From Actinomycetota bacterium (GTDB lineage Bacteria; Actinomycetota; Thermoleophilia; Solirubrobacterales; 70-9): a stretch of 64,000 nt of DNA. Positions within the stretch are counted from its first letter, which is position 1; the number at the start of each line of letters is the position of its first letter. The DNA is taken from the NCBI GenBank assembly GCA_018268415.1, contig JAFDWO010000100.1, forward strand, positions 1 through 64,000, written 5' to 3'. A program made the position numbers and the translations under genes. A model generated the notes under the pieces. The model was not told the DNA's origin, did no database searches, and was given only the letters and a program-made list of their open reading frames with translations. Below, piece by piece: positions 1 through 64,000 of the stretch.

Positions 1-395
1 CGCGGGACCCGAGATCCGCCACGCCTACCCCACCCTCGGGCATACCCGTCACGGAAGTCCGACCTCGTGACGTCCCCGTGTCGTCTTCCCCACGACCCCC
101 TCACGTCCCCGTGCCCGCCTTTCCCACGACCCCCTCCCGTCCCGGGCGCCTCATGGCGCTCACAGCCTGCCAGGAGCGCCATGAGGCGCCCGGGACGCAG
201 CTCGGACGGGCGGGGAGGCCGCGGGTCGGGACGCAACTCGGACGGCCGCGCGGGGCCCGGACCCGCCGCCACGCGCCCCGGAATGCGGGGCGGCGTCCTC
301 AGTCGGCCAAATGGCTCTGCCATTCGGCCTCCTTGCGTCCTACCCCCGCTCGGTCCGGCACTCGCCGGTCGCACGCGCGGGTTTTGAGACAGCTT
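1..395. other. Repeat-rich intergenic stretch at left window edge
   Basis: No convincing gene is visible here. The overlapping open frames are Arg/Pro-rich with no domain character. The stretch holds the 58-nt hairpin at 139-196 and flanking sequence (runs such as CTCACGTCCC and CTCGGACGG) that recurs near 33.7 kb and 42.1 kb, so it is one copy of a longer dispersed intergenic repeat. Confidence 0.6.
139..196. repeat. 58-nt hairpin repeat, family D copy 1
   Basis: Perfect inverted repeat: 23-bp arms at 139-161 and 174-196 around a 12-nt loop (acagcctgccag). The copy at 42122-42179 is the exact reverse complement of the full 58 nt including the loop, and a degenerate copy lies at 33708-33765. 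All three are intergenic. Confidence 0.9.
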
Positions 396-932
396 CTAAG
401 GCCGATCCATGCGATAGACGACGAGCCGCTCGCCACTACGCCCCGTCGTCTCGAAGTCGAACTCCATCCCGAGCGCCCGGGCGACGCCGATCGAGGCGGC
501 GTTGGGCGGCTGTATGCGGGCGATGATGCTTGGCATCTCGAGCGCGTCGAAGGCCTCGTCGCGAAGCGCCGCGGCGCCCTCGGAGCCGAGCCCACGCCCC
601 CAGGAGTCGGGCTCCAGCCACCAGCCGATCTCCCGCTCTTCGGGGTCGAGCCCGGCCGTCCCCTCCCCCGCGTAGTTCAGCGAGACGAGGCCGATCCCGC
701 GGCCGGTGGCACGGTCGATCGCGGCGCGCCAGCCGAAGCCGTGGTCTTCCCAGTGCCGCCGCTCGGCGCGGGCGACGTCCTCGGCCAGCAGCGGCGGCCA
801 CGGGTCACCGGTACCGATGAAGCGCATCACCGCGGGCATCGCGGCGAGCCGCACGAGCAGGTCCGTGTGGCGCTCGTCCCAACGCTCGAGGCGCAGGCGG
901 TCGGTCTCGATCACGGCGGCGGCGTCGATCAC
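396..932 (-). CDS. GNAT family N-acetyltransferase (RimJ/RimL-like)
   Basis: Acetyl-CoA dependent acyltransferase of the GNAT superfamily; the substrate is not predictable. The protein opens with the RimJ/RimL-type IETDRLRLERW strand, has W-rich strands in the middle (IGWWLEPDSWGRGLGSEG, an acetyl-CoA loop of the Q/R-x-x-G-x-G/A type) and a late NAASIGVARALGMEF helix-strand as in alanine-acetyltransferase-like members. About 178 residues from the GTG at 932, which I chose because the extra 45 residues available up to an alternative start at 1067 are low-complexity Arg/Pro/Ala with no family match. Monocistronic, and oriented away from the island side. Family is clear, start uncertain. Confidence 0.8.
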   Translation of the reverse strand: MIDAAAVIETDRLRLERWDERHTDLLVRLAAMPAVMRFIGTGDPWPPLLAEDVARAERRHWEDHGFGWRAAIDRATGRGIGLVSLNYAGEGTAGLDPEEREIGWWLEPDSWGRGLGSEGAAALRDEAFDALEMPSIIARIQPPNAASIGVARALGMEFDFETTGRSGERLVVYRMDRP

Positions 933-1113
933 TGCGACCAAGTATGGCGTCCGCGGTGTGGTGCCACGGAGAGATTCCGCGGCGGCCGACGAGGGCGGCG
1001 GCCGGCGGCCCGGAGCCCGGCCGGCGCCTCGGGCGTGGGTCTGGGACGGCGACCGGCGGCCCGGCAAGTGGGCGCGGGGAAAGCTGTCGCCTCCGGCAGC
1101 CGCTGGGCCGCCC

Positions 1114-2028
1114 CTAGGACCCCGTCGGCAACCAACGCCAAAAGCGCTTCGACTGCTCGTGCGGACGACCGGCGGTGCGGCGGATCGCGGTCAGGGGGCG
1201 CTCAATTATGAGTCCTTTCAGCGGCAACGCGACGAGGCGGCCGGCGGCGAGGTCGGGCTCCAGGGCCAGCTCGGAGATCAGGGCGAAGCCGCCGGCGGCG
1301 AGGGAACGCTTCACTCCTTCGAGGCTCGCCAGGGAGAGGTCGGGTTGCAGCTCGACCCCAACCTCGGCGAGCGCCGCGGCGGCTACCGCGCGCATGCCGG
1401 AGCCGGACTCGCGAGAGATCCAGCGGCCGCGCATCAGCTCCTTCGGGTTGACGAAGCGCCGGCGCTCCCAGCGATGACCGGCAGCGACGACGAGAACGAT
1501 TCGATCGCGGGCCACGACCTTGGTGTCGAGGCCGTCGAGCGGTTCGAGGCCCTCGACGAAGCCGACGTCGGCGCGATCCTCCCGCACCGCCGCGATCGCC
1601 CCCATCGAGTTGACGACGTCGACCTGCGGGTGGACGCCCGGCAACTCCGCGCGGAACGCCGTAAGCCAGGTCGGCAGGAGCACCTCGCCGATCGTGTGGC
1701 TGGCGGCGATCCGCAACGGCCGCGCGGCGCGGGCGCCGGCGACGGCCTGCTCCGCCTGCCCCAATGCGTCGAGGCCGCGGCGTGCTTCCGGATAGAGCGC
1801 CATGCCCTCCTCGGTCGGCCTCACACCGTGACGGCCGCGTGCCAGGAGGGTCACACCGAGGCGCCGCTCCAGCGCCTGGATGCGCTTCGTCGTCGCCGAC
1901 TGCGTGAGGTCGAGAGCTTCGGAAGCTCCCTGCACGCTGCCCGCCTCGATCGCCGCGGCGAAGGCCGCCAGGTCACGCGAGGAGAGCGGGTCGGGCACGC
2001 CGGACATTCCAGCATGGAATGTCCCCAT
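1114..2028 (-). CDS. LysR family transcriptional regulator
   Basis: DNA-binding regulator with an N-terminal winged helix-turn-helix (LSSRDLAAFAAAIEAGSVQGASEAL...QSATTKRIQALERRLGVTLLAR, about residues 12-60) followed by a periplasmic-binding-like effector domain (IGEVLLPTWL..., VGFVEGLEPLDGL). About 304 residues from ATG 2028, typical for LysR. A second ATG at 2007 is possible. Both lie at or inside a 23-bp inverted repeat (2002-2024) that could be an autoregulatory site. The frame opens further upstream to 2097, but that part reads through a hairpin repeat and is unlikely to be translated. No divergent target gene is adjacent, so the regulon is unknown. Confidence 0.85.
   Translation of the reverse strand: MGTFHAGMSGVPDPLSSRDLAAFAAAIEAGSVQGASEALDLTQSATTKRIQALERRLGVTLLARGRHGVRPTEEGMALYPEARRGLDALGQAEQAVAGARAARPLRIAASHTIGEVLLPTWLTAFRAELPGVHPQVDVVNSMGAIAAVREDRADVGFVEGLEPLDGLDTKVVARDRIVLVVAAGHRWERRRFVNPKELMRGRWISRESGSGMRAVAAAALAEVGVELQPDLSLASLEGVKRSLAAGGFALISELALEPDLAAGRLVALPLKGLIIERPLTAIRRTAGRPHEQSKRFWRWLPTGS
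2002..2024. promoter_or_regulatory. Inverted repeat at the LysR gene start
   Basis: GGACATTCCA and its exact complement TGGAATGTCC flank a 3-nt centre. It covers the two candidate start codons of the LysR gene. A 10-bp perfect dyad here suggests an operator or a start-masking hairpin; binding is inferred only. Confidence 0.45.
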
Positions 2029-2035
2029 CCGCGAG

Positions 2036-2082
2036 CCGCGGTCGACCCTTGGTCCGTCCGCCGGACCAGAGGACGACCGCGG
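2036..2082. repeat. Imperfect hairpin, family C copy 1
   Basis: Arms beginning CCGCGGTCGACC and ending GACGACCGCGG with an inner GGTCCG/CGGACC stem. It lies between the stop of the IPT-PASTA gene and the LysR gene, where it could act as a terminator for the former. Related in sequence and layout to the hairpin at 59394-59440. Confidence 0.6.
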
Positions 2083-2118
2083 TGCAGAGGCGGCCAAAGG
2101 ACGACCGCGGGCGGCGGG

Positions 2119-3159
2119 CTACTTCGCCAGCTTGATCGCGACCTTGGCGCCCGGGGCGAGCACGCGGCCCGCCTTCGGGTTCTGGCGGATCGTCTTGCCC
2201 TTCTTCTTCGCCGGGCCCTTCACCTTGCTGACCTTGCCCACGGTGCAACCGGCGTTGCGGAGTGCCGCTTTCGCCGGGCCGAGCTTCTTGCCGGCCAGGT
2301 TCGGCACCGTGCAGCCGCGGTAGAGGAACTGATCGGCGCGACCGGTCGGGCTTTCGCCCGCCAGCGTCGTCGCGACGATGTCGACGGTTCCCACCTTCGC
2401 CTGCGCAGGCGCCACCGCGGTGATCTTTTCTTCGTTCACCACGGTGAAGCTCGCCGCCGGCACCTCACCGAACATCACCGCACTGGCACCGTTCAGGTTG
2501 GTACCGGTGATGGTCACTTTTTCACCACCGAGGACCGACCCTTCGGCCCCACTCACCCCGCTGATCGCCGGGGCGGGCTGGACTTCGGCAGCGAGCTCGA
2601 TCTCCTGCCCGGCCTTGGTCTGGGACGGGGCCAACGTCGCACCTTCGAACGGCGGCGCCGAGAAGACGCCGTAACCCGCGCCGGACGCATCGGCGACGCC
2701 GATTTCGTCGGTCGCATTGCTGGAGTCGACGGCGATCAGGTCACCGCTGCGGATCGGCAGCTGGGTCTGGAACGTTTCGATCCCGATGCCGTTCGGCTTC
2801 ACCGGCTGGCTGGTGGCGGTCGCGGTGAAGGCGCCCGAGCCGTTCGGGTGAAGCACCCGCAACGTGAACGGCCCGCCCACGGCACCCTGCACCTTCCAGC
2901 GGAGGATCGCCCCGTTGACCGGCGAGGCGAGGTTTGCCCCGGTCTCCGGCAGTGACGTGTTGAACTGGGTACGCACACCTTCGAACGGCGTCGATTTGAA
3001 GGTCGGCGGCAACACACTGCCGACCGTTACCGTGGTCGCCCCCGCGCTCACGGCGGCGACGAGCGCCCAGGCGGTGGCCAATGCCATCGCCAGGATCCCG
3101 ATCCGGCGAGCGCGCCGGTCCCTGCGATTACTGACACCTCTGCGTCCGGTTGCAGACAT
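2119..3159 (-). CDS. Exported protein with IPT/TIG and PASTA domains
   Basis: 346-residue secreted or surface-anchored protein. A basic N-terminus (RRDRRARR) precedes a hydrophobic signal or anchor at about residues 20-42. A beta-rich region follows (45-190), then an IPT/TIG immunoglobulin-like domain (about 196-280, VSGAEGSVLGGEKVTITGTNL) and a C-terminal PASTA-like domain (282-346, CTVPNLAGKKLGPAKAALRNAGCTVGKV). Such IPT-PASTA proteins are common in Solirubrobacterales-type genomes and have no assigned activity; PASTA units elsewhere bind peptidoglycan fragments. ATG at 3159 is preceded by a good AGGGAGGG ribosome site. The stop is followed by the hairpin at 2036-2082. Confidence 0.85.
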   Translation of the reverse strand: MSATGRRGVSNRRDRRARRIGILAMALATAWALVAAVSAGATTVTVGSVLPPTFKSTPFEGVRTQFNTSLPETGANLASPVNGAILRWKVQGAVGGPFTLRVLHPNGSGAFTATATSQPVKPNGIGIETFQTQLPIRSGDLIAVDSSNATDEIGVADASGAGYGVFSAPPFEGATLAPSQTKAGQEIELAAEVQPAPAISGVSGAEGSVLGGEKVTITGTNLNGASAVMFGEVPAASFTVVNEEKITAVAPAQAKVGTVDIVATTLAGESPTGRADQFLYRGCTVPNLAGKKLGPAKAALRNAGCTVGKVSKVKGPAKKKGKTIRQNPKAGRVLAPGAKVAIKLAK

Positions 3160-3259
3160 GCTTCTTCCCTCCCTGTATGGGTCGGTTATTACGCGCCGCC
3201 AACCTTGCGGCGCCGTTAGATGCCGAAAGAACCCGGGAGAAAAGAGAAAGGTGCGGTGA

Positions 3260-3769
3260 CTACTCGGGGTTCGCCTCGAGCTGGCGCCGACGGGCCTCTT
3301 CGATGGTCCGTTCGGCGTCGCTCAGCGGGTGCCAGCCGTCGGTCTCGACCGGCTTGTCTTCAAGGTTCTTGTAGACGTTGAAGAAATGCTCGACTTCCTG
3401 CTGGAGCTGCTCGGGCACGTCGTCGAGGCTCTCGATGTGGGACCAGCGCGGATCGCGGACGGGCACGCAGATCACCTTGTCGTCGGCGCCTTTCTCGTCA
3501 CGCATCTTGAACAGCGCGACCGGCTTCACCGGCGTGACGCAGCCGGGGAAGGTCGGCTCCGAGCCGACCACGAGGCAGTCGAGCGGATCGCCGTCCTCGC
3601 CGAGATGACCGGGCAGGAAGCCGTAGTCGGTCGGGTAGACGGTCGAGCCGGACAGAAAGCGGTCGAAGACCACCCGGTCCAGCCCCTCGTCGTACTCGTA
3701 CTTGTTGCGGCTCCCCTTCGGGATCTCGATGAAGGCGAGTAGCTGGTTCTGCTGTACGGGCTCGTTCAA
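3260..3769 (-). CDS. ppa: Inorganic pyrophosphatase (family I)
   Basis: Cytoplasmic soluble enzyme that hydrolyses pyrophosphate to phosphate with Mg2+, pulling biosynthetic reactions forward. 169 residues, the normal bacterial family I length. The family signature DGDPLD is at residues 59-64, with the preceding YPTDYGFLPG segment and the N-terminal IEIPKGSRNKYEYD metal/substrate loop all present. The start is TTG at 3769; no better ATG lies upstream in frame with homology. Divergent from the VOC gene; its stop lies 100 nt before the IPT-PASTA gene start, so the two may or may not be co-transcribed. Confidence 0.96.
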   Translation of the reverse strand: MNEPVQQNQLLAFIEIPKGSRNKYEYDEGLDRVVFDRFLSGSTVYPTDYGFLPGHLGEDGDPLDCLVVGSEPTFPGCVTPVKPVALFKMRDEKGADDKVICVPVRDPRWSHIESLDDVPEQLQQEVEHFFNVYKNLEDKPVETDGWHPLSDAERTIEEARRRQLEANPE

Positions 3770-3888
3770 GTAGGGACTTCCGGGGAAGTTGGCGCTGCGG
3801 GGCGGCGAAGAATATGCACTCGGGCCGGTCAGGCACGTTCTGCCTCCCCTCGACCTGCCGGACGCCGCGCGACAAGTAGCTTTGCGGC

Positions 3889-4266
3889 GTGCCCAGGGTT
3901 TCGCTCGACCACGTCCAGATCGCCGCCCCGCCGGACTGCGAGGCGGCGGCGCGCCGCTTCTTCGGCGAGCTCGTGGGCCTGTCCGAGATCGAGAAGCCCG
4001 AACCGTTGCAGGCCCGCGGCGGGGCCTGGTTCGCGCTCGAGGACCGCGGGCTCCATGTCGGCGTCGAGGCCGACAATTTCAGTCCCGCGCGCAAGGCCCA
4101 CGTGGCGCTGCGCCTGGAGCCGGCGGAGCTCGATCGCCTCGCGCGGCGGCTGGAGGCGGCGGGCGTTCCGGTCGAGTGGGACGACACGCTGCCGGGCGAA
4201 CGCCGCTTCTACTCCGAAGATCCCTGGGGCAATCGCATCGAGTTCCTCGCGCGCCCCGCCTCGTAG
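3889..4266 (+). CDS. VOC superfamily (glyoxalase/bleomycin-resistance fold) protein
   Basis: 125-residue single vicinal-oxygen-chelate domain: an N-terminal beta-alpha unit (SLDHVQIAAPPDCEAAARRFFGELVGL), a central ALRLEP strand, and a C-terminal SEDPWGNRIEFLAR metal-ligand strand with the usual D-P-x-G-N-x-x-E pattern. H8 and E near residue 121 are plausible metal ligands. The GTG start at 3889 gives a clean domain start. Substrate unknown. Followed after 9 nt by a lipoprotein gene on the same strand, so probably a two-gene transcript. Confidence 0.85.
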   Translation: MPRVSLDHVQIAAPPDCEAAARRFFGELVGLSEIEKPEPLQARGGAWFALEDRGLHVGVEADNFSPARKAHVALRLEPAELDRLARRLEAAGVPVEWDDTLPGERRFYSEDPWGNRIEFLARPAS

Positions 4267-4275
4267 TCTCCCTCC

Positions 4276-4626
4276 GTGCGCCTTCTCCCCCTCTCCGCGA
4301 TCGCCGTCCTCGCGCTCCTCCTCGCCGGCTGCGGCGGCGGCGAAGAAACCCACGAATCGCTCGCCGGCACCCCGGCAGCGATCAACATCGTCAAGGACGT
4401 CGAAGCCATGGCCCGCGCCTGCCAGAAGCGCGACAAGACCGCCCGTCAGGCGGCGGTCAAGGCCTACACGGACCTGGCCCGCATCGCCTCGATCCACCCC
4501 AACGCGACCTTCGGTCCCGAAGGCACCGAACTCACCATGCGCCGGCTCCTTCGCCGCACGGTCGAAAAGACCGGCCATTGCATCGGCATCAGCGTCGACA
4601 GGAACGGCCGCTACCACGTCGATTGA
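4276..4626 (+). CDS. Small lipoprotein of unknown function
   Basis: 116 residues (GTG start at 4276). The N-terminus is a lipoprotein signal with lipobox LLAGC, then Gly-Gly-Gly and an acidic stretch, so the mature protein should be anchored to the outer face of the membrane. The rest is a small helical domain with conserved-looking Cys near residues 54 and 100. No recognised family. It sits 9 nt downstream of the VOC gene and is followed by a convergent gap carrying two hairpins. Confidence 0.75.
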   Translation: MRLLPLSAIAVLALLLAGCGGGEETHESLAGTPAAINIVKDVEAMARACQKRDKTARQAAVKAYTDLARIASIHPNATFGPEGTELTMRRLLRRTVEKTGHCIGISVDRNGRYHVD

Positions 4627-4643
4627 CGGCACCCGCCCCCGCC

Positions 4644-4666
4644 CTTGGCCCGTCCGGCGGGCCAAG
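4644..4666. repeat. Short hairpin downstream of lipoprotein gene
   Basis: CTTGGCCCG and CGGGCCAAG arms with a 5-nt loop. It resembles the inner stem of the family C hairpins. It lies just after the plus-strand stop codon and may help terminate transcription. Confidence 0.45.
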
Positions 4667-4765
4667 TACAACCGCGAGGCCGAGCCGGTGACGGACGGAC
4701 GGACGGGCTGACGCCTCGGCGGCCGCCCAGAGGTCCTGGCAGGCCGTGCCCTCCCGGATCCTCGC

Positions 4766-4805
4766 TCGCTGAGTTGAGGGCGCCAGGACGCCCTCAACTC
4801 AGCGA
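4766..4805. terminator. Perfect hairpin between convergent genes, family B copy 1
   Basis: 17-bp perfect arms (TCGCTGAGTTGAGGGCG) around a 6-nt loop, 140 nt after the plus-strand lipoprotein stop and 27 nt after the minus-strand collagen-like stop. Position suggests a bidirectional terminator, though there is no U tract. It shares the TCGCTGAGTT core with the hairpin at 32781-32826. Confidence 0.6.
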
Positions 4806-4831
4806 CGGACAACGCCTGCCTATCCGACCGG

Positions 4832-5488
4832 TCAGCTGACCGGGATCGCCGCCAGCTTGGTCTCGAAGACCGAGCCGTTGCCTTCGTCGTAGGAGCAGAA
4901 GAGGCGGAGCGGGCCGGCGGGGTTCGCAACGGCCACGGCCTGGAGGGAGATCGGCGCGCGGCTGTTCGCCGCGCTCGCGGTCCACTGCACGAAGTCGACG
5001 TCGGTCCCGCCCGCCTGGAGACGACATTCCACTTTGGTCGTGGCCTGGACGGCGAAGATGTTCGCCTTCGCGTTGACCACAAAGGTGCCCGCGGCGGGGA
5101 CCGGAACGGAGAGGACGAGCTTCTCTTCGCCGTTGCCGACGTTCTCGCTGACGTCTGCACCGGAGAGCGGCGCAACGATGCCCGCCGGGCCCTGCGGTCC
5201 GGCGTCGCCCTTGTCGCCCTTGGGACCCGCCTCGCCCTTCGCCCCGGTCTCGCCCTTGGGGCCTGGGTTCCCCCGCAGTTGACTCACCGTGGCGTCGTTC
5301 AGCGCGTTGAGGGTCAGGGACTTCTTCTTGATCTGCTTGCCGGTGATCGTGCCGGGCTTGATCTGCTTGCCGTTGATCAGTCCTTTCGCCGCGGTCGCGG
5401 TCCCCGCAAGCGCCGCAAAGATCGCGATCGCGGCCAGCACGGTGGCGGGGCGCGGCAGACGGCGCCGGGGCGCCTCGCTCTCACTCAT
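4832..5488 (-). CDS. Exported collagen-like protein
   Basis: 218 residues. An N-terminal transmembrane or signal segment (15-34) is followed by a GLINGKQIKPGTITGKQIKKKSLTLNAL block that I associate with Solirubrobacterales exported proteins. Next come ten Gly-X-Y triplets (about 73-102, with PKG and DKG units) and a C-terminal beta-rich globular domain (105-218) with C1q-like pattern. Probably trimeric and surface exposed. ATG at 5488 has a strong AGGAGG ribosome site. The gene ends in the convergent gap with the family B hairpin. Function unknown; the collagen triplets are directly visible. Confidence 0.85.
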   Translation of the reverse strand: MSESEAPRRRLPRPATVLAAIAIFAALAGTATAAKGLINGKQIKPGTITGKQIKKKSLTLNALNDATVSQLRGNPGPKGETGAKGEAGPKGDKGDAGPQGPAGIVAPLSGADVSENVGNGEEKLVLSVPVPAAGTFVVNAKANIFAVQATTKVECRLQAGGTDVDFVQWTASAANSRAPISLQAVAVANPAGPLRLFCSYDEGNGSVFETKLAAIPVS

Positions 5489-5619
5489 CGAATCGTTCCT
5501 CCTGTCGGGGTTGCCGCCGAGGCGGTTCGCGGCGCGATGCTGGCGACCCCGCCACCCCCTCTCATGAGTGATTGCCCCCTCAATTTCGGCCGCCGACCCC
5601 CAGGCCGGCCGCCGCGGGC

Positions 5620-8463
5620 CTACGCGGGATCCGCCGCGAGCGCCACCGGGAGCTCCTCGCGGGAGTGGATGTCCAGCTTCGAGTAGGCGCGGCCGAGGTG
5701 GTTCTCGACCGTCTTCACGGTGATGAAGAGGGCCTGCGCGATCTCACGATTGCGCATCCCCCGCGCCGCCAGCTCGGCCACCCGGCGCTCGCTCGCGGTC
5801 AGCGCCTCGAGCCCCGAGAACATCAGCCGTCGCGGTCGGGCCCCGGCCGTCACCAACTCCTGGTGGGCCCGTTCGACCAGCGCCGTCGCGCCACAGCGAC
5901 GGCCGGCCTCAAGGCCGGCCCGCAAGCTCGCCCGCGCCTCGCGCCGCCGTCCAGAGCGGCGCAGCGCCGCCCCCAGCTCAACCTCCGCCCGGGCCCGCTC
6001 GAGCCGGGCGGGAGAGTCCCCGAGGGTCTCGACGGACTGCCGAAGCAAGGCGAGGCCCTCGTCCCCGCCGAGCACCATCCCCTGTGCTGCCAGAGCCCGG
6101 CCGGTCGCCGACGCGGTTCCCCAGGCGCGAGCGCGGGCGAGGTGCTCGACGACCAGTTCCCGCGCGCGTCCCGCCTCGCCGAGCCGGGCGCAGACCAGCC
6201 CCGCGTCCGCGCGCCAGGCGACGGCCGGATTGCGGGCACCCACCAGCTCGCAACGAGCGCCGTACTCGAGGAGATCGGCGAGCGCCTCCCGGTCGCGCCC
6301 CTGCGCCGCCCGGAGCCTGCCGCGGGACCACAACAGCACGTCCATGTGGACGATCGACGGCAGCTCGGCGCCGCATCCCGCCTCGGCGATCACCGCCTCC
6401 GCCTCCTCGAGCTCCCCCCGCTCGACCAGCGTCAGCGCCAGATAGGCGGAGATGAACGGGCGCGCGAACGGCGGACAGCCGGCGACCGCCAGCGCCTGCC
6501 GGCAATCGGCCTCGGCAGCCGCGAGATCGCCGGCCAGGTAGTTGAGCCACCCGCGGCAGCCGGAGGCGGAGGCGAACCCCCAGCTCGACCCGCGCCTTGC
6601 CGCGCGCTCCAGGCCGGCATCGAGCTGCTCTCGCACCTCGTCCAACAGATCGGCGAAGCACATCACGTAGAGGGCCTGGGATACCGCACTCGACTCGGCG
6701 CCCTCGTCGGCGATCATCCTGCCATCGGCCAGCGCGCGCCGACAGAGGTCGACCGTGCGCGGGCGATCGCGGCCCGCCTGGCCGGTGAGATATGCGGCGT
6801 TGCAGAGCAGCAGGCGCTCGGCCGGCGTGTCGCCGCGGAGCTCGGTTCGCGTCGCGATCCTCGCCGCCGCGCGCTCGAAGCTCTCCGCCTCGGTGAGCCC
6901 GAGGCAGGTCAGCTCGACTTCGAGTCGCAGGCGACTCTCCCCCGCCAGCTCGGGAAGATCGGCCAACGCCTCCTCGAGGACGGCGACGGCAGCGGCGACG
7001 TCGAAGTGGGTCATCGTCGTCCGACCGAGGGTCAGCCACGCCTCGGCCCGGCACTCGTCGTCGTCGATCGCCGCGATTGCCGCCCGCAGGTGGGCCACGG
7101 CCTCCTTCGGCTCGTCGCCGACGATGTACTCGACCGCGCCCAGCTCGTACAGCAGCTCACCGTGGCCGCCGCTCGGCGCGACCTCCTCCGTCGCGCGGCG
7201 CAGGTACAGGAGGGCGGAATCGGGAGCGCCGCGGCCGACGGCCTCCGCGGCGGCCTCGCGCATCACCGCGACGAAGCGGTGCTCCCCCGCGGGCGCGCTG
7301 TGGAGCAGGTGGGACGCGATCCGCTCCGGAGCTGCGCCGCCCTCCAGGAGGAGGCGTGCCGCGCGCGCATGGGCGGCCGCGCGCTCCCCCGGCCCGAGCT
7401 CGGCATAGACGGCGCTGCGCACGATCGGGTGGACGAAGTTGAGCGGCAGCTCGGCGGTGAAGATCTCGGCGTCGGCGAGCGCGTCGACAGCCGGAGCCGC
7501 GGCGGCCAGATCGACCTCGGCGAACGTGGCCGCCTGGTGGAGCTCGACATCGTTGCCGAGCACCGCGACGGCGGCGGCGATCGCCCCCGCGGCGGTGGGC
7601 ATCGCGCCCAGCCGCAGGACCAGGGAACGCGACACCGTGCTCGGGCCGAGGCCACGAACCCGCCCGGCGTCCGGCGGCGCTTCGGAGCCCTCATCCCGGA
7701 TGGCCTCGGCAAGCTCACGCAATAGGAACGGGTTGCCGCCGGTCGCCTCGTGGCAAGCGGTCGCGAGCTCGTCGTCGACCCGGCGACCAAGCCGCCCGGC
7801 GACCACCCTGGACGTTGCCTCGATGCTGAGCGTCGCCGGCTGGAGGAGCTCGCTGCCCGCGGTCGCCACCAGCTGCTCGAGCAGGGCCCGCTCGGCCTCC
7901 GGCTCACGCGGCCGCGCCGCCGTGACCAACGCGATCGGCAGCTCCTCGACCCGCGCCGCCAGGAACGCGAGGAAGCGGAGCGAGGCGCGGTCGGCCCAGT
8001 GCGCATCGTCGACCACCAGCACCAGAGGGCCGCGCGCGCCGAGGTTCGCGGTCAGCCGGTAGAGACCGTCGAGGACCGCGGCGCCCGCCTCGGCCGGCGG
8101 CGAGACCGGCCCTTCGAAACCGATCGCGAGGGCCGCCGGCGCCGCCCTGCCGGCGAGCAGCCCCTCCCGCTCGGGCTCGGGCTCAGCGAGGAGGCGACGC
8201 TCGAAGAGCCGCCGCACGATCCCGTAGGCGAAATCACGTTCCAGCTCGCCGCCGGAAGCGCTCAACACCGCCAGATCGCGCGCACCGGCCAGCTCCCGCG
8301 CGGCCGCGAGCAGGCCGGTCTTGCCAATGCCCGCCGGCCCCTCGACGTGGACCAGCGAGCCGCTCCCGGCGATCGCTCGCTCGAACGCCAGGGACAGCCG
8401 TGCGAGCTCATGCTCGCGCTCGAAAAGCTCGCTCTGACGAGCGGCCACCACCGGACCAGACAC
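5620..8463 (-). CDS. Large ATP-binding LuxR (LAL/MalT-like) regulator
   Basis: 947-residue transcription factor. The N-terminal AAA/NACHT-like ATPase has Walker A GPAGIGKT (residues 42-49) and a Walker B-like LVVDDAHWADR. A long alpha-helical TPR-like middle (about 400-870) would sense a ligand, and a C-terminal LuxR-type HTH is present (LTASERRVAELAARGMRNREIAQALFITVKTVENHLGRAYSKL, about 885-935). Domain order and length are those of the LAL family, in which ATP and inducer binding drive oligomerisation on DNA. GTG start at 8463. The neighbouring collagen-like gene lies 131 nt downstream on the same strand and might be a target. Confidence 0.92.
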   Translation of the reverse strand: MSGPVVAARQSELFEREHELARLSLAFERAIAGSGSLVHVEGPAGIGKTGLLAAARELAGARDLAVLSASGGELERDFAYGIVRRLFERRLLAEPEPEREGLLAGRAAPAALAIGFEGPVSPPAEAGAAVLDGLYRLTANLGARGPLVLVVDDAHWADRASLRFLAFLAARVEELPIALVTAARPREPEAERALLEQLVATAGSELLQPATLSIEATSRVVAGRLGRRVDDELATACHEATGGNPFLLRELAEAIRDEGSEAPPDAGRVRGLGPSTVSRSLVLRLGAMPTAAGAIAAAVAVLGNDVELHQAATFAEVDLAAAAPAVDALADAEIFTAELPLNFVHPIVRSAVYAELGPGERAAAHARAARLLLEGGAAPERIASHLLHSAPAGEHRFVAVMREAAAEAVGRGAPDSALLYLRRATEEVAPSGGHGELLYELGAVEYIVGDEPKEAVAHLRAAIAAIDDDECRAEAWLTLGRTTMTHFDVAAAVAVLEEALADLPELAGESRLRLEVELTCLGLTEAESFERAAARIATRTELRGDTPAERLLLCNAAYLTGQAGRDRPRTVDLCRRALADGRMIADEGAESSAVSQALYVMCFADLLDEVREQLDAGLERAARRGSSWGFASASGCRGWLNYLAGDLAAAEADCRQALAVAGCPPFARPFISAYLALTLVERGELEEAEAVIAEAGCGAELPSIVHMDVLLWSRGRLRAAQGRDREALADLLEYGARCELVGARNPAVAWRADAGLVCARLGEAGRARELVVEHLARARAWGTASATGRALAAQGMVLGGDEGLALLRQSVETLGDSPARLERARAEVELGAALRRSGRRREARASLRAGLEAGRRCGATALVERAHQELVTAGARPRRLMFSGLEALTASERRVAELAARGMRNREIAQALFITVKTVENHLGRAYSKLDIHSREELPVALAADPA

Positions 8464-8617
8464 CCTTCGGAGGGTACTCGGCGGGCTGCTCCCGGACAGC
8501 CCGCCGGACCACTGTTGTGGATCAGCCCGTGACCCCGTGCACGGCCGGGTAATACCCGCTCGCGTGCCCTGTCACCCACATGTTCGGATCACAGCTCAAC
8601 TGATCGGACTCCGACTT

Positions 8618-9175
8618 CTAGACGGGGGCGAGCCCGAGAAGCGCTGCGGCATCGCGCACGACCGCGTCGTCCATCCGCATCTCTGTCACCTCGGCGACCG
8701 CAAGTCGCGGCGCGGCGCGGTCGAAGAGCGTGAGGTTGATCCAGCTCGCCTCCAGGGTCGACCACCAGCGCAGGGCGACCGCATCCGGGTGGCGGCGGTG
8801 CAGGTCGGAGGCCAGCCGCTGCGTTATGTCGCGGGCGCGGGTCGCGACCCGCGAAGGCCGCAGCCCCTCGGCGACAAGGGCGGCGGGGTCGTCGAGGTCG
8901 ACGACGATCGCCTCGTCGGGCAGCTCGAGACCCACAAGCGCGAGCGGGCTCCCCAGGTGGACGAGCATCGATGCCGTGAGCGGCCCCGCCCCGCGGAACG
9001 CGGCGAGCGCCTCCGCGACCGCCGACACCGCATCCTCGGCCACGTACAGGCAGCCGTACAGGTCAGGGTTGTCGTGCCGCCCGTAGCCTTGTCGCGAGCG
9101 CGGGAACCAGAGCGCACCGCCTGGCTCCTCGGCCGCGGCACTACGGTCAAACGGCAGCGTCCGCCAGAGCCTCAC
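8618..9175 (-). CDS. RES domain toxin
   Basis: 185 residues with RES-domain character: N-terminal LWRTLPFDR, an Arg-rich segment (GGALWFPRSRQGYGRHDNP, the R-x-x-x-x-x-R/G-R-x-x-P type pattern), a central YVAEDAVSAVAEAL helix and a late LRWWSTLEASWINLTLFD strand. Characterised RES toxins degrade NAD+. The gene overlaps the upstream antitoxin by 4 nt (GTGA), which decides the GTG start and couples translation. The pair is a type II toxin-antitoxin module of the RES-Xre (MbcTA-like) class. NAD+ targeting is inferred from the family. Confidence 0.85.
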   Translation of the reverse strand: MRLWRTLPFDRSAAAEEPGGALWFPRSRQGYGRHDNPDLYGCLYVAEDAVSAVAEALAAFRGAGPLTASMLVHLGSPLALVGLELPDEAIVVDLDDPAALVAEGLRPSRVATRARDITQRLASDLHRRHPDAVALRWWSTLEASWINLTLFDRAAPRLAVAEVTEMRMDDAVVRDAAALLGLAPV

Positions 9176-9504
9176 GCATAGCCACCCGCGCGCTCGTCGG
9201 CGATCGCCCCGAGCAGGTCCTGACTCCGCCCCGCCCGCACCAGGTCGATCGGCCGCCGATCCCCCAACCGCGGGTTAATGCCGAGCAACCACCGCTCCGC
9301 CGCCTCCGCCGGATAGAGCCGCAGCAGACTGGACATGAGCAGCTCGAGCAGGTCGACACGCTCGGCGTTCACCAGATCGATCCCGCCGCCCTTTCGCCAC
9401 CGCGTCACCTGCGCCGGGCTGACCCCGAGCAGCTCCGCGACCCGTCGCTGGGAGCCGAGGTCCTCGCTGAGCGCGGTGATCTTGGTCGCCGTGGCTACGG
9501 GCAT
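9172..9504 (-). CDS. Xre/MbcA/ParS-type antitoxin
   Basis: 110 residues. A helix-turn-helix in the first half (LGSQRRVAELLGVSPAQVTRWRKG) is followed by the MbcA/ParS toxin-binding C-terminus (LYPAEAAERWLLGINPRLGDRRPIDLVRAGRSQDLLGAI) that docks on RES toxins. First gene of a two-gene operon whose stop overlaps the toxin start. A perfect dyad 11 nt upstream (9515-9539) is the likely autorepression operator. This is the antitoxin-first order usual for RES-Xre loci. Confidence 0.9.
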   Translation of the reverse strand: MPVATATKITALSEDLGSQRRVAELLGVSPAQVTRWRKGGGIDLVNAERVDLLELLMSSLLRLYPAEAAERWLLGINPRLGDRRPIDLVRAGRSQDLLGAIADERAGGYA

Positions 9505-9514
9505 GGAGAGATCC

Positions 9515-9539
9515 TAGCGCAACATATTTTGTTGCGCTA
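9515..9539. promoter_or_regulatory. Operator of the RES/Xre module
   Basis: TAGCGCAACA and its exact complement TGTTGCGCTA flank a 5-nt AT centre, 10 nt upstream of the antitoxin ATG. The AT-rich centre would double as part of the promoter, so antitoxin binding should block RNA polymerase. Confidence 0.75.
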
Positions 9540-9581
9540 CGGCCAACGGAGCCCCACCTGCGCCGCGCGCCGAACCCCCAC

Positions 9582-9845
9582 GTGCTGACCCTGAGCCCGC
9601 CACTCTCCTTCGAGTCGCGCCGGCTCGAAGCCAACCTCGGCTACACGATCTCGAAGTACTCGATGAGCCTGGTGGCGCTGGGATGGCCGCCGAGTTCGCC
9701 GACGACGGGATCGCCTTCAACTCCCTCGGACCGCGGACCCTCATCGCCACCGCCGCGATCCGCGACGTCGTCGGGGGCGAGGAGGCGATCGCCTACGCCC
9801 GCCTCCCCCGGATCATGGCCGACGCCGCCCACGCGACCTCACCCC
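9582..9845 (+). pseudogene. Short-chain dehydrogenase (HSDL2-like) remnant
   Basis: Two adjoining frames together give the C-terminal part of an SDR: LTLSPPLSFESRRLEANLGYT-ISKYSMSLVALG in one frame, then after a one-base loss near 9681, MAAEFADDGIAFNSLGPRTLIATAAIRDVVGGEEAI...RIMADAAHA in the next. The YTISKY (YxxxK) catalytic pair and the cofactor-loop PRT are visible. The N-terminal Rossmann part is absent and similarity stops at about 9845. No intact reading frame remains. It lies just outside the left end of the island. Confidence 0.75.
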
Positions 9846-9950
9846 GACCTGTCCATAGAGCCAGTAGACACCGTCGAAGTCGGTGGCGTGTCGTCCGAAG
9901 GCGATCAGGCTTCGCTCCAACATGTCGAACCAGCATAACCCTGGTCCGAG
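9846..9950 (-). other. Possible gene fragment left of the island
   Basis: On the minus strand a short open stretch encodes MLERSLIAFGRHATDFDGVYWLYG, which reads like real protein but has no match I recognise and no intact gene around it. Possibly another remnant next to the SDR pseudogene. Very uncertain. Confidence 0.2.
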
Positions 9951-9954
9951 GACG

Positions 9955-9982
9955 AAAAAGACCGCCTCACGGGCGGTCGTTT
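9955..9982 (-). terminator. Original tRNA-Glu terminator, now stranded
   Basis: On the minus strand GACCGCCC, a short loop, GGCGGTC and a T run form a rho-independent terminator 17-40 nt beyond the displaced tRNA 3' end at 9999. It fits the terminator that followed tRNA-Glu before the island inserted. Confidence 0.7.
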
Positions 9983-9998
9983 CGCTCTACATCAGGAG

Positions 9999-10039
9999 TA
10001 CCGCTACGGGGATTCGAACCCCGGTTTCCGGACTGAGAA
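9999..10039. repeat. Left attachment site (tRNA-Glu 3' fragment)
   Basis: 41 bp identical to 25321-25361, ending mid anticodon loop. It contains the T arm and acceptor 3' strand of tRNA-Glu in minus orientation but no 5' half, so it is not a tRNA gene. Confidence 0.92.
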
Positions 10040-10145
10040 CGAGCCGGAGAGGTTGCGGCTGCCTGCGGTTGTCCGTCTGATCGCGCTCTCCGAGCCGAAT
10101 CCTTTGCGGCCACTTGCGGGTGTTCCCCCGCATGCTGTTGCCTAT

Positions 10146-10161
10146 CTGTTGCCGGCAACAG
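10146..10161. promoter_or_regulatory. Left-end palindrome, candidate integrase arm site
   Basis: Perfect 16-bp palindrome CTGTTGCCGGCAACAG, 107 nt inside the left att site and just upstream of the integrase gene. The same TGTTGCCGGCAA string recurs inside the right end at about 25129-25140. It may also be an integrase autoregulatory site. Confidence 0.55.
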
Positions 10162-10228
10162 GGTGGCGCCGCGATGGCCTGGTCCGTGCATGGGTCAGAA
10201 GAAATCCACGCAGAGGAGGACAACCACC

Positions 10229-11398
10229 ATGGCCGACCTGGAAAAGTCCGGCACGCCCGGCATCTACCGACGTCACCGGAAGGACTGTGACGCGAAGGAC
10301 CGTTGCAAATGTCCCTGGGTGATCACCTGGCGACATCGGGGCAAGCAATACAAGGAGACCTGCGAGAGCTTCAACGAGGCGCGGAAAAGGAAAGCGGCTC
10401 ACGAATCCGGCGAGCTCGAGCCGCGATCGAAGTCCAAGTTCGGCGAGTACTTCCCCGAGTGGATCGAGAGCTACTCGGGGTTGACCAGCCGCGGGTTCTC
10501 GGAGACCACGCGGCCCGAGTACCGCAGGCCGATCGCCACGTACGCGATGCCGGTCTGGAAGAACAAGAGATTGAGCGACATCGAGCGTGGCGATGTTCGG
10601 CGGCTCTTCATGTCGCTGCGCAAACAGGGCAAGTCAACCTCCGTGATCAAGAAGCTCCGCGTCTCGCTGTCGGCGCTATTCGAGACCGCGATCGAAGACG
10701 ACCTGATCCGCCACAACCCGGCCAAGGGCGTGCGGATCCCCGCTGCCCTGACCGAGGAGGCCGAGGACGATGAGCGGGCGAAGGCGCTCACGCGACATGA
10801 GCTCTCGGCGCTGCTTTCGAAGATGACGCCCGAGTGGCGGCTCTTCTTCGAGTTCCTCACCCATTCCGGGCTGCGGATCTCGGAGGCGATCGGCCTCACC
10901 TGGCGACACGTCGACCTGGGCGAGCGTCCCCACATCCAGGTCCGCGAGCAGGTCTACCGCGGCGTGCGCAAGAAGCTGAAGACCCGGAAGGCGCGAAGGG
11001 ATCTTCCCCTCTCGGCCGGGATGACGCGCCGTCTGCGGGATCTTCGCGAGAGTTCGGGTGCGCTCGGGCGGGATCCCGTCTTCGCCTCGAGCGTCGGCAC
11101 GACCCTGATCCCGGGCAAGGTCGCAAAGAACGTCCTCTGGCCCGCCACCGCCGCGGCCGGCCTCGTCATCGACGCCGATGATGAGGAGTCCGAGCCGTTC
11201 CCGGTCACCTTTCACACCTTCCGCCACACCTGCGCCTCGCTCCTCTTCGACCATGGCCGGAACATCAAGCAGGTCCAGGAGTGGCTCGGGCATGCCGATC
11301 CCGGATTCACGCTTCGGACCTACGTCCACCTGATGGACGCCGGGGTGGGAGATGCGGACTTCTTCGACGAGGCGGTCGGTCCCGATGAGGAGGGTTAG
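10229..11398 (+). CDS. int: Tyrosine site-specific integrase
   Basis: 389 residues from ATG 10229, chosen over an open frame from 10163 because an AGGAGG ribosome site lies 10 nt upstream. N-terminal zinc-like Cys cluster (DCDAKDRCKCPW), a SAM-like core-binding domain (about 65-165) and a C-terminal catalytic domain with the full active site: R216 (THSGLRISEAIGL), Lys near 250, H329-x-x-R332 (HTFRHT), H355 (WLGHAD) and Y365 (RTYVHL). It cuts and joins at the tRNA-Glu att sites. Convergent with the 634-residue gene; the two stop codons overlap by 4 nt. Confidence 0.96.
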   Translation: MADLEKSGTPGIYRRHRKDCDAKDRCKCPWVITWRHRGKQYKETCESFNEARKRKAAHESGELEPRSKSKFGEYFPEWIESYSGLTSRGFSETTRPEYRRPIATYAMPVWKNKRLSDIERGDVRRLFMSLRKQGKSTSVIKKLRVSLSALFETAIEDDLIRHNPAKGVRIPAALTEEAEDDERAKALTRHELSALLSKMTPEWRLFFEFLTHSGLRISEAIGLTWRHVDLGERPHIQVREQVYRGVRKKLKTRKARRDLPLSAGMTRRLRDLRESSGALGRDPVFASSVGTTLIPGKVAKNVLWPATAAAGLVIDADDEESEPFPVTFHTFRHTCASLLFDHGRNIKQVQEWLGHADPGFTLRTYVHLMDAGVGDADFFDEAVGPDEEG

Positions 11399-13299
11399 CC
11401 CCCGGGCGACTCCTCCTCACCATGCTCGAGATCGACGATCTTGAAGCCGACGTCGTCGATCTCCTCGCCCTCGTCGAGGTCGATCGGCTGCAGCCCGACC
11501 CGCCAGAGGATCTGCGAGATGACCTCGTTGGCGAGAACGTCGGCCTCCTCGATCGACGGTACACCCATCGCGCAACGGACGAGCAGTGAGCCGTCCCCCT
11601 CCTCATGAGGCTCGATCCCGAGACTGATCGGCAAGGGGCTGAAGTCATAGATCGCCTGGTTGAACTTGCCCTGGACCTCGTCGAAGGTCTGTCCGGGCGA
11701 CGGCGCGAACCGGGCCTCGGCGACGAAACGTAGATCGGGAGATCCGAACAGCTCATGGCGCACCCCGAAGCGGGTCAGGCGCTCGTCGCGCACGAGTCCG
11801 GCGGCGCGACAGCGCTCGAGCTGCTCGCGCATCGCGACGATGCCCTCGAGTGCCTCCGCGCACTGCTCGAACGGGGTCACCGCCCCCGCCGCGAGCGCGT
11901 GCCCACCCACGGCGCGCGTCCATCCGAGCGCAACCTCGATGACCGAGAAGATCGCGTCGATCGCGAGCGGATGGGACCGGCCCGGAAAGACCCGGAAGAA
12001 TTCAGGCCAGTCGAGGATCTGGTCATCCTGCGGTTCCTCCGTGTGACCGAAGGCGGCGTCTCGACTCGAATAGCGACCGTAGACCCATGCCCATGGGGAA
12101 ACGCGAGCGGCTCCGTGGATGGCCGGCGGCGGGCAGAAGGAGGCGAGATAACCATCGGGCCTGAGTGCGAGGAGGTACGCATCGCGGTGATTGAACTCGA
12201 GCGTCCACGGGAGCTGGGCCAACTCGCCGGCTAACGCCTCCAGCTCCGCCTCCTTCTCCTCTTCCCGCTCCCGAGAGCGAACAGCCACGCTTTCGCGGGC
12301 CGTCATCCCGGGCGGCTCGGAGAGGCTCCACCTCGGCTCGTCGTCTCCGGTCGCCCGCGGCGACGGTTCTCCGCCTTCGGCGTACCACGGGGCCCATAGG
12401 GCGGTCCGGCGGGAGGTGAGGCCAGAAGGCACGATCTCCGCCAACGTCTGGGCGTCGACGCTCGGCAGGTACTCGTACAGGAACTCTTCGTCCAGGACCA
12501 CCTGTTCAAGATCGTCGAGCTCAAGACGCGCCTGCTCCATCCCGGCGGTCGAGAGCATCTCCTTGTCTTCCAGGATTCCTTCGGCCTGGCGGATCAGGAT
12601 GAACCCGGCGATCTGCTCCGCCAGGTTCGCGAGCAGGAGTCGCCTGGGCTGGCCGAACTTCCAGCCGACGAGGTAGAGAGTGTCGACCATGTCATGCACC
12701 AGGGCGTCGTCGATCAGGTCGTGCGCATCCGGCGGCAGGTACTCCATCAACTCTTCGCGACCGAGATCGCCCAGCTGGTCCACGGACACGATCGCGGCGA
12801 TTCGTAGAGCCTCCTGGGCCGCAGGGTGCCGAAGACCGTACGCGGACCCGTACGCCGTCGGTCGGAGTCGGGAGTCTGTCCTTCCAGCGACGCCGACCGG
12901 GTAATCGTCGCCGCTCACGTCCGATCCGTCGGGTCGCGTGGGGAAGGCGATCACTGCGGCCTCCCCCTCCCACCCCCGGACGCGTATCGCAGATTGCTCG
13001 GCGAATTCGGTGTCGGACCGCACGATCTCGCAGGCGGTGTATCGGATGCCCGAGGCATCGAGGTACCCGCCGATCGCCTCACGCGCCGAAATCGCCTTCT
13101 CGTCAGGATCCGGCGAGGGCGCCATGGACTCCCAGTCGTCCATGGCTAGGGCGAATCCCGGCAACTCGACCTGGAGTCGCTCTTCGAGATACAGGCGCCG
13201 GGGCGAATCGCCCTTCTCAAGCGCGAGCCGCAGCCTGCCGGATCCGAATCGATCCGCCCATTCCGCCATCTGCCGGTGAACTTGATCGGCCTCGCTCAA
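11395..13299 (-). CDS. Unknown 634-residue protein, cassette gene 4
   Basis: No family recognised. Acidic soluble protein without signal peptide or membrane span. A charged coiled-coil stretch (ESVAVRSREREEEKEAELEALAGELAQL) lies mid-protein. The C-terminal region has alternating strands and ends in an acidic tail (DLDEGEEIDDVGFKIVDLEHGEEE). Possibly two domains split by the coiled coil. Last gene of a four-gene minus-strand set (16065 to 11395); 87 nt separate it from the preceding gene. Its stop overlaps the integrase stop. Reading-frame quality and codon use support a real gene. Confidence 0.7.
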   Translation of the reverse strand: MSEADQVHRQMAEWADRFGSGRLRLALEKGDSPRRLYLEERLQVELPGFALAMDDWESMAPSPDPDEKAISAREAIGGYLDASGIRYTACEIVRSDTEFAEQSAIRVRGWEGEAAVIAFPTRPDGSDVSGDDYPVGVAGRTDSRLRPTAYGSAYGLRHPAAQEALRIAAIVSVDQLGDLGREELMEYLPPDAHDLIDDALVHDMVDTLYLVGWKFGQPRRLLLANLAEQIAGFILIRQAEGILEDKEMLSTAGMEQARLELDDLEQVVLDEEFLYEYLPSVDAQTLAEIVPSGLTSRRTALWAPWYAEGGEPSPRATGDDEPRWSLSEPPGMTARESVAVRSREREEEKEAELEALAGELAQLPWTLEFNHRDAYLLALRPDGYLASFCPPPAIHGAARVSPWAWVYGRYSSRDAAFGHTEEPQDDQILDWPEFFRVFPGRSHPLAIDAIFSVIEVALGWTRAVGGHALAAGAVTPFEQCAEALEGIVAMREQLERCRAAGLVRDERLTRFGVRHELFGSPDLRFVAEARFAPSPGQTFDEVQGKFNQAIYDFSPLPISLGIEPHEEGDGSLLVRCAMGVPSIEEADVLANEVISQILWRVGLQPIDLDEGEEIDDVGFKIVDLEHGEEESPGG

Positions 13300-13386
13300 C
13301 GTCCAGACCTCGCGCGTGTCCCGGAACCCAGACTAACCCGCGCCTGACTCAAGACGAGGGCCGATCCATCTCGGCATCACGGTCGC

Positions 13387-14025
13387 TCATCCCTCCACCT
13401 CGCGGACGACGACGACGGCTTCTTGCTCCAGGCGCTCCCGGATCTCCTTGGTCACACCAGCCCGCGGCTTGCGCTGTTTGGCATTCAACGCGAGAGCAAC
13501 CTTGATCGCCCCTTCCGCGTAGTGCTCTTCCTCGAACGTCGGACGGGAGGCCTGCCTTTCCTTCCACAGATCGAACGCCTTGTCGAGGAGCGCCCACTTT
13601 CGGTCGCGCTGCTCGCCCTCGCGTTGAAAGACATCTTTGACCGCCTGCATCAACAGCCGGTCGAGCGGACCTTCCCCAAGAGATTTTTCATCGAAGGACC
13701 CGCTGGCCTCAAGACAGGCAGCAAGCCAGAGGACCTCGCCTTGGCTGAGGATCAATTCGCCGCTCACCCAGGGTGAGACGGAGACCTCCGGGGACTTGAA
13801 TCGTTCCGGCCAATCGGCAGGGAGTGGCGCCCACCCGAAGTCCCCGTGGTAGAGCAATGGCTGCTCGCCACGCTCACACAGGAAGACGAGCTGCTCGCCG
13901 TGCTGATTCTCGAAAAAGCCAACGTAGCGATCCGCGCTGCGCTCCAGCGTGACGTCGCTGGGAAATGCGTGTCCGCCGTGCTCCACAAGTGGAATTCCCA
14001 GCACTCGCTCACCGTCCTTGCTCAT
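13387..14025 (-). CDS. Unknown 212-residue protein, cassette gene 3
   Basis: Unrecognised. The first half is beta-rich (RYVGFFENQHGEQLVFLCERGEQPLLYHGDFGW) and the second helical, ending in KEIRERLEQEAVVVVREVEG. No membrane segment or motif typical of an enzyme class. ATG at 14025, 38 nt after the previous gene, so co-transcribed with the 288-residue gene. The N-terminal strand pattern could be an immunity or sensing domain, but nothing visible proves it. Confidence 0.65.
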   Translation of the reverse strand: MSKDGERVLGIPLVEHGGHAFPSDVTLERSADRYVGFFENQHGEQLVFLCERGEQPLLYHGDFGWAPLPADWPERFKSPEVSVSPWVSGELILSQGEVLWLAACLEASGSFDEKSLGEGPLDRLLMQAVKDVFQREGEQRDRKWALLDKAFDLWKERQASRPTFEEEHYAEGAIKVALALNAKQRKPRAGVTKEIRERLEQEAVVVVREVEG

Positions 14026-14063
14026 CTAAATCTCCCTCGACTCAACCTGGGTGGACCGTCCAT

Positions 14064-14930
14064 TCAACGCCGCGTGCCTCGGCGGCGCCGAGACGCAGGC
14101 GCCGCCCGCCGCATCTCGGCTTCGTGAACACCCCGCCACCGCAGGTAGAAACCCCAAGCCCACAACGCGGCGAGCGAGGCGTATCGGTCGAGCTCCTCGT
14201 AGTCATCGGCGACACGTTCCATGAAGTCCGCGGCGACGGCGCTTCCGGTCTGGTATTCCGTCGTGTACCGCTCGCGAGACATCCCGTAGCCAGCGTGCAC
14301 GGGCATGATCTCGCTACTCGCGAATGGGAGCTCGCCGTCATCGAGACGCCGCCGGACCCGATCCGCGATGAAGGTCCGGTACCCCGCCTCCTTTTCCTCG
14401 ACCTCCCACGACGGAAGCAGCGCGCCCGCGACATCGCGGATCCGGTCGTAGATGCTCACCAGCTCCCGGACCATGTTGTAACAGGCGACCTGCTCGTCCC
14501 TGACGATCCCGAGACCCATCTCGAGCTTGAGGACGGCCCTCGACATGTCTTTGAACCTCGGAGGTAGCCACTCCGGAACGCGCGGCAGGCCACCCTTCCC
14601 CGGTTCGAATGGTTCGAGCCCCTGCCAGAGTTCCTCGATTTCGAAGCCGACCGGGTCGCGTTCCTTCGCGAGAAGTTGATCGTGCTCGTATTTTTCATCG
14701 TGGGTTCGGAATTCGGATTCCTTGGCCTTCGGACCGAGATCCGACCACGGTTTGACGAGGCGTTCTAGGTGGGTCTCGAACTCGCCGTCCTTGTCGCGGA
14801 CGAGCACGTGCCTGCCACCCGGGTTCGATAAGAACTTCAAGAGAACGACCTTGCGGTACTCGTCACGTCCGAAGGTGTACTGCTCCTGCCAGGCGTACTC
14901 GCCTTCGATCTCGACCTCCCGCTTGAGCAC
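14064..14930 (-). CDS. Unknown 288-residue protein, cassette gene 2
   Basis: Unrecognised, mostly helical and rich in charged residues; starts MLKREVEIEGEYAWQEQYTFGRDEYRKVV and ends in an Arg-rich tail. A region around residues 135-200 (ELVSIYDRIRDVAGALLPSW...YRTFIADRVRRRL) looks like a helical bundle. No catalytic signature seen. Transcribed between the 337- and 212-residue genes with gaps of 121 and 38 nt. Confidence 0.65.
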   Translation of the reverse strand: MLKREVEIEGEYAWQEQYTFGRDEYRKVVLLKFLSNPGGRHVLVRDKDGEFETHLERLVKPWSDLGPKAKESEFRTHDEKYEHDQLLAKERDPVGFEIEELWQGLEPFEPGKGGLPRVPEWLPPRFKDMSRAVLKLEMGLGIVRDEQVACYNMVRELVSIYDRIRDVAGALLPSWEVEEKEAGYRTFIADRVRRRLDDGELPFASSEIMPVHAGYGMSRERYTTEYQTGSAVAADFMERVADDYEELDRYASLAALWAWGFYLRWRGVHEAEMRRAAPASRRRRGTRR

Positions 14931-15051
14931 CTAAACCAAAGCCTATCCAGAGATGTCCTCGAGGACGTACATGCCCGTTCCCCTGAATCACCGGGTACCC
15001 CGCCACCGCCGAGGCGTTCCCGGGCAGCGCTCGAAGCCGGCCTTCAGTGAC

Positions 15052-16065
15052 TCACGCGCCGAGCTCGGTTACCCGCTGCAGGGCCGCCTCGCGCTCGAAG
15101 GCCGTCCTGCTCAAATGGTCCCAGGAGGTGGGCTCCGCCTCGATCGTCTCCAGCAGCTGCTGGATCTCGCCTTCCAGCCGCCGGCTCTCGGTGCGGTCGA
15201 AGTCAGATTCGCGGATCGAAGGACGAACGTCCGGACCGAGAGTCCCCAGCCTGGACCGCAGCGCGGAAGCCACGCTTTCGGCCTCGGCGAGTAGGTCGAT
15301 GTCGAGTGCCTGCGACATCACACGGACCCAGACAGCCCCGGCGGAGATGGGGCGCACCGTCACGGAGGCGAACGTCGGACGACCAGGCAGAGGCCAGACC
15401 ATGAGAAGCTGGCCGTCGGCGACGGTCACTGGCCCCTGACTCACCGCCCCTCTGTCGAGGGCGATCTGCGCCGCGGCGCTCATGACAGCCTCGATGTCAG
15501 ATCCGGTCGCGAAGACGTCGGGTTGGAAGAGGGGTCCGACGAGCCTCACACCTTCGTGCTTCACGGGCGCAGCGGAGGGTGTCGCATCTGGTTTCCTGGG
15601 CGCCCGCTCGATGGTCACGCCTTCTCGCTTCAGGCGTTGCTCATGCCGGATAGCCCTCGTATACGTGTCTCCGGGCGCCCAGGATTCCCATCCCTCAATC
15701 CAGACCACCTGCATTTCAGAGTGCGTCCCGGGCGGAAGCCAAAGGCGGGTGCGGACCACCACCCAGCGGCCGATCGGCGGTCGGACCTGCTCCCACCAGG
15801 TGTCTTGGACCCCGATCGCCGATCCGAAATGAACGAGTGCCTTGGTGCCACGGCGGGCCTGCTGGTAGGCCCGTTCGACGCGCCCGGCGATCGGCCTGCC
15901 CGAATCGAGGTCGACGACGCTTGCCGGGATCAGGGGCGCCAGCCCTTGCCACACCCTCCAGGCGTGCTCGTCCTCCCGCCACCGCCTGCCATAGAGGAGA
16001 GCTTCGATCCTCCGCCGCATGAGTAGTGAGAGTAGCGCCGGCCCAGGGCACGGCGACGCTTTCAC
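15052..16065 (-). CDS. Unknown 337-residue protein, cassette gene 1
   Basis: Unrecognised. Start is GTG 16065 or ATG 16020 (MRRRIEALLYGRRW); the latter gives a better charged N-terminus. Middle segments (GRWVVVRTRLWLPPGTHSEMQVVWIEGWESW) are beta-rich; the C-terminal third is a helical, acidic segment (SRRLEGEIQQLLETIEAEPTSWDHLSRTAFEREAALQRV), probably coiled coil. First gene of the cassette and divergent from the RHH-PIN pair, with 82 nt between the gene starts. Confidence 0.65.
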   Translation of the reverse strand: MKASPCPGPALLSLLMRRRIEALLYGRRWREDEHAWRVWQGLAPLIPASVVDLDSGRPIAGRVERAYQQARRGTKALVHFGSAIGVQDTWWEQVRPPIGRWVVVRTRLWLPPGTHSEMQVVWIEGWESWAPGDTYTRAIRHEQRLKREGVTIERAPRKPDATPSAAPVKHEGVRLVGPLFQPDVFATGSDIEAVMSAAAQIALDRGAVSQGPVTVADGQLLMVWPLPGRPTFASVTVRPISAGAVWVRVMSQALDIDLLAEAESVASALRSRLGTLGPDVRPSIRESDFDRTESRRLEGEIQQLLETIEAEPTSWDHLSRTAFEREAALQRVTELGA

Positions 16066-16132
16066 GTTGGACGACGGAGAGATCGCGCGCGGCCGTCACA
16101 GACAATTCCCGTCAATGCACCGACCGGACGCG

Positions 16133-16149
16133 ATATGATGTCTTCATAT
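16133..16149. promoter_or_regulatory. Operator-like dyad at the RHH antitoxin start
   Basis: ATATGA and TCATAT arms with a 5-nt centre, ending on the antitoxin start codon at 16148. Short symmetric sites at this position are usual for ribbon-helix-helix autorepression. Confidence 0.5.
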
Positions 16150-16384
16150 GAGCCGCCTTCTCTCCGTATCCCTGCCAGACGATCTCGCCGAGGAGACCGA
16201 CGCCCTGGCTCAGAGCCTCGGCAAGACCAGGAGTGAGATCGTCCGCGACGCCCTGCGTCGTCAACTTCAGGTCGAGCGCCTCGCCGACCTGCAGCGCTAC
16301 GGGCGCGAGCGAGCCGAGGCCGTCGGCGTGGGGCCGGAAGACACCGAGGCATTGGTCGACGAGTCGCGCTCCGGGCGCCATTGA
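16148..16384 (+). CDS. Ribbon-helix-helix (CopG/VapB-like) antitoxin
   Basis: 78 residues. The first 45 form a classic RHH unit: short strand RLLSVSLPDDLAEETDALAQ then helices LGKTRSEIVRDALRRQL. The remaining acidic tail would wrap the toxin. First gene of a pair that overlaps the PIN gene by 4 nt. A dyad overlaps its start codon. Typically a dimer that represses its own promoter and neutralises the PIN RNase. Confidence 0.88.
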   Translation: MSRLLSVSLPDDLAEETDALAQSLGKTRSEIVRDALRRQLQVERLADLQRYGRERAEAVGVGPEDTEALVDESRSGRH

Positions 16385-16800
16385 TCCTGCGGGTCGCCTG
16401 CGACACCAACGTCCTCGTCTCGGCGTTCATCGCTGCCGGGCCGCCGAGCCGGATCCTCGAGGAGACGATCAACGGCCGGATCGAGTTGGTCCTGCCCCGT
16501 CCGGTGATCGTCGAGCTGGAGCGGATCCTGACCGGGAAGCTCGGCTTCGAGGAAGACCGCTGGCAGGCTACCGAGCAGCTTCTGGTCAACCTCGCAGCCG
16601 AGCTGGTCGACGCGCCCGCGGGCCGGCCTGAGGCGATCAGTGGCGACCCAGATGACGACCTGATCCTCGCCTGTGTGGTCGAGGCCGAGGTCGAGGTGCT
16701 CGTGTCCGGCGATCGTCGTCACCTGCTCCCCCTAGGTGAGCATCGCGGCGTTCGGATCGTAACGCCGCAGGCGTTGCTCGCAGAGTTGCGAGGTGGGTGA
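16381..16800 (+). CDS. PIN domain toxin (VapC-like RNase)
   Basis: 139 residues from a TTG start that overlaps the antitoxin stop (TTGA). PIN acidic residues are in place: D8 (ACDTNVLVSAF), E in IVELERIL, the DPDDDLILACVVEAE cluster and D in VSGDRRHLL. It belongs to the PIN group with the long EETINGRIELVLPRPVIVELERIL helix-strand often paired with RHH antitoxins. Likely metal-dependent ribonuclease. It may serve to stabilise the island. Confidence 0.88.
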   Translation: MILRVACDTNVLVSAFIAAGPPSRILEETINGRIELVLPRPVIVELERILTGKLGFEEDRWQATEQLLVNLAAELVDAPAGRPEAISGDPDDDLILACVVEAEVEVLVSGDRRHLLPLGEHRGVRIVTPQALLAELRGG

Positions 16801-16890
16801 ACTCTCGACGGGTTGTCGTCTGGGTACTGAAACGAGATCCAACTCCGGCCCGAGGCGACTCGGCCTCCGGACGTCGGCCGGGCCATTCGA

Positions 16891-17400
16891 TCAGCGCCGA
16901 CGCCCGGACCCGAAGAATTGCGTGAGAACGGTCTCCACCGGTGGCGCGGGATCGGGGCAGTCCTCCTCGAACAGGGGACCACCGACGAGCGGCCGATCGG
17001 GGCCGTCCGCACCGTCGACGTAGCCGATCGCGTCGCAGCGCTCACATCGCAAGATCCCCTCGTCGCCGTCACGCAGTCCCCAGACCGGCTCGTGTCGAAA
17101 TTCCACGGCCCGCGGCACGGCCACACGGAGAGTTCGTTGCCATCGCTCGGACTCCTCGGCCCGAGCCGGATTGTCATCGCTCAACAGGGCCCAGACGATT
17201 TCGCCCGTCTTGCCGGTACGGATCCTGATCCGGTCCGACCGCGCACTGCTTCTAATCTCGGCTCGCCAGGCGTCGGGATCATCGACATCGTCGAGCCTAC
17301 GGACCACCTGGCCGGCGTTCAGCAGCGTGCCGTAGTCGTCGCGGCGCCCCATCCGCGCCGCCAAGATTTCCATCCTTTTGGCTATCTCAGGATCCTGCAT
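16891..17400 (-). CDS. Unknown 169-residue protein
   Basis: No family recognised. Helical N-terminus (EIAKRMEILAARMGRRDDYGTLLNAGQVVRRL), a middle Arg-rich strand region (RSDRIRIRTGKTGEIVWALL), and one CxxC (RCERCDAIGY) that could be half of a metal site. Proline-rich C-terminus. ATG 17400; the upstream 249-residue gene ends 30 nt before it on the same strand, so likely one transcript. Confidence 0.6.
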   Translation of the reverse strand: MQDPEIAKRMEILAARMGRRDDYGTLLNAGQVVRRLDDVDDPDAWRAEIRSSARSDRIRIRTGKTGEIVWALLSDDNPARAEESERWQRTLRVAVPRAVEFRHEPVWGLRDGDEGILRCERCDAIGYVDGADGPDRPLVGGPLFEEDCPDPAPPVETVLTQFFGSGRRR

Positions 17401-17430
17401 GGGGCTCCTTCAGCCGTTTCCCGATCCGGA

Positions 17431-18180
17431 CTATGACGAGTAGACGGCATCAGGCCGCCAACCTGGCTGGACCCGTTCCAGAGCCTGATCGATGGCGTCG
17501 AGCTCGGGGTGAGGACCGAACCCGACCTCTTCCAGGAGGACGACGAAGTCCCGCGCACCGATGGCCAGATGATGGAACCGCTCGTCGGTCTCATCTGACC
17601 TCGCCGGCCCCCACTCGATCGTCTGCTGCCCCTCCGAGACACGCCGGAGCGAACGAACCAACGCCCGAGGATCGCCGTGGCTCGCCTGCGAGAGCAGGCC
17701 GTAGACGGTGGTGTCTGGCATCGACTCCCGGACCCGACGACCGATCCCGCGCGCCCGACCGCCCTCGAGCCATGCCCGTGCCTCGTCCCCGGTCGGATCG
17801 TCGGCCACGGCCCTGGCCGAGACATAGAGCTCGAGGAGGGTTCTGATGTAAGGCTCCGCCTCCATCGCATAACCGCAGCTGATCACCGCCGATGCGGCGC
17901 GGATCGCACGAAAGGCGCGGATCGTCGCCACGAGCACGGCGGTCTTTTGGATCGAGGGCTCCGGCGCGGCAGCCATGAGCTGGGCGGCGCGATCAATCGC
18001 GACACCCAGGGTCGCGCTGACAGCATCGAGGAAGTCGAATGCCTCCAACGCGGCCACTTCGTTTCGGATCGCACGCTCGTGATCGCGTGGGGTGTCTTTC
18101 CAGGCATCAGGTGCCTGTCGGCCCCGCCGTCTCGTCTCCCGAACGCGACGCGCGCCTTTCTTCTTACGCCGAGTGCCCAC
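17431..18180 (-). CDS. Unknown 249-residue helical protein (DUF5677-like look)
   Basis: From GTG 18180 with a TGAGGA ribosome site. A longer open frame to 18345 lacks a site and is not used. Very basic first 20 residues (TRRKKKGARRVRETRRRGRQ) are followed by an all-helical body with a pattern around AISCGYAMEAEPYIRTLLELYVSARAVADDPTGDEARAWLEGGRARG that recalls DUF5677-type proteins (A...RtLlE). That likeness is from memory and weak. Function unknown. Situated between the 169-residue gene and the HNH-type gene on one strand. Confidence 0.6.
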   Translation of the reverse strand: MGTRRKKKGARRVRETRRRGRQAPDAWKDTPRDHERAIRNEVAALEAFDFLDAVSATLGVAIDRAAQLMAAAPEPSIQKTAVLVATIRAFRAIRAASAVISCGYAMEAEPYIRTLLELYVSARAVADDPTGDEARAWLEGGRARGIGRRVRESMPDTTVYGLLSQASHGDPRALVRSLRRVSEGQQTIEWGPARSDETDERFHHLAIGARDFVVLLEEVGFGPHPELDAIDQALERVQPGWRPDAVYSS

Positions 18181-18331
18181 GTCCTCACCATAAGGCGAGA
18201 TCCGGCGCCCTGAACACGTCCGCCCAACACGGCCAGGTTGCAGGGTCCAACCCAGCTGAGACCGATTACCGCCCTTACGCAGAACCGGCTCCCCAGGACA
18301 TCCCTCGGTAGTGAACCGAGACGGAATCAGG

Positions 18332-19114
18332 TCAGGTGGCCCCACCGACCTGGTCGCCGGCGGCGGCGCTCTCGCGGATCTGCTTGCGTAACTCGCCGGG
18401 CGGAAGGCTCCTGCCGACCGGCAACCTCAGAAGGGGAGCCGCGAACGGAAGGGGATAACCCCCGAGTTCTTCTCCTACGCCCCAGGCAAAACGCAGCCAG
18501 CGATAGTCGAGGTGACTCTCGACCACCGTGGCCTGCCGATCCTCGTCAAAGTCCGTCAATAGGAGATCACCAAGGCCGAGGCCCCCGCCCAGGCCCGCGC
18601 GGGAAATCTCAGCGATGTCTCCGCGGATCTCGATCTCCAGTGCCAGCTCGCCGTCGGGTCGATCGCCACCGTCGAGAAAGGCGGTCAATCTGGCCGGGAC
18701 CTCGATCTCATTCTGCGCCAGCCGACAGCCGATGTGCTTCACGAGATACCGGAGAGTGTCTTCGGCGGCGAGACGCCAGCCCTGACCGAAGGCGATGCGA
18801 AGGTCGATCCGGCGCGAAGCCAATATATGGCGATCGTGCCCGGCGACGTACGAGACAAAGCGGTCGTAGGCATAGTCGAAAGGTTGGCTTCTCGTGTTGT
18901 TGCAGGATGAACAGAGATTCGCGGTGAACTTGACGAGATCGCTCCCGGGTCCCTGGATCGCTTCGAGGCGTTCCTCCCTTAGACGCAGGGGCGTTTGCCG
19001 AAATGGTCGGCCGAACTCGCGCTGGAGATCGGTCTTCTTCAACTTATGCTCACGCGAATCCGCGCGGGCGCCACACCACCAGCAGCCCTCGAGGTCAGTG
19101 CGCCTCGTCAACAT
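18332..19114 (-). CDS. HNH-type zinc-binding nuclease candidate
   Basis: 260 residues from ATG 19114; an upstream extension to 19249 is Arg-rich and overlaps the DUF3800 fragment. The N-terminal module is C11-W-W-C14 ... S20-R-E22-H23-K and then C68-S-S-C71-N-N-T, the Cys4 zinc frame plus E-H of an HNH nuclease followed by the family-typical C-x-x-C-N-N. The remaining 180 residues look like a substrate- or partner-binding domain (ALEIEIRGDIAEISRAGL). Its start codon overlaps the stop of the DUF3800-like fragment. A restriction or defence role is inferred from motif and island context. Confidence 0.75.
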   Translation of the reverse strand: MLTRRTDLEGCWWCGARADSREHKLKKTDLQREFGRPFRQTPLRLREERLEAIQGPGSDLVKFTANLCSSCNNTRSQPFDYAYDRFVSYVAGHDRHILASRRIDLRIAFGQGWRLAAEDTLRYLVKHIGCRLAQNEIEVPARLTAFLDGGDRPDGELALEIEIRGDIAEISRAGLGGGLGLGDLLLTDFDEDRQATVVESHLDYRWLRFAWGVGEELGGYPLPFAAPLLRLPVGRSLPPGELRKQIRESAAAGDQVGGAT

Positions 19115-19302
19115 GGGGCCAGGTCGAGGGGCGCCCACGCGAAGTCGGGAGAGATGACGACGGACTGCACGTAGCGGTCGAAATCGTCCTCGCCGAAGGC
19201 GTAGTCCCCGCTCTCGTCGAAAAAGTAAAACACGACGTAACTGTGGCAATCGCGGCCGACGTGCCGATGCGAGAAGACCGCCCTACAGGCCGATGACCGC
19301 AA
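19108..19302 (-). pseudogene. DUF3800-like N-terminal fragment
   Basis: A 64-codon frame contains VVFYFFDESGDYAFGEDDFDRYVQSVVISPDF, the opening of DUF3800 proteins (hydrophobic strand, then DESGD acidic motif of an RNase H-like fold). Full DUF3800 proteins run to about 200-300 residues, but here a stop follows at once, 7 nt into the HNH gene. Either a truncated relic or a deliberately short coupled leader; truncation seems likelier. The GTG at 19233 is the best start for the domain itself. Confidence 0.55.
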
Positions 19303-19598
19303 CCGGAACCTAAGAGGTCGGCAGTTCGGAAGCGCCGACCGACCTCCCCTTCGGACACCGCCCGCGCGAAATTAGCCGGCCGTTCTCCCCTTTTGCCTTT
19401 CCCTTGAAGGACGGCAACGCTGCATTGTCTTGCCCGAGCGGCACTTTTCGCAGATTCTCCTCTCCAAAACCGGCGATCAACCGACCCGCCCAGGCGACCC
19501 TGTGTGGTCGGGCGAGACGCCTGCGGCGATCAGAACGTGTCGATACGCTGCCCGGCCCGTGCCTAGAGACCAGAGCTCAGCTCCTAGGCTTGGACTCG

Positions 19599-21101
19599 AT
19601 GCCGATCGATCCGATACTCAAACGAATTGCCGCTGCCAACTGGACCGACGTCCCGGAGGCGACCGTGTGCTCACAGCTGATCATGCCGGTCCTCATGTCC
19701 CTGGGTTACGGGCAACACACGATGCATAAGGTCATCGAGCAGCAGACCTACGAACTCGAGGATCCCACCATCGAGAAGGGATCCAGGCGTGTACGGCTCG
19801 ACTATCAGCCGCGGGTCTACCAAGAGGGCCTCTGGGTGATGGAGGCCAAGGGGACCGACGCCGCCGTATCTACGAGGACTCTTGGGCAGGTCCGCGACTA
19901 CGCGATCCATCCCGAGGTTAGGGCGGCGTTGATGGTCACCGTCGACCGCGCGGGATTTCAAGTGTTCGATCCGTGGGACGAGCATTGGAGCACTCCGCTC
20001 GTAGGCGTGGCCCCGGGCGAGGTCGCCGCACGGATCGAGGAGCTGCGTGCGGTCCTCGGTGCCGATCGGGTCCCGGACTTTGTACGGCGCCGGCACCTCG
20101 ATCACCTCCGACGCGCCCTCTCTGCTTCCCTCGAGTTCGGGGTTCTCTCCGAGGTCGAAGATGAATTCCGCGATGTGATCGATGGCGCGAGAAAGACCAT
20201 CGACGCCAAGAGGACGGAGATCTACCGCGCCTCGCGAGAGGAAGCCGAAGCGCGGCACGAGCGGGTCCTGGCCAATAGCGGGGCATGGGGCGTGGCCCAG
20301 CGCCACAACAGCGCCTGGGCCGATTCACAGATCTCGACGCTCGACCTCGCCAAGGCCGTCCTCAAGCAGGATGAGCGCCAACGGCCTACCCAGATGATGC
20401 AGGTGAGGAGGGCCATCGAAGCGGTCTTCGAATCCCAGTGCCCCGATGGCGCCCCGCTTTATCGACCTCTCTGGTGGCTCCAGGTCGTGATCCTGGCCGG
20501 CTGCGTCGAGCTCCGCGGCGAGCCCGGCTGTGAACCCTATGCCGAGGACATGGCCAGACAGGCGATCCGCGACGCGCTACTGGGCTTTCCCGACGATGAG
20601 CTCGCCGCCGCGTCCTGGCGGTTCCAGCGGGTCTTCATCCCGGCGATTGCCCGCATCCTTGCCTGCGCCCCTCTGGAGGATCTCTCGGCCGGGCTGAAAT
20701 CTCGGATGAGCGCGGAGGACAAAATCCGTTGGCAGGTGGACCCCGCCCGACTCCTCATGCTCGGGGTGACGACAGCTGCGATCCGGAAACTTGGAGAGAT
20801 AGATCCATGGGATGTCGAGGAGCTCGACCGCGAGACCGCCGTCGCACAGGGGGAACTGGCAAGGCTCTCCGACCCTCAAGTGGAGTGGATCGGCCCGGTT
20901 TGGGATCCGTGGCTGAAGAGCTGGGAGCATGTCGATCACCTCCAGATGTGCGCGCTGTCGGTTCTCGCTCGGAGCGCTAGCGCCGACGACCTTCTCCAGG
21001 ACGACGAGATCCGGACGACGATCATCGGCGCAGCCGACTCAGCGCATGAGGTGGTCAGCCGTGTCGGCATCCCGGTGGCCGAACGACTCGGCCTCAGGTG
21101 A
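19599..21101 (+). CDS. PD-(D/E)XK nuclease-like protein (HsdR-N type)
   Basis: 500 residues from ATG 19599; the frame extends to 19404 but that part lacks protein character. The N-terminal 150 residues follow the type I restriction R-subunit N-domain: ATVCSQLIMPVLMSLGY helix, D68 in VRLDYQP, E82-A-K84 in WVMEAKG, and Q97-x-x-x-Y101 in GQVRDYAI. These are the metal and DNA ligands of a PD-(D/E)XK nuclease. No helicase motifs follow; instead a long helical region with coiled-coil character (ARKTIDAKRTEIYRASREEAEARHERV) and unknown C-terminal half. Convergent with the 1,050-residue gene (34-nt gap). A defence nuclease with a novel sensing half is plausible. Confidence 0.75.
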   Translation: MPIDPILKRIAAANWTDVPEATVCSQLIMPVLMSLGYGQHTMHKVIEQQTYELEDPTIEKGSRRVRLDYQPRVYQEGLWVMEAKGTDAAVSTRTLGQVRDYAIHPEVRAALMVTVDRAGFQVFDPWDEHWSTPLVGVAPGEVAARIEELRAVLGADRVPDFVRRRHLDHLRRALSASLEFGVLSEVEDEFRDVIDGARKTIDAKRTEIYRASREEAEARHERVLANSGAWGVAQRHNSAWADSQISTLDLAKAVLKQDERQRPTQMMQVRRAIEAVFESQCPDGAPLYRPLWWLQVVILAGCVELRGEPGCEPYAEDMARQAIRDALLGFPDDELAAASWRFQRVFIPAIARILACAPLEDLSAGLKSRMSAEDKIRWQVDPARLLMLGVTTAAIRKLGEIDPWDVEELDRETAVAQGELARLSDPQVEWIGPVWDPWLKSWEHVDHLQMCALSVLARSASADDLLQDDEIRTTIIGAADSAHEVVSRVGIPVAERLGLR

Positions 21102-21135
21102 GATCCGCCGCTCGGCGGTCTGGCGGCATTGCGGA

Positions 21136-24100
21136 TCAGCCGATCCCGGTGGCCTCGTTGAATCCGCGCTCGAGCAGGCGCTCACGTAACTCCCGGCGCG
21201 CCGCGGGTGTGCCGGTGGCGCTGCGCAGGATGCGAAGCGCGACCTCGCCGATCCGTTCGAGCTCCCAGGCCTTCGGGTCCGCACCGAGGAGCAGCGCGGC
21301 GAGTTCGAGAGCCCGATCATCGGTAGTCATTCGCTCGGCCCGCTCGGCTATCCGGTCGGGCTCGGCGAGATTGACCGATGGGATCGCCGCGGTGCGCAAG
21401 ATCAGCTCGAGCCAGTCGTCATCGTCGACCGAGCCGGCGATCACGAACCATCCCCAGCCGGCGTACGCATCGGCAGGAAGACCGCCGTCGAGCGCCTCCC
21501 GCCAAAAGGCGAGCACCGGGCCCGGGGGCGGGGGCGGTCCGGGCGAGTCCTCGTCATCTTCGGCCAGCGATACGGCGAGCAATCTGGCCGCATCGGAGAA
21601 CAGCGAAGGCTTGCCCGCCAGGAGATCGCAAACATTTGCCGGGGCGTAACCGGGCGATTCCCAGACCAGTCCCTGAAGGACGTGCCTCAGGGCGAACTCC
21701 GCGGTCTCACCGTCGAGGGCGGCGACGATGCGATCACGTTGGTCCTCGAGCAATTCGACGGTAGATCGGCCCCACTCGAGGTAGACGGCGAAGGTCAGGT
21801 CACCAAGACCTTCGGGAGCCCTGGCGCCGAGCAGAAGCTCTTCGGTGTCGGTGAACCAGTCCGCGTCGACGTGGCGCAACCAGGGGAGTCGCGTCGCGAT
21901 TATCGCCCTCGCCAGCTCCCCCGCCGGGCGGGACAGGCGCAGCAGTTCGTCGACCAGGTCGAGGAGGCGTCGATCGACTCCGCCCTTCATGCCGCCGAGG
22001 ATGAAGGCGACCTCGAGCGCCGAGCTCCATGGTCGGTTGATGGCCCTAGCGAGGATGTCGCCCTCGACCTCGGATTCCGAGGGGCGCTCACCCACCGCGG
22101 CGACGACCGTCCCCCAGGCGAGCTCGAAGTCCTTGTCCGCGAGCCGACCGCGATCGGGCAGGGCGCCGATCAGTCGCACGCCGCGGTGGGAGGCGTAGGC
22201 CCAGTCGTCGGCGTCCTCGGCCGCCTCACCTCGGGCCGTCGCGGCGCGAGCTTGGATCTCGGCGACCGCCTCGACGATCTGACCCGCCCGCTGCCCGGCC
22301 AGATCGTCGAGCGCCTTTTCGACGGCTTCGAGATAGGCAGCGATGTAGCGAGGCGCCGCCAAAGCCTCGACGATCCGGTGTGGATCGACAGCCAGCCATG
22401 CCGCCTTGTCCCTCTCGACGACATCACCGATCGCACCGGCCAACCCGTTCTCCGAGGGGTCCAGGAAAGAACGTTGCCCGGGCTCCTTCCAGGCCCCGAT
22501 CCGACGGGCCGCCGCCAACGGTGAAAGCGCCGCGAGCTCCTCGACGGCGATGGGGCTCTGGCTGCCCCCGTATCTCGCCTGCCCGACGCGGATCAGGACG
22601 CCGTCCTCCGATGCCGCGCCGAAGCGACCGGCCAGATGGGCATCCGCCACGCCCCACCCCCCACGCTCGGATTCAGGCACCGCGACGAGCCAGTTGTGAG
22701 GCCGACGGAGGTGGTCGGGAAGCATCTCGTCGGTGGACAACCCGGCGATCTCCTCGGCTCCGGGAGCTGGGCCGAGAGCCTCACGGACATGGTCCGAAAA
22801 AGAGGAGCCCCCCAGCCCGAAGACCCAGCGCAGCAGCTCGAGCTGCTCAGGGCCGGGGCGAACCTCCGAGGCGATCCATCCAGGAAGGAGACGGGCCGCC
22901 AGCGCAAGGTTCTCGCGCTCGAGAAGCCAGCGGGCGAGGAGCCTGCCGCGTAGCGGCTCCTTGAGCTTGCCGAGCCAGAGGTCGACCTTCTCGTCCGGCA
23001 TCCCGGCGGCCGACGCGCCCGCCGCGGCGGCCCGAACAGCCCCGCACATCAACTCCAACGCCGAGCGACTGCGGGAGTCGACGCGGATCTCGGCGAGCGG
23101 TCGTATCGCCTGCAGGCGGTACGTCGACTCTTCCTCGGCGAGTTCACGCAGCCGGTAGACGAAGACCGGAAGCCACCGGTCCGGGTCGATCGCCAGGCCC
23201 CGGTCGGCGAATTCCAGGATCCGCGAGGCCAGGTACAGGTTTCCCGCCCGACGATCCCCACCGAGGGTCCCCTTCAGGGACTCGATCACGAGACGCCGCA
23301 GGCCACCATCGCGGATCTCCGTATCCGAGAGGTCCCTGAGGTAGTTCTCCACCATGATCTCGACCTGCGGTGACTCCAGGTGTCCTTGGGCCAGGTCGGC
23401 GATGAGATCGGCCGCGCCTCCGTCCAGGCCCGTCGCGATCCGGAGCAAGAAGAAGGATTGGTTCATGTTGAGGTCTTCGGAGGCGCGCTCGAGCAGCCAT
23501 TCCCGGACGAGGTCGGGGTGCTCGGGAACCAATCGCTGGAGATAGGGGCCCGCCGACCAGCCGCCTTCGGCGGGCGGATGAAGGATCTTGTTCCCACGAA
23601 GGGCGCGGAACCAACCCGGCCCTTCCACTTTCTCGAAGAAGTAGACGAGGTGGCGATCGTCGCCGACCTGCGAGAGCAGGCGCCGTGCGTCCTCGGCGGA
23701 AGGAGAGGCAATCGCGAGGAGGGCATCGATGCCAGCCAGCCGTGTGACGAGCGGGCCGAATAGCGAACCGACCACGTCGATCGTTCTCTCGTACAGCCGG
23801 GCGGCGCGTTCGCGATCGATCCGGTCGTGGAGCCCGTTGTTGGCCTCCTCCAGTCGATCGAGGAAGGCATCGAGAAGATCCGCGTCGCCGCGGAGCGGAC
23901 GGCGGCGACTGGTCATCCTGACGGCCTCTTCGAGGCGCGCCTCGTTGGGGTTTCCCAAGGCCCGCTCGAGCTCATCGACCAGGCGCTCCAGGTCGCTCCT
24001 AGAACCGCCGTCGCCCTCGGGCAGCTTCGACGCCGTGACCACACGCTGCGCGCTCTGCTTCAGATCGAAGGGCTTCTCGCCGCCGAGTTTGAGCAATGCT

Positions 24101-24288
24101 CCCAAGGCCTCCCGCAAGAGGTAGGCGACAACCTCACCTTGCATTTCACCCTCCCGCGCCAGTTGTCGAGCGGCCTCGCAGAGAAATCGCTCGGCCCGTT
24201 CCCCGTCGGGACCATGCCGCAGCAGGTTGTGCCTCAGGGCCTCGCCGGGAGGCGTAACGCACGAACCAAGCGGTGAAGTGGTGCTCAT
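21136..24288 (-). CDS. Unknown 1,050-residue helical-repeat protein
   Basis: From ATG 24288; the open frame reaches 25182 but that section is antisense to the gene at 24361. No P-loop or catalytic motif seen. Almost entirely helical, Leu/Ala/Glu-rich, HEAT/TPR-like. One stretch (YFFEKVEGPGWFRALRGNKILHPP...PYLQRLVPEHPDLVREWLLE) resembles the WF..L...F..PP...YL segment I associate with large helical proteins from defence loci; this is memory, not a search. A Pro-rich break (PGPPPPPGP) lies near residue 905. Divergent from the 217-residue gene (72-nt gap) and convergent with the PD-(D/E)XK gene. Confidence 0.65.
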   Translation of the reverse strand: MSTTSPLGSCVTPPGEALRHNLLRHGPDGERAERFLCEAARQLAREGEMQGEVVAYLLREALGALLKLGGEKPFDLKQSAQRVVTASKLPEGDGGSRSDLERLVDELERALGNPNEARLEEAVRMTSRRRPLRGDADLLDAFLDRLEEANNGLHDRIDRERAARLYERTIDVVGSLFGPLVTRLAGIDALLAIASPSAEDARRLLSQVGDDRHLVYFFEKVEGPGWFRALRGNKILHPPAEGGWSAGPYLQRLVPEHPDLVREWLLERASEDLNMNQSFFLLRIATGLDGGAADLIADLAQGHLESPQVEIMVENYLRDLSDTEIRDGGLRRLVIESLKGTLGGDRRAGNLYLASRILEFADRGLAIDPDRWLPVFVYRLRELAEEESTYRLQAIRPLAEIRVDSRSRSALELMCGAVRAAAAGASAAGMPDEKVDLWLGKLKEPLRGRLLARWLLERENLALAARLLPGWIASEVRPGPEQLELLRWVFGLGGSSFSDHVREALGPAPGAEEIAGLSTDEMLPDHLRRPHNWLVAVPESERGGWGVADAHLAGRFGAASEDGVLIRVGQARYGGSQSPIAVEELAALSPLAAARRIGAWKEPGQRSFLDPSENGLAGAIGDVVERDKAAWLAVDPHRIVEALAAPRYIAAYLEAVEKALDDLAGQRAGQIVEAVAEIQARAATARGEAAEDADDWAYASHRGVRLIGALPDRGRLADKDFELAWGTVVAAVGERPSESEVEGDILARAINRPWSSALEVAFILGGMKGGVDRRLLDLVDELLRLSRPAGELARAIIATRLPWLRHVDADWFTDTEELLLGARAPEGLGDLTFAVYLEWGRSTVELLEDQRDRIVAALDGETAEFALRHVLQGLVWESPGYAPANVCDLLAGKPSLFSDAARLLAVSLAEDDEDSPGPPPPPGPVLAFWREALDGGLPADAYAGWGWFVIAGSVDDDDWLELILRTAAIPSVNLAEPDRIAERAERMTTDDRALELAALLLGADPKAWELERIGEVALRILRSATGTPAARRELRERLLERGFNEATGIG

Positions 24289-24360
24289 CAGCGGATCGTA
24301 GGTACGAAGGCGGCGCTCTCGCGGCCACCAGGCCGCTCGACACAATGCCTCCGCGCACCC

Positions 24361-25014
24361 TTGCCTGAGCTGACTGACACCGAACGGGCCGGCCGACCAG
24401 CCAACCGCCGATCCCACTGGGAGGATCTGCGAATGGCGCTGGATCGGTGGGAGTTGCTCGGCTGGATGGCAGACCGCGAGGACAACGAGCCTGGCGCGTC
24501 GACGATCTTCGGCACCGAATTCCTCAACAGGGCAGCCCGTGACTTCGCGCTCGACGAACCGCACTCGTACGACGCTGTAGCAAGAGCCGCCGCGCACCTG
24601 AAACAGGTGGGCCACATCGACTGGACCTACATCCCGGTGCCAAACGTCGATCCGCCAGAACCCCGCACCGAATTCATCAACAACTCGTTCATCCAACGCG
24701 TCAATGGCATCCACGTCACTGACAAAGGACAGGTCGCAATCGAATCCCGTCGTGCCCGACAACGCCCGACCCAGATCAACATCACCAACTCCACCGTCGG
24801 ACAGCTCGCGCTCGGCGACATCGCGAACCTCGACATCTTCGTCGTCCTCGACGCGATGGAGCGCTCCTTGGATGCCGTCGATGCACCGCCCGCCGAGAAG
24901 GAGGCGGCCCGCGGCGTCCTCGCGAGGATGCGCGAAGCCGGCGAAGGGGTAGCGGTGTCGGCGGCGGGTTCGGTCCTCTCGGCGGCCCTGCGCCAGGCGC
25001 TTGGGCTCTCCTGA
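24361..25014 (+). CDS. Unknown 217-residue protein with ITNSTVGQLALGD motif
   Basis: TTG start at 24361 (ATG 24433 is an alternative). The N-terminal half looks like a winged-helix (DRWELLGWMADREDNEP...YDAVARAAAHLKQVGHIDWTYIP...VTDKGQVAIESRR). A linker of INITNSTVGQLALGDIAN type follows, a short beta-hairpin-like motif seen in several bacterial signalling or effector proteins, then a C-terminal helical region (VLDAMERSLDAVDAPPAEKEAARGVLARM). Divergent from the 1,050-residue gene, so the two could be a regulated pair. Last gene before the right att site. Confidence 0.6.
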   Translation: MPELTDTERAGRPANRRSHWEDLRMALDRWELLGWMADREDNEPGASTIFGTEFLNRAARDFALDEPHSYDAVARAAAHLKQVGHIDWTYIPVPNVDPPEPRTEFINNSFIQRVNGIHVTDKGQVAIESRRARQRPTQINITNSTVGQLALGDIANLDIFVVLDAMERSLDAVDAPPAEKEAARGVLARMREAGEGVAVSAAGSVLSAALRQALGLS

Positions 25015-25043
25015 TCGCAGTCCACGGCAACGCGTACCAGCGG

Positions 25044-25141
25044 TGCCGGCAACACATCCCGACGTTGCCGTGCGGCAACTCGGACTCTTTCGAGCGCGAC
25101 CGGCGGCAACTCGTACCAGCCCGCAATCTGTTGCCGGCAAG
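25044..25141. promoter_or_regulatory. Right-end cluster of GCCGGCAAC motifs, candidate integrase arm sites
   Basis: Within about 100 nt: TGCCGGCAACA at 25044, a GTTGCC/GGCAAC dyad at 25064-25079, GGCGGCAAC at about 25103 and TGTTGCCGGCAAG at 25129-25141, plus repeated CGTACCAGC words. The core matches the palindrome inside the left end. No gene is seen in 25015-25320. Confidence 0.55.
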
Positions 25142-25266
25142 TCATCCCCGACGCGGCCGTGCGACGACGCGGACTCAGCCATGCGGCTGGCAGTGGCACA
25201 GACACCGCCCAGGCCGCAAACGCGCGAAACGACATGGCGTTGCCAGGCGGTTTCCGTAGGCCGACG

Positions 25267-25294
25267 AAAAAAACCCGGGCAAACCCGGGTTTTT
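25267..25294. terminator. Rho-independent terminator after tRNA-Glu
   Basis: AACCCGGG and CCCGGGTT arms with a CAAA loop, flanked by A and T runs on both sides, so it can work in both directions. It lies 27 nt past the tRNA-Glu 3' end on the minus strand, replacing the terminator displaced to 9955-9982. Confidence 0.85.
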
Positions 25295-25320
25295 GGCTTA
25301 CTGAAGGGGCTCGATGGTCA

Positions 25321-25361
25321 TACCGCTACGGGGATTCGAACCCCGGTTTCCGGACTGAGAA
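25321..25361. repeat. Right attachment site inside tRNA-Glu
   Basis: 41 bp identical to 9999-10039; forms the 3' portion of the intact tRNA-Glu gene, as expected for a tRNA-targeting integrative element. Confidence 0.92.
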
Positions 25362-25393
25362 TCCGGCGTCCTAGTCCCCTAGACGATAGCGGC
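25321..25393 (-). tRNA. tRNA-Glu (anticodon CTC)
   Basis: 73 nt that fold fully: acceptor GCCGCTA/TAGCGGT (G1-U72 closing), D arm with AGGGGACTAGG, anticodon stem CCGGA/TCCGG with loop TTCTCAG giving CTC, T arm CGGGG/CCCCG and discriminator A. It is the integration target of the island. Confidence 0.95.
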
Positions 25394-25487
25394 GAGGGAC
25401 GAGCAGTTTAGCGATAGATGAGGCGGAGGTGCGTGGCGTGGGTCACGCAACGGGCTTGGGGCGCTAAGCGGTAGATTGGCTGGTCTT

Positions 25488-25571
25488 GCGGCTGTGGCGG
25501 AACTGGTAGACGCGCACGGTTCAGGTCCGTGTGGGCTAGCGCCCGTGAAGGTTCGACTCCTTTCAGCCGCA
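25488..25571 (+). tRNA. tRNA-Leu (anticodon CAG)
   Basis: 84 nt with the long variable arm of a class II tRNA. Acceptor GCGGCTG/CAGCCGC, D arm with GGTAGACGC, anticodon stem CACGG/CCGTG with loop TTCAGGT giving CAG, variable stem TGGGCTAGCGCCCG and T loop TTCGACT. Divergent from tRNA-Glu. Confidence 0.95.
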
Positions 25572-25594
25572 CTTCTGCCGATCGGGCCGACCGC

Positions 25595-26578
25595 TCAGGC
25601 GGGCTGGATCGGCGGCTCGGCGTTCGAGCGGGAGGGGACGGTGGCCGGGCGGAGTTCGCCGGTCGTCGGTTCGGCCGCGATGGCCCCGCGGCTCGCCCGC
25701 GCCGCGTTGGTGTCGATGGCTTCGGCGAACGTCGGCCAGAGGTCGCGAGGGAGATCGTGGCCCATCCCGTCGATCATCATCAGCCGCGCGCCGGGGATGG
25801 CCTTCGCGGTCGCCCGACCGCCGGAGGGCTTGACCAGCGGATCGCGGTTGCCGTGGATGACCGCGGTCGGGACCTGGACATCGCGGAGGGCCTTGGTGCG
25901 GTCGCCGGAGGCGATGATCGCGTGCAACTGGCGGATCACGCCGGCCGGCGAGTGGCCGCGCTCATAAGAGCGGCTCGCCATCTCGCGCACCATGTCTTCT
26001 TCGAAGGGGAAGCCGGGCGACCCGATCACCTTGAAGGTGCGGACGGCGCGGGCGATGACCTGTTCGCGCCCCTGCGGCGGGTTGCCGAGCAGGATGCCGA
26101 AGGTTTTGAGGCTGGGCTGGCCGCTGCGACGGTTGCCGGTCGTCGACATGATCGAGACCATCGAGCGCAGGCGCCGCGAATGGTCGATCGCCATCTGCTG
26201 GACGATCATCCCGCCCATCGAGGCGCCGACCACGTGGGCCCGGTCGATCTCGAGGTGGTCCAGGAGTCCGACGGCGTCCTTGGCCATGTCGCGCAGCAGG
26301 TAGGCGGCGGTGGAGCGGCGCCCGAGCAACAGGTCGACCTTGCTCGGCACGCCGGCCCAATCGAGCTTGGTGGAGCGGCCGATGTCACGGTTGTCGAAGC
26401 GGATGACGCGGTAGCCGCGCTCGGCGAAGAGGCCGCAGAGGCCGTCGTGCCAGGCGATCATCTGCGTCGCCAGGCCCATCACGAGGAGGAGCGGCTCGCC
26501 GGCCGGGTCCCCCATCTCCTGGTAGCAGAGCTCGATTCCGTTGGCAGACGCAATCCGCTCTTCACCAAATGAATACAT
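25595..26578 (-). CDS. Alpha/beta hydrolase
   Basis: 327-residue cytoplasmic hydrolase. N-terminal strand ELCYQEMGDPAGEPLLLVMGLATQ with oxyanion region, FDNRDIGRST, nucleophile elbow GASMGG, an acid in HGNRDPLV and a catalytic His in DGMGHDLP. This is the Ser-Asp-His esterase/lipase-like arrangement seen in many hydrolases annotated only by fold. The C-terminal 40 residues are a disordered Ala/Pro/Ser tail. ATG 26578. Divergent from the metallophosphoesterase gene. Substrate unknown. Confidence 0.88.
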   Translation of the reverse strand: MYSFGEERIASANGIELCYQEMGDPAGEPLLLVMGLATQMIAWHDGLCGLFAERGYRVIRFDNRDIGRSTKLDWAGVPSKVDLLLGRRSTAAYLLRDMAKDAVGLLDHLEIDRAHVVGASMGGMIVQQMAIDHSRRLRSMVSIMSTTGNRRSGQPSLKTFGILLGNPPQGREQVIARAVRTFKVIGSPGFPFEEDMVREMASRSYERGHSPAGVIRQLHAIIASGDRTKALRDVQVPTAVIHGNRDPLVKPSGGRATAKAIPGARLMMIDGMGHDLPRDLWPTFAEAIDTNAARASRGAIAAEPTTGELRPATVPSRSNAEPPIQPA

Positions 26579-26599
26579 TCAGGGGATTCTAGCGATGCC

Positions 26600-26613
26600 T
26601 GGCCGGCCGGCCA
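26600..26613. promoter_or_regulatory. Perfect palindrome between divergent genes
   Basis: TGGCCGGCCGGCCA, 14 bp, lies in the 65-nt gap between the hydrolase and metallophosphoesterase starts. Could be an operator or just GC-rich chance sequence. Confidence 0.25.
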
Positions 26614-26643
26614 ACAGCTTGTTTCGGTAGAAGCTCACACAGG

Positions 26644-27783
26644 ATGAAGACGGCGATCATCTCCGACCTCCACCTCGGCGTCTCGAGCGGCGGCGACGTG
26701 CTGCGCGACCCCGAGGTCCGCGCCGCCCTCCTGGCGGAGCTACGGGGCGCCGAGCGCGTGATCCTGCTTGGCGACATAGTCGAGCTGCGCGAGCGACCGC
26801 TCGGCGCAGCGCTCGACCACGCCCTCCCCTTCTTCGCCGAGCTGGGCGCGGCGGTGGGCGATGTCGAGGTCGTCCTCGTCCCCGGCAACCACGACGCCCG
26901 CTTCGCCGAGGCGCTGCTCGACCAGCTCTCGGTCGAGGACGCGCCGCTGCCACTCGGCGCCATCGCCGATCCGACCCCCGGCCCGACTGCGACGATCGCC
27001 GCCGCCCTCTCCCCCGCGCGCCTGCGGATCGCCTACCCCGGCATCTGGCTGCGCGACGACGTCTACGCGACCCACGGCCATTACATGGACCTGCACCTGC
27101 GCCTGCCGCGCGCCGAGTGCGTGCTCCTCGCCGGCATGACCCGCGTCGCCGGGGCGCTGCCCGACCCGGCGAGCCCCGCGGACTACGAGCGCATCGTCCG
27201 CCCCCTCTACGGGCTGGCGTACGGCGTCGCGCAGGGACGGGCGCGGCGGATCCGCGCCGAACGCGGCCCCTCCGAAGCCGCCTGGGAGCTGATCGCGGGC
27301 GACCGCCCCGACCGCACCCGCACCCGCCGCCTCAAGGCACGCGCCGCCCGCGTCGCGTTCCCGCTCGCCGTCGGAGGGATCAACCGCCTCCTTCGCACCG
27401 ACTTCCAGTCCGACATCTCCGGCGATCTGATCTTCCGCACCGGGGTCGAGGGAGCGGCCGAGCTGGCGCGCCGGCTCGGCATCGACGGCGGCCACGTGAT
27501 CACCGGCCACACCCATCGCGGCGGCCCCCGGGCGGGCGAAGAGTCCTGGCACCTGCCCGGCGGGGGCCAGCTTCACAACACCGGCAACTGGGTCTTCTCC
27601 ACGGCGCTCCACACCCCGGGGCGCCCGCCGAACTCCTACTGGCCCGGGACGGTCACCTGGGTCGAGGACTCAGGCCCGCCGCGCCAGGTGGAGCTGCTCC
27701 GTGATCACGAGCACGCCGACCTGGTCGCCCTTGCCGCGAAGTCGCGCGAAATCGATGCACATCCTGCATCACTCCCCGGTTGA
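26644..27783 (+). CDS. Calcineurin-like metallophosphoesterase
   Basis: 379 residues. Dimetal motifs in order: D-x-H (SDLHLG, residues 8-10), GD-(x)n at LLGDIVELRE, GNHD (VPGNHDAR), a later H in YATHGHYMD and GHTH (ITGHTHRG). The GNHD and GHTH pairs define the family. A 130-residue helical insertion precedes GHTH. It may act on nucleotides or lipid-linked phosphates; the target cannot be told. The stop codon lies in the first arm of the 49-nt palindrome at 27779, so the last few residues may come from repeat insertion. Confidence 0.88.
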   Translation: MKTAIISDLHLGVSSGGDVLRDPEVRAALLAELRGAERVILLGDIVELRERPLGAALDHALPFFAELGAAVGDVEVVLVPGNHDARFAEALLDQLSVEDAPLPLGAIADPTPGPTATIAAALSPARLRIAYPGIWLRDDVYATHGHYMDLHLRLPRAECVLLAGMTRVAGALPDPASPADYERIVRPLYGLAYGVAQGRARRIRAERGPSEAAWELIAGDRPDRTRTRRLKARAARVAFPLAVGGINRLLRTDFQSDISGDLIFRTGVEGAAELARRLGIDGGHVITGHTHRGGPRAGEESWHLPGGGQLHNTGNWVFSTALHTPGRPPNSYWPGTVTWVEDSGPPRQVELLRDHEHADLVALAAKSREIDAHPASLPG

Positions 27784-27827
27784 TGGGCCGAAAACTCAAG
27801 CCTGACTTGAGTTTTCGGCCCATCAAC
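27779..27827. repeat. 49-nt palindrome, family A copy 1
   Basis: Perfect 22-bp arms (starting GTTGATGGGCCGAAAACTC) with a 5-nt loop. It sits at the meeting point of two convergent genes, supplying the stop codon of the metallophosphoesterase and ending 2 nt before the dehalogenase stop. Probably doubles as a bidirectional terminator. Confidence 0.9.
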
Positions 27828-27828
27828 A

Positions 27829-28710
27829 TCAGGCCTGGAGCCAGGTGGCGATGATCTCGCCGATCTCGGGGCCGGCGTCCTCCTGGAGGAAGTGGCCGGC
27901 GTCGGCGATCGGGCGCGGCGGGGGGAAGTTGAGCTGGGAGGCGACGCGTTCGCCGACCGAGAGCGGTAGGACCGGGTCGTCCTCCCCCCAGAGGATCAGG
28001 GTCGGCCGCTCATCGTCGCGAAGCGCGTCGGCCACCCGTTTGCCCGCGGCGGCGCCGGGCGCGTCGGGCTCGGTCGGCAGGATCAGCGGGAAGGCGCGCG
28101 CACCGGCCTTCGACGCCGCGTCCACATAAGGGGCCTCGTAGGCGGCGATCACCGCGGCCCCTGGGTCGTGCCTGCAGCCGCCCCGCACCAGCATCCCGAC
28201 CGGCACCTCCTCGGCGTTCCGGACGAAATCACGGAAGGCGAGCCAGGCCTCGCTCATCCGTTGGTGACCGGTGAACGGGCCGGTCTCCATGATCACCAGG
28301 CGCTCGAAGCGATCGGCGTGCTCGACCGCCAGCCGCAGCCCGATCGGCCCGCCCCAGTCGTGGACGACCACGGTCGCGCCGCGCAGGTCGAGGCGTCCCA
28401 ACAGCTCCGCCATCAGCTCGACGTGACGGTCGTAGGTGTAGAAGCCGACGTCGGTCGGCTTGTCGGAGCGACCGAAGCCGACGAAGTCCGGCGCGATGCA
28501 GCGGAAGCCCGCATCGCGGACCGGCGGGATCACCTTGCGCCACAGGAACGACCAGGTCGGCTCGCCGTGGAAGAAGACGACCGGCGGCCCCTCCCCCTCG
28601 TCGACATAAGCGAGCCGCAACCCGTCGATCTCCTCGTAATGCGCCTCGAAGGGAAAGTCGGGCAACCCGACCAACCGCTCCTCCGGCGTCCGTGAGACCC
28701 CCGCCTCCAT
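27829..28710 (-). CDS. Haloalkane dehalogenase-like alpha/beta hydrolase
   Basis: 293 residues from ATG 28710 (a start at 28764 would add residues without homology). HGEPTW near residue 50 carries the oxyanion and first halide-binding positions. VVHDWGGPIG gives the Asp nucleophile followed by the halide-stabilising Trp, LWGEDDPVLPL an acid region and DAGHFLQED the catalytic His. D-W after H and the E-P-T-W motif are specific to the dehalogenase/DhmA-like branch. Expected reaction: hydrolysis of a carbon-halogen bond to an alcohol; activity on real substrates is untested here. Confidence 0.85.
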   Translation of the reverse strand: MEAGVSRTPEERLVGLPDFPFEAHYEEIDGLRLAYVDEGEGPPVVFFHGEPTWSFLWRKVIPPVRDAGFRCIAPDFVGFGRSDKPTDVGFYTYDRHVELMAELLGRLDLRGATVVVHDWGGPIGLRLAVEHADRFERLVIMETGPFTGHQRMSEAWLAFRDFVRNAEEVPVGMLVRGGCRHDPGAAVIAAYEAPYVDAASKAGARAFPLILPTEPDAPGAAAGKRVADALRDDERPTLILWGEDDPVLPLSVGERVASQLNFPPPRPIADAGHFLQEDAGPEIGEIIATWLQA

Positions 28711-28854
28711 ACCGTCAACCCTAGCGGCCGGGGCGAAAGGGAAAAGCTGGCACCTGATCGGCATTCCCTACTTTGTCGCTCGACTTTGTGCTACGGTGCC
28801 GCCACCCGGCAATTACGAGTTAGTTAGTCGACAAACATAGGAAGGATCCAATTG

Positions 28855-29943
28855 ATGCGGAACGCTCGCAATACCCGGCGGCGCAGCGTGACGATCGGCC
28901 TCGGTGCCGGTCTTCTCACGATGCTGATCGCCCTCGTTATCGCTGGTTGCGGTGGCGGTGGTGACAGCACCGGCTCCGGCAGCGCCACGTCCGGAGGAGA
29001 ATCGAGCGGAGGCACCTCGGGAGGCGCCAAGCTCAGCGTGGTCGGCTACTCCACCCCGGAATCGGTCTACGCCGAATCCCTGGAGCCGGCCTTCGAGAAA
29101 AGCCCGCAGGGGAAAGGCGTCAGCTTCAGCAACTCGTTCGGCGCCTCCGGTGACCAGAGCCGCGCAGTCGCCGCCGGGCAGCCGGCGTCGATCGTCCACT
29201 TCTCGGTCAGCTCGGACATGGAACGGCTGGTCGAAGAAGGCGAACTCGTCTCAAAAGACTGGGAAAAGGAGCCCTACGGCGGTTACGCGACCGACTCGGT
29301 GGTCGTGATCCTGGTCGAAAAGGGCAACCCGCTCGGCATCAAATCCTTCAAGGACCTGGAGGAAAACGAAAAGGCCGAAGTGATCACGCCGAACCCGTTC
29401 AGCTCCGGCTCGGCCCGCTGGAACATCATGGCGGTCTACGGCTCGGCGATCGAAGAAGGCGCCAACGAAGCCGAAGCGCTGGAAGCGGTGAAGAAGGTGC
29501 TCGAAAAGACCACCGCCCAGCCCGGCAGCGGCCGCGATGCCTTCTCCGCCTTTGCCCAGGGCGAGGGCAACGTGCTCCTCACCTACGAGAACGAAGCGAT
29601 CAAGGCCGAAAAGGAAGGCGAAGAAGTCGAATACGTCATCCCGCCTTACACGATCCAGATCGAAACGCCGATCGCGGTCACCGAAGAAGCCCCCGAGCCG
29701 CAGGCCGAAAACTTCCTCAAGTGGATGTGGTCGAACGAAGGCCAGGAAATCTGGGCGGAAAACGGCTACCGGCCGGTCAACCCGAAGCTGGTCGACCCGA
29801 AACAGTTCCCCGCCCCCGAAAAAGGCCTCTTCAAGATCGCCAAATTCGGCGGCTGGAGCAAGGTCAAGGACGAGTTCTTCGACGAAGAAAAAGGCTCGGT
29901 CGCCAAGATCGAGCAGGAACTCGGCGTCTCCACCTCCGGCTGA
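28855..29943 (+). CDS. sbp: Sulfate ABC transporter substrate-binding lipoprotein
   Basis: 362 residues from ATG 28855 with AGGAAGG upstream. Lipobox VIAGC, a Gly/Ser-rich tether, then a Sbp/CysP fold: LSVVGYSTPESVYAESLEPAF, the ligand-loop SFGASGDQSRAV, ITPNPFSSGSARWNIMAVYG and NGYRPVNPK, all family landmarks. It captures sulfate outside the membrane and delivers it to CysTW-CysA. First gene of a four-gene operon with gaps or overlaps of a few bases. Confidence 0.93.
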   Translation: MRNARNTRRRSVTIGLGAGLLTMLIALVIAGCGGGGDSTGSGSATSGGESSGGTSGGAKLSVVGYSTPESVYAESLEPAFEKSPQGKGVSFSNSFGASGDQSRAVAAGQPASIVHFSVSSDMERLVEEGELVSKDWEKEPYGGYATDSVVVILVEKGNPLGIKSFKDLEENEKAEVITPNPFSSGSARWNIMAVYGSAIEEGANEAEALEAVKKVLEKTTAQPGSGRDAFSAFAQGEGNVLLTYENEAIKAEKEGEEVEYVIPPYTIQIETPIAVTEEAPEPQAENFLKWMWSNEGQEIWAENGYRPVNPKLVDPKQFPAPEKGLFKIAKFGGWSKVKDEFFDEEKGSVAKIEQELGVSTSG

Positions 29944-29946
29944 TCG

Positions 29947-30852
29947 ATGGAGGCCCACGCCGCACAATCTCCCGCCGCGCCCCGGAGCAGGCCCCTGCGC
30001 CTGCCCGGGGTGGGCGCGGGCCTCGGCCGGGGCGTCGTCGTCCTCTGGCTGAGCGTGATCGTGCTGCTGCCGCTGGCGGCGCTGCTCGACAAATCGCTCA
30101 GCGAAGGGCTCGGCCACTTCTGGAGTCAGGTCACCTCCCCCCAGGCGATCCAATCGCTGAAGCTGATCCTCGTCTGCTCGCTGATCGTCGTCGCGATCAA
30201 CGCCGTCTTCGGCACGATCGTCGCCTGGCTCCTCGTTCGTGACAACTTCCCCGGCAAGTCGATCGTCAACGCGATCATCGACCTGCCCTTCGCGCTGCCG
30301 ACGATCGTCGCCAGCCTCATCCTGATCGAGCTCTGGGGCAAGAACTCGCCGGTCGGGGTCGACATCGCGCTGACCCGCGCGGCGATCGTCGTCGCCCTCT
30401 GCTTCGTCACCCTCCCGTTCGTGGTCCGCGCGGTGCAACCGCTGCTGATCGAGATGGACCGCGACATGGAGGAGGCGGCCGCCTCGCTCGGCGCCGGCGG
30501 CTTCACGATCTTCCGCCGCATCATCTTCCCCAACCTCCTCCCTGGCCTCGCCGCCGGCGTCGCCCTCGCCTTCGCCCGGGCGCTCGGCGAGTACGGCTCG
30601 GTGCTGCTCTTCGCGGGCGGCAAAAAGGACACGACCGTCGCCTCGATCCTGATCGGGCAGCAGATCGAACAGGGCAACGAATCCGGCGCCGCGGCGATCT
30701 CGATCGTCCTGCTGGCAATGGCGCTGGCCTGCCTCCTCGTCATCACCCTGATCCAGCGCTGGGGCAGCCGCCACGAACGCTCCCAGGTGAACCTCGCCGC
30801 GAACCCGGTGATCACCGGCGCCGCCGAGGAGAAGGACGACCAGCGTGAATAG
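29947..30852 (+). CDS. cysT: Sulfate ABC transporter permease CysT
   Basis: 301 residues with about six membrane helices (first near 26-48). The EAA loop typical of importers is EAAASLGAGGFTIFRRIIFPNLLPGLAAGVALAFARALGEYGSVLLFAGG, which contacts CysA. It begins 3 nt after the binding-protein stop, and its end overlaps the cysW start by 8 nt. Forms the heterodimeric channel with CysW. Confidence 0.94.
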   Translation: MEAHAAQSPAAPRSRPLRLPGVGAGLGRGVVVLWLSVIVLLPLAALLDKSLSEGLGHFWSQVTSPQAIQSLKLILVCSLIVVAINAVFGTIVAWLLVRDNFPGKSIVNAIIDLPFALPTIVASLILIELWGKNSPVGVDIALTRAAIVVALCFVTLPFVVRAVQPLLIEMDRDMEEAAASLGAGGFTIFRRIIFPNLLPGLAAGVALAFARALGEYGSVLLFAGGKKDTTVASILIGQQIEQGNESGAAAISIVLLAMALACLLVITLIQRWGSRHERSQVNLAANPVITGAAEEKDDQRE

Positions 30853-31648
30853 GTCGACCTCCAGCCGCTGGGGCCTGCGCGTCCTCGGGCTCGGCTACAT
30901 CGCCGTGCTCCTGATCGCGCCGCTGATCCTCCTCTTCTACAAGACCTTCGAAGAAGGCCTGGCGCCGCCGTTCGAAGCGATCACCTCCGGCGACGGCCTG
31001 CACGCGCTGAAGCTGACCCTGCTGACCGTCGCCATCGCGGTACCGCTCAACACCATCTTCGGCGTCATCTGCTCGCTGCTCCTGGTCCGCCACAAGTGGA
31101 AGGGCAACTGGCTGATCGACGCGGTGATCAACCTGCCGTTCGCGATCAGTCCGGTGGTGATCGGCCTCTCCCTCTTCCTCCTCTACGGCCGCAACGGCTG
31201 GTTCGAACCAGGCCTCGCCGAAGACGGGATCAAAGTCCTCTTCTCCACCCCCGGCATCGTCCTTGCCTGCATCTTCGTCTCGGTTCCGTTCGTGGTCCGG
31301 GAGACGGTCCCGGTACTGCAGGAGATCGGCACCGAACAGGAGCAGGCGGCGGAGACGCTCGGCGCCAACGGCTGGCAGATCTTCTGGCGGGTCACCCTGC
31401 CGGCGATCCGCTGGGGCGTCGCCTACGGGGTCGTCCTCTGCACCGCCCGTGTGCTCGGCGAGTTCGGGGCCGTCTCGGTCGTCTCCGGAAACATCTCCGG
31501 CGAAACCCAGACGCTCCCCCTCTTCGTCGAGAAGAACTACGAGAACTTCAACCTCCCCGGCGCGTTCGGCGCCGCCGTGCTGTTGGCCCTCCTCGCCTTG
31601 GTGGTGCTGATGGCGATGAACCTGCTCAAACGAGAGGAGGCAGCCTGA
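30845..31648 (+). CDS. cysW: Sulfate ABC transporter permease CysW
   Basis: 267 residues, GTG start overlapping the cysT end. Six membrane spans. EAA loop [54 protein letters not shown] with the CysW-typical [11 protein letters not shown] and downstream [17 protein letters not shown]. Its stop overlaps the cysA start (TGATG). Confidence 0.94.
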
Positions 31649-32685
31649 TGGGCATCTCAGTCGAGGGAGCCAACAAGTGCTTCGGGGACTTTCAGGCGCT
31701 TGACGACGTATCGATCGAGGTTCCGGACGGGTCGCTGACCGCCCTGCTCGGGCCCAGCGGCAGCGGCAAGTCGACGCTCCTGCGGGCGATCGCCGGCCTG
31801 GAGACGCTTGACGCGGGCCGGGTGCTGATCGACGGCGAGGACGTCTCGAGGACGCCGACCCAGAAGCGCGAAGTCGGCTTCGTCTTCCAGCACTACGCCG
31901 CCTTCAAGCACATGACCGTGTACGAGAACGTGGGCTTCGGGCTGAAGATCCGCAAGTGGAAGAAGGACAAGATCCGCGCGCGGGTGGACGAGCTGCTGAA
32001 CCTGGTGCAGCTGCCGGGGCTGGCGGATCGTTATCCGTCGCAGCTCTCCGGCGGGCAGCGACAGCGGATGGCCCTGGCCCGGGCGCTCGCCGTCCAACCG
32101 CAGGTGCTGCTGCTCGACGAGCCCTTCGGCGCGCTCGACGCGAAGGTCCGCAAGGACCTGCGCACCTGGCTGCGCAACCTCCACGAGGAGATGAACGTGA
32201 CGACCATCTTCGTCACCCACGACCAGGAGGAGGCGATGGACGTCGCCGGCCAGCTCGTGGTGATGAACCAGGGTCGGGTCGAACAGTCGGGCAGCGCCGA
32301 CGACCTCTACGAGAAGCCCGCGAACGAGTTCGTGATGAGCTTCGTCGGCGAGGTCAACCGGCTCGGCGACAACTTCGTGCGACCGCACGACATCGAAATT
32401 GTTCGTGACCGTGATGACTCGACCGAGGAGGCGATGGTCCAGCGGATCGTCGCACTCGGGTTCGAGATCCGGGTCGAGCTGGTGCTCGGCGATGGCACCG
32501 AGGTGTGGGCGCAGCTCACCCGCGGCGAGCTCCAGCGACTCGAGCTGCAGGAGGGTCAGATCGCCTACCTGCGCCCGGTCCAGGCAAAAAGCTTCAACGG
32601 TGCGCCCCCGTCAGACACCTCTGGGGCCTCGACTCCCCAAGGGTCCGCCGACGGTGGCGACGCGGAGGTTTCCGCAGCCGTTTGA
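31648..32685 (+). CDS. cysA: Sulfate ABC transporter ATP-binding protein CysA
   Basis: 345 residues from ATG 31648. Walker [10 protein letters not shown] (about 36-44), Q-loop [18 protein letters not shown], signature [16 protein letters not shown], Walker [14 protein letters not shown]-loop [10 protein letters not shown]. The C-terminal regulatory TOBE-like region (from about 235, [21 protein letters not shown]) is that of CysA. Drives sulfate uptake. The last 25 residues are a Ser/Gly/Pro tail. Followed by hairpin 32781-32826 about 95 nt downstream. Confidence 0.95.
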
Positions 32686-32780
32686 AGAGGCGACGGGCGG
32701 GGTGCGCTTTGCCGGGTGGCGCCCCGCCCAATTCGCCGCTGTTCCGGCATTGTGGCCGATCCCGGCGAAGCTCGCCCTGC

Positions 32781-32826
32781 CGCTCGCTGAGTTAGGCGCG
32801 CCATGACCCGCCTAACTCAGCGAGCG
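32781..32826. terminator. Hairpin downstream of the sulfate operon, family B copy 2
   Basis: 18-bp perfect arms (CGCTCGCTGAGTTAGGCG) around a 10-nt loop, 95 nt after the cysA stop. No T run, but stem strength and place fit termination. Shares the TCGCTGAGTT core with 4766-4805. Confidence 0.6.
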
Positions 32827-32874
32827 TCGCGGCGATAGGAAGACCGTTCGTCGCGGCGATAGGAAAGACCGTTC
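32826..32874. repeat. Tandem direct repeat, two units of 24-25 nt
   Basis: Unit GTCGCGGCGATAGGAA-AGACCGTTC occurs twice head to tail, differing by one A. It directly follows the family B hairpin and precedes the small gene at 32942. Possibly a protein-binding array; otherwise a slippage product. Confidence 0.7.
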
Positions 32875-32899
32875 GCCCGGCCTTCGTGGTCCGTGCTAT

Positions 32900-32918
32900 C
32901 TTGAGCTAGTCGCTCAAG
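32900..32918. promoter_or_regulatory. Dyad upstream of the 67-residue gene
   Basis: CTTGAGC and GCTCAAG arms with a 5-nt TAGTC spacer, 23 nt before the start codon. Its spacing suits an operator overlapping the promoter or transcription start. Confidence 0.45.
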
Positions 32919-32941
32919 AAACTACAGAAAGGAGCGCCGAG

Positions 32942-33145
32942 ATGGGAAAGAAAGTCTCACGGACCACCTTCACCACCCGCGGACGGATCGCAGGGTTGAT
33001 CCGCGACGAAGCGCCCGCCGGCACCGGGCAGAACCGGACCACCCGCTCCGCCAACCGTGACGACTCGCAGGGCAACGTCGACGACGCGATCTTCCATCGC
33101 GCCCGCCTCGTGCTCGGCGAGAACCTCCCGCAGCGGGGGCGCTGA
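32942..33145 (+). CDS. Small basic protein of unknown function
   Basis: 67 residues, ATG 32942 preceded by a clear AAAGGAG site, which is the main reason to accept it. Basic N-terminus (GKKVSRTTFTTRGRIAGLIRDE), then Arg/Asn/Asp-rich middle and HRARLVLGENLPQRGR end. No membrane segment. No recognised family. It stands alone, with a dyad and a tandem repeat upstream and a repeat-filled gap downstream. Confidence 0.6.
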   Translation: MGKKVSRTTFTTRGRIAGLIRDEAPAGTGQNRTTRSANRDDSQGNVDDAIFHRARLVLGENLPQRGR

Positions 33146-33560
33146 GGCCACCGCCGGACGGGGTCGGGTCGGGACCGGCGACGGATGGGACGGCCCACAC
33201 GAACAGCGGGAGGTTGGTTCAGGGCCCCCCATCCGTCCTCACAGGACCGCGCCGAGGGCCGCGACCCTGCCACAAAGGCACCGGGAACCCCACACGTCCT
33301 CCCGGATCTCTCCACGGCCAAGAATGTCCGTGGACGATCTTGGTTGCCAGGGATCCCGAGATTCCGCGGAGATCCTTGACCGCCGATCCAGGGATTCCGG
33401 GGCCCGGGAAGCGTGGAGTTCCCGGCATCTTCGTCACGGATCGCCCGTCCCCGCCACACAGTGGCCCTCCGGCCCGATTTCCGAAGGGACCGTCACGAGG
33501 ACACCGGGACTCCACACTTCCTCCCGACGTCCTCCCGACCCTCCCACCGCCCGAGGTCAT

Positions 33561-33603
33561 CTGTGGTGGATAACCGTCGCTATGCGACGGTTATCCACCA
33601 CAG
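33561..33603. repeat. Near-perfect palindrome with 20-bp arms
   Basis: CTGTGGTGGATAACCGTCGC and its exact complement around a 3-nt loop. Inside each arm is TTATCCACC, one base off the DnaA-box consensus TTATCCACA, in opposed orientation. Single copy in the window. Confidence 0.85.
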
Positions 33604-33707
33604 GTTCCGGGGACCCCGTGTCCCCTTTGCCTTCTCCCGGACGGGACGATCACGGGAAACCCCTACCTCGTGACGTCCTCGTGCCGTCCTTCCCACGCAC
33701 CCCTCAC

Positions 33708-33765
33708 GTCCCGGGCGCCTCATGGCGATCACAACCTGCCAGGACCGCGATGAGACGCCGGAGCG
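33708..33765. repeat. 58-nt hairpin repeat, family D copy 3 (degenerate)
   Basis: Left arm matches copies 1 and 2 except one base; the right arm has several changes, so the stem is broken. Upstream 15 nt (CCCACGCACCCCTCAC) are shared with the copy at 42122 in opposite orientation, showing that the repeat unit is longer than the hairpin. Confidence 0.75.
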
Positions 33766-33860
33766 CACCTCGGACGGCCGGCGCGGCCGAGGTGCGCGCC
33801 ATCTCGGACGACCGACAGCTCCACGGGCGCCTCGGCCGGCCGCCCACGCCACGAGCCACA

Positions 33861-33907
33861 TTGACGGGCCGAGAACCGGTCTATATGACCGATTTTCGGC
33901 CCGTCAA
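33861..33907. repeat. Diverged family A palindrome, copy 2
   Basis: Outer arms TTGACGGGCCGA and TCGGCCCGTCAA match family A. The inner part is replaced by CGGTC-tatat-GACCG, so the centre has diverged while staying paired. It lies 84 nt from the stop of the minus-strand gene at 33992. Confidence 0.7.
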
Positions 33908-33991
33908 CAGCCCGGACGGTCGCCCGCCCCCGGCGCCGCAGGATCGATCGGCTCGGGCGCTTGGGGCGCCGCGATGCGCCGGGTGGCTCGA

Positions 33992-34714
33992 CTAGCTCTT
34001 GCCGCCCGAGCCGCTCGGCGTCGAGGTGGTCGGTTCCGCTTCGGCTTCTTCGGCCTGTGGGTACGCCTGCACGGCGAGGTTCCAGGACTTGAGCTGGAAG
34101 TTCAGTCCCGAGGCGCCGGCATATTCGATCTGGACCGTGTGTCCGCCTTTGCCCAGCACGGTCGTCTGCACGATCGTGTGGATATTGGCCGCCGCCGGTT
34201 TGCTCGACGTGCCTTCCGCCGTCGCCGGGGCGAAGTTGACCTTTTTGGCTACCGCCTGGCCGTCGACGAGGATCGTGATCGGGCAGGACTGGTCGACCGT
34301 CGGCGCTTTCGCCGGGTTGGTGCAGCTCGCCGCTCCCGAGAACGTGAGCACCACCGTGCTGACTTTGGACTTGGTCGCGAACGAGGTGAACGCGGTAGGG
34401 ATGTAACCCGAGGTCGACGAGTTGAGCGAGAACAGCGTGTTGCTCGCCGCCACCGCGACGACGGGCGGCAACGCCGCGCCCTGCTTCGCCACGTAGGTGT
34501 TCGCCGCCGCCTTCTTGGTCAGGTAGTTCGAAGCCCCCGACTTGGTCAGGTAGGTCTTCGATGCCTTCTGCTTGGTGACGAATTTCTGCGACGCCTGCTG
34601 TGGCGTCAGGAACGACGCGGCGATCGTCGGCGCCACCGTGACCGAGAGGGCGACCACGGCCGCCAGCACGATGACGGTCGCCGCTCGAGGGGTTGAGAGC
34701 CTCTTCTTCAACAA
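33992..34714 (-). CDS. Exported protein with YLTK repeats
   Basis: 240 residues. A signal or anchor at about 10-33 is followed by five short repeats (SFLTPQQASQ, KFVTKQKASK, TYLTKSGASN, YLTKKAAAN, TYVAKQGA; residues 34-81), a spacing typical of triple-stranded fibre stalks. A C-terminal beta-sandwich-like domain (85-225) has one Cys pair (ASCTNP...DQSCPI) and an acidic, Ser/Gly tail. Probably a trimeric stalk with a globular head, similar in plan to the collagen-like protein at 4832. Divergent from pstS. Confidence 0.75.
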   Translation of the reverse strand: MLKKRLSTPRAATVIVLAAVVALSVTVAPTIAASFLTPQQASQKFVTKQKASKTYLTKSGASNYLTKKAAANTYVAKQGAALPPVVAVAASNTLFSLNSSTSGYIPTAFTSFATKSKVSTVVLTFSGAASCTNPAKAPTVDQSCPITILVDGQAVAKKVNFAPATAEGTSSKPAAANIHTIVQTTVLGKGGHTVQIEYAGASGLNFQLKSWNLAVQAYPQAEEAEAEPTTSTPSGSGGKS

Positions 34715-34740
34715 CTTGATTCCTCACTTTCGTGGCCGTG

Positions 34741-34852
34741 CCGGGCGGCCTTTCTTGACTATCTACGTCAATAAACTACATAAAGTGATAGCGTAAGGCG
34801 ACCAAGTTGGTCAAGAAAACCGTTCCCCACCCGGCAGAGAGGAATCACGCGA
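34741..34852. promoter_or_regulatory. AT-rich divergent promoter region before pstS
   Basis: The stretch around 34757-34795 (runs such as TCAATAAACTACATAAAG) is much richer in A/T than its surroundings and separates the exported-protein gene from pstS. Likely the phosphate-regulated promoter region; no confident PHO box could be read by eye. Confidence 0.4.
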
Positions 34853-35683
34853 ATGAGAATCAAGACCCTCGCCATCACGGCGTTGGCCCTGCTGGGCCTG
34901 GCCGTGCCGGCGTCGGCCGGCGCTCAGACCCTGATCGGGTCCGGCTCCGTCGCCGCGCAGCCAGTGCTGCAGGCCTTGTTCGCCACGTACACGAAACAGG
35001 TCAATCCAAAGATCAAGTTCGTGTACACGGCAGACGGCGGAAACGCCGGCGTCAAAGATGTCCAGGAAGGTAAAAGCCAGTTCGCCGGGCAGGCCCGGAC
35101 CCCGCTCCCCAGCGACGCCGGCACCACCTACGTGAAGATGTACCTGGACGGTCTCTGCCTGGACGTCAATCCGAAGAACAAGCTCTCCAACATCAGCATC
35201 CAGCAGGCCCACGACATCTACCGCGGGCTGCTCACCAACTGGAGCCAGCTGCCCGGCTCCGGCCTCACCACGACGATCGACCCGGTCGGCCGTGACACCA
35301 ACGGAGGGACGTACAACTTCTTCCTCCAGGCGGTGCTGAACAACGAACCGCCGGCCTCGAACGTGAACGCGCTCACCGCCGACGGCCTCGTCGTCAACGC
35401 GGTGAAACAGGACCCGAACGCGATCGGCTATGACGGCCTCGCCTGGCAGGGCAAGGGCCAGAAGGCGCTGAAGGTGAACGGGGTCGCGTGCGAAGCGAGC
35501 AAGATCAGCGTCGAGCCGCTGAAGTACCCGCTGTCGCGGTACATCTTCCTCGTCCTGCCGTCCGCGAACCCGAGCCCGGCCGTGCAGAAGTTCATCGACT
35601 GGGCCCGCACCAGCCCGCTGGCTGCGGAACAGATCAGCAAGGCCGGTGGCGTCCCCGCCTTCAACAAGAAGGCCAAGAAGTAA
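34853..35683 (+). CDS. pstS: Phosphate ABC transporter substrate-binding protein
   Basis: 276 residues with a Sec signal (1-24, VPASAGA) and no lipobox Cys. The mature part opens with LIGSGSVAAQPVLQALF, the PstS phosphate-loop pattern, then a truncated middle and the DPVGRDTNGGTYNFFL loop. It is shorter than typical PstS (320-370) and of the compact type. How it stays at the membrane without a lipid is unclear. First gene of pstSCAB. Confidence 0.88.
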   Translation: MRIKTLAITALALLGLAVPASAGAQTLIGSGSVAAQPVLQALFATYTKQVNPKIKFVYTADGGNAGVKDVQEGKSQFAGQARTPLPSDAGTTYVKMYLDGLCLDVNPKNKLSNISIQQAHDIYRGLLTNWSQLPGSGLTTTIDPVGRDTNGGTYNFFLQAVLNNEPPASNVNALTADGLVVNAVKQDPNAIGYDGLAWQGKGQKALKVNGVACEASKISVEPLKYPLSRYIFLVLPSANPSPAVQKFIDWARTSPLAAEQISKAGGVPAFNKKAKK

Positions 35684-35692
35684 GGAACCAGG

Positions 35693-36685
35693 TTGGAAGA
35701 GGAGCTCCAACCCGAGTACGGCCCGAAGTGGTCGGACCAGCGCGTCGAGCGGATGCTCGGCGCGCTGGTCATCTTCGTCGTCGGCCTGCTGCTGGCGATG
35801 ATCGCGGTCGTCCTCATCCGCGCCTGGCCCTCCTTCGCCCACAACGGGCTCGCCTGGTTCGGTCCCGGCGGTGACGTCGACGACGAGCTCAACGCGATCT
35901 CCTTGTCGGGCCAGAACGGCACCGAATACGTGTGGACGTTCCACGCCTGGCCGCTGATCTGGTCGACGATCCTGATCACCGGCGGCGCCGTCATCTGCGG
36001 CCTCGTCTCCGCCCTCTTCGTCTCCGTCTTCATCGTCGAGTTCGCCCCCACCTGGATGAGCAACGTCCTGCAGCCGGTGGTGCGATTCCTGGCCAGCGTG
36101 CCGTCGGTCATCTACGGCCTGCTCGGAGTGTTGGTGTTGGTGCCGTTCATCGGCAACCAGCTGATCACCGAGCCCCAGAAGGCCTCCGTCGCCGGCGTCA
36201 TCTCACTGACCGGCTACAGCCTCCTGGCGGCCGTGCTCGTCCTCACCGTGATGATCGCGCCGCTGATGGTGTCGATCTTCACCGACGGCCTGCGGGCGGT
36301 GAAACCGGGCTGGGTCGAGGGCTCCCTCGCCCTCGGCGTAAACCGCTGGCGCACCACCTGGAAGATCGCCGTGCGGGCGGCACGGCCGGCGATCGTCGCC
36401 GGAACCGTGCTGGCCGTCGCGCGGGCGATCGGCGAGTCGGTGATGCTGGCGATGCTCTCCGGCTCGGTCGGCTTCGCGCCCAACCCGGCCGACGGCCTGA
36501 TCTTCATCTACGAGCCCTCGCGGCCGCTGGCGCCGACGATCGTCAAGAACGTCGACCAGCTGAGCTCGAAGCCCGCCAACGCGACGCTGTTCGCGATCGC
36601 CGCCGTCCTCCTCTTCTCCGCCGCCTTCTGCTCGTTCGCGGGCTGGATGGCGCGGCGGGCGATGCGCAAGTACGGGGCCGCGTGA
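35693..36685 (+). CDS. pstC: Phosphate ABC transporter permease PstC
   Basis: 330 residues from TTG 35693. Six membrane helices, first near 23-45. A periplasmic loop (GPGGDVDDELNAI) and the PstC landmarks ASVPSVIYGLLGVLVLVPF and EGSLALGVNRWRTTWKIAVRAARPAIVAGTVLAVARAIGESVMLAMLSGS (EAA loop). Stop overlaps the pstA start by one base (TGATG). Confidence 0.93.
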   Translation: MEEELQPEYGPKWSDQRVERMLGALVIFVVGLLLAMIAVVLIRAWPSFAHNGLAWFGPGGDVDDELNAISLSGQNGTEYVWTFHAWPLIWSTILITGGAVICGLVSALFVSVFIVEFAPTWMSNVLQPVVRFLASVPSVIYGLLGVLVLVPFIGNQLITEPQKASVAGVISLTGYSLLAAVLVLTVMIAPLMVSIFTDGLRAVKPGWVEGSLALGVNRWRTTWKIAVRAARPAIVAGTVLAVARAIGESVMLAMLSGSVGFAPNPADGLIFIYEPSRPLAPTIVKNVDQLSSKPANATLFAIAAVLLFSAAFCSFAGWMARRAMRKYGAA

Positions 36686-37689
36686 TGGCACCTTCGGTCG
36701 CGACGCCGCCGCCCGAGCGGCCCCAGGCCGCCCCGCCGCAGGGCAAGGCGCCCACCAAGGCGGTCGAGGGCAGCTCCACCTGGAGCATGCTCGACCGGAT
36801 CGGCCTCGCCTTCTGCTGGGCCCTGGGACTGCTCTTCTGCGCGATCGCGGTGGCGATCGTCGTCTACCTCTTCCTTCAGGGCGTCAAGTTCCTGAAGCTC
36901 GACCAGCTCACCACCCCGGCCGCCACCGGCTTCTCGGAAACCGAAACGGGCGGGTTCTCCGACGCCCTGATCGGCACGATCATCGTGGCGGTGATGGGGA
37001 TCTCCCTGGCGCTGCCGGTCGGGATCGCGATCGCGGTCTGGTTGGTCGAGTACGGGCGGCCCGCGCCGCTCGCGCGGGTCACCGAGCTGACCATCGAGGC
37101 GATCGCCGGCATCCCCTCGATCGTCCTCGCCCTGTTCGGCACCGTGATCTTCTCCAGCACCGCACTCGGCTTCCTCAGCCGCTCCAACGAAGGCGTCGTC
37201 TTCGGCCGCTCCTTCTTCGCCGCCGCGGCGATGCTCTCGCTGGTCGCCCTGCCGCTGGTCGTCGCCTCCACCCGCCAGGGACTGGAATCGATCCCCCGCC
37301 ACGTGCGCGAGGCCTCCTATGCGGTCGGCAAGACCAAGGCGGCGACGATCCGCCGCATCCTCCTCCCCACCGCCCGACCGCAGGTGGCGACCGGGATGAT
37401 CCTCGGCCTCGGCCGGATCATCGGCGACACCGCGATCATCCTGGTGCTGCTGGGCGCGACGCAGAACTTCGCGCCGGTCGAAGGCGCCGTCTTCCCCTTC
37501 GACTACCTGCGCGGCGCCGGCACCACGCTCACCAACTTCGTCTACGAGGCGTCCCCGACCGGAAACCTCAACCAGCCGCAGAAAGCCTACGCGGCGGCTT
37601 TCGTCCTGCTGCTGATGGTCCTCGGCCTGAACGCGGCCGCCGACCTTGTCCATCGCCGCGCGCGAAAGGCAGGAACGTGGAGCCACTGA
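36685..37689 (+). CDS. pstA: Phosphate ABC transporter permease PstA
   Basis: 334 residues from ATG 36685. Proline-rich cytoplasmic N-terminus, then six membrane spans. Landmarks IEAIAGIPSIVLALFGTVIF and EASYAVGKTKAATIRRILLPTARPQVATGMILGLGRIIGDTAIILVLLGA (EAA loop). Overlaps pstB by 13 nt. Pairs with PstC to form the phosphate channel. Confidence 0.93.
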   Translation: MAPSVATPPPERPQAAPPQGKAPTKAVEGSSTWSMLDRIGLAFCWALGLLFCAIAVAIVVYLFLQGVKFLKLDQLTTPAATGFSETETGGFSDALIGTIIVAVMGISLALPVGIAIAVWLVEYGRPAPLARVTELTIEAIAGIPSIVLALFGTVIFSSTALGFLSRSNEGVVFGRSFFAAAAMLSLVALPLVVASTRQGLESIPRHVREASYAVGKTKAATIRRILLPTARPQVATGMILGLGRIIGDTAIILVLLGATQNFAPVEGAVFPFDYLRGAGTTLTNFVYEASPTGNLNQPQKAYAAAFVLLLMVLGLNAAADLVHRRARKAGTWSH

Positions 37690-38600
37690 GCGCCCCGCCG
37701 CCGATCCGGCGGCTCGACCCGCAGGACCCGATTCCGGCCCGGGAGGTCGTCCTCGGCGTGCCGACCAACGGCAACGGCGCCGCGGGCGCACCGGCCGCGG
37801 GCGGCTTTACCGCGGCGAAGCGCTCGATCGCGGCGCCGCAGTTCTCGATCCGGCGAATGGAGGTCGACAAGGTCTCGATCCACTACGGCGCCAAAGAGGC
37901 GGTGAAAGGCGTGTCGCTGCCGATCCGCCAGGGCGAGGTGCTGGCGCTGATCGGGCCTTCCGGGTGCGGCAAGACGACGCTCCTGCGCTCGCTCAACCGA
38001 CTCACCGAGCTGACCGCCGCGGCGCGGCTGACCGGCTCGATCCGGCTCGACGACGTCGACATCCGACTGATCGAGCCGACCCTGCTGCGGCGCCGCGTGA
38101 CGATGGTCTTCCAGCAGCCGAACCCGTTCCCGATGAGCGTCTTCGACAACATCGCCTACGTGCTGCGCGAGCAGGGCTCGCGGCGGACGAAAAAGAAGGT
38201 GCTGGCACCCCAGGTCCACTCGGCGCTCCAACGGGCGGGCCTGTTCGAGGAGGTCAAGGACAACCTCGACCACCCGGCGCTGAAACTGTCGGGCGGACAG
38301 CAGCAGCGGCTGTGCATCGCGCGGGCGCTGGCCGCCGAGCCGGAGGTGCTCCTCCTGGACGAGCCCTGCTCGGCGCTCGACCCCCAATCGACCGCGGTGA
38401 TCGAGGACCTGATCGTGAAGCTGCGCGACGACGTTGCGGTCGTGATCGTCACCCACAACCTGCAGCAGGCCTACCGGATCGCCGACCACGTCGCCTTCAT
38501 GTACCTGGGCGACCTGGTCGAGTACAACAGCGCCACCCGCCTCTTCAACGCGCCCGCCCAGGAGCGGACGCGGGAGTACGTCAGCGGTGCGTTCGGTTAG
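37677..38600 (+). CDS. pstB: Phosphate ABC transporter ATP-binding protein PstB
   Basis: 307 residues from GTG 37677. An unusual 55-residue Pro/Gly/Ala-rich N-terminal extension precedes the ABC domain. Walker A GPSGCGKTT, Q-loop MVFQQPNPFPMSVFDNIAYVLR (QQPNPFPMS is PstB-specific), signature LSGGQQQRLCIARALA, Walker B VLLLDEPCSALD, H-loop VTHNLQQAYRI. No phoU follows, which is unusual; the operon instead runs on into a lipoprotein gene after 4 nt. Confidence 0.94.
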   Translation: MEPLSAPPPIRRLDPQDPIPAREVVLGVPTNGNGAAGAPAAGGFTAAKRSIAAPQFSIRRMEVDKVSIHYGAKEAVKGVSLPIRQGEVLALIGPSGCGKTTLLRSLNRLTELTAAARLTGSIRLDDVDIRLIEPTLLRRRVTMVFQQPNPFPMSVFDNIAYVLREQGSRRTKKKVLAPQVHSALQRAGLFEEVKDNLDHPALKLSGGQQQRLCIARALAAEPEVLLLDEPCSALDPQSTAVIEDLIVKLRDDVAVVIVTHNLQQAYRIADHVAFMYLGDLVEYNSATRLFNAPAQERTREYVSGAFG

Positions 38601-38604
38601 CGCG

Positions 38605-38838
38605 ATGCGCCTCCTCGCGGCGGCTGCCTGCACCTGCCTGCTCGCCGCGGGGGCGGCGGGCTGCTCGACGACCCAGGAGAAGGCCGCCGCCCAGCAGGCG
38701 AAGGCCGAACGCATCCTGAAGGCCCGCGCCGAGCGCCAAAGACGACACAAAGCCGCGCGCAAGCACCAACACCACCGCGTTGACGGGCCGAAAACTCAAG
38801 GTGGGCTTGAGAAATCGGCCCATCAACGTGGGGGGTGA
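38605..38838 (+). CDS. Small lipoprotein carrying a palindromic-repeat tail
   Basis: 77 residues from ATG 38605. Signal with lipobox LAAGAAGC, then a Lys/Arg/Ala/Gln-rich helix (EKAAAQQAKAERILKARAERQRRHKAARKHQHH). The last 20 codons are the 49-nt family A palindrome read in frame as VDGPKTQ...SAHQ, giving a new C-terminus. Begins 4 nt after pstB, so expressed with the phosphate operon. Function unknown. Confidence 0.7.
   Translation: MRLLAAAACTCLLAAGAAGCSTTQEKAAAQQAKAERILKARAERQRRHKAARKHQHHRVDGPKTQGGLEKSAHQRGG
38779..38827. repeat. 49-nt palindrome, family A copy 3, inside a CDS
   Basis: Arms GTTGACGGGCCGAAAACTC... and ...ATCGGCCCATCAAC. Lies inside the lipoprotein gene and is translated in frame as VDGPKTQ-GGLEK-SAHQ, the same frame as the copy at 52973-53021. 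Confidence 0.85.
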
Positions 38839-38847
38839 GGAGGAAGG

Positions 38848-39570
38848 GTGACGGAGGAGAGGACGTTGAGGTCGGTGCAGGGATACGAGCCCTGCGAAGA
38901 GTGCGGCGCGCCGATGGACCCGCAGCAGCGCTACTGCGTGGAATGCGCGGCGCGGCGCGGCAATGGGTCGAACCCGGCGTCGCGCTACTTCGCCGCGATG
39001 AGCAAAAAGTCGCGCCGCCCGCCGACCAAAGGGCAAACCAAGGCGCCGGGCGGCGGCAGCCGCGCGGCCGCCGTCGGGTTCTTCGCGCTGCTGCCGATCG
39101 CGGTCGCGCTCGGGGTCATGGTCGGGCGCAGCGGCTCCGGCGACTCGAACGAACAGGCGCTGCTGAACGCCCTCCACCAGGCAGAAAAGCAGCCGGTCGC
39201 CGCGGCCCCTGTCGAAGAAGAAGCCGCTGTCGTGACGCCCACCAAAGGCGCCCAGAAAACCGCGAAAGGCGCGCCGAAAGGCAAGAAAGCCAACGCGAAA
39301 GCGACGAGCAAGGAAGCCGTGAAGACTCCCGGCAAGGTGCTGAGCAAGACCAAGAACGGCACCGTCCACGAAGTCACCGGCTACAAGCCGACCAAGGCGT
39401 CGGAAGCAGCCGACACCAAACTGGTCGAAGAAAACCCCGAACAGACCGGCAAGAACTACATCAAGGCCCAGCAGAACCTGCCCGACGTGGTCGTGGTGGG
39501 CGAAGAAGGCAGTGGTGGCGCCACCAAGCCCGGCGCCGAGGAAAACCTGCCGGCGGGGGTGGAACCGTGA
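38848..39570 (+). CDS. Zinc-ribbon membrane protein
   Basis: 240 residues, GTG 38848 with a GAGGAGGA site. N-terminal zinc ribbon CEECGAPMDPQQRYCVEC (four Cys, about 16-33), one membrane span (about 73-92), then a long Lys/Ala/Thr-rich low-complexity extracytoplasmic region and an acidic tail (VVVGEEGSGGATKPGAEEN). No catalytic motif. Coupled by overlap to the next zinc-ribbon gene. The paired ribbons suggest a membrane-associated assembly with the phosphoesterase-like protein two genes on. Confidence 0.75.
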   Translation: MTEERTLRSVQGYEPCEECGAPMDPQQRYCVECAARRGNGSNPASRYFAAMSKKSRRPPTKGQTKAPGGGSRAAAVGFFALLPIAVALGVMVGRSGSGDSNEQALLNALHQAEKQPVAAAPVEEEAAVVTPTKGAQKTAKGAPKGKKANAKATSKEAVKTPGKVLSKTKNGTVHEVTGYKPTKASEAADTKLVEENPEQTGKNYIKAQQNLPDVVVVGEEGSGGATKPGAEENLPAGVEP

Positions 39571-39971
39571 GTGCGGAGACGAACGGGCGGACGGCGAAGC
39601 TGCCGCCCACCACGCCGCTGCGGGACCTGCCGCCGCCCAAGCGACCCGCCCCCAAAGGCGGCGAGGAGAGCGCCGAGCTGATCGCCCAGCGCGACCGCCT
39701 GTTGGAGAAGTTCACGGTGATGCAGGCCGACCTCGGCGGCGCCTTCTACGAGATGGCGATCCGTGACCACGTGCGGCTCGACGTGCTGACCCGCAAGGCG
39801 GCCGAGCTACAACGGGTCGACGCGGAGCTACTGGCGGTCGAGCGGGTGCTCGAACTCGAGCGGGCCGACGCGGCCGGCCTCTGCCCCGGCTGTGGGGCGC
39901 CCTATGGCCACGCGGTGCGCTTCTGCGCGCAGTGCGGGACGCCCCTCGTCCCGACCGAGGCGGGCGCGTGA
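39567..39971 (+). CDS. Zinc-ribbon protein with coiled coil
   Basis: 134 residues from GTG 39567, overlapping the previous stop by 4 nt (GTGA). Pro-rich start, a central helix with heptad pattern (LIAQRDRLLEKFTVMQADLGGAFYEMAIRDHVRLDVLTRKAAELQRVDAELLAVERVLELE) and a C-terminal zinc ribbon CPGCGAPYGHAVRFCAQCG. Soluble. Probably a partner of the neighbouring zinc-ribbon membrane protein. Its stop overlaps the next start (GTGA). Confidence 0.75.
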   Translation: MSAETNGRTAKLPPTTPLRDLPPPKRPAPKGGEESAELIAQRDRLLEKFTVMQADLGGAFYEMAIRDHVRLDVLTRKAAELQRVDAELLAVERVLELERADAAGLCPGCGAPYGHAVRFCAQCGTPLVPTEAGA

Positions 39972-41347
39972 TCGGCTGGCTCGCGATCCGCCTGCGTGCG
40001 GCGATCGCCGCGGCGGCGACACTGACCGGCAAGCGCTTCGGCCTGCTGGTCGCCTCCTCCCTGGTCGCGACCTCCGGGATCGTCGCCGCGGCGGCCACCA
40101 ACCAGCCGGAAGCGAGCCCGCTCGCCTCGATGCTCGGCCACAGCCTCGCCGCCGAGCGCACCCCGGCGCCGACGCCCACCCCACTCGAACCCGCGGCGGA
40201 ACCCGAACCGGAAGAAGGGCCGGCCGAACCGGTGGCCCACGAATCGAGCCCGGCGCCGGAACCGAGCTTCTCCCCGGCGCCCTCGCCCGAACCCGCCATC
40301 GTCGAAGAATCCGCGCCGGAACTCGCACCGGAACCGACGCCCGAAGAAGCGGCGCCGGAAGAAGAAGCCGCGGCCCCGGCCCCGCCCGCCCAACCGGAAG
40401 CCGGGCGCATCAAGCACGTCTTCCTGGTCTCGCTGGTCGGCTCCGGCTACCAGGCTGCGTTCGGCTCGGGGACGGCGTCCCAGATGCCCTACCTGAACGG
40501 CACCCTGCGCCCCAAGGGCCTGCTGCTGACCAACTACTCGGTGCTGAGCGAAGCGACGACGCCGAACGGGATCGCGACGATCAGCGGTGAACCGCCGAAC
40601 AAGGCGACCGAAGCCGACTGTCCGGTCTTCGAAGCCGAATGCCTCTATCCGGTCGAAACGTCGACGCTCGCCGGACAGCTGGAAATCGGCGGCTTCAGCT
40701 GGCGCGCCTACATGGAAGGCATGGTGAGCCCGACCACCGGCCGGCCGGAAAACTGCGTCTACCCCGCCGGCGAGGAAGAAGAGAAGGTCGAAACGGGCGG
40801 CTACTCGGCGCGGCTCAATCCGTTCACCCACTTCCACTCGCTGCTCGACGTGGGCACCTGCGCGGCGGCCGACGTGCCGATCACGGAACTGAAGAAGGAC
40901 CTGAAGACCGAAGCGAAGACGCCGAGCTTCTCCTACGTCTCCCCCGACCTCTGTGCCGCGGGCGTCGCCGACCAGTGCCCGGAAGGTGCGCCCGCGGGCG
41001 CCGCGGCGACCGATGCCTGGCTCGCCGAAGTGGGCCCGGAGATCCTCGAATCCCCGGCCTACAAGAAGGACGGACTGTTGATCGTCACCTTCGGCGGCGT
41101 CAACCCGCCGGCGCCGCCGGCAGAAGGCGAAACGGCGCCGCCCCCGCCGGCGAACCCGCTGAAGACGGGCGCCGTCCTGGTCTCCAAGTTCATCGCCAAA
41201 GGCTCAACCGATGCCGCTCGCTACACCCCGTACTCGCTGCTGCGCACGAGCGAGGAACTCTTCGGCCTGAAGCTCTTGGCAGAAGCGGCGGGACCGAAAG
41301 TCAAGACCCTGGCGCCGGCGCTGCTCGGCGAAAAGGGCGCGGGCTGA
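39968..41347 (+). CDS. Membrane-anchored phosphoesterase-like protein
   Basis: 459 residues from GTG 39968. One membrane span near 15-45, a long Pro/Glu/Ala-rich spacer (about 60-150), then a domain opening GRIKHVFLVSLVGSGYQAAFG...MPYLNGTL that follows the start of the alkaline-phosphatase-like phosphoesterase (PF04185) family. The usual N-R-S nucleophile region is replaced by GSGYQ, so activity is doubtful. YSARLNPFTHFHSLLD and LIVTFGGV match later family strands. Expressed with the pst run by overlapping starts. Confidence 0.7.
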   Translation: MIGWLAIRLRAAIAAAATLTGKRFGLLVASSLVATSGIVAAAATNQPEASPLASMLGHSLAAERTPAPTPTPLEPAAEPEPEEGPAEPVAHESSPAPEPSFSPAPSPEPAIVEESAPELAPEPTPEEAAPEEEAAAPAPPAQPEAGRIKHVFLVSLVGSGYQAAFGSGTASQMPYLNGTLRPKGLLLTNYSVLSEATTPNGIATISGEPPNKATEADCPVFEAECLYPVETSTLAGQLEIGGFSWRAYMEGMVSPTTGRPENCVYPAGEEEEKVETGGYSARLNPFTHFHSLLDVGTCAAADVPITELKKDLKTEAKTPSFSYVSPDLCAAGVADQCPEGAPAGAAATDAWLAEVGPEILESPAYKKDGLLIVTFGGVNPPAPPAEGETAPPPPANPLKTGAVLVSKFIAKGSTDAARYTPYSLLRTSEELFGLKLLAEAAGPKVKTLAPALLGEKGAG

Positions 41348-41380
41348 CCGCGCGGCAATGTTTTTGGCAATCTTTTGACG

Positions 41381-41872
41381 ATGAGCCCCGCTAACCAGAA
41401 CGCGGGCGGCGAGCCCATCACCGCCGCCGGCATCGAAGAACTGAAAGCCGAGCTGGCCGAGCTGAAAGGCCCGCGCCGCCAGGAGATGGCCGAGCGCATC
41501 CGGGTCGCCCGTGAGCTCGGCGACCTCAAGGAGAACGCCGAGTACCACACGGCCAAAGACGACCAGGCGATGATGGAGACGCGGATCAAGCGCCTCGAGG
41601 AACGCCTCCGCAACGCGGTGGTCGTCGAGGCCCACGAGGGCAGCGACGGCACCTTCGCCTTCGGCCGCACCGCCGAGGTCGAGGACCAGTCGAAAGGCGA
41701 GACCGTCACCTGGACCCTGGTCGGCTCGACCGAGGCCAACCTCGCCGAAGGCAAGCTCTCCGCCGAGTCCCCGATCGGCCAGGCGCTGATGGGTGCCGCG
41801 GTCGGCGCAACCGTCGACGTCGAGACCCCGCGCGGCACCAAAAGCTTCAAGGTCCTGAACCTCGTCGACTAG
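41381..41872 (+). CDS. greA: Transcription elongation factor GreA
   Basis: 163 residues from ATG 41381 (a TTG two codons earlier is possible). Coiled-coil N-domain with the acidic tip RVARELGDLKENAEYHTAKDDQAMMETRIKRLEERL (D-x-x-E-N in GDLKENAEYH) and a C-terminal FKBP-like domain ending SPIGQALMGAAVGATVDVETPRG. Rescues backtracked RNA polymerase by stimulating transcript cleavage. Full normal length. Confidence 0.96.
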   Translation: MSPANQNAGGEPITAAGIEELKAELAELKGPRRQEMAERIRVARELGDLKENAEYHTAKDDQAMMETRIKRLEERLRNAVVVEAHEGSDGTFAFGRTAEVEDQSKGETVTWTLVGSTEANLAEGKLSAESPIGQALMGAAVGATVDVETPRGTKSFKVLNLVD

Positions 41873-42015
41873 GCCCGCGCGCCGGCGGCGCTCCCAGGTG
41901 ATCGATCCACGCGGGGCGGGCGACCGAGGGTGTCGTGTGGGTGCGGGCCTGGGCCGGCGCGGCCGTCCGAGATGCGCCGGGTGCGACCCGGACGCCCCAC
42001 CCTCCCCGGGATCGC

Positions 42016-42060
42016 TCCGTGGTTCCTTATGGTCGCCTGGCGACCATAAGGAACCACGGA
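42016..42060. repeat. Perfect palindrome with 22-bp arms
   Basis: Arms of 22 bp beginning TCCGTGGTTCCTTATGG meet at a single central T, so the whole 45 nt reads as one palindrome. Much lower GC than its surroundings. Single copy in the window. Confidence 0.9.
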
Positions 42061-42121
42061 AGGGACGGGGCCGTCGAGAAGGGAGGGGCCCGGCCCCGGT
42101 CGCCCCACCGCGTGCGAGACG

Positions 42122-42179
42122 GTCCCGGGCGCCTCATGGCGCTCCTGGCAGGCTGTGAGCGCCATGAGGCGCCCGGGAC
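42122..42179. repeat. 58-nt hairpin repeat, family D copy 2
   Basis: Exact reverse complement of 139-196 across both 23-bp arms and the 12-nt loop. The inverted setting shows that orientation is free. Confidence 0.9.
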
Positions 42180-42415
42180 GTGAGGGGTGCGTGGGGAAGG
42201 CGCCACGTGGACGTGAGGAAGGTCGGACTCCCGTGAAGGTCCCGTGTGGGAGAGGCCGCGATCCGGAGGGTCGGGGATGATCCGGAGGGTCGGGGATCTG
42301 CGTGGTCGGAAACTTCGGCCATGCGCAGGTGACCAACCGGGGAGATCCCGACCGGTGGGGCGGGCCCCCTACGCGAGCGGAGGCCGGGGACCAGGGCCGG
42401 GGACACCGGCCCGGC

Positions 42416-42453
42416 GCATGAGTTGACCGTGCCCTGGCACGGTCAACTCATGC
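42416..42453. repeat. Perfect hairpin with 18-bp arms
   Basis: GCATGAGTTGACCGTGCC and its complement with a 2-nt centre. Shares the GAGTTGA...CAACTC theme of the family B hairpins but is otherwise distinct. Confidence 0.85.
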
Positions 42454-42793
42454 AGCGCGTCGGTGACTGTTGGCCAACACGGGAAGAAGGGTGGAGTTCC
42501 CGGCATCTCTGTGAGGAGGTCGGAGATCGGTGACGGAGCCGTGGCACTCCCGTGAGCCTCCGGCGGGCCTTCCGCCACGCCTCTCATACCCGGCCGTCCC
42601 GGCCACTGCCACAGCCTGCCCGGGCCGTGGACGGGACGGCCGCATCCCTGTCCCTCCGGGCGACAGCTTCCCGAGGCCCCATCCCTTCCCGCCAGGCCGC
42701 CAACCGCCACCGATCGCGTTCGGTCGGGTCCACGGCCCGGCCGTTCCGGCGCCCCCACGTCGCGACCAGAACACGTGGATCAAGCGTCCACGG

Positions 42794-43843
42794 CTACGCG
42801 GCCGGCGCGGCGCTGCCCGTCGCGCCGCTCTGGGGCTCCGGCATCGGCGGCTCCCCCGGCGCCGCGGGCGCGGCGTCGCCCTCGGGCAGGGGATCGACGG
42901 TCTCCGGTGCGCTCAGCGTCGACCACGGCGCGGGCGCGGGCCGGCGCTCGTCGTAGATGACCTCGGTCCCCGCCATCTTGTCCGCCCAGCTCCGTCGCGA
43001 TTCGCCGAACAGCACGCCGAGGAAACCGATCCCGAAGGTGACGAAGGAGAGGCCGATGCCGACCAGCCGGCGGAAGGCGCGGCGCACGGACAGGCGCCGC
43101 TCGCTCAACCTGATGCCGAGGAAGCGCATCCCCGGCGTCTGCCCGGCCAACGACCAGAACCCGCCCAGGTAGAGGCCGACGACGATCAGCCAGGCGAGCG
43201 AGCCGACCGCGATCACGCCGCGCGGCACACCCTTGCCGGTGCCGTCGAAGAAGGCGACGATCAGGGTCAGCGCGGCGGCGACGACGGTGAAGAAGAGGTT
43301 GATGATCGCCGCGTCGACCACGAAGGCGCCGGCGCGGGTGACGACGCCGGCGCGGTTGGTCGGCAGCGGCCGGCGGCGACGGAAGAAGACCCGGCGGACG
43401 ACGCGCTCCACCACGTTGTCGAGGTCGCGCGCCAGTTTCGCGATCTGCCTGCCGATGTCCCCGAGCAGGCCGACGCTCTGCGAGGCGATCGCCTGGCGGA
43501 CCTCGGGCGCCGCGGCGATCCGCTCGACCATCTGCTGGACCTGCGGCCCGGCGAGGAGTCGGCGCCACACCTCGTCGACCAGCTCGGAGTCGAGGGTCTC
43601 GAGGATCGCCTTTTTCACCGCCTCGCTGTCGAGGGCGCCCTGGACCGCCTCTTCGATCACCGGGCCTTCCAGCACCCGGGCGATCGCGCGCTCCACCGCC
43701 TCCGATTCGACTGCCGAGACGATCGCCTCCTCGGCCGCCATCTCGACCGCCTTGTCGATCCCGGTCGCGCGGCCGACCGCCCCGGCGCCACGGGCACCGG
43801 CTCCCAGCAACCGCGCCGCGAGCGGCGTGCTCTCGTCGGCCAT
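42794..43843 (-). CDS. RDD family membrane protein
   Basis: 349 residues from ATG 43843; longer frames upstream are antisense noise. The first 150 residues are soluble and helical with repeated acidic motifs (ESEAVERAIARVLEGPVIEEAVQGALDSEAVKKAILETLDSELV). The RDD domain follows (NRAGVVTRAGAFVVDAAIINLFF, with R-A...D pattern, then two or three membrane helices and SWADKMAGTEVIYD, the family's C-terminal D-K-x-x-G-T). The tail is Pro/Ala-rich. Third gene of a TetR-Nudix-RDD set. Transport function is sometimes proposed for RDD proteins; not shown here. Confidence 0.85.
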   Translation of the reverse strand: MADESTPLAARLLGAGARGAGAVGRATGIDKAVEMAAEEAIVSAVESEAVERAIARVLEGPVIEEAVQGALDSEAVKKAILETLDSELVDEVWRRLLAGPQVQQMVERIAAAPEVRQAIASQSVGLLGDIGRQIAKLARDLDNVVERVVRRVFFRRRRPLPTNRAGVVTRAGAFVVDAAIINLFFTVVAAALTLIVAFFDGTGKGVPRGVIAVGSLAWLIVVGLYLGGFWSLAGQTPGMRFLGIRLSERRLSVRRAFRRLVGIGLSFVTFGIGFLGVLFGESRRSWADKMAGTEVIYDERRPAPAPWSTLSAPETVDPLPEGDAAPAAPGEPPMPEPQSGATGSAAPAA

Positions 43844-43887
43844 CGGGCCGAGTCTAGCCCGCCGGCGCGCGTTCGCCGCGGCGGCGC

Positions 43888-44379
43888 TCAGCGGGGTACG
43901 GCGCGGCCCAGGTGCTCGAGCAAGCGGTCGAGGAACTCGCCCTGGGCGGGAAGCAGCTTGCGCCGCGCTGTCTCCAGCTCGAACCAGTCGGCGCGGTCGA
44001 CCTCGGGGAACTCGACCTCGCGCCCGCTTCGCGGCGGCCACTCCATCTCGAATGTGTTGCTGTCGAGGGCGGCAGGGTCGAAGTCCCCCTCCGCCGCCCA
44101 GGCATCGACGACTTTGCCCGCCCGCTGGCGGATCGAGCCGAGCTCGATCAGCTCGGTCGGCTCAAGGTCCGGGGCGCCGGCGCCGAGCTCCTCGTCAAGC
44201 TCCCGCAGCGCCGCCTCGCGCGAGTCCTCCGCGGCCTCGATCCCGCCCTTCGGGATCGACCAGGCCCCCTCGTCGCGCTTGGCCCAGTAAGGACCGCCGG
44301 GGTGGACCAGGAGGAACTCGGTCTCGCCGTCCTCCCGGTCGCGGTACAGGAGGATGCCGGAGCTGCGCTTGGTCGCCAC
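43888..44379 (-). CDS. Nudix hydrolase
   Basis: 163 residues from GTG 44379 with a GAGGGGGA site, which decides the start against an open frame to 44589. Nudix box G-IEAAED-SREAALRELDEELGA matches G-x5-E-x7-REUXEEXGU. N-terminal SSGILLYRDREDGETEFLLVHPGGPYWAKRDEGAWSIPKGG is the pattern of the small Nudix group acting on diadenosine polyphosphates or similar. Substrate not certain. 7 nt after the TetR stop. Confidence 0.92.
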   Translation of the reverse strand: MATKRSSGILLYRDREDGETEFLLVHPGGPYWAKRDEGAWSIPKGGIEAAEDSREAALRELDEELGAGAPDLEPTELIELGSIRQRAGKVVDAWAAEGDFDPAALDSNTFEMEWPPRSGREVEFPEVDRADWFELETARRKLLPAQGEFLDRLLEHLGRAVPR

Positions 44380-44386
44380 GTCCCCC

Positions 44387-44965
44387 TCAGCCTTCCAGCG
44401 CGTCGAGGAGCGGACCGAGCGTCGCCAGGACCTCCTCGCGCGGCGTCGCGGCGAGTGTCTCCAGAGTGCCGTTGGCGCGGGTGACGGCGACGCCGACGGC
44501 GAGCGCGACGAGCAGCTCGGCCCGGATCTCGGCGTCGGCGGCGCCGCGCTCGCGCAGCTCGGCAGCCAGACTGACCAGCACGCGATCACGGACCACGGTG
44601 CTGACCTGCTCGCGCGCGTCGGGGCTCAGCGTGGGGCTGGCGAGGGCGCGACTGATCGGGCTGTGGCCACGCTCGTCCCAGCGCTCGAGCAGGAAGGCGA
44701 CCAGGGCCCGCGGGGCGAAGTCGATGCCTTCCTCCTCCGCCGAGCCCGCCGCGATCGCGGCGATGAAGAGACCTTCCTTGGAGTCGAAATAGCGCGCGAT
44801 CAGCGCCGGATCGACCCCGGCCCGCAGACCGATCTCCCGCGTCGTCGCCCGGTCGTAGCCGACCGACTCGAAGACCTCGCGGGCAGCTTCGAGCAGGGCC
44901 CGGCGTGAGGCCTCGGCGTCATGCGGGCGCCGGGTCGCGGTCGCCTTGTCACCGACCGGTGACAT
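44387..44965 (-). CDS. TetR family regulator
   Basis: 192 residues from ATG 44965 (45001 possible). N-terminal HTH: DAEASRRALLEAAREVFESVGYDRATTREIGLRAGVDPALIARYFDSKEGLF, the canonical TetR helix set. C-terminal helical ligand domain. First gene of the TetR-Nudix-RDD run and divergent from the PAP2 gene 83 nt away, so either may be its target. Confidence 0.92.
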   Translation of the reverse strand: MSPVGDKATATRRPHDAEASRRALLEAAREVFESVGYDRATTREIGLRAGVDPALIARYFDSKEGLFIAAIAAGSAEEEGIDFAPRALVAFLLERWDERGHSPISRALASPTLSPDAREQVSTVVRDRVLVSLAAELRERGAADAEIRAELLVALAVGVAVTRANGTLETLAATPREEVLATLGPLLDALEG

Positions 44966-45048
44966 GCGGGCGAGCCTACCACGGCGGCCGACCGCGCTCA
45001 TCCGGCTCTCATCTGGCCTTTTAACAATGTCGTTACGTTCGCTTGACC

Positions 45049-45660
45049 ATGGACTGGAGCATCCTTCACACCCTCAACAACTTCCTCTACCAGCACGACG
45101 CGGTGGAGGACCCGTTGCTGTTCTACGTCAACATCTCCGAGGCGCTCTTCGTCGCGACCCTCGTCGTCGTCTTCCTCTTCGCCAACGGCGCGCGCCGGCG
45201 CGCCTGGCGGCGCGCCACGGTGGCCGCGGGGCTCAGCGCCGGGCTCGCGCTCGCGATCGGGAAGGTGATCTCCGAACTGGTCGACCGCGCCCGCCCCTTC
45301 GTCACCGACCCGCACGGCGTCCACCTCTTCAGCGGCCACGCCGCCGACCCCGGCTTTCCCAGCGACCACGCCACCGGGGCGTTCGCGGTCGCGATGGCGA
45401 TCTGGCTGCGCAACCGCCGCTGGGGCACGGTCGCCTTGATCGCCGCCGCGGTGCTGTCGGTCGGGCGGGTCGCGATCGGCGTCCACTACCCGAGCGACGT
45501 GCTCGCCGGCGCGGCGCTGGGCTGTGCCGCCGCCCTCGTCCTCTTCATCCGCCCGCTGCGCGAGCTGGTCGACCGGCTCTCCGACCTGCTCGGCGGCGTC
45601 CTCGAACGCGGACTGCGCCGGCTCCGGCCGCTGCGTCCGGCTCAGCCACCGAGCCGGTAG
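45049..45660 (+). CDS. PAP2 family phosphatase (undecaprenyl-diphosphatase-like)
   Basis: 203 residues from ATG 45049. Five to six membrane helices. The three PAP2 motifs are present: KVISELVDRARPF (K-x6-RP), PSDHATGAF (PSGH-type) and GRVAIGVHYPSDVLAG (SR-x5-H-x3-D type, with G for S). This arrangement fits BcrC-like C55-PP phosphatases that recycle the cell-wall lipid carrier. Its 3' end overlaps the convergent PQQ gene by 19 nt. Confidence 0.88.
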   Translation: MDWSILHTLNNFLYQHDAVEDPLLFYVNISEALFVATLVVVFLFANGARRRAWRRATVAAGLSAGLALAIGKVISELVDRARPFVTDPHGVHLFSGHAADPGFPSDHATGAFAVAMAIWLRNRRWGTVALIAAAVLSVGRVAIGVHYPSDVLAGAALGCAAALVLFIRPLRELVDRLSDLLGGVLERGLRRLRPLRPAQPPSR

Positions 45661-48617
45661 GCGACCAGCGAGGGCACCTGCCCTTCGGCTACGGCGATCC
45701 CAGCGGCAAGGACGAGGCTGTCGCCGGAGGCGATCACTCCCGAGTTCGCCCCGGCGGGCAGCGATGCCGACCAGACTTCGCCGCCGGTGCCCGCGTCGAG
45801 CCCGTGCAGGGTCCCTTCGAAGGTGCTGAAGAAGACCATGTCGTTGACCGCCACCGGCGCGCCGAACGCCGGCCCTTCGTAGGTCTGGCTCCACTTCTGC
45901 TTGCCGGTGGCGAGGTCGAGGGCGACCATTTCGCCGCTCATCTCTTCGCCTTCGCCGATCACTTCGCCGTTTTCGACCGTCAGCGGGTGGTTCACCACCG
46001 GCACGAACAGGGTCGTCTTCGACGCGGCCATCGGCGCGATCACCCCGCCGAGAAGTCCCGGATAGACCGTCGCCTGCTTCGGCAGCTTCGAGAATTCGCC
46101 ACGCATCGCCAGGAGGCCGTCTTCGTCGTGACCGTTGTGCTTGCCGACCGGCACCTTCCAGACCGGCTTGCCGGTCTTCGCGTCGACCGCGGCGACGATG
46201 CCGGACTTGCCGGCGCCGATCGCGAGCTCGCGGCCGCCCACGTCGGCGAGGATCGGCGGATCCTGGAAGTCCCAGTCGTAGACGTCGTGGGGCGTGGCCT
46301 GGAAGAACCACTCGAGCTTCCCGGTCTTCGCGTTCAGCTTGACCAGCGAGTCGGTGTAGTGGTTCGGGCCGGGACGGCTCTTGCCCCAGGGCAGGCCTTC
46401 GGCGCCGGGGAACGGCACCGGGTTGCCGGTCCCGATGTACATCCCGCCTTCTTCGTCGAAGGACGGCGCGTACCAGAGGCCGCCGCCCGCGTTGATCGTC
46501 TTGTGATTCTTGGACCAGAGGCCCTTCGGGGCCGTGTCGAAGCTCCACCTTTTCGCGCCGGTCTTCGTATCGAGCGCCCAGAGGACGCCGGCGATGCCGC
46601 CGTTGTAGGCGCTGGTGACGTCGGTCGGCACGGTCGAGACGTAGACCAGCCCGTCGTGGACGCCCGGCGACATGTCGATTGCTTCCTTCGGCACCGTGAT
46701 CAGTTCGGTCGACCAGACTTCTTCGCCGGTTTCCGCGTCGAGCGCGAACGCGTTCGTCGCCGTCGCCCCGAAGACCATGCCTTCGGCGACGGCGACGCCG
46801 TTCGGGCCCTGGTCGGGGGATTCCATCTTCGTTTCCCAGAGCAGTTCGCCCGATTCCAGGTCGACCGCCTGGACGTTCGATTCCAGATCCTGCATGTAGA
46901 CGACGCCGTCGACGACCACCGGCGAGGCCGAGTAGGCACCGTAGGTGCTCTGCGCTTCGCTCGGCAGCGTCCAGGCGAGCTTCAGCCCGGCTGCCGAGGA
47001 GCGGTCGATCGGCCCACCGACGAAGCGCGAGTTGGCGAGGTCGATGCCGGGATAGCCCACCGCGGCCGTGGCACCCCCGGGGTCGCCGCCTTCGTTGCCC
47101 GCGCCCGCGGCGGTCGTCTTCGCTTCGGCGGCGCCCGCTGACGGTGCGGTCGAGGAGGACGACGAGCCGCCGCCGCAGCCCGCCAGCAGGGCGACGACGA
47201 GGATCGTCAGGGCCGCCGCCGCGGCGCCTCGCTTCGCCCTGGTCAGGGCCGGAACGAGCGGCGCCAGCACCCGGTTGGCGAGCAGGCCGAGGCTGCCGAG
47301 GTTGGCGAAGCCGGGGCCCTGACCGAGGCCGGCGAGGCCGGGGATGTGGAGACGCGGCTCCAGGCCCTCGAGCGCCAGGGAGCGGTCGAAGCGCAGCTCG
47401 GTCCCGGGCGGGCGGTCCCAGATCGGCCCGACCCGCTCCTCGAGGCCGGCGCGCACCGGCTCGGCGAAGAGCCCGCGCAACTGGGCGAGGAGGTCGAAGC
47501 CGGTGCAGTTGACGACGTACTCGTGGTGGGCGATCGCCGGCCCGGCGGCGGTGTCCAGCTCCAGCTCGACCTCTTCCCCACCCCGCGCCGCGTTGACCTG
47601 GACCGCCCGGCCGAGCTCGAAGGCGCAGCGCTGCTCCCCCGCGAGGCGCGCGATCACTCCCGCGTCGAAGACCCCCCGATCGCAGTGCTTGACGAAGTCC
47701 CTGCGGGTCTCCAGGTCGAGGTGCTCCCACCCGACGTCGTCGGGATCGGCGAAGACGCGGTTCTCGAGGAAGCTCTCGCCGCGGGAGAGCGGCAGCATCG
47801 GCGTGTAGACGGTGATCTTCGCCTGCGGGCGCATCGCCCGCAGGAAGACCAGGGCCGAGAGCGCGCTCTCGCCGCCGCCCACGATCGCCACGTCGACCTC
47901 GCGGTCGGCGGGCAGGCGAGCGAACTCGCCGCGGCGCGAGTCACAATGCAGGACGCGCGGCTCGGCCGCCGGGTCGTGCGGGAAGGCGCGGTGGACGCCC
48001 GGGCCGGTCAGCAGCAGGGCGCGGCCGCGCAGGCGCCGCGTCTCCCCCCGCGGCTTGTCATCCATAAGCGCAGGAGCCTCGGCGGCGCCCGCCTGGTCCT
48101 CCACCTCGATCACCCATTGCTCGCGAGACGGGTCGAGCTCGATCGCCACGACGCGCCCGCTCAGCACGCTCACCCCCTCCGTCGCCCGCTCCAGCACCCA
48201 ACCGAGGTAGGTCCCGTACTCGCGGTGGAGGATCGGCGGCGCGCCCGAGTTGACCCAAGGCGCGTACTCACCGCGTTCGATCGAGTGGCGCTGCCAGCTC
48301 AGCGGCAGGAGCGCGGCGTCGAGCTCGTCCCCGACCTCGGGGAACTGCCGGGCGCTGCGGTAAGGGAAGCCGACGTCCTTGATCGGCGGCACCGCCAGCG
48401 GCTCCTCGCCCGAGGTCATCCCGTTCAGCCCCAGCCAGGACGCGGCGGGCTCGGCTTTCTCGACGATCGTGACCGTCAGCTCGGCGAGCCCGAGCCCGTT
48501 GATCGCGTCGACCTTGGCGGCGATCGCCGCCGCCTTCGCCCCCGCGCCGACGATCACGAGGTCCGCGACCGGAGCCTCGTCCTCTCCCTGCCTGCCCCCC
48601 ACACCGATGCCGCTCAT
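45642..48617 (-). CDS. MbtG-like N-hydroxylase fused to PQQ beta-propeller
   Basis: 991 codons in one frame. Residues 1-455 match mycobactin MbtG-type lysine N6-monooxygenase along their length: FAD motif VIVGAGAKAAAIAAK, ASWLGLNGMTSGEEPL, KDVGFPYRSA, NADPH motif VAIVGGGESALSAL, LSRGESFLENRVFADP, LGQGPGFANLGSLGLLANRVL. At 456-481 comes a lipoprotein-like signal (RAKRGAAAAALTILVVALLAGC), then residues 515-991 form a quinoprotein propeller (GTGNPVPF, PNHYTDSLVKLNAKTGKLEWFFQATPHDVYDWD, as in PQQ alcohol dehydrogenases). Either a true fusion with an internal membrane span or a lost stop with internal initiation (GTG at 47270). Start overlaps the P450 stop (ATGA). Confidence 0.85.
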   Translation of the reverse strand: MSGIGVGGRQGEDEAPVADLVIVGAGAKAAAIAAKVDAINGLGLAELTVTIVEKAEPAASWLGLNGMTSGEEPLAVPPIKDVGFPYRSARQFPEVGDELDAALLPLSWQRHSIERGEYAPWVNSGAPPILHREYGTYLGWVLERATEGVSVLSGRVVAIELDPSREQWVIEVEDQAGAAEAPALMDDKPRGETRRLRGRALLLTGPGVHRAFPHDPAAEPRVLHCDSRRGEFARLPADREVDVAIVGGGESALSALVFLRAMRPQAKITVYTPMLPLSRGESFLENRVFADPDDVGWEHLDLETRRDFVKHCDRGVFDAGVIARLAGEQRCAFELGRAVQVNAARGGEEVELELDTAAGPAIAHHEYVVNCTGFDLLAQLRGLFAEPVRAGLEERVGPIWDRPPGTELRFDRSLALEGLEPRLHIPGLAGLGQGPGFANLGSLGLLANRVLAPLVPALTRAKRGAAAAALTILVVALLAGCGGGSSSSSTAPSAGAAEAKTTAAGAGNEGGDPGGATAAVGYPGIDLANSRFVGGPIDRSSAAGLKLAWTLPSEAQSTYGAYSASPVVVDGVVYMQDLESNVQAVDLESGELLWETKMESPDQGPNGVAVAEGMVFGATATNAFALDAETGEEVWSTELITVPKEAIDMSPGVHDGLVYVSTVPTDVTSAYNGGIAGVLWALDTKTGAKRWSFDTAPKGLWSKNHKTINAGGGLWYAPSFDEEGGMYIGTGNPVPFPGAEGLPWGKSRPGPNHYTDSLVKLNAKTGKLEWFFQATPHDVYDWDFQDPPILADVGGRELAIGAGKSGIVAAVDAKTGKPVWKVPVGKHNGHDEDGLLAMRGEFSKLPKQATVYPGLLGGVIAPMAASKTTLFVPVVNHPLTVENGEVIGEGEEMSGEMVALDLATGKQKWSQTYEGPAFGAPVAVNDMVFFSTFEGTLHGLDAGTGGEVWSASLPAGANSGVIASGDSLVLAAGIAVAEGQVPSLVAYRLGG

Positions 48618-49897
48618 CCCACCATCACCAACCCCTTCTCTCCCGGACTGAAGGAGATCGCTGCTTTGCTGACGCGCTCATCACGGCCGTCCACCGGTCG
48701 CAGGTCGATCGCCGCCAGAACCTCGCGCAGGACCCGCTTCATCTCGAGTTCGGCGTAGCTCGCGGCGAGGCAACGGCGCACGCCGCCACCGAAGGGGATC
48801 CAGGTGTAGGTCCCCGCGGGACGTTCGAGGAAGCGCTCGGGGCGGAAGCGCAACGGCTCGGGATAATGGCGCGGGTCCCGGTGCAGGAGGTGGATGCAGG
48901 GGGCGACGACGGTCCCGGTCGGGAGATCGCGACCGGCGATCCGCATCGGCTCGCGCAGGCGGCGGACGACGACGGGCACCGGCGGGCGGAGCCGCAGCGT
49001 CTCCTTGACGACCGCGTCGAGGTAGGCGTCGTCGGTGCCACCCAAGATCTCCCGACGGGCGCGCGCGAGCGTCTCGGGGTTGCGCAGCAGGCGCTCGAAG
49101 GTCCAGGCGAGTGAGGTCGAGGTCGGGCCGTCGGTGAGCAGGGTGAGGAGTTCGTCGCGCAGCTCCCCCTCGCCGAGCGGCGAGCCGTCCTCGCGGCGGG
49201 CGGCGATCAGCATCGAGACGATGTCGGGGCGCGCGGGCACCGGCTCGGCGCGGCGGCGGCGCACCTCGGCCAGCGCCGCGTCCTCGACCGGGCGCATCGC
49301 TCCCCGGTAGCCGGCGCTGCGGCGCACCCATTCGGGCCCCAGAATCGTCAGCGCGGCGAGGCTGCTCGGGCGATTGAGGTACTCGGTCAGCTCGGTGAGG
49401 CGGCGGCGCAGGTCGTCGAGGCGAGGATCGTCGGCGCCCGGGCCGAAGACGGCCCGCATCACCACCTCCAGGGTGATCCGCTGCATCCGCGGCCAGAGCG
49501 CGAACGGCTCGCCCTCCGGCCAGGCGGCGATCTCGCGGCGGGTCACCTCGCCGATCGTCTCGGCGTCGTTGGCGATCGCCTCGCCGTGGAAGGCAGGCAG
49601 GACGACGCGGCGGCGGCGCATGTGCTCGGGTTCTTCGGAGAGCATCACCGAGCGCGGGCCGAGGACCGGGCCGAGCAGCGGGTTGGCGAGCGCGACGCCG
49701 ACCTTGTCGCCGGCGGTGAAGACGGCTTTGACGTCGTCCTCGTCGGCGAGCACGACCCAGTCGCCCCAGTGGCGGATCCGCAGGGTGAAGGCATCGCCGT
49801 AACGCTCGCGACAGCGCTCCAGCCAGGGCAACGAGCGCCGCGCCCAACCGAGCGCCTGCACGGCCCGCGGCAGCCGCGGCCCCGGCGGCAGGCTCAT
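48614..49897 (-). CDS. Cytochrome P450
   Basis: 427-residue soluble P450. Heme loop FGGGVRRCLA with C376 as axial ligand, K-helix ETLR (299-302) and PERF meander. The oxygen-activation helix reads TDGPTSTS (255-262) in place of the usual AGxDTT, keeping an acid and Ser/Thr but with Pro after Gly. No membrane anchor, so electrons come from ferredoxin partners not encoded here. Start overlaps the chorismate-mutase stop by 4 nt. Likely tailoring oxidase of the cluster. Confidence 0.94.
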   Translation of the reverse strand: MSLPPGPRLPRAVQALGWARRSLPWLERCRERYGDAFTLRIRHWGDWVVLADEDDVKAVFTAGDKVGVALANPLLGPVLGPRSVMLSEEPEHMRRRRVVLPAFHGEAIANDAETIGEVTRREIAAWPEGEPFALWPRMQRITLEVVMRAVFGPGADDPRLDDLRRRLTELTEYLNRPSSLAALTILGPEWVRRSAGYRGAMRPVEDAALAEVRRRRAEPVPARPDIVSMLIAARREDGSPLGEGELRDELLTLLTDGPTSTSLAWTFERLLRNPETLARARREILGGTDDAYLDAVVKETLRLRPPVPVVVRRLREPMRIAGRDLPTGTVVAPCIHLLHRDPRHYPEPLRFRPERFLERPAGTYTWIPFGGGVRRCLAASYAELEMKRVLREVLAAIDLRPVDGRDERVSKAAISFSPGEKGLVMVG

Positions 49898-50343
49898 CGC
49901 GCTTCCTCCGCCGGGGGTTCCTGTCCTTTGTCACCCACAGGGTTACCAAGGACAGAGAGCCCCTCCTCGTCCGCGGCGAGCCGCTCCATCAGCTCGTCCT
50001 CGGCACGGCAGGTGGCGTCGATCATCAGGTCGAGGAAGGCCGCGGTGAAGTCGCCGGGGAGGTCGAGCTCGGCGCCGTGCCGGAGGTAACGGGCGCGGAC
50101 GATCTCGACCCGGCCTGGCTGCATCATCGCGATCTCGTTCTCCGCCTTGTGGACGGCGACTTCGCGGCAGATCCGGAACCGCTCGCCAAGCAGGTCGACG
50201 AGCTGCGCGTCGATCTCGTCGAGGCGGGCGCGGAACGGGGCGAGGCCGATGGCGACCGCCTCCTCCGCCGGGGTCAGCGCCTGGCCGTCCGGCTCCTCGC
50301 GCTCCACGACAAGCTCGTCGGCGCGCTCCTCAGCGGCGCTCAT
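49894..50343 (-). CDS. Chorismate mutase type II (AroQ/PapB-like)
   Basis: 149 residues from ATG 50343. All-helical AroQ fold: LAPFRARLDEIDAQLVDLLGERFRICREVAVHKAENEIAMMQPGRVEIVRARYLRHGAELDLPGDFTAAFLDLMIDATCRAEDEL, with the R near the start of helix 1, R in ERFRICREVAVHK and the K-x-x-x-x-M/E region. Its place beside a PabAB fits a 4-amino-4-deoxychorismate mutase (PapB role), but isochorismate lyase or plain mutase activity is possible. Overlaps both neighbours by 4 nt. Confidence 0.85.
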   Translation of the reverse strand: MSAAEERADELVVEREEPDGQALTPAEEAVAIGLAPFRARLDEIDAQLVDLLGERFRICREVAVHKAENEIAMMQPGRVEIVRARYLRHGAELDLPGDFTAAFLDLMIDATCRAEDELMERLAADEEGLSVLGNPVGDKGQEPPAEEAR

Positions 50344-51302
50344 ACCGGGTCCTCCCCGAGGAGCCCGGCGGCGAAGGCGTGGCTGCACGGCGCCAATGCG
50401 TCGAGGGCGTAGCCGCCCTCCTGGACGACGCAGACCGGCAGCTCGGTGGCGGCCAGCAGGCGCCCGATGCCGGCGAAGACCTCGGGGCCGAAGTGCCAGC
50501 TGCCGTGCGGGTCGCCGTCGACGGTGTCGTAACCGAGCGAGACGACCAGTGCGGCGGAGTCGGCGGCGAGCTCGGCGAGCGAGGCTTCGACCTCGCCCAG
50601 GTAGGCGACCGGGTCCGGCGCGGCGGCGAAGGCGTGGGCGCGTTCACGCGACACCCGCGGCAACTCGGTGCCGGCGGCGACGTTGGTGACCGGCGAGGCG
50701 TGCAGGGAGTGGAGGGTCACGTCGCCGCCCATCCGCTCGACCAGCTCCGAGGTCCCGTTCGGATAGTGGAGGTCGAGGTCGAGGACGCCAACCGGAGCGA
50801 GCCCGCCTTCGCGCAACGCCTGCACGGCCGCCGCGGCGTTGTTGAGGTAGCAGTAGCCGCCGATGAAGTCCGGGCCGGCGTGGTGGCCGGGCGGGCGGCA
50901 GACTGCGTAGGCGTAACGGTCGCCGGCGACCAGGTGGGCGGCGGCCGAGAGCGCCGTGCGGACCGCCTCGCGGGCCGCGGCGACGAGCGCGGCGTTGACC
51001 GGGATGTCGGGCTCGAGACCGGGCGGCGCCAGCTCCGGGACCACGGTCGCCTCCTCCCCCGCGGCGGCGAGCGCGGCCAGGTGGGCAGGGCCGTGGAGAG
51101 CGGCGAGTGCACGCTCGACCGCCTCGTCGCCGGCCGTCGCGTCGACCGGGCGCACGCCGAAGTGACGGCGCAGCCCGAGCCGCAGGGCGGCGAGCCGCGC
51201 GTCGGAGTCATGCCCCTCCAGCCGCACGTCCCCTTCGCGGATCCAGACCGAGCCGGTGTCGAGGCCGTTGGTCCGCTGCTCGACCATCACCAGCTCGCTC
51301 AT
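50340..51302 (-). CDS. HDAC-like / acetylpolyamine amidohydrolase-like enzyme
   Basis: 320 residues from ATG 51302 (51365 possible). Arginase-deacetylase fold: RPPGHHAGPDFIGGYCYLNNAAAAVQAL (tandem His), VLDLDLHYPNGT (Zn ligands D and H; canonical HHGNGT is HYPNGT here), SLGYDTVDGDP (third Zn ligand D) and VVQEGGYALD. Zinc-dependent removal of acetyl groups from amines such as polyamines is the family reaction. Together with the adjoining GNAT it suggests protect-and-release acetylation of an amine intermediate. Overlaps the chorismate mutase start (ATGA). Confidence 0.88.
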   Translation of the reverse strand: MSELVMVEQRTNGLDTGSVWIREGDVRLEGHDSDARLAALRLGLRRHFGVRPVDATAGDEAVERALAALHGPAHLAALAAAGEEATVVPELAPPGLEPDIPVNAALVAAAREAVRTALSAAAHLVAGDRYAYAVCRPPGHHAGPDFIGGYCYLNNAAAAVQALREGGLAPVGVLDLDLHYPNGTSELVERMGGDVTLHSLHASPVTNVAAGTELPRVSRERAHAFAAAPDPVAYLGEVEASLAELAADSAALVVSLGYDTVDGDPHGSWHFGPEVFAGIGRLLAATELPVCVVQEGGYALDALAPCSHAFAAGLLGEDPV

Positions 51303-51414
51303 GACGAGGCCCAAGCCGCCATCGTCCCCCGGCCGGGGGCGCCGCGCCGGCCGCAGGAGCCGCATAGGCCGGGCGGGCCAGAACGGCGGGAGGGGTCGGC
51401 AAAGGCAGGCAGGC

Positions 51415-51921
51415 TCATGGCACCGCCCGCCGCATCCGCGGGCCGAGCCGCTCGAAGCCGTTGGCGAGGTAAAAGCGTTCCGTGGCGCGTAGGGCCGGGA
51501 AGCTCTCCCGCGGTAGACCGACCTCGACCCGTCCCGCGCCCTCGGCCGCCGCCGCCGCGGCCAGCGCCTCGACCAGGGCCGCGCCGACGCCCCGATCGCG
51601 CCACTCGCGCCGCGTCCACAGCACCTCGATCGTCAGCAGCCGTCCGGCGACCTGGATCGCCCGCGCCCAACTGGCGCTCAGCACCCCGGCGAGATCATCG
51701 CCCGCGGCGGCAACCAGGACGATGCCCAGGGACGGATCCCCGATGTGGGCGCGAGCCTCTGACTCGATCGCGGCGCGCGCCGGCGGCGTCCCGCCCAGCT
51801 CGGCCAGGAGCGCCGCAACCCCGGCGGCGACAGGAGGGGCGTCGTCGGCACGCGCCGGCCGAACCTCCCAGCCGACCGCCCCCGGCCCCACGGCCGGGCT
51901 CTGGGTCGCCACCCGGGTCAT
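51415..51921 (-). CDS. GNAT acetyltransferase of the biosynthetic operon
   Basis: 168 residues from ATG 51921, overlapping the PabAB stop (ATGA), which decides the start. GNAT core: VRPARADDAPPV, VAAAGDDLAGVLSASWARAIQVAGRLLTIEVLWTRREWRDRGVGAALVEALAAAAAAEGAGRVEVGLP (R-x-x-G-V-G acetyl-CoA loop), ATERFYLANGFERLG. Small-molecule type. With a neighbouring N-hydroxylase it could form a hydroxamate; with the deacetylase it could be a protecting step. Confidence 0.88.
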   Translation of the reverse strand: MTRVATQSPAVGPGAVGWEVRPARADDAPPVAAGVAALLAELGGTPPARAAIESEARAHIGDPSLGIVLVAAAGDDLAGVLSASWARAIQVAGRLLTIEVLWTRREWRDRGVGAALVEALAAAAAAEGAGRVEVGLPRESFPALRATERFYLANGFERLGPRMRRAVP

Positions 51922-54254
51922 ACGGCCGCACCGCCCCCTGCCGGCGACTGCTCGACGCCGCTCCCCGCCGCCGCGCGGTCCCGCCCCGGCTCCAGGTCCA
52001 CGCTCCACGCCTCCTCGTCGGCGCGGCCGGTGACGGTGCGCGCGATCGCCGCCATCGGGGCGCGCGCCTTCAGCAGGATCTCGTCGAACTCCTCGACCGG
52101 ATCCGACTGCATGACGATCGCGCCGCCGGCGCCGATCGTGGTGCGTCCGGGGCGGATCACGATCGTGCGGATCACGATCGAGAGGTCGACCGCGCCGTCG
52201 ACGCCGAAATAGCCAATCGCCCCCGAGTAGACGCCGCGCGCCTCGTCCTCGAGCTCGTCGATGATCTCCATCGTGCGCTCCTTCGGGGCGCCGGTCATCG
52301 AGCCGCCGGGGAAGCAGTTGCGCACGCACTCGACCGGCGAGCGGCCCGCTTCCAGTTGCCCGGTCACGGTGGAGACGACCTGGTGCACGGTCGCGTAGGG
52401 CTCGACCACCATCAGGTCGGGGACGCGGACCGAGTCGACCTCGCTGACCCGGCCGAGGTCGTTGCGCAGCAGGTCGACGATCATCAGGTGCTCGGCGCGG
52501 GTCTTTTCGTCGGCGGCGAGCTCGGCACGGCGGGCGGCGTCCTCGGCCGGGTCAGCGGCGCGCGAGATCGTCCCCTTGATCGGCCGCGCCTGCACGGCGC
52601 CGTCGCGACCCACCGAAAGGAAGCGCTCTGGCGAGGAGCTCACGATCGCGGTGTCGCCGAAGCGCAGGAAGGCAGCGAAGGGGGCCGGGTTGGAGCGGCG
52701 CAGGCGGCGGTAGAGCGCGAACGGGTCGGGGCTCGCGTCGGTCGAGATCTGGTCGGTCAGGCAGACCTCATACGACTCCCCCGCCGCGAGTTCAGCCTGC
52801 GAGCGTTCGATGTCGGCGAGGTACTGCGCCCGCCCGCGCCCGCATCGGAAGCTGACGTGGCCGCCCGGCTCCGCGGGCGGGTCGAGCGGCCGCGGCGTCG
52901 GTGGATCACAGATCGCGACCGCCGCGAGCCGCGTCGCCTCCTCCAGCCACGCCACCGCCTCCGTCCGCTCATGTTGATGGGCCGAAAACTCCGGACTGGC
53001 TTGAGTTTTCGGCCCATCAACGTCGTCGTGTGACGGATCACAGACGAGGGCGAAGAGGTGGGTGCGTTCGCGGGCGTGGTCGACGGCGACCACGCGGTTG
53101 GCGAGCATCAGGGCGGCGTCGGGAAGGTCGGAGCTGTGGACGTTGGTCGCGCCGCAATCGGCCTTCAGCTCGTAGCCGAGATAACCCACGTAGCCGCCAA
53201 TCAGCCCGCGGTCGACGCCGATCGGCGCCTCGGTGCGGAGGTCGCGCAGCTCACCGTCGAGCAGGTCGAAGATCGAGCCGTGCCGCCGCTCCTCGCCGGC
53301 GGGCGTGCGGACCGTCGTCGTCGCGGCGTCGACGTCGTAGGAGAGATGGCGCTCGCCCGGTCCGGCGCTCGTCCCCATGTAAGAGCACTGGGCGAGCCAG
53401 GTCGGCGCGTCTGCCGAGTCGAGCCAGAAGGACGTGTCGGCGTCGGCCAAGAGCCGTTCGTAGAGGTGCTCGGTCGGCGCCGCCCCCTCCAACGTCCGCG
53501 ACAGCACCTCCCAGCCGCGCTCCGGCGCCGCGGCTCTCCGTCCCGACTCACTTCCGCGCGCCACCTCGGTTGGTGGGCCGAAAACTCCAGACTGGCTTGA
53601 GTTTTCGGCCCGTCGACAACCGGGGCCCTGGGAAAGGCGCGCGGAAGTGGGGACGGATTGCGTCGTCGAGCTCGAGTGGCGCTCGGCGAGCCGGAAGAAG
53701 TTCTTGGCGATGCGGTCGCCGAACTCGGTGGCGATCGACTCCGGGTGGAACTGGACGCCCCAGATCGGCCGCGAGTCGTGCTCGACGCCCATCACGACAC
53801 CGTCGTCGGCCCAGGCGACGACGTGGCCTTCGGGACCGACCGGGCCGGTGATCGCCAGCGAGTGGTACCGGACCACGGAGAAGTCCTGCGGGACGTCGGC
53901 AAAGATCCCGGTGCCTCGGTGGCGCACGTGGCTGAGTCGGCCGTGCATCGGCTGCGGGGCGCCGGCGACGTCGCCGTCGAGCAGGTTGCCGATCCCCTGG
54001 TGACCGAGGCAGATCCCCAGCACCGGCACCTCGCCGTAACGGAGGATGTCCCGGCAGACGCCGAAGTCGTGCCAGCGTTCCGGGCGACCAGGGCCCGGCG
54101 AGAGGACGAAGGCGTCGAACTTCGACCGCGAGAGCACGCGCCAGCTGACCGCGTCGTTGTTGACGACCACCGGCTCTTCGCCCGAGGCCGCCGCCAGCAG
54201 GTGGAAGACGTTGTAGGTGTAGGAGTCGTGGTTGTCGACGAGCAGGGTGCGCAT
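51918..54254 (-). CDS. pabAB: Fused aminodeoxychorismate synthase PabA-PabB
   Basis: 778 residues from ATG 54254, one base overlapping the synthetase stop (TGATG). PabA domain (1-195): LLVDNHDSYTYN, catalytic C82 in GICLGHQG, H170 and E172 in VQFHPES. PabB domain: N-part GLIGGYVGYLGYELK, then the chorismate core (about 440-750) with RPIKGT near residue 560, the Lys that marks ADC synthase rather than anthranilate synthase (Ala), and GAPKERTMEIIDELE. Makes 4-amino-4-deoxychorismate from chorismate and glutamine. Two 49-nt palindromes lie inside the gene (codons about 213-229 and 412-428) without breaking the frame. Confidence 0.94.
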   Translation of the reverse strand: MRTLLVDNHDSYTYNVFHLLAAASGEEPVVVNNDAVSWRVLSRSKFDAFVLSPGPGRPERWHDFGVCRDILRYGEVPVLGICLGHQGIGNLLDGDVAGAPQPMHGRLSHVRHRGTGIFADVPQDFSVVRYHSLAITGPVGPEGHVVAWADDGVVMGVEHDSRPIWGVQFHPESIATEFGDRIAKNFFRLAERHSSSTTQSVPTSARLSQGPGCRRAENSSQSGVFGPPTEVARGSESGRRAAAPERGWEVLSRTLEGAAPTEHLYERLLADADTSFWLDSADAPTWLAQCSYMGTSAGPGERHLSYDVDAATTTVRTPAGEERRHGSIFDLLDGELRDLRTEAPIGVDRGLIGGYVGYLGYELKADCGATNVHSSDLPDAALMLANRVVAVDHARERTHLFALVCDPSHDDVDGPKTQASPEFSAHQHERTEAVAWLEEATRLAAVAICDPPTPRPLDPPAEPGGHVSFRCGRGRAQYLADIERSQAELAAGESYEVCLTDQISTDASPDPFALYRRLRRSNPAPFAAFLRFGDTAIVSSSPERFLSVGRDGAVQARPIKGTISRAADPAEDAARRAELAADEKTRAEHLMIVDLLRNDLGRVSEVDSVRVPDLMVVEPYATVHQVVSTVTGQLEAGRSPVECVRNCFPGGSMTGAPKERTMEIIDELEDEARGVYSGAIGYFGVDGAVDLSIVIRTIVIRPGRTTIGAGGAIVMQSDPVEEFDEILLKARAPMAAIARTVTGRADEEAWSVDLEPGRDRAAAGSGVEQSPAGGGAAV
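52973..53021. repeat. 49-nt palindrome, family A copy 4, inside pabAB
   Basis: Outer 18 bp of each arm complementary. Read on the gene strand as VDGPKTQ-ASPEF-SAHQ, the same frame as copy 3. It sits in the N-terminal part of the PabB domain at a likely surface loop between ALVCDPSHD and HERTEAVAW. Confidence 0.88.
53569..53617. repeat. 49-nt palindrome, family A copy 5, inside pabAB
   Basis: Arms GTTGGTGGGCCGAAAACTC... and ...TTCGGCCCGTCGAC. It lies in the linker between the PabA and PabB domains and is read in another frame (RRAENSSQSGVFGPP), where a flexible linker would tolerate it. Confidence 0.85.
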
Positions 54255-56017
54255 CACGCCGCCTCCAGTCCCAGGCCGCGGACGCCCTCGTCGAGCACCG
54301 CGGCGACGATCGCGTCGACCCGCGGCGAGCGCTCCGCGGCGGCGTACCAGCGGGAGAAGTGCGAGAGGTAACGGGCCAGCGGCAACGGATCGAGGGCAAT
54401 AACGCTGCGCAGGTGTCGGCGGAAGAGCTCCGACTGGACCACGGCGAAGCGATAGTCCGGGTCGGCGGCGCCCGCGCCGCCGACCGCTCCCCCGCCCGCG
54501 CCGGCCCCGAACGTGCCCGCATCCGCTCCACCGCCACCGGCGGTCGCACCGGCCAGAACCCGGCCGCGTGCCGCCTGGGCGCGGACGATGTCCCAGCCGA
54601 GGCTGCGCTCCGGCTCGAACAGGAGCTCCGGCTCGAACTCGACCCGCTTCGCGGTCGGCTGCAACAGGAACCAGGCGAGCACCAGCCGCGAGGCGATCCG
54701 GTCGGGCTGCGGGTGGGCCGCCCGCACCGCCGCCAACTCCGGGTCGGCGAGCAGCCGCTCCTCCGCCCACTCGACCAGGTCGTCGATCAGGAGCGCCCCC
54801 GCCTTCGACGAGCTGACGGCCTCGCCGGTGCGCGCGACCATCCCGTGGAAGACGTCGTGGGTCGGCGGCCCGCCCCGCCCGTCGGCGTTGGTGACCGGGT
54901 TGGGATGGCCGTTCGAGCGGGCCGTCGCGAGGACATCAAGAAGCCGGCGGCGGCAGGTGACGTGGGCCACCCACTCGGTGCCGCAGACCTGCAGCGAGGT
55001 GAAGTCGTCGAGCTCCGGCGCCACCGACCAGTAGGCGAGCGCCCGCATGTGCTGGGTCGGTAGCCCGTCGGCGCGGACCAGCGGCATCTCTTCCAGCTCC
55101 TCGCGGTCGGTCGGGTAGATGACCATCCCGTCCTCGCGGTGGTGCAACATCCCCTCGCGCAGGCCGAGGTTGGTCAGCTCGGCGACCTCGGGCAGGAAGT
55201 CGGACTCGAAGATCACCTTGTCGAAGGGGACGCCGAGACGGGCGAGGGTCTTGCGCTGGCCGGAGATCACCCAGGCGCGCGTCTTCGACCACAGTTCGAG
55301 CGCCCGCTGATCGCCGGCGAGGACGCGCATCATCAGCTCGTCGGCCTTGTCGTCGTAGAGCGCGGACTCGCGGGCCACCGAGTCCTCGGCGCCGTCGCCG
55401 TCCAGACCGTCGCGCCCTGCCTTGACGTACTCGGCATAACAGAGGCCGACGAAGTGGTCGGACTTCTCGCCGCTGCGGTTGTCGGGGCCGAGCTCGTCGT
55501 CGGCGCGGCCCGACGCGACCACGCCCGCCATCGCCTCCCCCATGCTGCGGCCGACATCACAGATCAGGCTGCGGCTCTCCACCTTGGCTCCCCCGCTGCG
55601 CAGCCCGGCGGCGATCGCGTTGCCGAGCGCCAGGTTGCGGAGGTGGCCGACGTGGAGCGCCTTGGTCGTGTTGGCGCCCCAAAAGTAGACGGCATAACGC
55701 TCGCCGGCGGCGAGATCACGGTTGGCATCAGGATCGGCCCCCGCCTCCAGCGCCTCGCCGCGCGCCTCGATCCAGTCGTCGGCGAGGCGGACGTCGATGC
55801 CGTTCGGGCGCTCGACGACCTCCTCGACGGCCGGGTCGGCGCCGATCCGCTCGAGCGCCGCGCGGGCGGCGGCGTCCTCGGACCAACCGCGGACCCGGGG
55901 CACCAGCATCAGGTCACGCCCGTCCTCCGGGCCATACGGCGAGCGGGCCGCCCAGGGCCCGGCAGCCGCTTCCCCGGCCGCCACTCCGTCGATGTTGTCG
56001 AAAAGGTTCCCCGCCAT
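54254..56017 (-). CDS. Arginyl-tRNA synthetase-like protein
   Basis: 587 residues from ATG 56017; a start at 56056 would lie inside the tRNA. Class I synthetase of ArgRS type: N-terminal additional domain, HVGH (122-125) in ANTTKALHVGHLRNLALGNAI, CDVGRSMGEAMAG, KMSK-like VSSSKAG (401-407) followed by ALLIDDLVEW, and a DALR-like C-terminus (LFRRHLRSVIALDPLPLARYLSHFSRWYAAAE). A Gly/Ala-rich insertion (490-519) is unusual. Position at the head of a biosynthetic operon suggests a dedicated paralogue: a resistance copy or a supplier of aminoacyl-tRNA. Amino-acid specificity is not proven. Confidence 0.82.
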   Translation of the reverse strand: MAGNLFDNIDGVAAGEAAAGPWAARSPYGPEDGRDLMLVPRVRGWSEDAAARAALERIGADPAVEEVVERPNGIDVRLADDWIEARGEALEAGADPDANRDLAAGERYAVYFWGANTTKALHVGHLRNLALGNAIAAGLRSGGAKVESRSLICDVGRSMGEAMAGVVASGRADDELGPDNRSGEKSDHFVGLCYAEYVKAGRDGLDGDGAEDSVARESALYDDKADELMMRVLAGDQRALELWSKTRAWVISGQRKTLARLGVPFDKVIFESDFLPEVAELTNLGLREGMLHHREDGMVIYPTDREELEEMPLVRADGLPTQHMRALAYWSVAPELDDFTSLQVCGTEWVAHVTCRRRLLDVLATARSNGHPNPVTNADGRGGPPTHDVFHGMVARTGEAVSSSKAGALLIDDLVEWAEERLLADPELAAVRAAHPQPDRIASRLVLAWFLLQPTAKRVEFEPELLFEPERSLGWDIVRAQAARGRVLAGATAGGGGADAGTFGAGAGGGAVGGAGAADPDYRFAVVQSELFRRHLRSVIALDPLPLARYLSHFSRWYAAAERSPRVDAIVAAVLDEGVRGLGLEAA

Positions 56018-56051
56018 AGCCCGTCCCCCCGGACGATCCCGATTTGTGGAA

Positions 56052-56124
56052 TGCACCAGCCGGGGCTCGAACCCGGATCACCGGCTTACAAGTCCGGTCC
56101 TTTAACCGATTAAGGCACTGGTGC
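56052..56124 (-). tRNA. tRNA-Thr (anticodon TGT), atypical
   Basis: 73 nt. Acceptor GCACCAG/CTGGTGC with discriminator A; D stem CCTT/AAGG with GG in the loop; anticodon stem CCGGA/GCCGG with one A-G mismatch, loop CTTGTAA (TGT); 4-nt variable loop; T arm CCGGG/CCCGG with TTCGAGC. The D arm (C10-G25, AATCGGTTA) differs from the usual bacterial AGCTCAGTTGG type. It ends 34 nt before the ArgRS-like start codon on the same strand, so the two may share a transcript. Confidence 0.82.
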
Positions 56125-56398
56125 TGGCTATGCGAATCGGACCCTCGGCTTCCCCGGCCATTTAGGCATCGAGTCCCTGATTGCTCGATTCGTCGCGCAG
56201 CATAACACCGACTTTGAATTCCGCAAGTCTCTTGAGTAATCGCCTGTAAGCCACGCATTCGCGGGACGGTCCCACGCCGCCTTCCCCGCACCGCGCTTAT
56301 GCTCGCCTGCGACGGCTACTGCGAACCGCCGCGGGGCGCGGCGTGTAACTTCTGGGAAGAATTGTCATCAAGCAATGACAAGTTGAGCGGGATCTGAG
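56125..56398. other. Intergenic region between tRNA-Thr and uspA-like gene
   Basis: No gene seen. Probably carries the promoter of the minus-strand tRNA-biosynthetic operon and, at its right end, the control region of the universal-stress gene with a dyad at 56362-56381. Confidence 0.5.
56362..56381. promoter_or_regulatory. Dyad upstream of universal stress protein gene
   Basis: TTGTCAT and ATGACAA arms with a 6-nt centre, ending 17 nt before the start codon. AT-rich compared with the surroundings; a possible operator. Confidence 0.4.
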
Positions 56399-56830
56399 TT
56401 GGGCGTCTACCGCCAGATACTCGTCGCGCTCGACGGGTCGGCCGACTCGCAGACGGCGCTCCGCCACGCGGTCACCCTCGCCCGCGACCAGAACGCGAAG
56501 CTTGCCCTGCTGAGCGTCGTCCCCCACCAGGCGACCCCGGTCGGGCCCGGCGTCGCGCCACCGCCGGAGACCGACGAGTCCCACGGCGAGATCATCCGCG
56601 AGGCCCTGCGCGAGATCCCCAACGACATCGGTGTCACCACGCGACTCGAGCACGGCGAGATCGCGATGACGATCCTCAAGGTCGTCGCCGAGGATCAGTA
56701 CGACCTGCTGGTGATGGGCTCACACGGTCACAGCCGGGTCCACCGCGCCCTGCTCGGCTCGGTGTCCGAGAAGGTCCTGCACAAGGCCAAGGTGCCGGTG
56801 CTGATGCTGCGCTCGCACTGCGAGTGCTGA
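56399..56830 (+). CDS. Universal stress protein (UspA family)
   Basis: 143 residues from TTG 56399. Single Usp domain: YRQILVALDGSADSQTALRHAVTLARDQNAKLALLSVV, and the ATP-binding G-S-H-G-H-S-R-V-H-R-x-L-L-G-S-V-S-E-K-V motif (GxxGx9G[S/T] type). Probably a nucleotide-binding stress dimer. Ends with SHCEC, an unusual Cys pair. Convergent with the amino-acid ABC operon 13 nt away. Confidence 0.93.
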   Translation: MGVYRQILVALDGSADSQTALRHAVTLARDQNAKLALLSVVPHQATPVGPGVAPPPETDESHGEIIREALREIPNDIGVTTRLEHGEIAMTILKVVAEDQYDLLVMGSHGHSRVHRALLGSVSEKVLHKAKVPVLMLRSHCEC

Positions 56831-56843
56831 ACGGTCCCGAGAC

Positions 56844-57599
56844 CTACGCGCGGCCGGCGCGCAGGAGCCGGGCGAGGAAGCGCTGGGTCTCCTCCGCGCG
56901 CGGGTCCTCCAGTACCTGGGCGGGCGGGCCCGCCTCGACGATGCGCCCCTCGTGGAGGAAGGCAACCTCGTCGGCCACCTCGCGGGCGAAGGTCATCTCG
57001 TGGGTGGCGATGACCATCGTCATGCCCTCCGCCTTGAGATCGCGCACCGCCTCCAGGACCTCGCCGACCAGCTCCGGGTCGAGGGCGCTGGTCACCTCGT
57101 CGAGAAGGAGGGCGCGGGGCTTGCCCGCGAAGGCGCGCGCGATCGCCACCCGTTGCTGCTGGCCGCCGGAGAGCTCGTCGGGCCGGTCGCCCTCGCGCCC
57201 CGCGAGGCCGAAGCGCGCCAGCAGCGCCCGCCCTTCCTCCTCCGCCTCGCGACGCCGCGCCCCCTGCGCCCGCATCTGCCCCAGGACCACGTTCTGGAGG
57301 ACGCTCATGTGGGGGAAGAGGTTGTAGGCCTGGAAGACGACGCCGAGCTTGCGCCGGACCGCGACGGGAGATACCGACGGGTCGGTGATCACCTCGCCGT
57401 CGAGAAAGATGTCGCCGTCGTCGATCTCCTCCAGCAGGTCGATACAACGCAGGAGCGTCGACTTGCCCGAGCCGGAGGCGCCGATCAGGGCGACGGCCTC
57501 GTGCTCGGCGACGTCGAAGTCGACGCCGTGCAGCACCTCGCGCTCGCCGAAGGCCTTGGTCACGCCGCGGACCTCGATCACCGGTGCCCCGCCCGCCAT
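56844..57599 (-). CDS. Polar amino-acid ABC transporter ATP-binding protein
   Basis: 251 residues. Walker A GASGSGKST, Q-loop VFQAYNLFPHMSVLQNV, signature LSGGQQQRVAIARAFA, Walker B ALLLDEVTSALDPEL, H-loop ATHEMTFAREVADEV; the QAYNLFPHM and THEM...AREVAD strings are those of GlnQ/HisP-type importers. The DEVTSALD has V instead of the common P. Third gene of the binding protein-permease-ATPase set; its start overlaps the permease stop. Confidence 0.94.
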   Translation of the reverse strand: MAGGAPVIEVRGVTKAFGEREVLHGVDFDVAEHEAVALIGASGSGKSTLLRCIDLLEEIDDGDIFLDGEVITDPSVSPVAVRRKLGVVFQAYNLFPHMSVLQNVVLGQMRAQGARRREAEEEGRALLARFGLAGREGDRPDELSGGQQQRVAIARAFAGKPRALLLDEVTSALDPELVGEVLEAVRDLKAEGMTMVIATHEMTFAREVADEVAFLHEGRIVEAGPPAQVLEDPRAEETQRFLARLLRAGRA

Positions 57600-58438
57600 C
57601 AGCGCACTCCTCCGGCGCCGCCCATGCGGTCGACGATTCGCGCCAGGGGAATCGTGATCACCAGGTAGAGCATCGCCGCGGCGATGATCGGCGTGTAGTT
57701 GAAGTTTTCCCCCTGGTAGATCTGGGCGACGCGGAACGCCTCCTGCGGGCCGATGATCGAGATCAGGGCGACGTCCTTCTGCAGGGAGACGAAGTCATTC
57801 AGGAGCGGCGGGCCGACGCGGCGGATCGCCTGCGGCAGGATCACGTGGCGCATGGCCTGGGCCTGGGTGAGACCGACCGAGAGCGCCGCGTCGGTCTGAC
57901 CCCAGTGGACCGAGTTGATGCCCGCCCGGTAGACCTCGGAGACGTAACCGCTGTAGGAGAGCGTCAGGGCGATGCCGCCGAGCACGACCGGATCGGTAGG
58001 CAGGCCTTCCAGTTCCAGGGCCGGGACACCGAAGCCGATCAGGTAGACGAGCAGGACGGTCGGCACGCCGCGGAAGACGTCGACCCAGACCGTCGACAGC
58101 AGGCGCACCGGGAAGAGGCCGGGCGAGCGGTTGACGCGGACCAGCGCGATCACCAGGGCGATCACCAGCACCGCCGCCTCGACCACCATGAAGACCTTGA
58201 CGTCGAGCCAGAAGCCGCTCAGGACTTCCGGGAAGGCGTTCTTGAATTCGCTCCAGGAGAAGAAGGTTTCGCGGACCGTCGGCCAGCCGGGGCTGGTCAG
58301 GACGAGCGCGGCTATGCCGCCGATGACGACGATCGACGAGAGCGCGGCGATCAGCGCGTTGCGGCGATGCCGACGCCGTTTCGCCGCCGCGCGTTCGAGG
58401 CGACGCTCGCCGGGGGCGGTGGCGGCGGTCTCGGTCAC
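57599..58438 (-). CDS. Polar amino-acid ABC transporter permease
   Basis: 279 residues from GTG 58438. Basic cytoplasmic N-terminus, then about five membrane spans. HisMQ-type landmarks: VDVFRGVPTVLLVYLIGFGVP, ALTLSYSGYVSEVYRAGINSVHWGQTDAALSVGLTQAQAMRHVILPQAIRRVGPPLLNDFVSLQKDVALISIIG (EAA loop). A homodimer would form the channel. 22 nt after the binding-protein gene. Confidence 0.93.
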   Translation of the reverse strand: MTETAATAPGERRLERAAAKRRRHRRNALIAALSSIVVIGGIAALVLTSPGWPTVRETFFSWSEFKNAFPEVLSGFWLDVKVFMVVEAAVLVIALVIALVRVNRSPGLFPVRLLSTVWVDVFRGVPTVLLVYLIGFGVPALELEGLPTDPVVLGGIALTLSYSGYVSEVYRAGINSVHWGQTDAALSVGLTQAQAMRHVILPQAIRRVGPPLLNDFVSLQKDVALISIIGPQEAFRVAQIYQGENFNYTPIIAAAMLYLVITIPLARIVDRMGGAGGVR

Positions 58439-58460
58439 CCGCCGCGACGCCCGGCGCAGC

Positions 58461-59351
58461 TCAGTGGAGCTGCGGCGCTTCCGCGGCCTGGCTCATCCAC
58501 CGCTGCGTGATCTTTTCCAGTTCGCCCGATTCTTCGAGCGCTTCGATCGCCCCGGAGACGCAGCTCGTGAGCGGCGAATCCTTCGCCAGCAGGGCGCCCC
58601 ATTCTTCGCCTTCGGCCTTGCCGAACTGGCCGACCACCTTCGCGTTTTCGACCTGGATGGCGATCACTTCCAGTGCCGTCGGCAGGTCGACCACGACCGC
58701 TTCCACCTGCCCGTTTTTGAGTGCGGTGATGACATCGCCGGAGCTGTTGAAGACTTCCGGTTTGCTCGACGGTTCGATCTCTTCGTTGACGGCGGAGAGG
58801 CTGGTGGTGGCGATCTGGACGCCGAACTTCACGTCCTTCAGTTCGGCCAGCGACTTCGCCTTCGCCGCCTTCGAGTCTTCCAACGCGACGACCGCCTGCT
58901 GGGCCGAGTAGTAGGGCACGGAGAAGTCGACAGCCTTTTCGCGGGTCGGCGTGATCGAGATCTCGTTGATGTCAAAGTCGAAGTTTTTCGGGCCCGGCGC
59001 GTAGGAGGAGTCGAACGGCTCGACCGTCCACTTGATCTTCGCTTTGGGATAGCCGAGCTGCTTGCCGATCGCGTAGGCGACGGCGCTCTCGAAGCCCTTC
59101 CCGTTGGCCGGTTCGTCTTCCTCGAAGTACGGCGGGTAGGCCGGCTTGTCGGTGGCGACGGTCAGCGTGCCCGCCGTGTGCGTTTCCATCTGCGCCGGGG
59201 TGCAGGCCGCCGCGTTGGCGGTTTCGCCGCCTGCGGTCGAGCCGCCCGCGCCGCCCGACGAGGAGCTCGACTTCTTGCCGCCGCAGCCGGCCGCGACCAG
59301 CACGAGGGCAAGCGCGAGCAGCGAGAGGATGGCAAGGGTGGATCGACGCAT
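58461..59351 (-). CDS. Polar amino-acid ABC transporter substrate-binding lipoprotein
   Basis: 296 residues. Lipobox LVLVAAGC, a Lys/Ser/Gly tether, then a family 3 solute-binding domain: TLTVATDKPAYPPYFEEDEPANGKGFESAVAYAIGKQLGY, FDFDINEISITPTREKAVDFSVPYYSAQQAVVAL, LKNGQVEAVVVDLPTALEV. The T-P-T-R-E-K-x-V-D-F-S string is the family signature. First gene of the three-gene operon. Confidence 0.92.
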   Translation of the reverse strand: MRRSTLAILSLLALALVLVAAGCGGKKSSSSSGGAGGSTAGGETANAAACTPAQMETHTAGTLTVATDKPAYPPYFEEDEPANGKGFESAVAYAIGKQLGYPKAKIKWTVEPFDSSYAPGPKNFDFDINEISITPTREKAVDFSVPYYSAQQAVVALEDSKAAKAKSLAELKDVKFGVQIATTSLSAVNEEIEPSSKPEVFNSSGDVITALKNGQVEAVVVDLPTALEVIAIQVENAKVVGQFGKAEGEEWGALLAKDSPLTSCVSGAIEALEESGELEKITQRWMSQAAEAPQLH

Positions 59352-59393
59352 GGAATTCCGGGACGGAAGCCGTGCATCCTACGTGAAACCGCG

Positions 59394-59440
59394 GCGCGGT
59401 CGACCTTTCGCCCGTCTACCGGGCCAAAGGTCGACCGCGC
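59394..59440. terminator. Hairpin between ALDH and transporter operon, family C copy
   Basis: 15-bp perfect arms (GCGCGGTCGACCTTT) with a partly paired 17-nt interior (GCCCG/CGGGC). It lies 14 nt beyond the minus-strand ALDH stop and before the next minus-strand gene, a terminator position. Related to 2036-2082. Confidence 0.65.
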
Positions 59441-59453
59441 TTTGCGGGGCGGA

Positions 59454-60950
59454 TCAGAGCTGGGCGCAGACGGCCTTCACCTCGGTGTAGAGCTCGAGCG
59501 CGTCCTCCCCCATCTCCCGTCCCCAACCGGACTCCTTGTAGCCGCCGAACGGCATCGATGCGTCGAAGACGTTGTAACAGTTGATCCACACCGTGCCCGC
59601 CTTCAGCTCGGCCGCGGTGCGGTGCGCCTTCTTGATGTCGTTGGTCCAGACCCCGGCGGCAAGGCCATAGTGGCTCTGGTTCGCGCTCGGCACCAATTCG
59701 TCGGTGGATTTGAACGGCTTGACGGTGACGACGGGGCCGAAGATCTCCTCCGCCTCGACTTTCATCTGTGGGTTCGTGCCGGCCAGGACGGTCGGCTCGA
59801 CGAAGTAGCCCGAGTCACCGATCCGGCTACCGCCGACGACCGTCTCCGCGCCCTCGGCCCGGCCGGAGTCGAGGAAGCCGCAGACGCGGTCGAGCTGCTC
59901 GGTCGAGACCAGCGGGCCCATTTCGGTCTGCGGGTCGAGACCGGAGCCGACCTTGATCGATTTGGCGTGCTCGGCGACGCCGGCGACGACCTCGTCGTAG
60001 ACCGACTCCTCGGCGAAGAGGCGCGATCCCGCACAGCAGCACTGACCGTGGTTGAAGAAGATCGCGTTGGCGGCACCGGGAATCGACTCCGCCAGGTCGG
60101 CGTCGGCGAAGACGACGTTCGGCGACTTGCCGCCGAGCTCCAACGACACCTTCTTCAGGTTCCCGGCCGCGGCGGTGACGATCATCTTCCCCACCTCGGT
60201 CGAGCCGGTGAAGGCGATCTTGTCGACTTCGTCGTGGGCGGCCAGCGGCGCGCCGGTCTCCTCGCCGAAGCCGGTGACGATGTTGACGACGCCGGGCGGG
60301 ATGCCCGCCTCGAGGATCAGCTCGCCCAGTTTCAGCGCCGAGAGCGGCGTCTGCTCGGCCGGCTTCAACACCACCGTGCAGCCGCAGGCAAGCGCCGGGC
60401 CGAGCTTCCAGGCCGCCATCAGCAGCGGGAAGTTCCAGGGGATGATCTGGCCGACCACGCCGACCGGTTCGTGCAGCGTGTAGGCGTGGAACTTCGCCCC
60501 CGGCATGTAGGGGACGTTCAACGACAGGGTCTGCCCGACGTTCTTCGTCGCCCAACCCGACATGTAGTGGAACAGGTCGGCGGCGAGCGGGACGTCGGCG
60601 GCGCGGGCGACCGCCAGCGGCTTGCCGTTGTCGAGTGCCTCCAGCGTGGCGAGCTCGTCGCCGTGCTCGAGGATCAGGTCGCCGAGCCGGTGGATCGCGC
60701 GCCCGCGGTCGGAGGCGGTCATGTCCTTCCACGGCCCGGAGTCGAAGGCGGCGCGAGCCGTCTTGACGGCGCGATCGATGTCCTCGGAGCCGCCACGCGC
60801 CACGTGCGCCAGCACCTCGCCGCTGGCCGGATCGAACACCTCGAAGGTGCGGCCGTCGGCGGCCTCCACCCAATCGGCACCGATCAGCATCGGGTGCTGG
60901 GCGGCGGCGAAGCGCCGCGCGCCCTCGTCGATCTTGATCTCGGTTGCCAC
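59454..60950 (-). CDS. NAD(P)-dependent aldehyde dehydrogenase
   Basis: 498 residues from GTG 60950 with a GGAGGG site. IIPWNFPLLMAAWKLGPALACG cofactor region, FTGSTEVGKMI, catalytic Glu in LELGGKSPNVVFADAD and catalytic Cys in FFNHGQCCCAGSRL; C-terminal MPFGGYKESGWGREMG. Class 1/2 type (retinal or acetaldehyde-like, GQCCCAGSR). Oxidises aldehydes to acids. Divergent from the GAF regulator, which likely controls it. Followed by hairpin 59394-59440. Confidence 0.95.
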   Translation of the reverse strand: MATEIKIDEGARRFAAAQHPMLIGADWVEAADGRTFEVFDPASGEVLAHVARGGSEDIDRAVKTARAAFDSGPWKDMTASDRGRAIHRLGDLILEHGDELATLEALDNGKPLAVARAADVPLAADLFHYMSGWATKNVGQTLSLNVPYMPGAKFHAYTLHEPVGVVGQIIPWNFPLLMAAWKLGPALACGCTVVLKPAEQTPLSALKLGELILEAGIPPGVVNIVTGFGEETGAPLAAHDEVDKIAFTGSTEVGKMIVTAAAGNLKKVSLELGGKSPNVVFADADLAESIPGAANAIFFNHGQCCCAGSRLFAEESVYDEVVAGVAEHAKSIKVGSGLDPQTEMGPLVSTEQLDRVCGFLDSGRAEGAETVVGGSRIGDSGYFVEPTVLAGTNPQMKVEAEEIFGPVVTVKPFKSTDELVPSANQSHYGLAAGVWTNDIKKAHRTAAELKAGTVWINCYNVFDASMPFGGYKESGWGREMGEDALELYTEVKAVCAQL

Positions 60951-61097
60951 AGTTCAGCCCTCCTCGTCTCGGCCCCTCGGCGCGTCGGCCGGGGGCGACT
61001 GATCCCTTGCTCCGAAGCTAGATCGCCGGGGGTTGCAACGGCGTAGCATCAGTGGTCGGAGCCCTGCCGCCGCGCGCGGGCGCCGGAAAGGAGAGCC

Positions 61098-62399
61098 TTG
61101 ACTTCGTCGCAATGGGTCGCGATCAACTCGAGCACGGACCGCCGGGAATGGGCGCGCAAGCTCGCGCGGGCGCACGAGCGCGGCCTCGCCGGGGCGACCG
61201 CACAGCCGGAGGTGCGCGAGGTGATCGACCAGTCGTGGCAACGCAGCGCCCGCGCCCGGGTCGACCCGATCGGCGGGATCGCGCCGCTGGTGATGAGCGA
61301 GGACGAGGCGGCGGCGCGCTGGGAGGACTCGCCGCTGCGGGTCGCCGAGCCGATCCTGCGCGAGCTGCTCGCCGACGTCGGCACGGCCGGGCAGCAGGTG
61401 GTGCTGGTCTGTGATGCCGAGGGGACGATGCTGTGGATCGACGGTGAGCCGGGGGTGCTGGAGCAGGCGACGGCGATCCACCTGGAGCGCGGCTCGGGCT
61501 GGAGCGAGGAGCGCGCCGGGACCAACGCGATGGGGACGGCGCTCGCCGCCGGGCACCCGCTGCAGGTCTTCTCCGCCGAGCACTTCGCGGTCCCGGTCCA
61601 CGAATGGACGTGCAGCGCGGCACCGGTGCGGGATCCGGAGACCGGGGAGACGATCGGCGTCCTCGACCTCTCGGGCGAGCTTGGCACCGCCCACCCGCAC
61701 AGCCTGGCGCTGGTCGCGGCGGCGGCGCGGATGATCGAAGCGGAGCTGGCGCGTTCGGCGGCCGAACGGGCGGCGGCACTGCAGGAGCGCCACGGCATGC
61801 GCCGCCAGGGCGGCGGCGCGGCAGAGCTGCACACGAGCTTCCTCGGACGCGACGGGGCGCTGGTCGAGGCCGGCGGTCGCCGTGTCCACCTCTCCCCCCG
61901 GCACAGCGAGATTTTGTGCCTCCTCTCGCTGATGCCGGAGGGGATGGGTGCCGAGCGGCTGGCACTGGAGCTCTATGGCGACTTCGGCAAGCCGGTGACG
62001 GCGCGGGCGGAGCTCTCACGACTGCGGCGGGTGCTGCCGGGGGCGATCGTCGCCAACCCCTACCGACTGGGGATCAAGCTGCGCGACGACCGGCGCGAGG
62101 TCGAGAAGCTGCTCGGCGCCGGGAGGCTCGCCGAGGCGCTGGGCCGTTACACGGGGCCGCTGCTACCGGGCTCCGAAGCGCCGTTGGTGGAAGAGGCGCG
62201 GCGGCGACTGGACGACGGCCTGCGCGAGGCGATCCTCGCGAGCGGCGCACCGGCGCTGATCGAGGCGTGGCTGCGCAACCCGTCCGGCGAGGACGACCTC
62301 GAGGCGTGCCGGGCCCTGGTCGCGCGCCTGGCGGGCGATGACCCGCGCCGGCCGGCCGCGATCAGCCGGTTGCGGCGCCTGCTTTCGCCCGCGCGCTGA
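61098..62399 (+). CDS. GAF-domain transcriptional regulator
   Basis: 433 residues, TTG 61098 with AAAGGAGA upstream. N-terminal helix VIDQSWQRSARARVDP and GAF domain (about 65-215, ...VLVCDAEGTMLWIDGEPGVLEQATAIHLERGSGWSEERAGTNAMGTALAAGHPLQVFSAEHF) that matches the sensor part of AcoR-type activators of acetoin/aldehyde genes. Instead of an AAA+ sigma-54 domain it has a winged HTH-like region (RRVHLSPRHSEILCLLSLMPEGMGAERLALELYGDFGKPVTARAELSRLRRVL) and a helical tail. Divergent from the aldehyde dehydrogenase. The 3' end overlaps the convergent hydrolase by 38 nt. Confidence 0.85.
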   Translation: MTSSQWVAINSSTDRREWARKLARAHERGLAGATAQPEVREVIDQSWQRSARARVDPIGGIAPLVMSEDEAAARWEDSPLRVAEPILRELLADVGTAGQQVVLVCDAEGTMLWIDGEPGVLEQATAIHLERGSGWSEERAGTNAMGTALAAGHPLQVFSAEHFAVPVHEWTCSAAPVRDPETGETIGVLDLSGELGTAHPHSLALVAAAARMIEAELARSAAERAAALQERHGMRRQGGGAAELHTSFLGRDGALVEAGGRRVHLSPRHSEILCLLSLMPEGMGAERLALELYGDFGKPVTARAELSRLRRVLPGAIVANPYRLGIKLRDDRREVEKLLGAGRLAEALGRYTGPLLPGSEAPLVEEARRRLDDGLREAILASGAPALIEAWLRNPSGEDDLEACRALVARLAGDDPRRPAAISRLRRLLSPAR

Positions 62400-63363
62400 A
62401 CCGGGCGATCTGGGCGGCGAAGCGTTCGGCGTCCTGGAAGAGCATCCCGTGCGCGGCGCCGGCGTAGATCGCCAGCGAGGAGCCGGGGATGCGGGCATGC
62501 AGGCGCCGCGCGTTGACGGGCGGCACACCAGGGTCCAGGGCACCGTTGGTGATCAGGGTCGGCGTGGTGATGCCGGGCAGGCCGCGCCAGGTCCCGCCGT
62601 ACTCGAGGAAGGCTTCCTCGGCGGCTTCCTGGCGCTTCAGCGTGCGCGGCGCGACCTTCTCCTGCGGGATCGACTCGACGCCGTGGACGAAGCGCGCGCT
62701 CGCCGCGCCGCCCGCCGGGGTCGCCGGGAAGAGCAGTTCGAGGAACACGTTCACGCCCGCGTTCGGGTTCGCCAGCCTGCGGATCAGGTCGGGCGGCGGC
62801 GGCACCGTGTGCGAGCTGCCCCCGTCGCCGCCCGTGGTGACGAGCGCGCCCAGCAGCGAGGGCTTCTGCTCGGCCAGCGTGAGGCCGATCTCGCCACCCA
62901 TCGACCAGCCGACCAGCGTCGGGTCCTGCAACCCGAGCGCTTCGATCAGTTCGCCGGTGTCGCGCGCCATCAGCTGCACCGTGAGCCGCTTCGACAGATC
63001 GTCGGTCGTATAGCCGACCCCGCGGTTGTCGAAGATCGTGACCCGGAACTTCTTCGCCAGCGGGTGGAGCAGGTAGGGCATCCAAAGGCTCATCGGCGCC
63101 GTGTCCCCCTGGACCATGATCAGGTCCGGCCCCCGCCCGAACTGCCGGTAACCGATCTCGATCCCGCCGACGGGGAGTCGGTAGACCGGCCCCTCGAACG
63201 CCCCCGCGCCGGGGAGCCTCGAGTGCGGCACCAGCTTCGGCGCGGCCTGCCCGACCACGCCGGCGGGCGCCACCGTCGTCCGCGCGGCCGCGGCGCCCGC
63301 GCCCGCCCCGAGCGCGAGCAGCGCGACGAGGAGCAACGGGAGGCCGATCCGGCGAAGAGACAT
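62362..63363 (-). CDS. Exported alpha/beta hydrolase
   Basis: 333 residues with a Sec signal (about 1-27, LLLVALLALGAGAGAAAA). Mature fold: GGIEIGYRQFGRGPDLIMVQGDTAPMSLW (G-D oxyanion region), FDNRGVGYT, nucleophile elbow GWSMGG, acid in NGALDPGVPP and His in GAAHGMLFQ. Similar in plan to extracellular proteases/peptidases and epoxide-type hydrolases; substrate unknown. ATG 63363. Confidence 0.88.
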   Translation of the reverse strand: MSLRRIGLPLLLVALLALGAGAGAAAARTTVAPAGVVGQAAPKLVPHSRLPGAGAFEGPVYRLPVGGIEIGYRQFGRGPDLIMVQGDTAPMSLWMPYLLHPLAKKFRVTIFDNRGVGYTTDDLSKRLTVQLMARDTGELIEALGLQDPTLVGWSMGGEIGLTLAEQKPSLLGALVTTGGDGGSSHTVPPPPDLIRRLANPNAGVNVFLELLFPATPAGGAASARFVHGVESIPQEKVAPRTLKRQEAAEEAFLEYGGTWRGLPGITTPTLITNGALDPGVPPVNARRLHARIPGSSLAIYAGAAHGMLFQDAERFAAQIARFSARAKAGAATG

Positions 63364-63517
63364 CTCAACCGCGAAATCTAGGCGTTGGGGTCGACGACGA
63401 ACCGGGCGCCGCCGATCACAGGACGTTCACGGGGCGCCTACAAGTGGGTAACTCCGCGATCGAATACCGGCGAGAGGCTGCGCGGCGGAACCGGACCCTC
63501 CAAAGGAGAAGCTCCCC

Positions 63518-64000
63518 ATGCGCCTTCGTCTCATCCTTGTTTCCCTCGCCTTCGCGGCGCTCTTCATCGTCGTGCCGACGGCCGCCCTCGCCTCACCCTC
63601 GGGAGTGGTGATCTCCCAGTTCAGAACGAGGACCGCGGCCTCACCGTACAACGAGTACCTGCAGATCACCAACGCCGGCGCGACGACCGTCGACCTCTCC
63701 GGCTGGCGACTCTACGACTGCTACACCTCCGGCGGCAAAGCCCAGGTCGGGACGAACGGCGAACCGCTGCCGCCCGGGACCACGCTGCCTGCCGGCAAGA
63801 GCTTCGTCTTCGGCAAGGACATCGGCGACTACACCGGTGAAGCCGACGCGACCTACCGCTACCAGGTGGCCGAGACCGGCGGCTTCCAGGTACGCGACGG
63901 CAAAGGAGCCGTGCAGGACGCGGTCGGCGCGCCCGGCACCGCCTGCGCCGAGGGTGCGGGCCTGACGCTGCCGACCAGCGGCTCGAACTTCACCTTCACC
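63518..64000 (+). CDS. Exported lamin-tail-domain protein, cut by window end
   Basis: 161 codons with no stop before the window ends. AAAGGAG 10 nt before ATG 63518. Signal peptide (1-26, ends AALA) then a lamin-tail domain: SGVVISQFRTRTAASPYNEYLQITNAGATTVDLSGWRLYD, the E-(F/Y)-L-x-I-x-N ... D-L-(S/T)-G-W-x-L pattern. Extracellular, often found in secreted nucleases or surface proteins. The rest of the gene is outside the window. Confidence 0.85.
   Translation, partial: MRLRLILVSLAFAALFIVVPTAALASPSGVVISQFRTRTAASPYNEYLQITNAGATTVDLSGWRLYDCYTSGGKAQVGTNGEPLPPGTTLPAGKSFVFGKDIGDYTGEADATYRYQVAETGGFQVRDGKGAVQDAVGAPGTACAEGAGLTLPTSGSNFTFT

What the first reader, a model, noticed from the sequence alone, without database searches (positions are those of the whole stretch)
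45642..56124. Undescribed-looking biosynthetic operon: tRNA, ArgRS-like, PabAB, GNAT, HDAC-like, chorismate mutase, P450, N-hydroxylase-PQQ
Seven minus-strand genes, nearly all overlapping by 1-4 nt (TGATG or ATGA), form one translational unit headed by a tRNA. ADC synthase (PIKGT Lys) plus an AroQ mutase recalls the PapA-PapB start of p-aminophenylalanine pathways, but PapC and a transaminase are missing. GNAT and an HDAC-like enzyme suggest acetyl on/off steps; P450, N-hydroxylase and quinoprotein suggest oxidative tailoring. Obafluorin is a known precedent of a PAPA-derived product with its own synthetase paralogue (ThrRS) for immunity. I know no cluster with this exact set.
Basis: partly seen in the sequence, partly recalled or inferred. 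Interest (0 to 1): 0.85.

Follow-up and report, generated by a model that had tools for sequence, protein, structure and literature searches.

The report
Operon with its own tRNA–synthetase pair
A soil actinobacterium carries a conserved gene set that appears to build an unusual chorismate-derived small molecule and brings its own transfer RNA and its own altered charging enzyme, which suggests that a private tRNA is used as a handle in metabolism rather than in ordinary protein synthesis.

Summary
The operon is real and conserved in two families of Solirubrobacterales, RSL-PabAB-GNAT-(HDAC)-CM in fixed order where contigs allow. Its head is a matched pair: an ArgRS-derived synthetase-like protein (RSL) and an extra tRNA. 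Of 18 operon-type loci, 16 carry the tRNA in the cluster. The tRNA body is conserved and covarying while the anticodon changes (UGU, AGU, UAA). The window tRNA is 88% identical to a UAA one from the other family but 59% to its own genome's tRNA-Thr(UGU). RSL keeps the ArgRS fold and HxGH but has lost residues that hold arginine's side chain. A prephenate-dehydratase-like gene follows the operon: 8 of 9 RSL+ congeners, 0 of 3 RSL-. Best reading: RSL loads (or couples) a chorismate-derived, non-standard amino acid through a private tRNA for off-ribosome chemistry. Immunity is disfavoured. Natural recoding of a rare codon is not excluded: the anticodon matches a rare codon in each operon clade sampled, but same-anticodon housekeeping tRNAs persist in most genomes checked. 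No activity was shown; the amino acid is unknown.

The parts
56052..56124 (-). Dedicated operon tRNA, anticodon UGU (labelled tRNA-Thr by anticodon only)
   Evidence: ARAGORN; Rfam RF00005 65 bits; 59% identical to the genome's own tRNA-Thr(UGU), 88% to the operon tRNA(UAA) of G142; covarying cloverleaf
54254..56017 (-). RSL: ArgRS-derived synthetase-like protein, 587 aa, HVGH and SSSK motifs, arginine-pocket residues replaced
51918..54254 (-). PabAB fusion, aminodeoxychorismate synthase (PapA-like), 778 aa, PIKGT motif
51415..51921 (-). GNAT N-acetyltransferase, 168 aa, single domain, small-amine acetyltransferase type
50340..51302 (-). HDAC-like amidohydrolase (PF00850), 320 aa
49894..50343 (-). 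AroQ-type chorismate mutase homologue (PapB-like role proposed), 149 aa
48614..49897 (-). Cytochrome P450, 427 aa
47259..48617 (-). FAD N-hydroxylase-like domain (Lys/Orn monooxygenase type), N-terminal part of the 991-aa fusion; boundary set by eye
45642..47258 (-). Lipobox/TM-like segment plus PQQ-type beta-propeller, C-terminal part of the fusion (separate gene in L043 and L044)

Best explanation
The operon encodes a chorismate-derived small-molecule pathway with a private tRNA adaptor. PabAB makes 4-amino-4-deoxychorismate, the AroQ homologue rearranges it, and a prephenate-dehydratase-like partner (G000:C67; next to CM in g38 and G136) decarboxylates or dehydrates the product. A general aminotransferase then gives an aromatic or cyclohexadienyl amino acid. 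GNAT, HDAC-like enzyme, P450 and N-hydroxylase acetylate/deacetylate and oxidise it, and the membrane-anchored quinoprotein-like domain acts outside. RSL, derived from an arginyl-tRNA synthetase and no longer built to bind arginine, loads this non-standard amino acid onto the operon's own tRNA (or, like SbzA, also transfers it from that tRNA), and the ester is used in off-ribosome chemistry. The tRNA's anticodon is free to change and has settled on rare codons, which limits mis-incorporation. Shown: gene content, synteny, the tRNA-RSL pairing, the anticodon changes, the pocket loss, the co-occurrence of the partner gene. Inferred: every catalytic step, the amino acid, the acceptor and the product.
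For: Conserved order in two families: PabAB beside RSL in 17 of 18 operon-type loci. tRNA in the cluster in 16 of 18; the misses are L162 (7.5-kb contig; an operon-type tRNA match lies on another contig of that genome, G200:C160) and L165 (second copy; the first copy L179 has one). The genome carries 49 tRNA matches in 4.74 Mb, so chance adjacency is negligible. tRNA body conserved, anticodon not; 98.7% of cells paired, 10 of 21 pairs with changes on both sides, 0 of 500 shuffles as high (the shuffles do not keep relatedness, but the slid controls are also low). RSL: yeast ArgRS E148, Y347 and D351 align with Y/Q, Q335 and A/S in 17 of 17 rows; N153 and HxGH kept (that these residues bind arginine is recalled); whole-length ArgRS fold match. 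Dehydratase-like gene present in 8 of 9 RSL+ congeners (one partial) and 0 of 3 RSL-. RSL+tRNA also sits beside methyltransferase and ATP-grasp genes in Conexibacter-type loci, again a biosynthetic setting. Precedents for synthetase-like enzymes using aminoacyl-tRNA: SbzA and AcmF.
Against: The KMSK-like loop is SSSK or TSSK only in the 9 g1 rows; in the other 8 of 17 rows the lysine is absent, although yeast ArgRS in the same alignment also lacks a plain KMSK. No FemX-, CDPS- or PEARL-type aminoacyl-tRNA user appears among the Pfam hits of the window operon; the GNAT looks like a single-domain small-amine acetyltransferase. No PapC or aminotransferase in the operon. HDAC is absent from 3 of the 12 clusters that hold GNAT (L166, L169, L170), and NHYD and PQQ are not seen in all, so the product may differ. 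The dehydratase assignment is weak (hhalign probability 40%, E 3e-4, 40 columns; no useful Pfam, NCBIfam or PDB match). RSL was never shown to charge anything. Most loci are metagenome bins.
Confidence: 0.48

Rival explanations
1. RSL is an SbzA-like aminoacyl transferase that uses an ordinary amino acid: it takes (or makes) an aminoacyl-tRNA with a standard residue and couples that residue to an arylamine or hydroxylamine made from aminodeoxychorismate.
For: SbzA, a class I IleRS-like enzyme, moves Ile from Ile-tRNA onto altemicidin and keeps HIGH/KMSKS with slight changes; AcmF is the class II parallel. Loss of the KMSK lysine in 8 of 17 RSL rows would fit a transferase that no longer activates. 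In Conexibacter-type genomes the RSL-linked tRNA is the only UCU pattern match in 5 of 5 genomes, and AGA still aligns most often with Arg (31% of 65 positions against 49% of 448 for CGC; three loci entered twice), so there the tRNA probably carries Arg.
Against: SbzA was reported with cellular Ile-tRNA; a dedicated extra tRNA would not be needed. The operon-type RSL has lost arginine-pocket residues and no standard amino acid is suggested by it.
Confidence: 0.24
2. Natural recoding: the charged operon tRNA enters the ribosome and inserts a non-standard amino acid at a rare sense codon (ACA, UUA or ACU depending on the clade), wholly or as ambiguous decoding.
For: The tRNA keeps U33, A37, intact arms and covariation. 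Its cognate codon is rank 1-4 of 61 in four UGU genomes, rank 1 of 61 in the UAA genome G142 and rank 6 of 59 in the AGU genome G136, and it tracks rarity: ACA is 4-12% of Thr codons in three sampled UAA-clade genomes but 0.65-1.73% in four RSL+ UGU-clade genomes. No other aminoacyl-tRNA user is obvious.
Against: A second, housekeeping-type tRNA with the same anticodon is present in 9 of 9 RSL+ UGU genomes, and one in 3 of 3 RSL- congeners; a match with the spacing of a long-arm Leu(UAA) tRNA in 5 of 6 UAA genomes (not seen in G152, none folded). ACA is just as rare in RSL- congeners (small samples). AGA is still Arg-like in Conexibacter-type loci. No target gene was found. A34 in the AGU form is, from general knowledge, a poor choice for decoding.
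Confidence: 0.12
3. RSL is a self-immunity paralogue of ArgRS, in the manner of obafluorin's ThrRS (recalled precedent).
For: Synthetase copies inside antibiotic clusters can be resistance genes; sbzA was first sought on that idea.
Against: Arginine-binding residues replaced, RSL far below the argS model cut-off, a paired tRNA without C35 in the operon-type forms seen; a resistance copy must still serve housekeeping tRNA-Arg.
Confidence: 0.06
4. The tRNA is incidental (promoter, processing site or integration scar) and RSL works without tRNA, as MshC does.
For: MshC, a CysRS-like ligase, appears among weaker fold matches; tRNA genes are frequent integration sites of mobile elements (PMC11195616, passage).
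Against: A tRNA is in 16 of 18 operon clusters and moves with them, next to RSL or to P450, on either strand; its body is conserved and covaries; 6 of 6 Conexibacter-type loci also have a tRNA. The model aligns with whole ArgRS chains.
Confidence: 0.05

Closest known systems
SbzA (SB-203208) and AcmF (ascamycin), synthetase-like aminoacyl-tRNA-dependent enzymes
   Same: Synthetase-derived enzyme inside a small-molecule cluster; SbzA keeps HIGH/KMSKS-like motifs (PMC6331615 passages; PMC12945691 abstract and passages)
   Different: SbzA uses Ile on cellular tRNA-Ile as reported; here a tRNA gene is in the cluster and the amino-acid pocket is altered. The terms 'tRNA gene', 'dedicated' and 'ArgRS' do not occur in the review
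PapABC pathways (chloramphenicol, dnacin DinV/E/F)
   Same: ADC synthase plus AroQ mutase start; in dnacin the aminotransferase gene lies apart from the cluster (PMC7570522 passages)
   Different: No PapC; a dehydratase-like partner instead; no NRPS in the operon
PylRS/tRNA-Pyl pair (recalled)
   Same: A synthetase, its own tRNA and amino-acid biosynthesis genes travel together
   Different: Here the anticodon is not fixed, no stop codon is read in the operon-type forms, housekeeping isoacceptors remain and no recoded gene is known; ArgRS (class I) origin
GNAT-fold FemX-like transferases (VlmA, DhpH, PacB, Orf11)
   Same: Would consume aminoacyl-tRNA in a natural-product pathway
   Different: Those have two GNAT domains (PMC12945691 passage); the operon GNAT has one and resembles acetyl-CoA enzymes
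Standard arginyl-tRNA synthetase
   Same: Fold and HxGH
   Different: Arg side-chain ligands lost, KMSK-like loop altered or without lysine, tRNA partner lacks C35 in the operon-type forms seen

Membership tests
Arginyl-tRNA synthetase (ArgRS) | Class I catalytic core with HxGH and ArgRS fold | tested here: met
Arginyl-tRNA synthetase (ArgRS) | Arginine side-chain ligands (yeast E148, Y347, D351; roles recalled) | tested here: not met
   Y/Q, Q and A/S at these positions in 17 of 17 operon-type RSL rows
Arginyl-tRNA synthetase (ArgRS) | Score over curated family cut-off (window protein) | tested here: not met
   TIGR00456 79.7 vs 261.65; PF00750 19.5 vs 23.3; 17 of 17 family members do hit PF00750 at E up to 0.01, best 2.5e-9
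Aminodeoxychorismate synthase (PabAB/PapA) | PabB equivalog score and PIKGT lysine, glutaminase domain | tested here: met
p-Aminophenylalanine pathway (PapABC) | PapA + PapB + PapC together | tested here: not met
   PapA- and PapB-like present, no PapC in the operon; dehydratase-like gene co-occurs instead
Prephenate dehydratase / BacA-like decarboxylase (partner gene; BacA likeness recalled) | Profile similarity over the domain | tested here: inconclusive
   hhalign 40%, E 3e-4 over 40 N-terminal columns; unrelated profiles gave E 0.26 and 0.89; no useful Pfam, NCBIfam or PDB match
Orthogonal synthetase/tRNA pair for genetic-code expansion (PylRS type) | Private tRNA linked to its synthetase | tested here: met
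Orthogonal synthetase/tRNA pair for genetic-code expansion (PylRS type) | A codon with a reassigned meaning | tested here: inconclusive
   No target found; housekeeping isoacceptors kept; only 11 ACA positions of the g1 group could be aligned
Synthetase-like aminoacyl-tRNA transferase (SbzA/AcmF type) | Transfers an aminoacyl group from tRNA to a small molecule | not testable with these tools
   needs enzymology
Self-immunity synthetase paralogue | Functional replacement of the housekeeping enzyme | not testable with these tools
   pocket loss argues against it; complementation needed

The most novel reading that the evidence does not exclude
The operon is a natural genetic-code expansion in the making: it synthesises a non-standard, chorismate-derived amino acid, charges it on a dedicated tRNA with an ArgRS-derived synthetase, and delivers it at a rare sense codon that differs between lineages (ACA, UUA, ACU), by ambiguous or conditional decoding.
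Probability: 0.12. Interest if true: 0.97.

Novelty: new variant of a known kind. Interest (0 to 1): 0.78.

Why it matters
Synthetase-like enzymes in natural-product clusters are known, but in the searches made here I found no cluster that brings its own tRNA together with a re-specialised synthetase. If the pair works off the ribosome, it is a tRNA used as a private carrier, with the anticodon parked on rare codons. If it works on the ribosome, it is a new encoded amino acid. Either way it would be a naturally evolved synthetase-tRNA pair, of use to code-expansion engineering, and it can be tested with one purified enzyme and one transcript. A related pair exists in a named strain (Conexibacter arvalis DSM 23288, L171).

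Tried and rejected
Codon reassignment of AGA in Conexibacter-type genomes, where the RSL-linked tRNA is the only UCU pattern match: rejected as a full reassignment because Arg is the most frequent aligned residue at AGA (31% of 65 positions; CGC 49% of 448; 56% of 1578 pairs against 68-77% for CGN codons). In one search three loci were entered twice (L171/L053, L175/L055, L178/L033).

ACA avoidance caused by the tRNA: ACA is rare in RSL+ congeners (84/6087, 17/2096, 7/1075, 23/1333 Thr codons) but also in RSL- ones (0/235, 0/211, 1/217), so no effect is shown. In the g1 group, RSL- stretches included, only 11 ACA positions could be aligned to other groups, with Thr at 15% against 47% for ACC; too few to use. 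A gene rich in the cognate codon was looked for in the stretches held and none was convincing.

GNAT as aminoacyl-tRNA user: fold and sequence neighbours are mostly acetyl-CoA small-amine enzymes, so not supported. The altemicidin enzyme SbzI among the fold hits uses carrier-protein-bound acyl, not tRNA.

Partner-gene identity by Pfam, NCBIfam and PDB sequence search: nothing useful. Its setting in g1: unlinked to the operon; a methyltransferase lies next to it in 4 of 8 loci fetched, a cupin in 4 of 8 and a small membrane protein in 7 of 8, but none of these lies with it in all 8, so no second cluster is claimed. Viral contigs: 47 stretches matched a pattern, none a relative. Plasmids: 4 records, all under 30% identity. 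A paper giving the yeast ArgRS pocket residues was not found, so that point is recalled. The gene caller used for neighbours was a crude GC-frame script and misses some genes.


Full report
What is there. The finding's coordinates hold. A tRNA (56052-56124, minus) is followed 34 nt later by RSL (ATG 56017), then PabAB, GNAT, HDAC-like, CM, P450 and a 991-aa N-hydroxylase/PQQ fusion, with 5 of 6 junctions overlapping. PabAB passes the PabB cut-off and carries PIKGT. RSL hits only ArgRS models, below their cut-offs.

It is conserved. RSL relatives were found in 23 of 201 genomes sampled from the order, 21 of 399 sampled from the class at a stricter limit and 9 of 12 of the genus. A scan of named genomes gave 31 loci: Solirubrobacterales bins, Conexibacter strains, and 7 distant ones (Planctomycetaceae, Alkalicaulis and others, 25-34% identity, some of which may be plain ArgRS). 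I class 18 of these 31 as operon-type (L155-L170, L176, L179; 49% identity or more), 6 as Conexibacter-type (L171-L175, L178) and 7 as distant. PabAB lies next to RSL in 17 of 18, the exception being L165, a second RSL copy. GNAT is seen in 12 of 18 and CM in 11 of 18; of the 7 loci without CM, 6 end at or just after PabAB or inside HDAC, L165 does not. HDAC is missing in 3 clusters that have GNAT and CM (L166, L169, L170). Many of these are the same genomes as, so the two counts are not independent.

The tRNA belongs to RSL. Of the 18 operon-type loci, 13 have the tRNA directly upstream on the same strand, 3 have it elsewhere in the cluster (L163 and L179 near P450, L164 between P450 and RSL with a second copy beyond NHYD), and 2 have none on the contig. 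Anticodons seen are UGU in g1, UAA in g38, AGU in G136 and L164. All 6 Conexibacter-type loci have a tRNA within about 250 nt of the RSL match (UCU in 5, CCU in L174, the latter on the other strand). Of the 7 distant loci, only L177 was found to have a weak tRNA signal near RSL (28.9 bits; L180-L185 were scanned with ARAGORN only).

Mostly one tRNA family. The window tRNA is 88% identical to the G142 UAA tRNA, 79% to the G136 AGU one and 76% to L172 (UCU), against 67% at best (tRNA-Lys) to 46 other tRNAs of its own genome and 59% to its own tRNA-Thr(UGU) (the window's tRNA-Glu and tRNA-Leu were not in that comparison). Against this, the UCU tRNA of L171 is only 69% identical to the window tRNA and closer (76%) to the tRNA-Asp of G000, so in most Conexibacter-type loci the partner is another tRNA. 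The UAA forms lack the long variable arm of leucine tRNAs. In 15 aligned sequences (14 operon-type and L172), 98.7% of cells pair and 10 of 21 pairs show changes on both sides, not reached in 500 shuffles. A second UGU tRNA of housekeeping type is present in 9 of 9 RSL+ g1 genomes, and one in 3 of 3 RSL- g1 genomes; a match with long-arm Leu(UAA) spacing is present in 5 of 6 g38 genomes, not in G152. The operon tRNA is therefore an addition, not a replacement.

The synthetase is altered. Alignment to yeast ArgRS (1bs2) puts Y or Q at E148, Q335 at Y347 and A or S at D351 in 17 of 17 operon-type rows, while N153, HxGH and the general fold remain. The KMSK-like loop reads SSSK or TSSK in the 9 g1 rows and lacks the lysine in the other 8, which is a point against full synthetase activity there. 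The predicted structure (mean pLDDT 74.5, low in several loops) matches ArgRS structures over its length, TM about 0.65. That E148, Y347 and D351 hold the arginine side chain is recalled. The g31 RSLs keep an acid at the first position but not the others; the g16 ones do not.

A missing pathway gene. In g38 and G136 a gene of about 200 aa with an LGPxGT(C) start follows CM. A profile of it finds a near-full-length relative in 7 and a partial one in 1 (G080) of 9 RSL+ g1 genomes, unlinked to the operon (G000:C67:108483-109052), none in G108 (87% complete), none in 3 of 3 RSL- g1 genomes and none in the 3 RSL+ genomes tested that lack the PabAB operon (G042, G160, G113). Similarity to prephenate dehydratase is weak but above controls. 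In g1 a methyltransferase lies next to it in 4 of 8 loci. This is the best reason to think that CM's product is a prephenate analogue and that the pathway is complete without PapC.

The pair in another setting. In Conexibacter-type loci RSL and tRNA(UCU) precede methyltransferase genes (two in L173, one confirmed in L171, L172 and L175) and, in L171, L172 and L173, an ATP-grasp protein, with a weak L-amino-acid-ligase signal in L171; the PabAB operon is absent. In the five such genomes searched, the RSL-linked tRNA is the only UCU pattern match, and AGA still looks like Arg. RSL with a neighbouring tRNA is thus used with different biosynthetic genes, and in Conexibacter it may still deal with arginine.

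Codons. The cognate codon of the operon tRNA is among the rarest sense codons in each operon clade sampled: ACA rank 3, 2, 1 and 4 of 61 in G000, G080, G089 and G044; UUA rank 1 of 61 in G142; ACU rank 6 of 59 in G136 (the last from 17 kb only; all from part of each genome). ACA would be a costly choice in g38, where it is 4-12% of Thr codons in three genomes. This fits either a quarantined adaptor or a recoding slot. AGA in the Conexibacter-type loci is not rare, so the rule does not extend there. The rarity argument was made after seeing the data.

Mechanism. I judge off-ribosome use most likely: the pair sits in biosynthetic operons, its anticodon changes while the body is kept, and the housekeeping isoacceptors stay. 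Which enzyme takes the aminoacyl group is open; RSL itself could, as SbzA does. Chemistry beyond aminodeoxychorismate is inference.

Novelty. Searches of the paper library gave no description of a cluster with its own tRNA plus re-specialised ArgRS. The 2026 review of the field, seen in abstract and passages, has no occurrence of 'tRNA gene', 'dedicated' or 'ArgRS'. Most subscription papers and preprints were not searchable.

Noticed in passing
L177:9339-9710 (-): Next to a distant RSL in a Planctomycetaceae bin, a tRNA-like gene seems (by eye) split in the D-loop by about 0.3 kb; its anticodon-loop letters CTTCAAA would give UCA, which reads UGA. Weak Rfam score (28.9 bits).
   Followed up: partly
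L030:7030-7089 (-): A 60-nt tRNA-like hit (35.5 bits, CCU-like loop) with an odd 5' half, 2 kb downstream of an RSL in G113 for which ARAGORN found no tRNA.
   Followed up: no
L034:10341-11573, L035:10261-11541: Second RSL-like proteins in G142 and G152 with HAGY instead of HxGH and no KMSK-like loop: probably catalytically dead synthetase homologues.
   Followed up: partly
L048:1193-10112 (contig also in L170): Two copies each of tRNA(UAA) and P450, with four related lipoprotein-like ORFs between and beside them, two of which hit PPIC-type PPIase.
   Followed up: partly
window 45642-48617: N-hydroxylase and PQQ-like propeller are one ORF joined by a lipobox-like hydrophobic segment in the window, G080 and G128, but two genes in G089 and G044.
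   Followed up: partly
L171, L172, L173, L175: RSL-tRNA(UCU)-methyltransferase(s)-ATP-grasp genes in Conexibacter-type genomes, a second undescribed-looking pathway.
   Followed up: partly
L083 (G000:C40:51643-51738): A 96-nt tRNA with an extra hairpin in the D-loop; ARAGORN gives an ambiguous anticodon.
   Followed up: no
L263:8415-9080 (G000:C67) and L265, L267-L269: Dehydratase-like gene whose presence follows RSL+PabAB across the genus although unlinked; a methyltransferase gene lies next to it in 4 of 8 g1 loci.
   Followed up: yes
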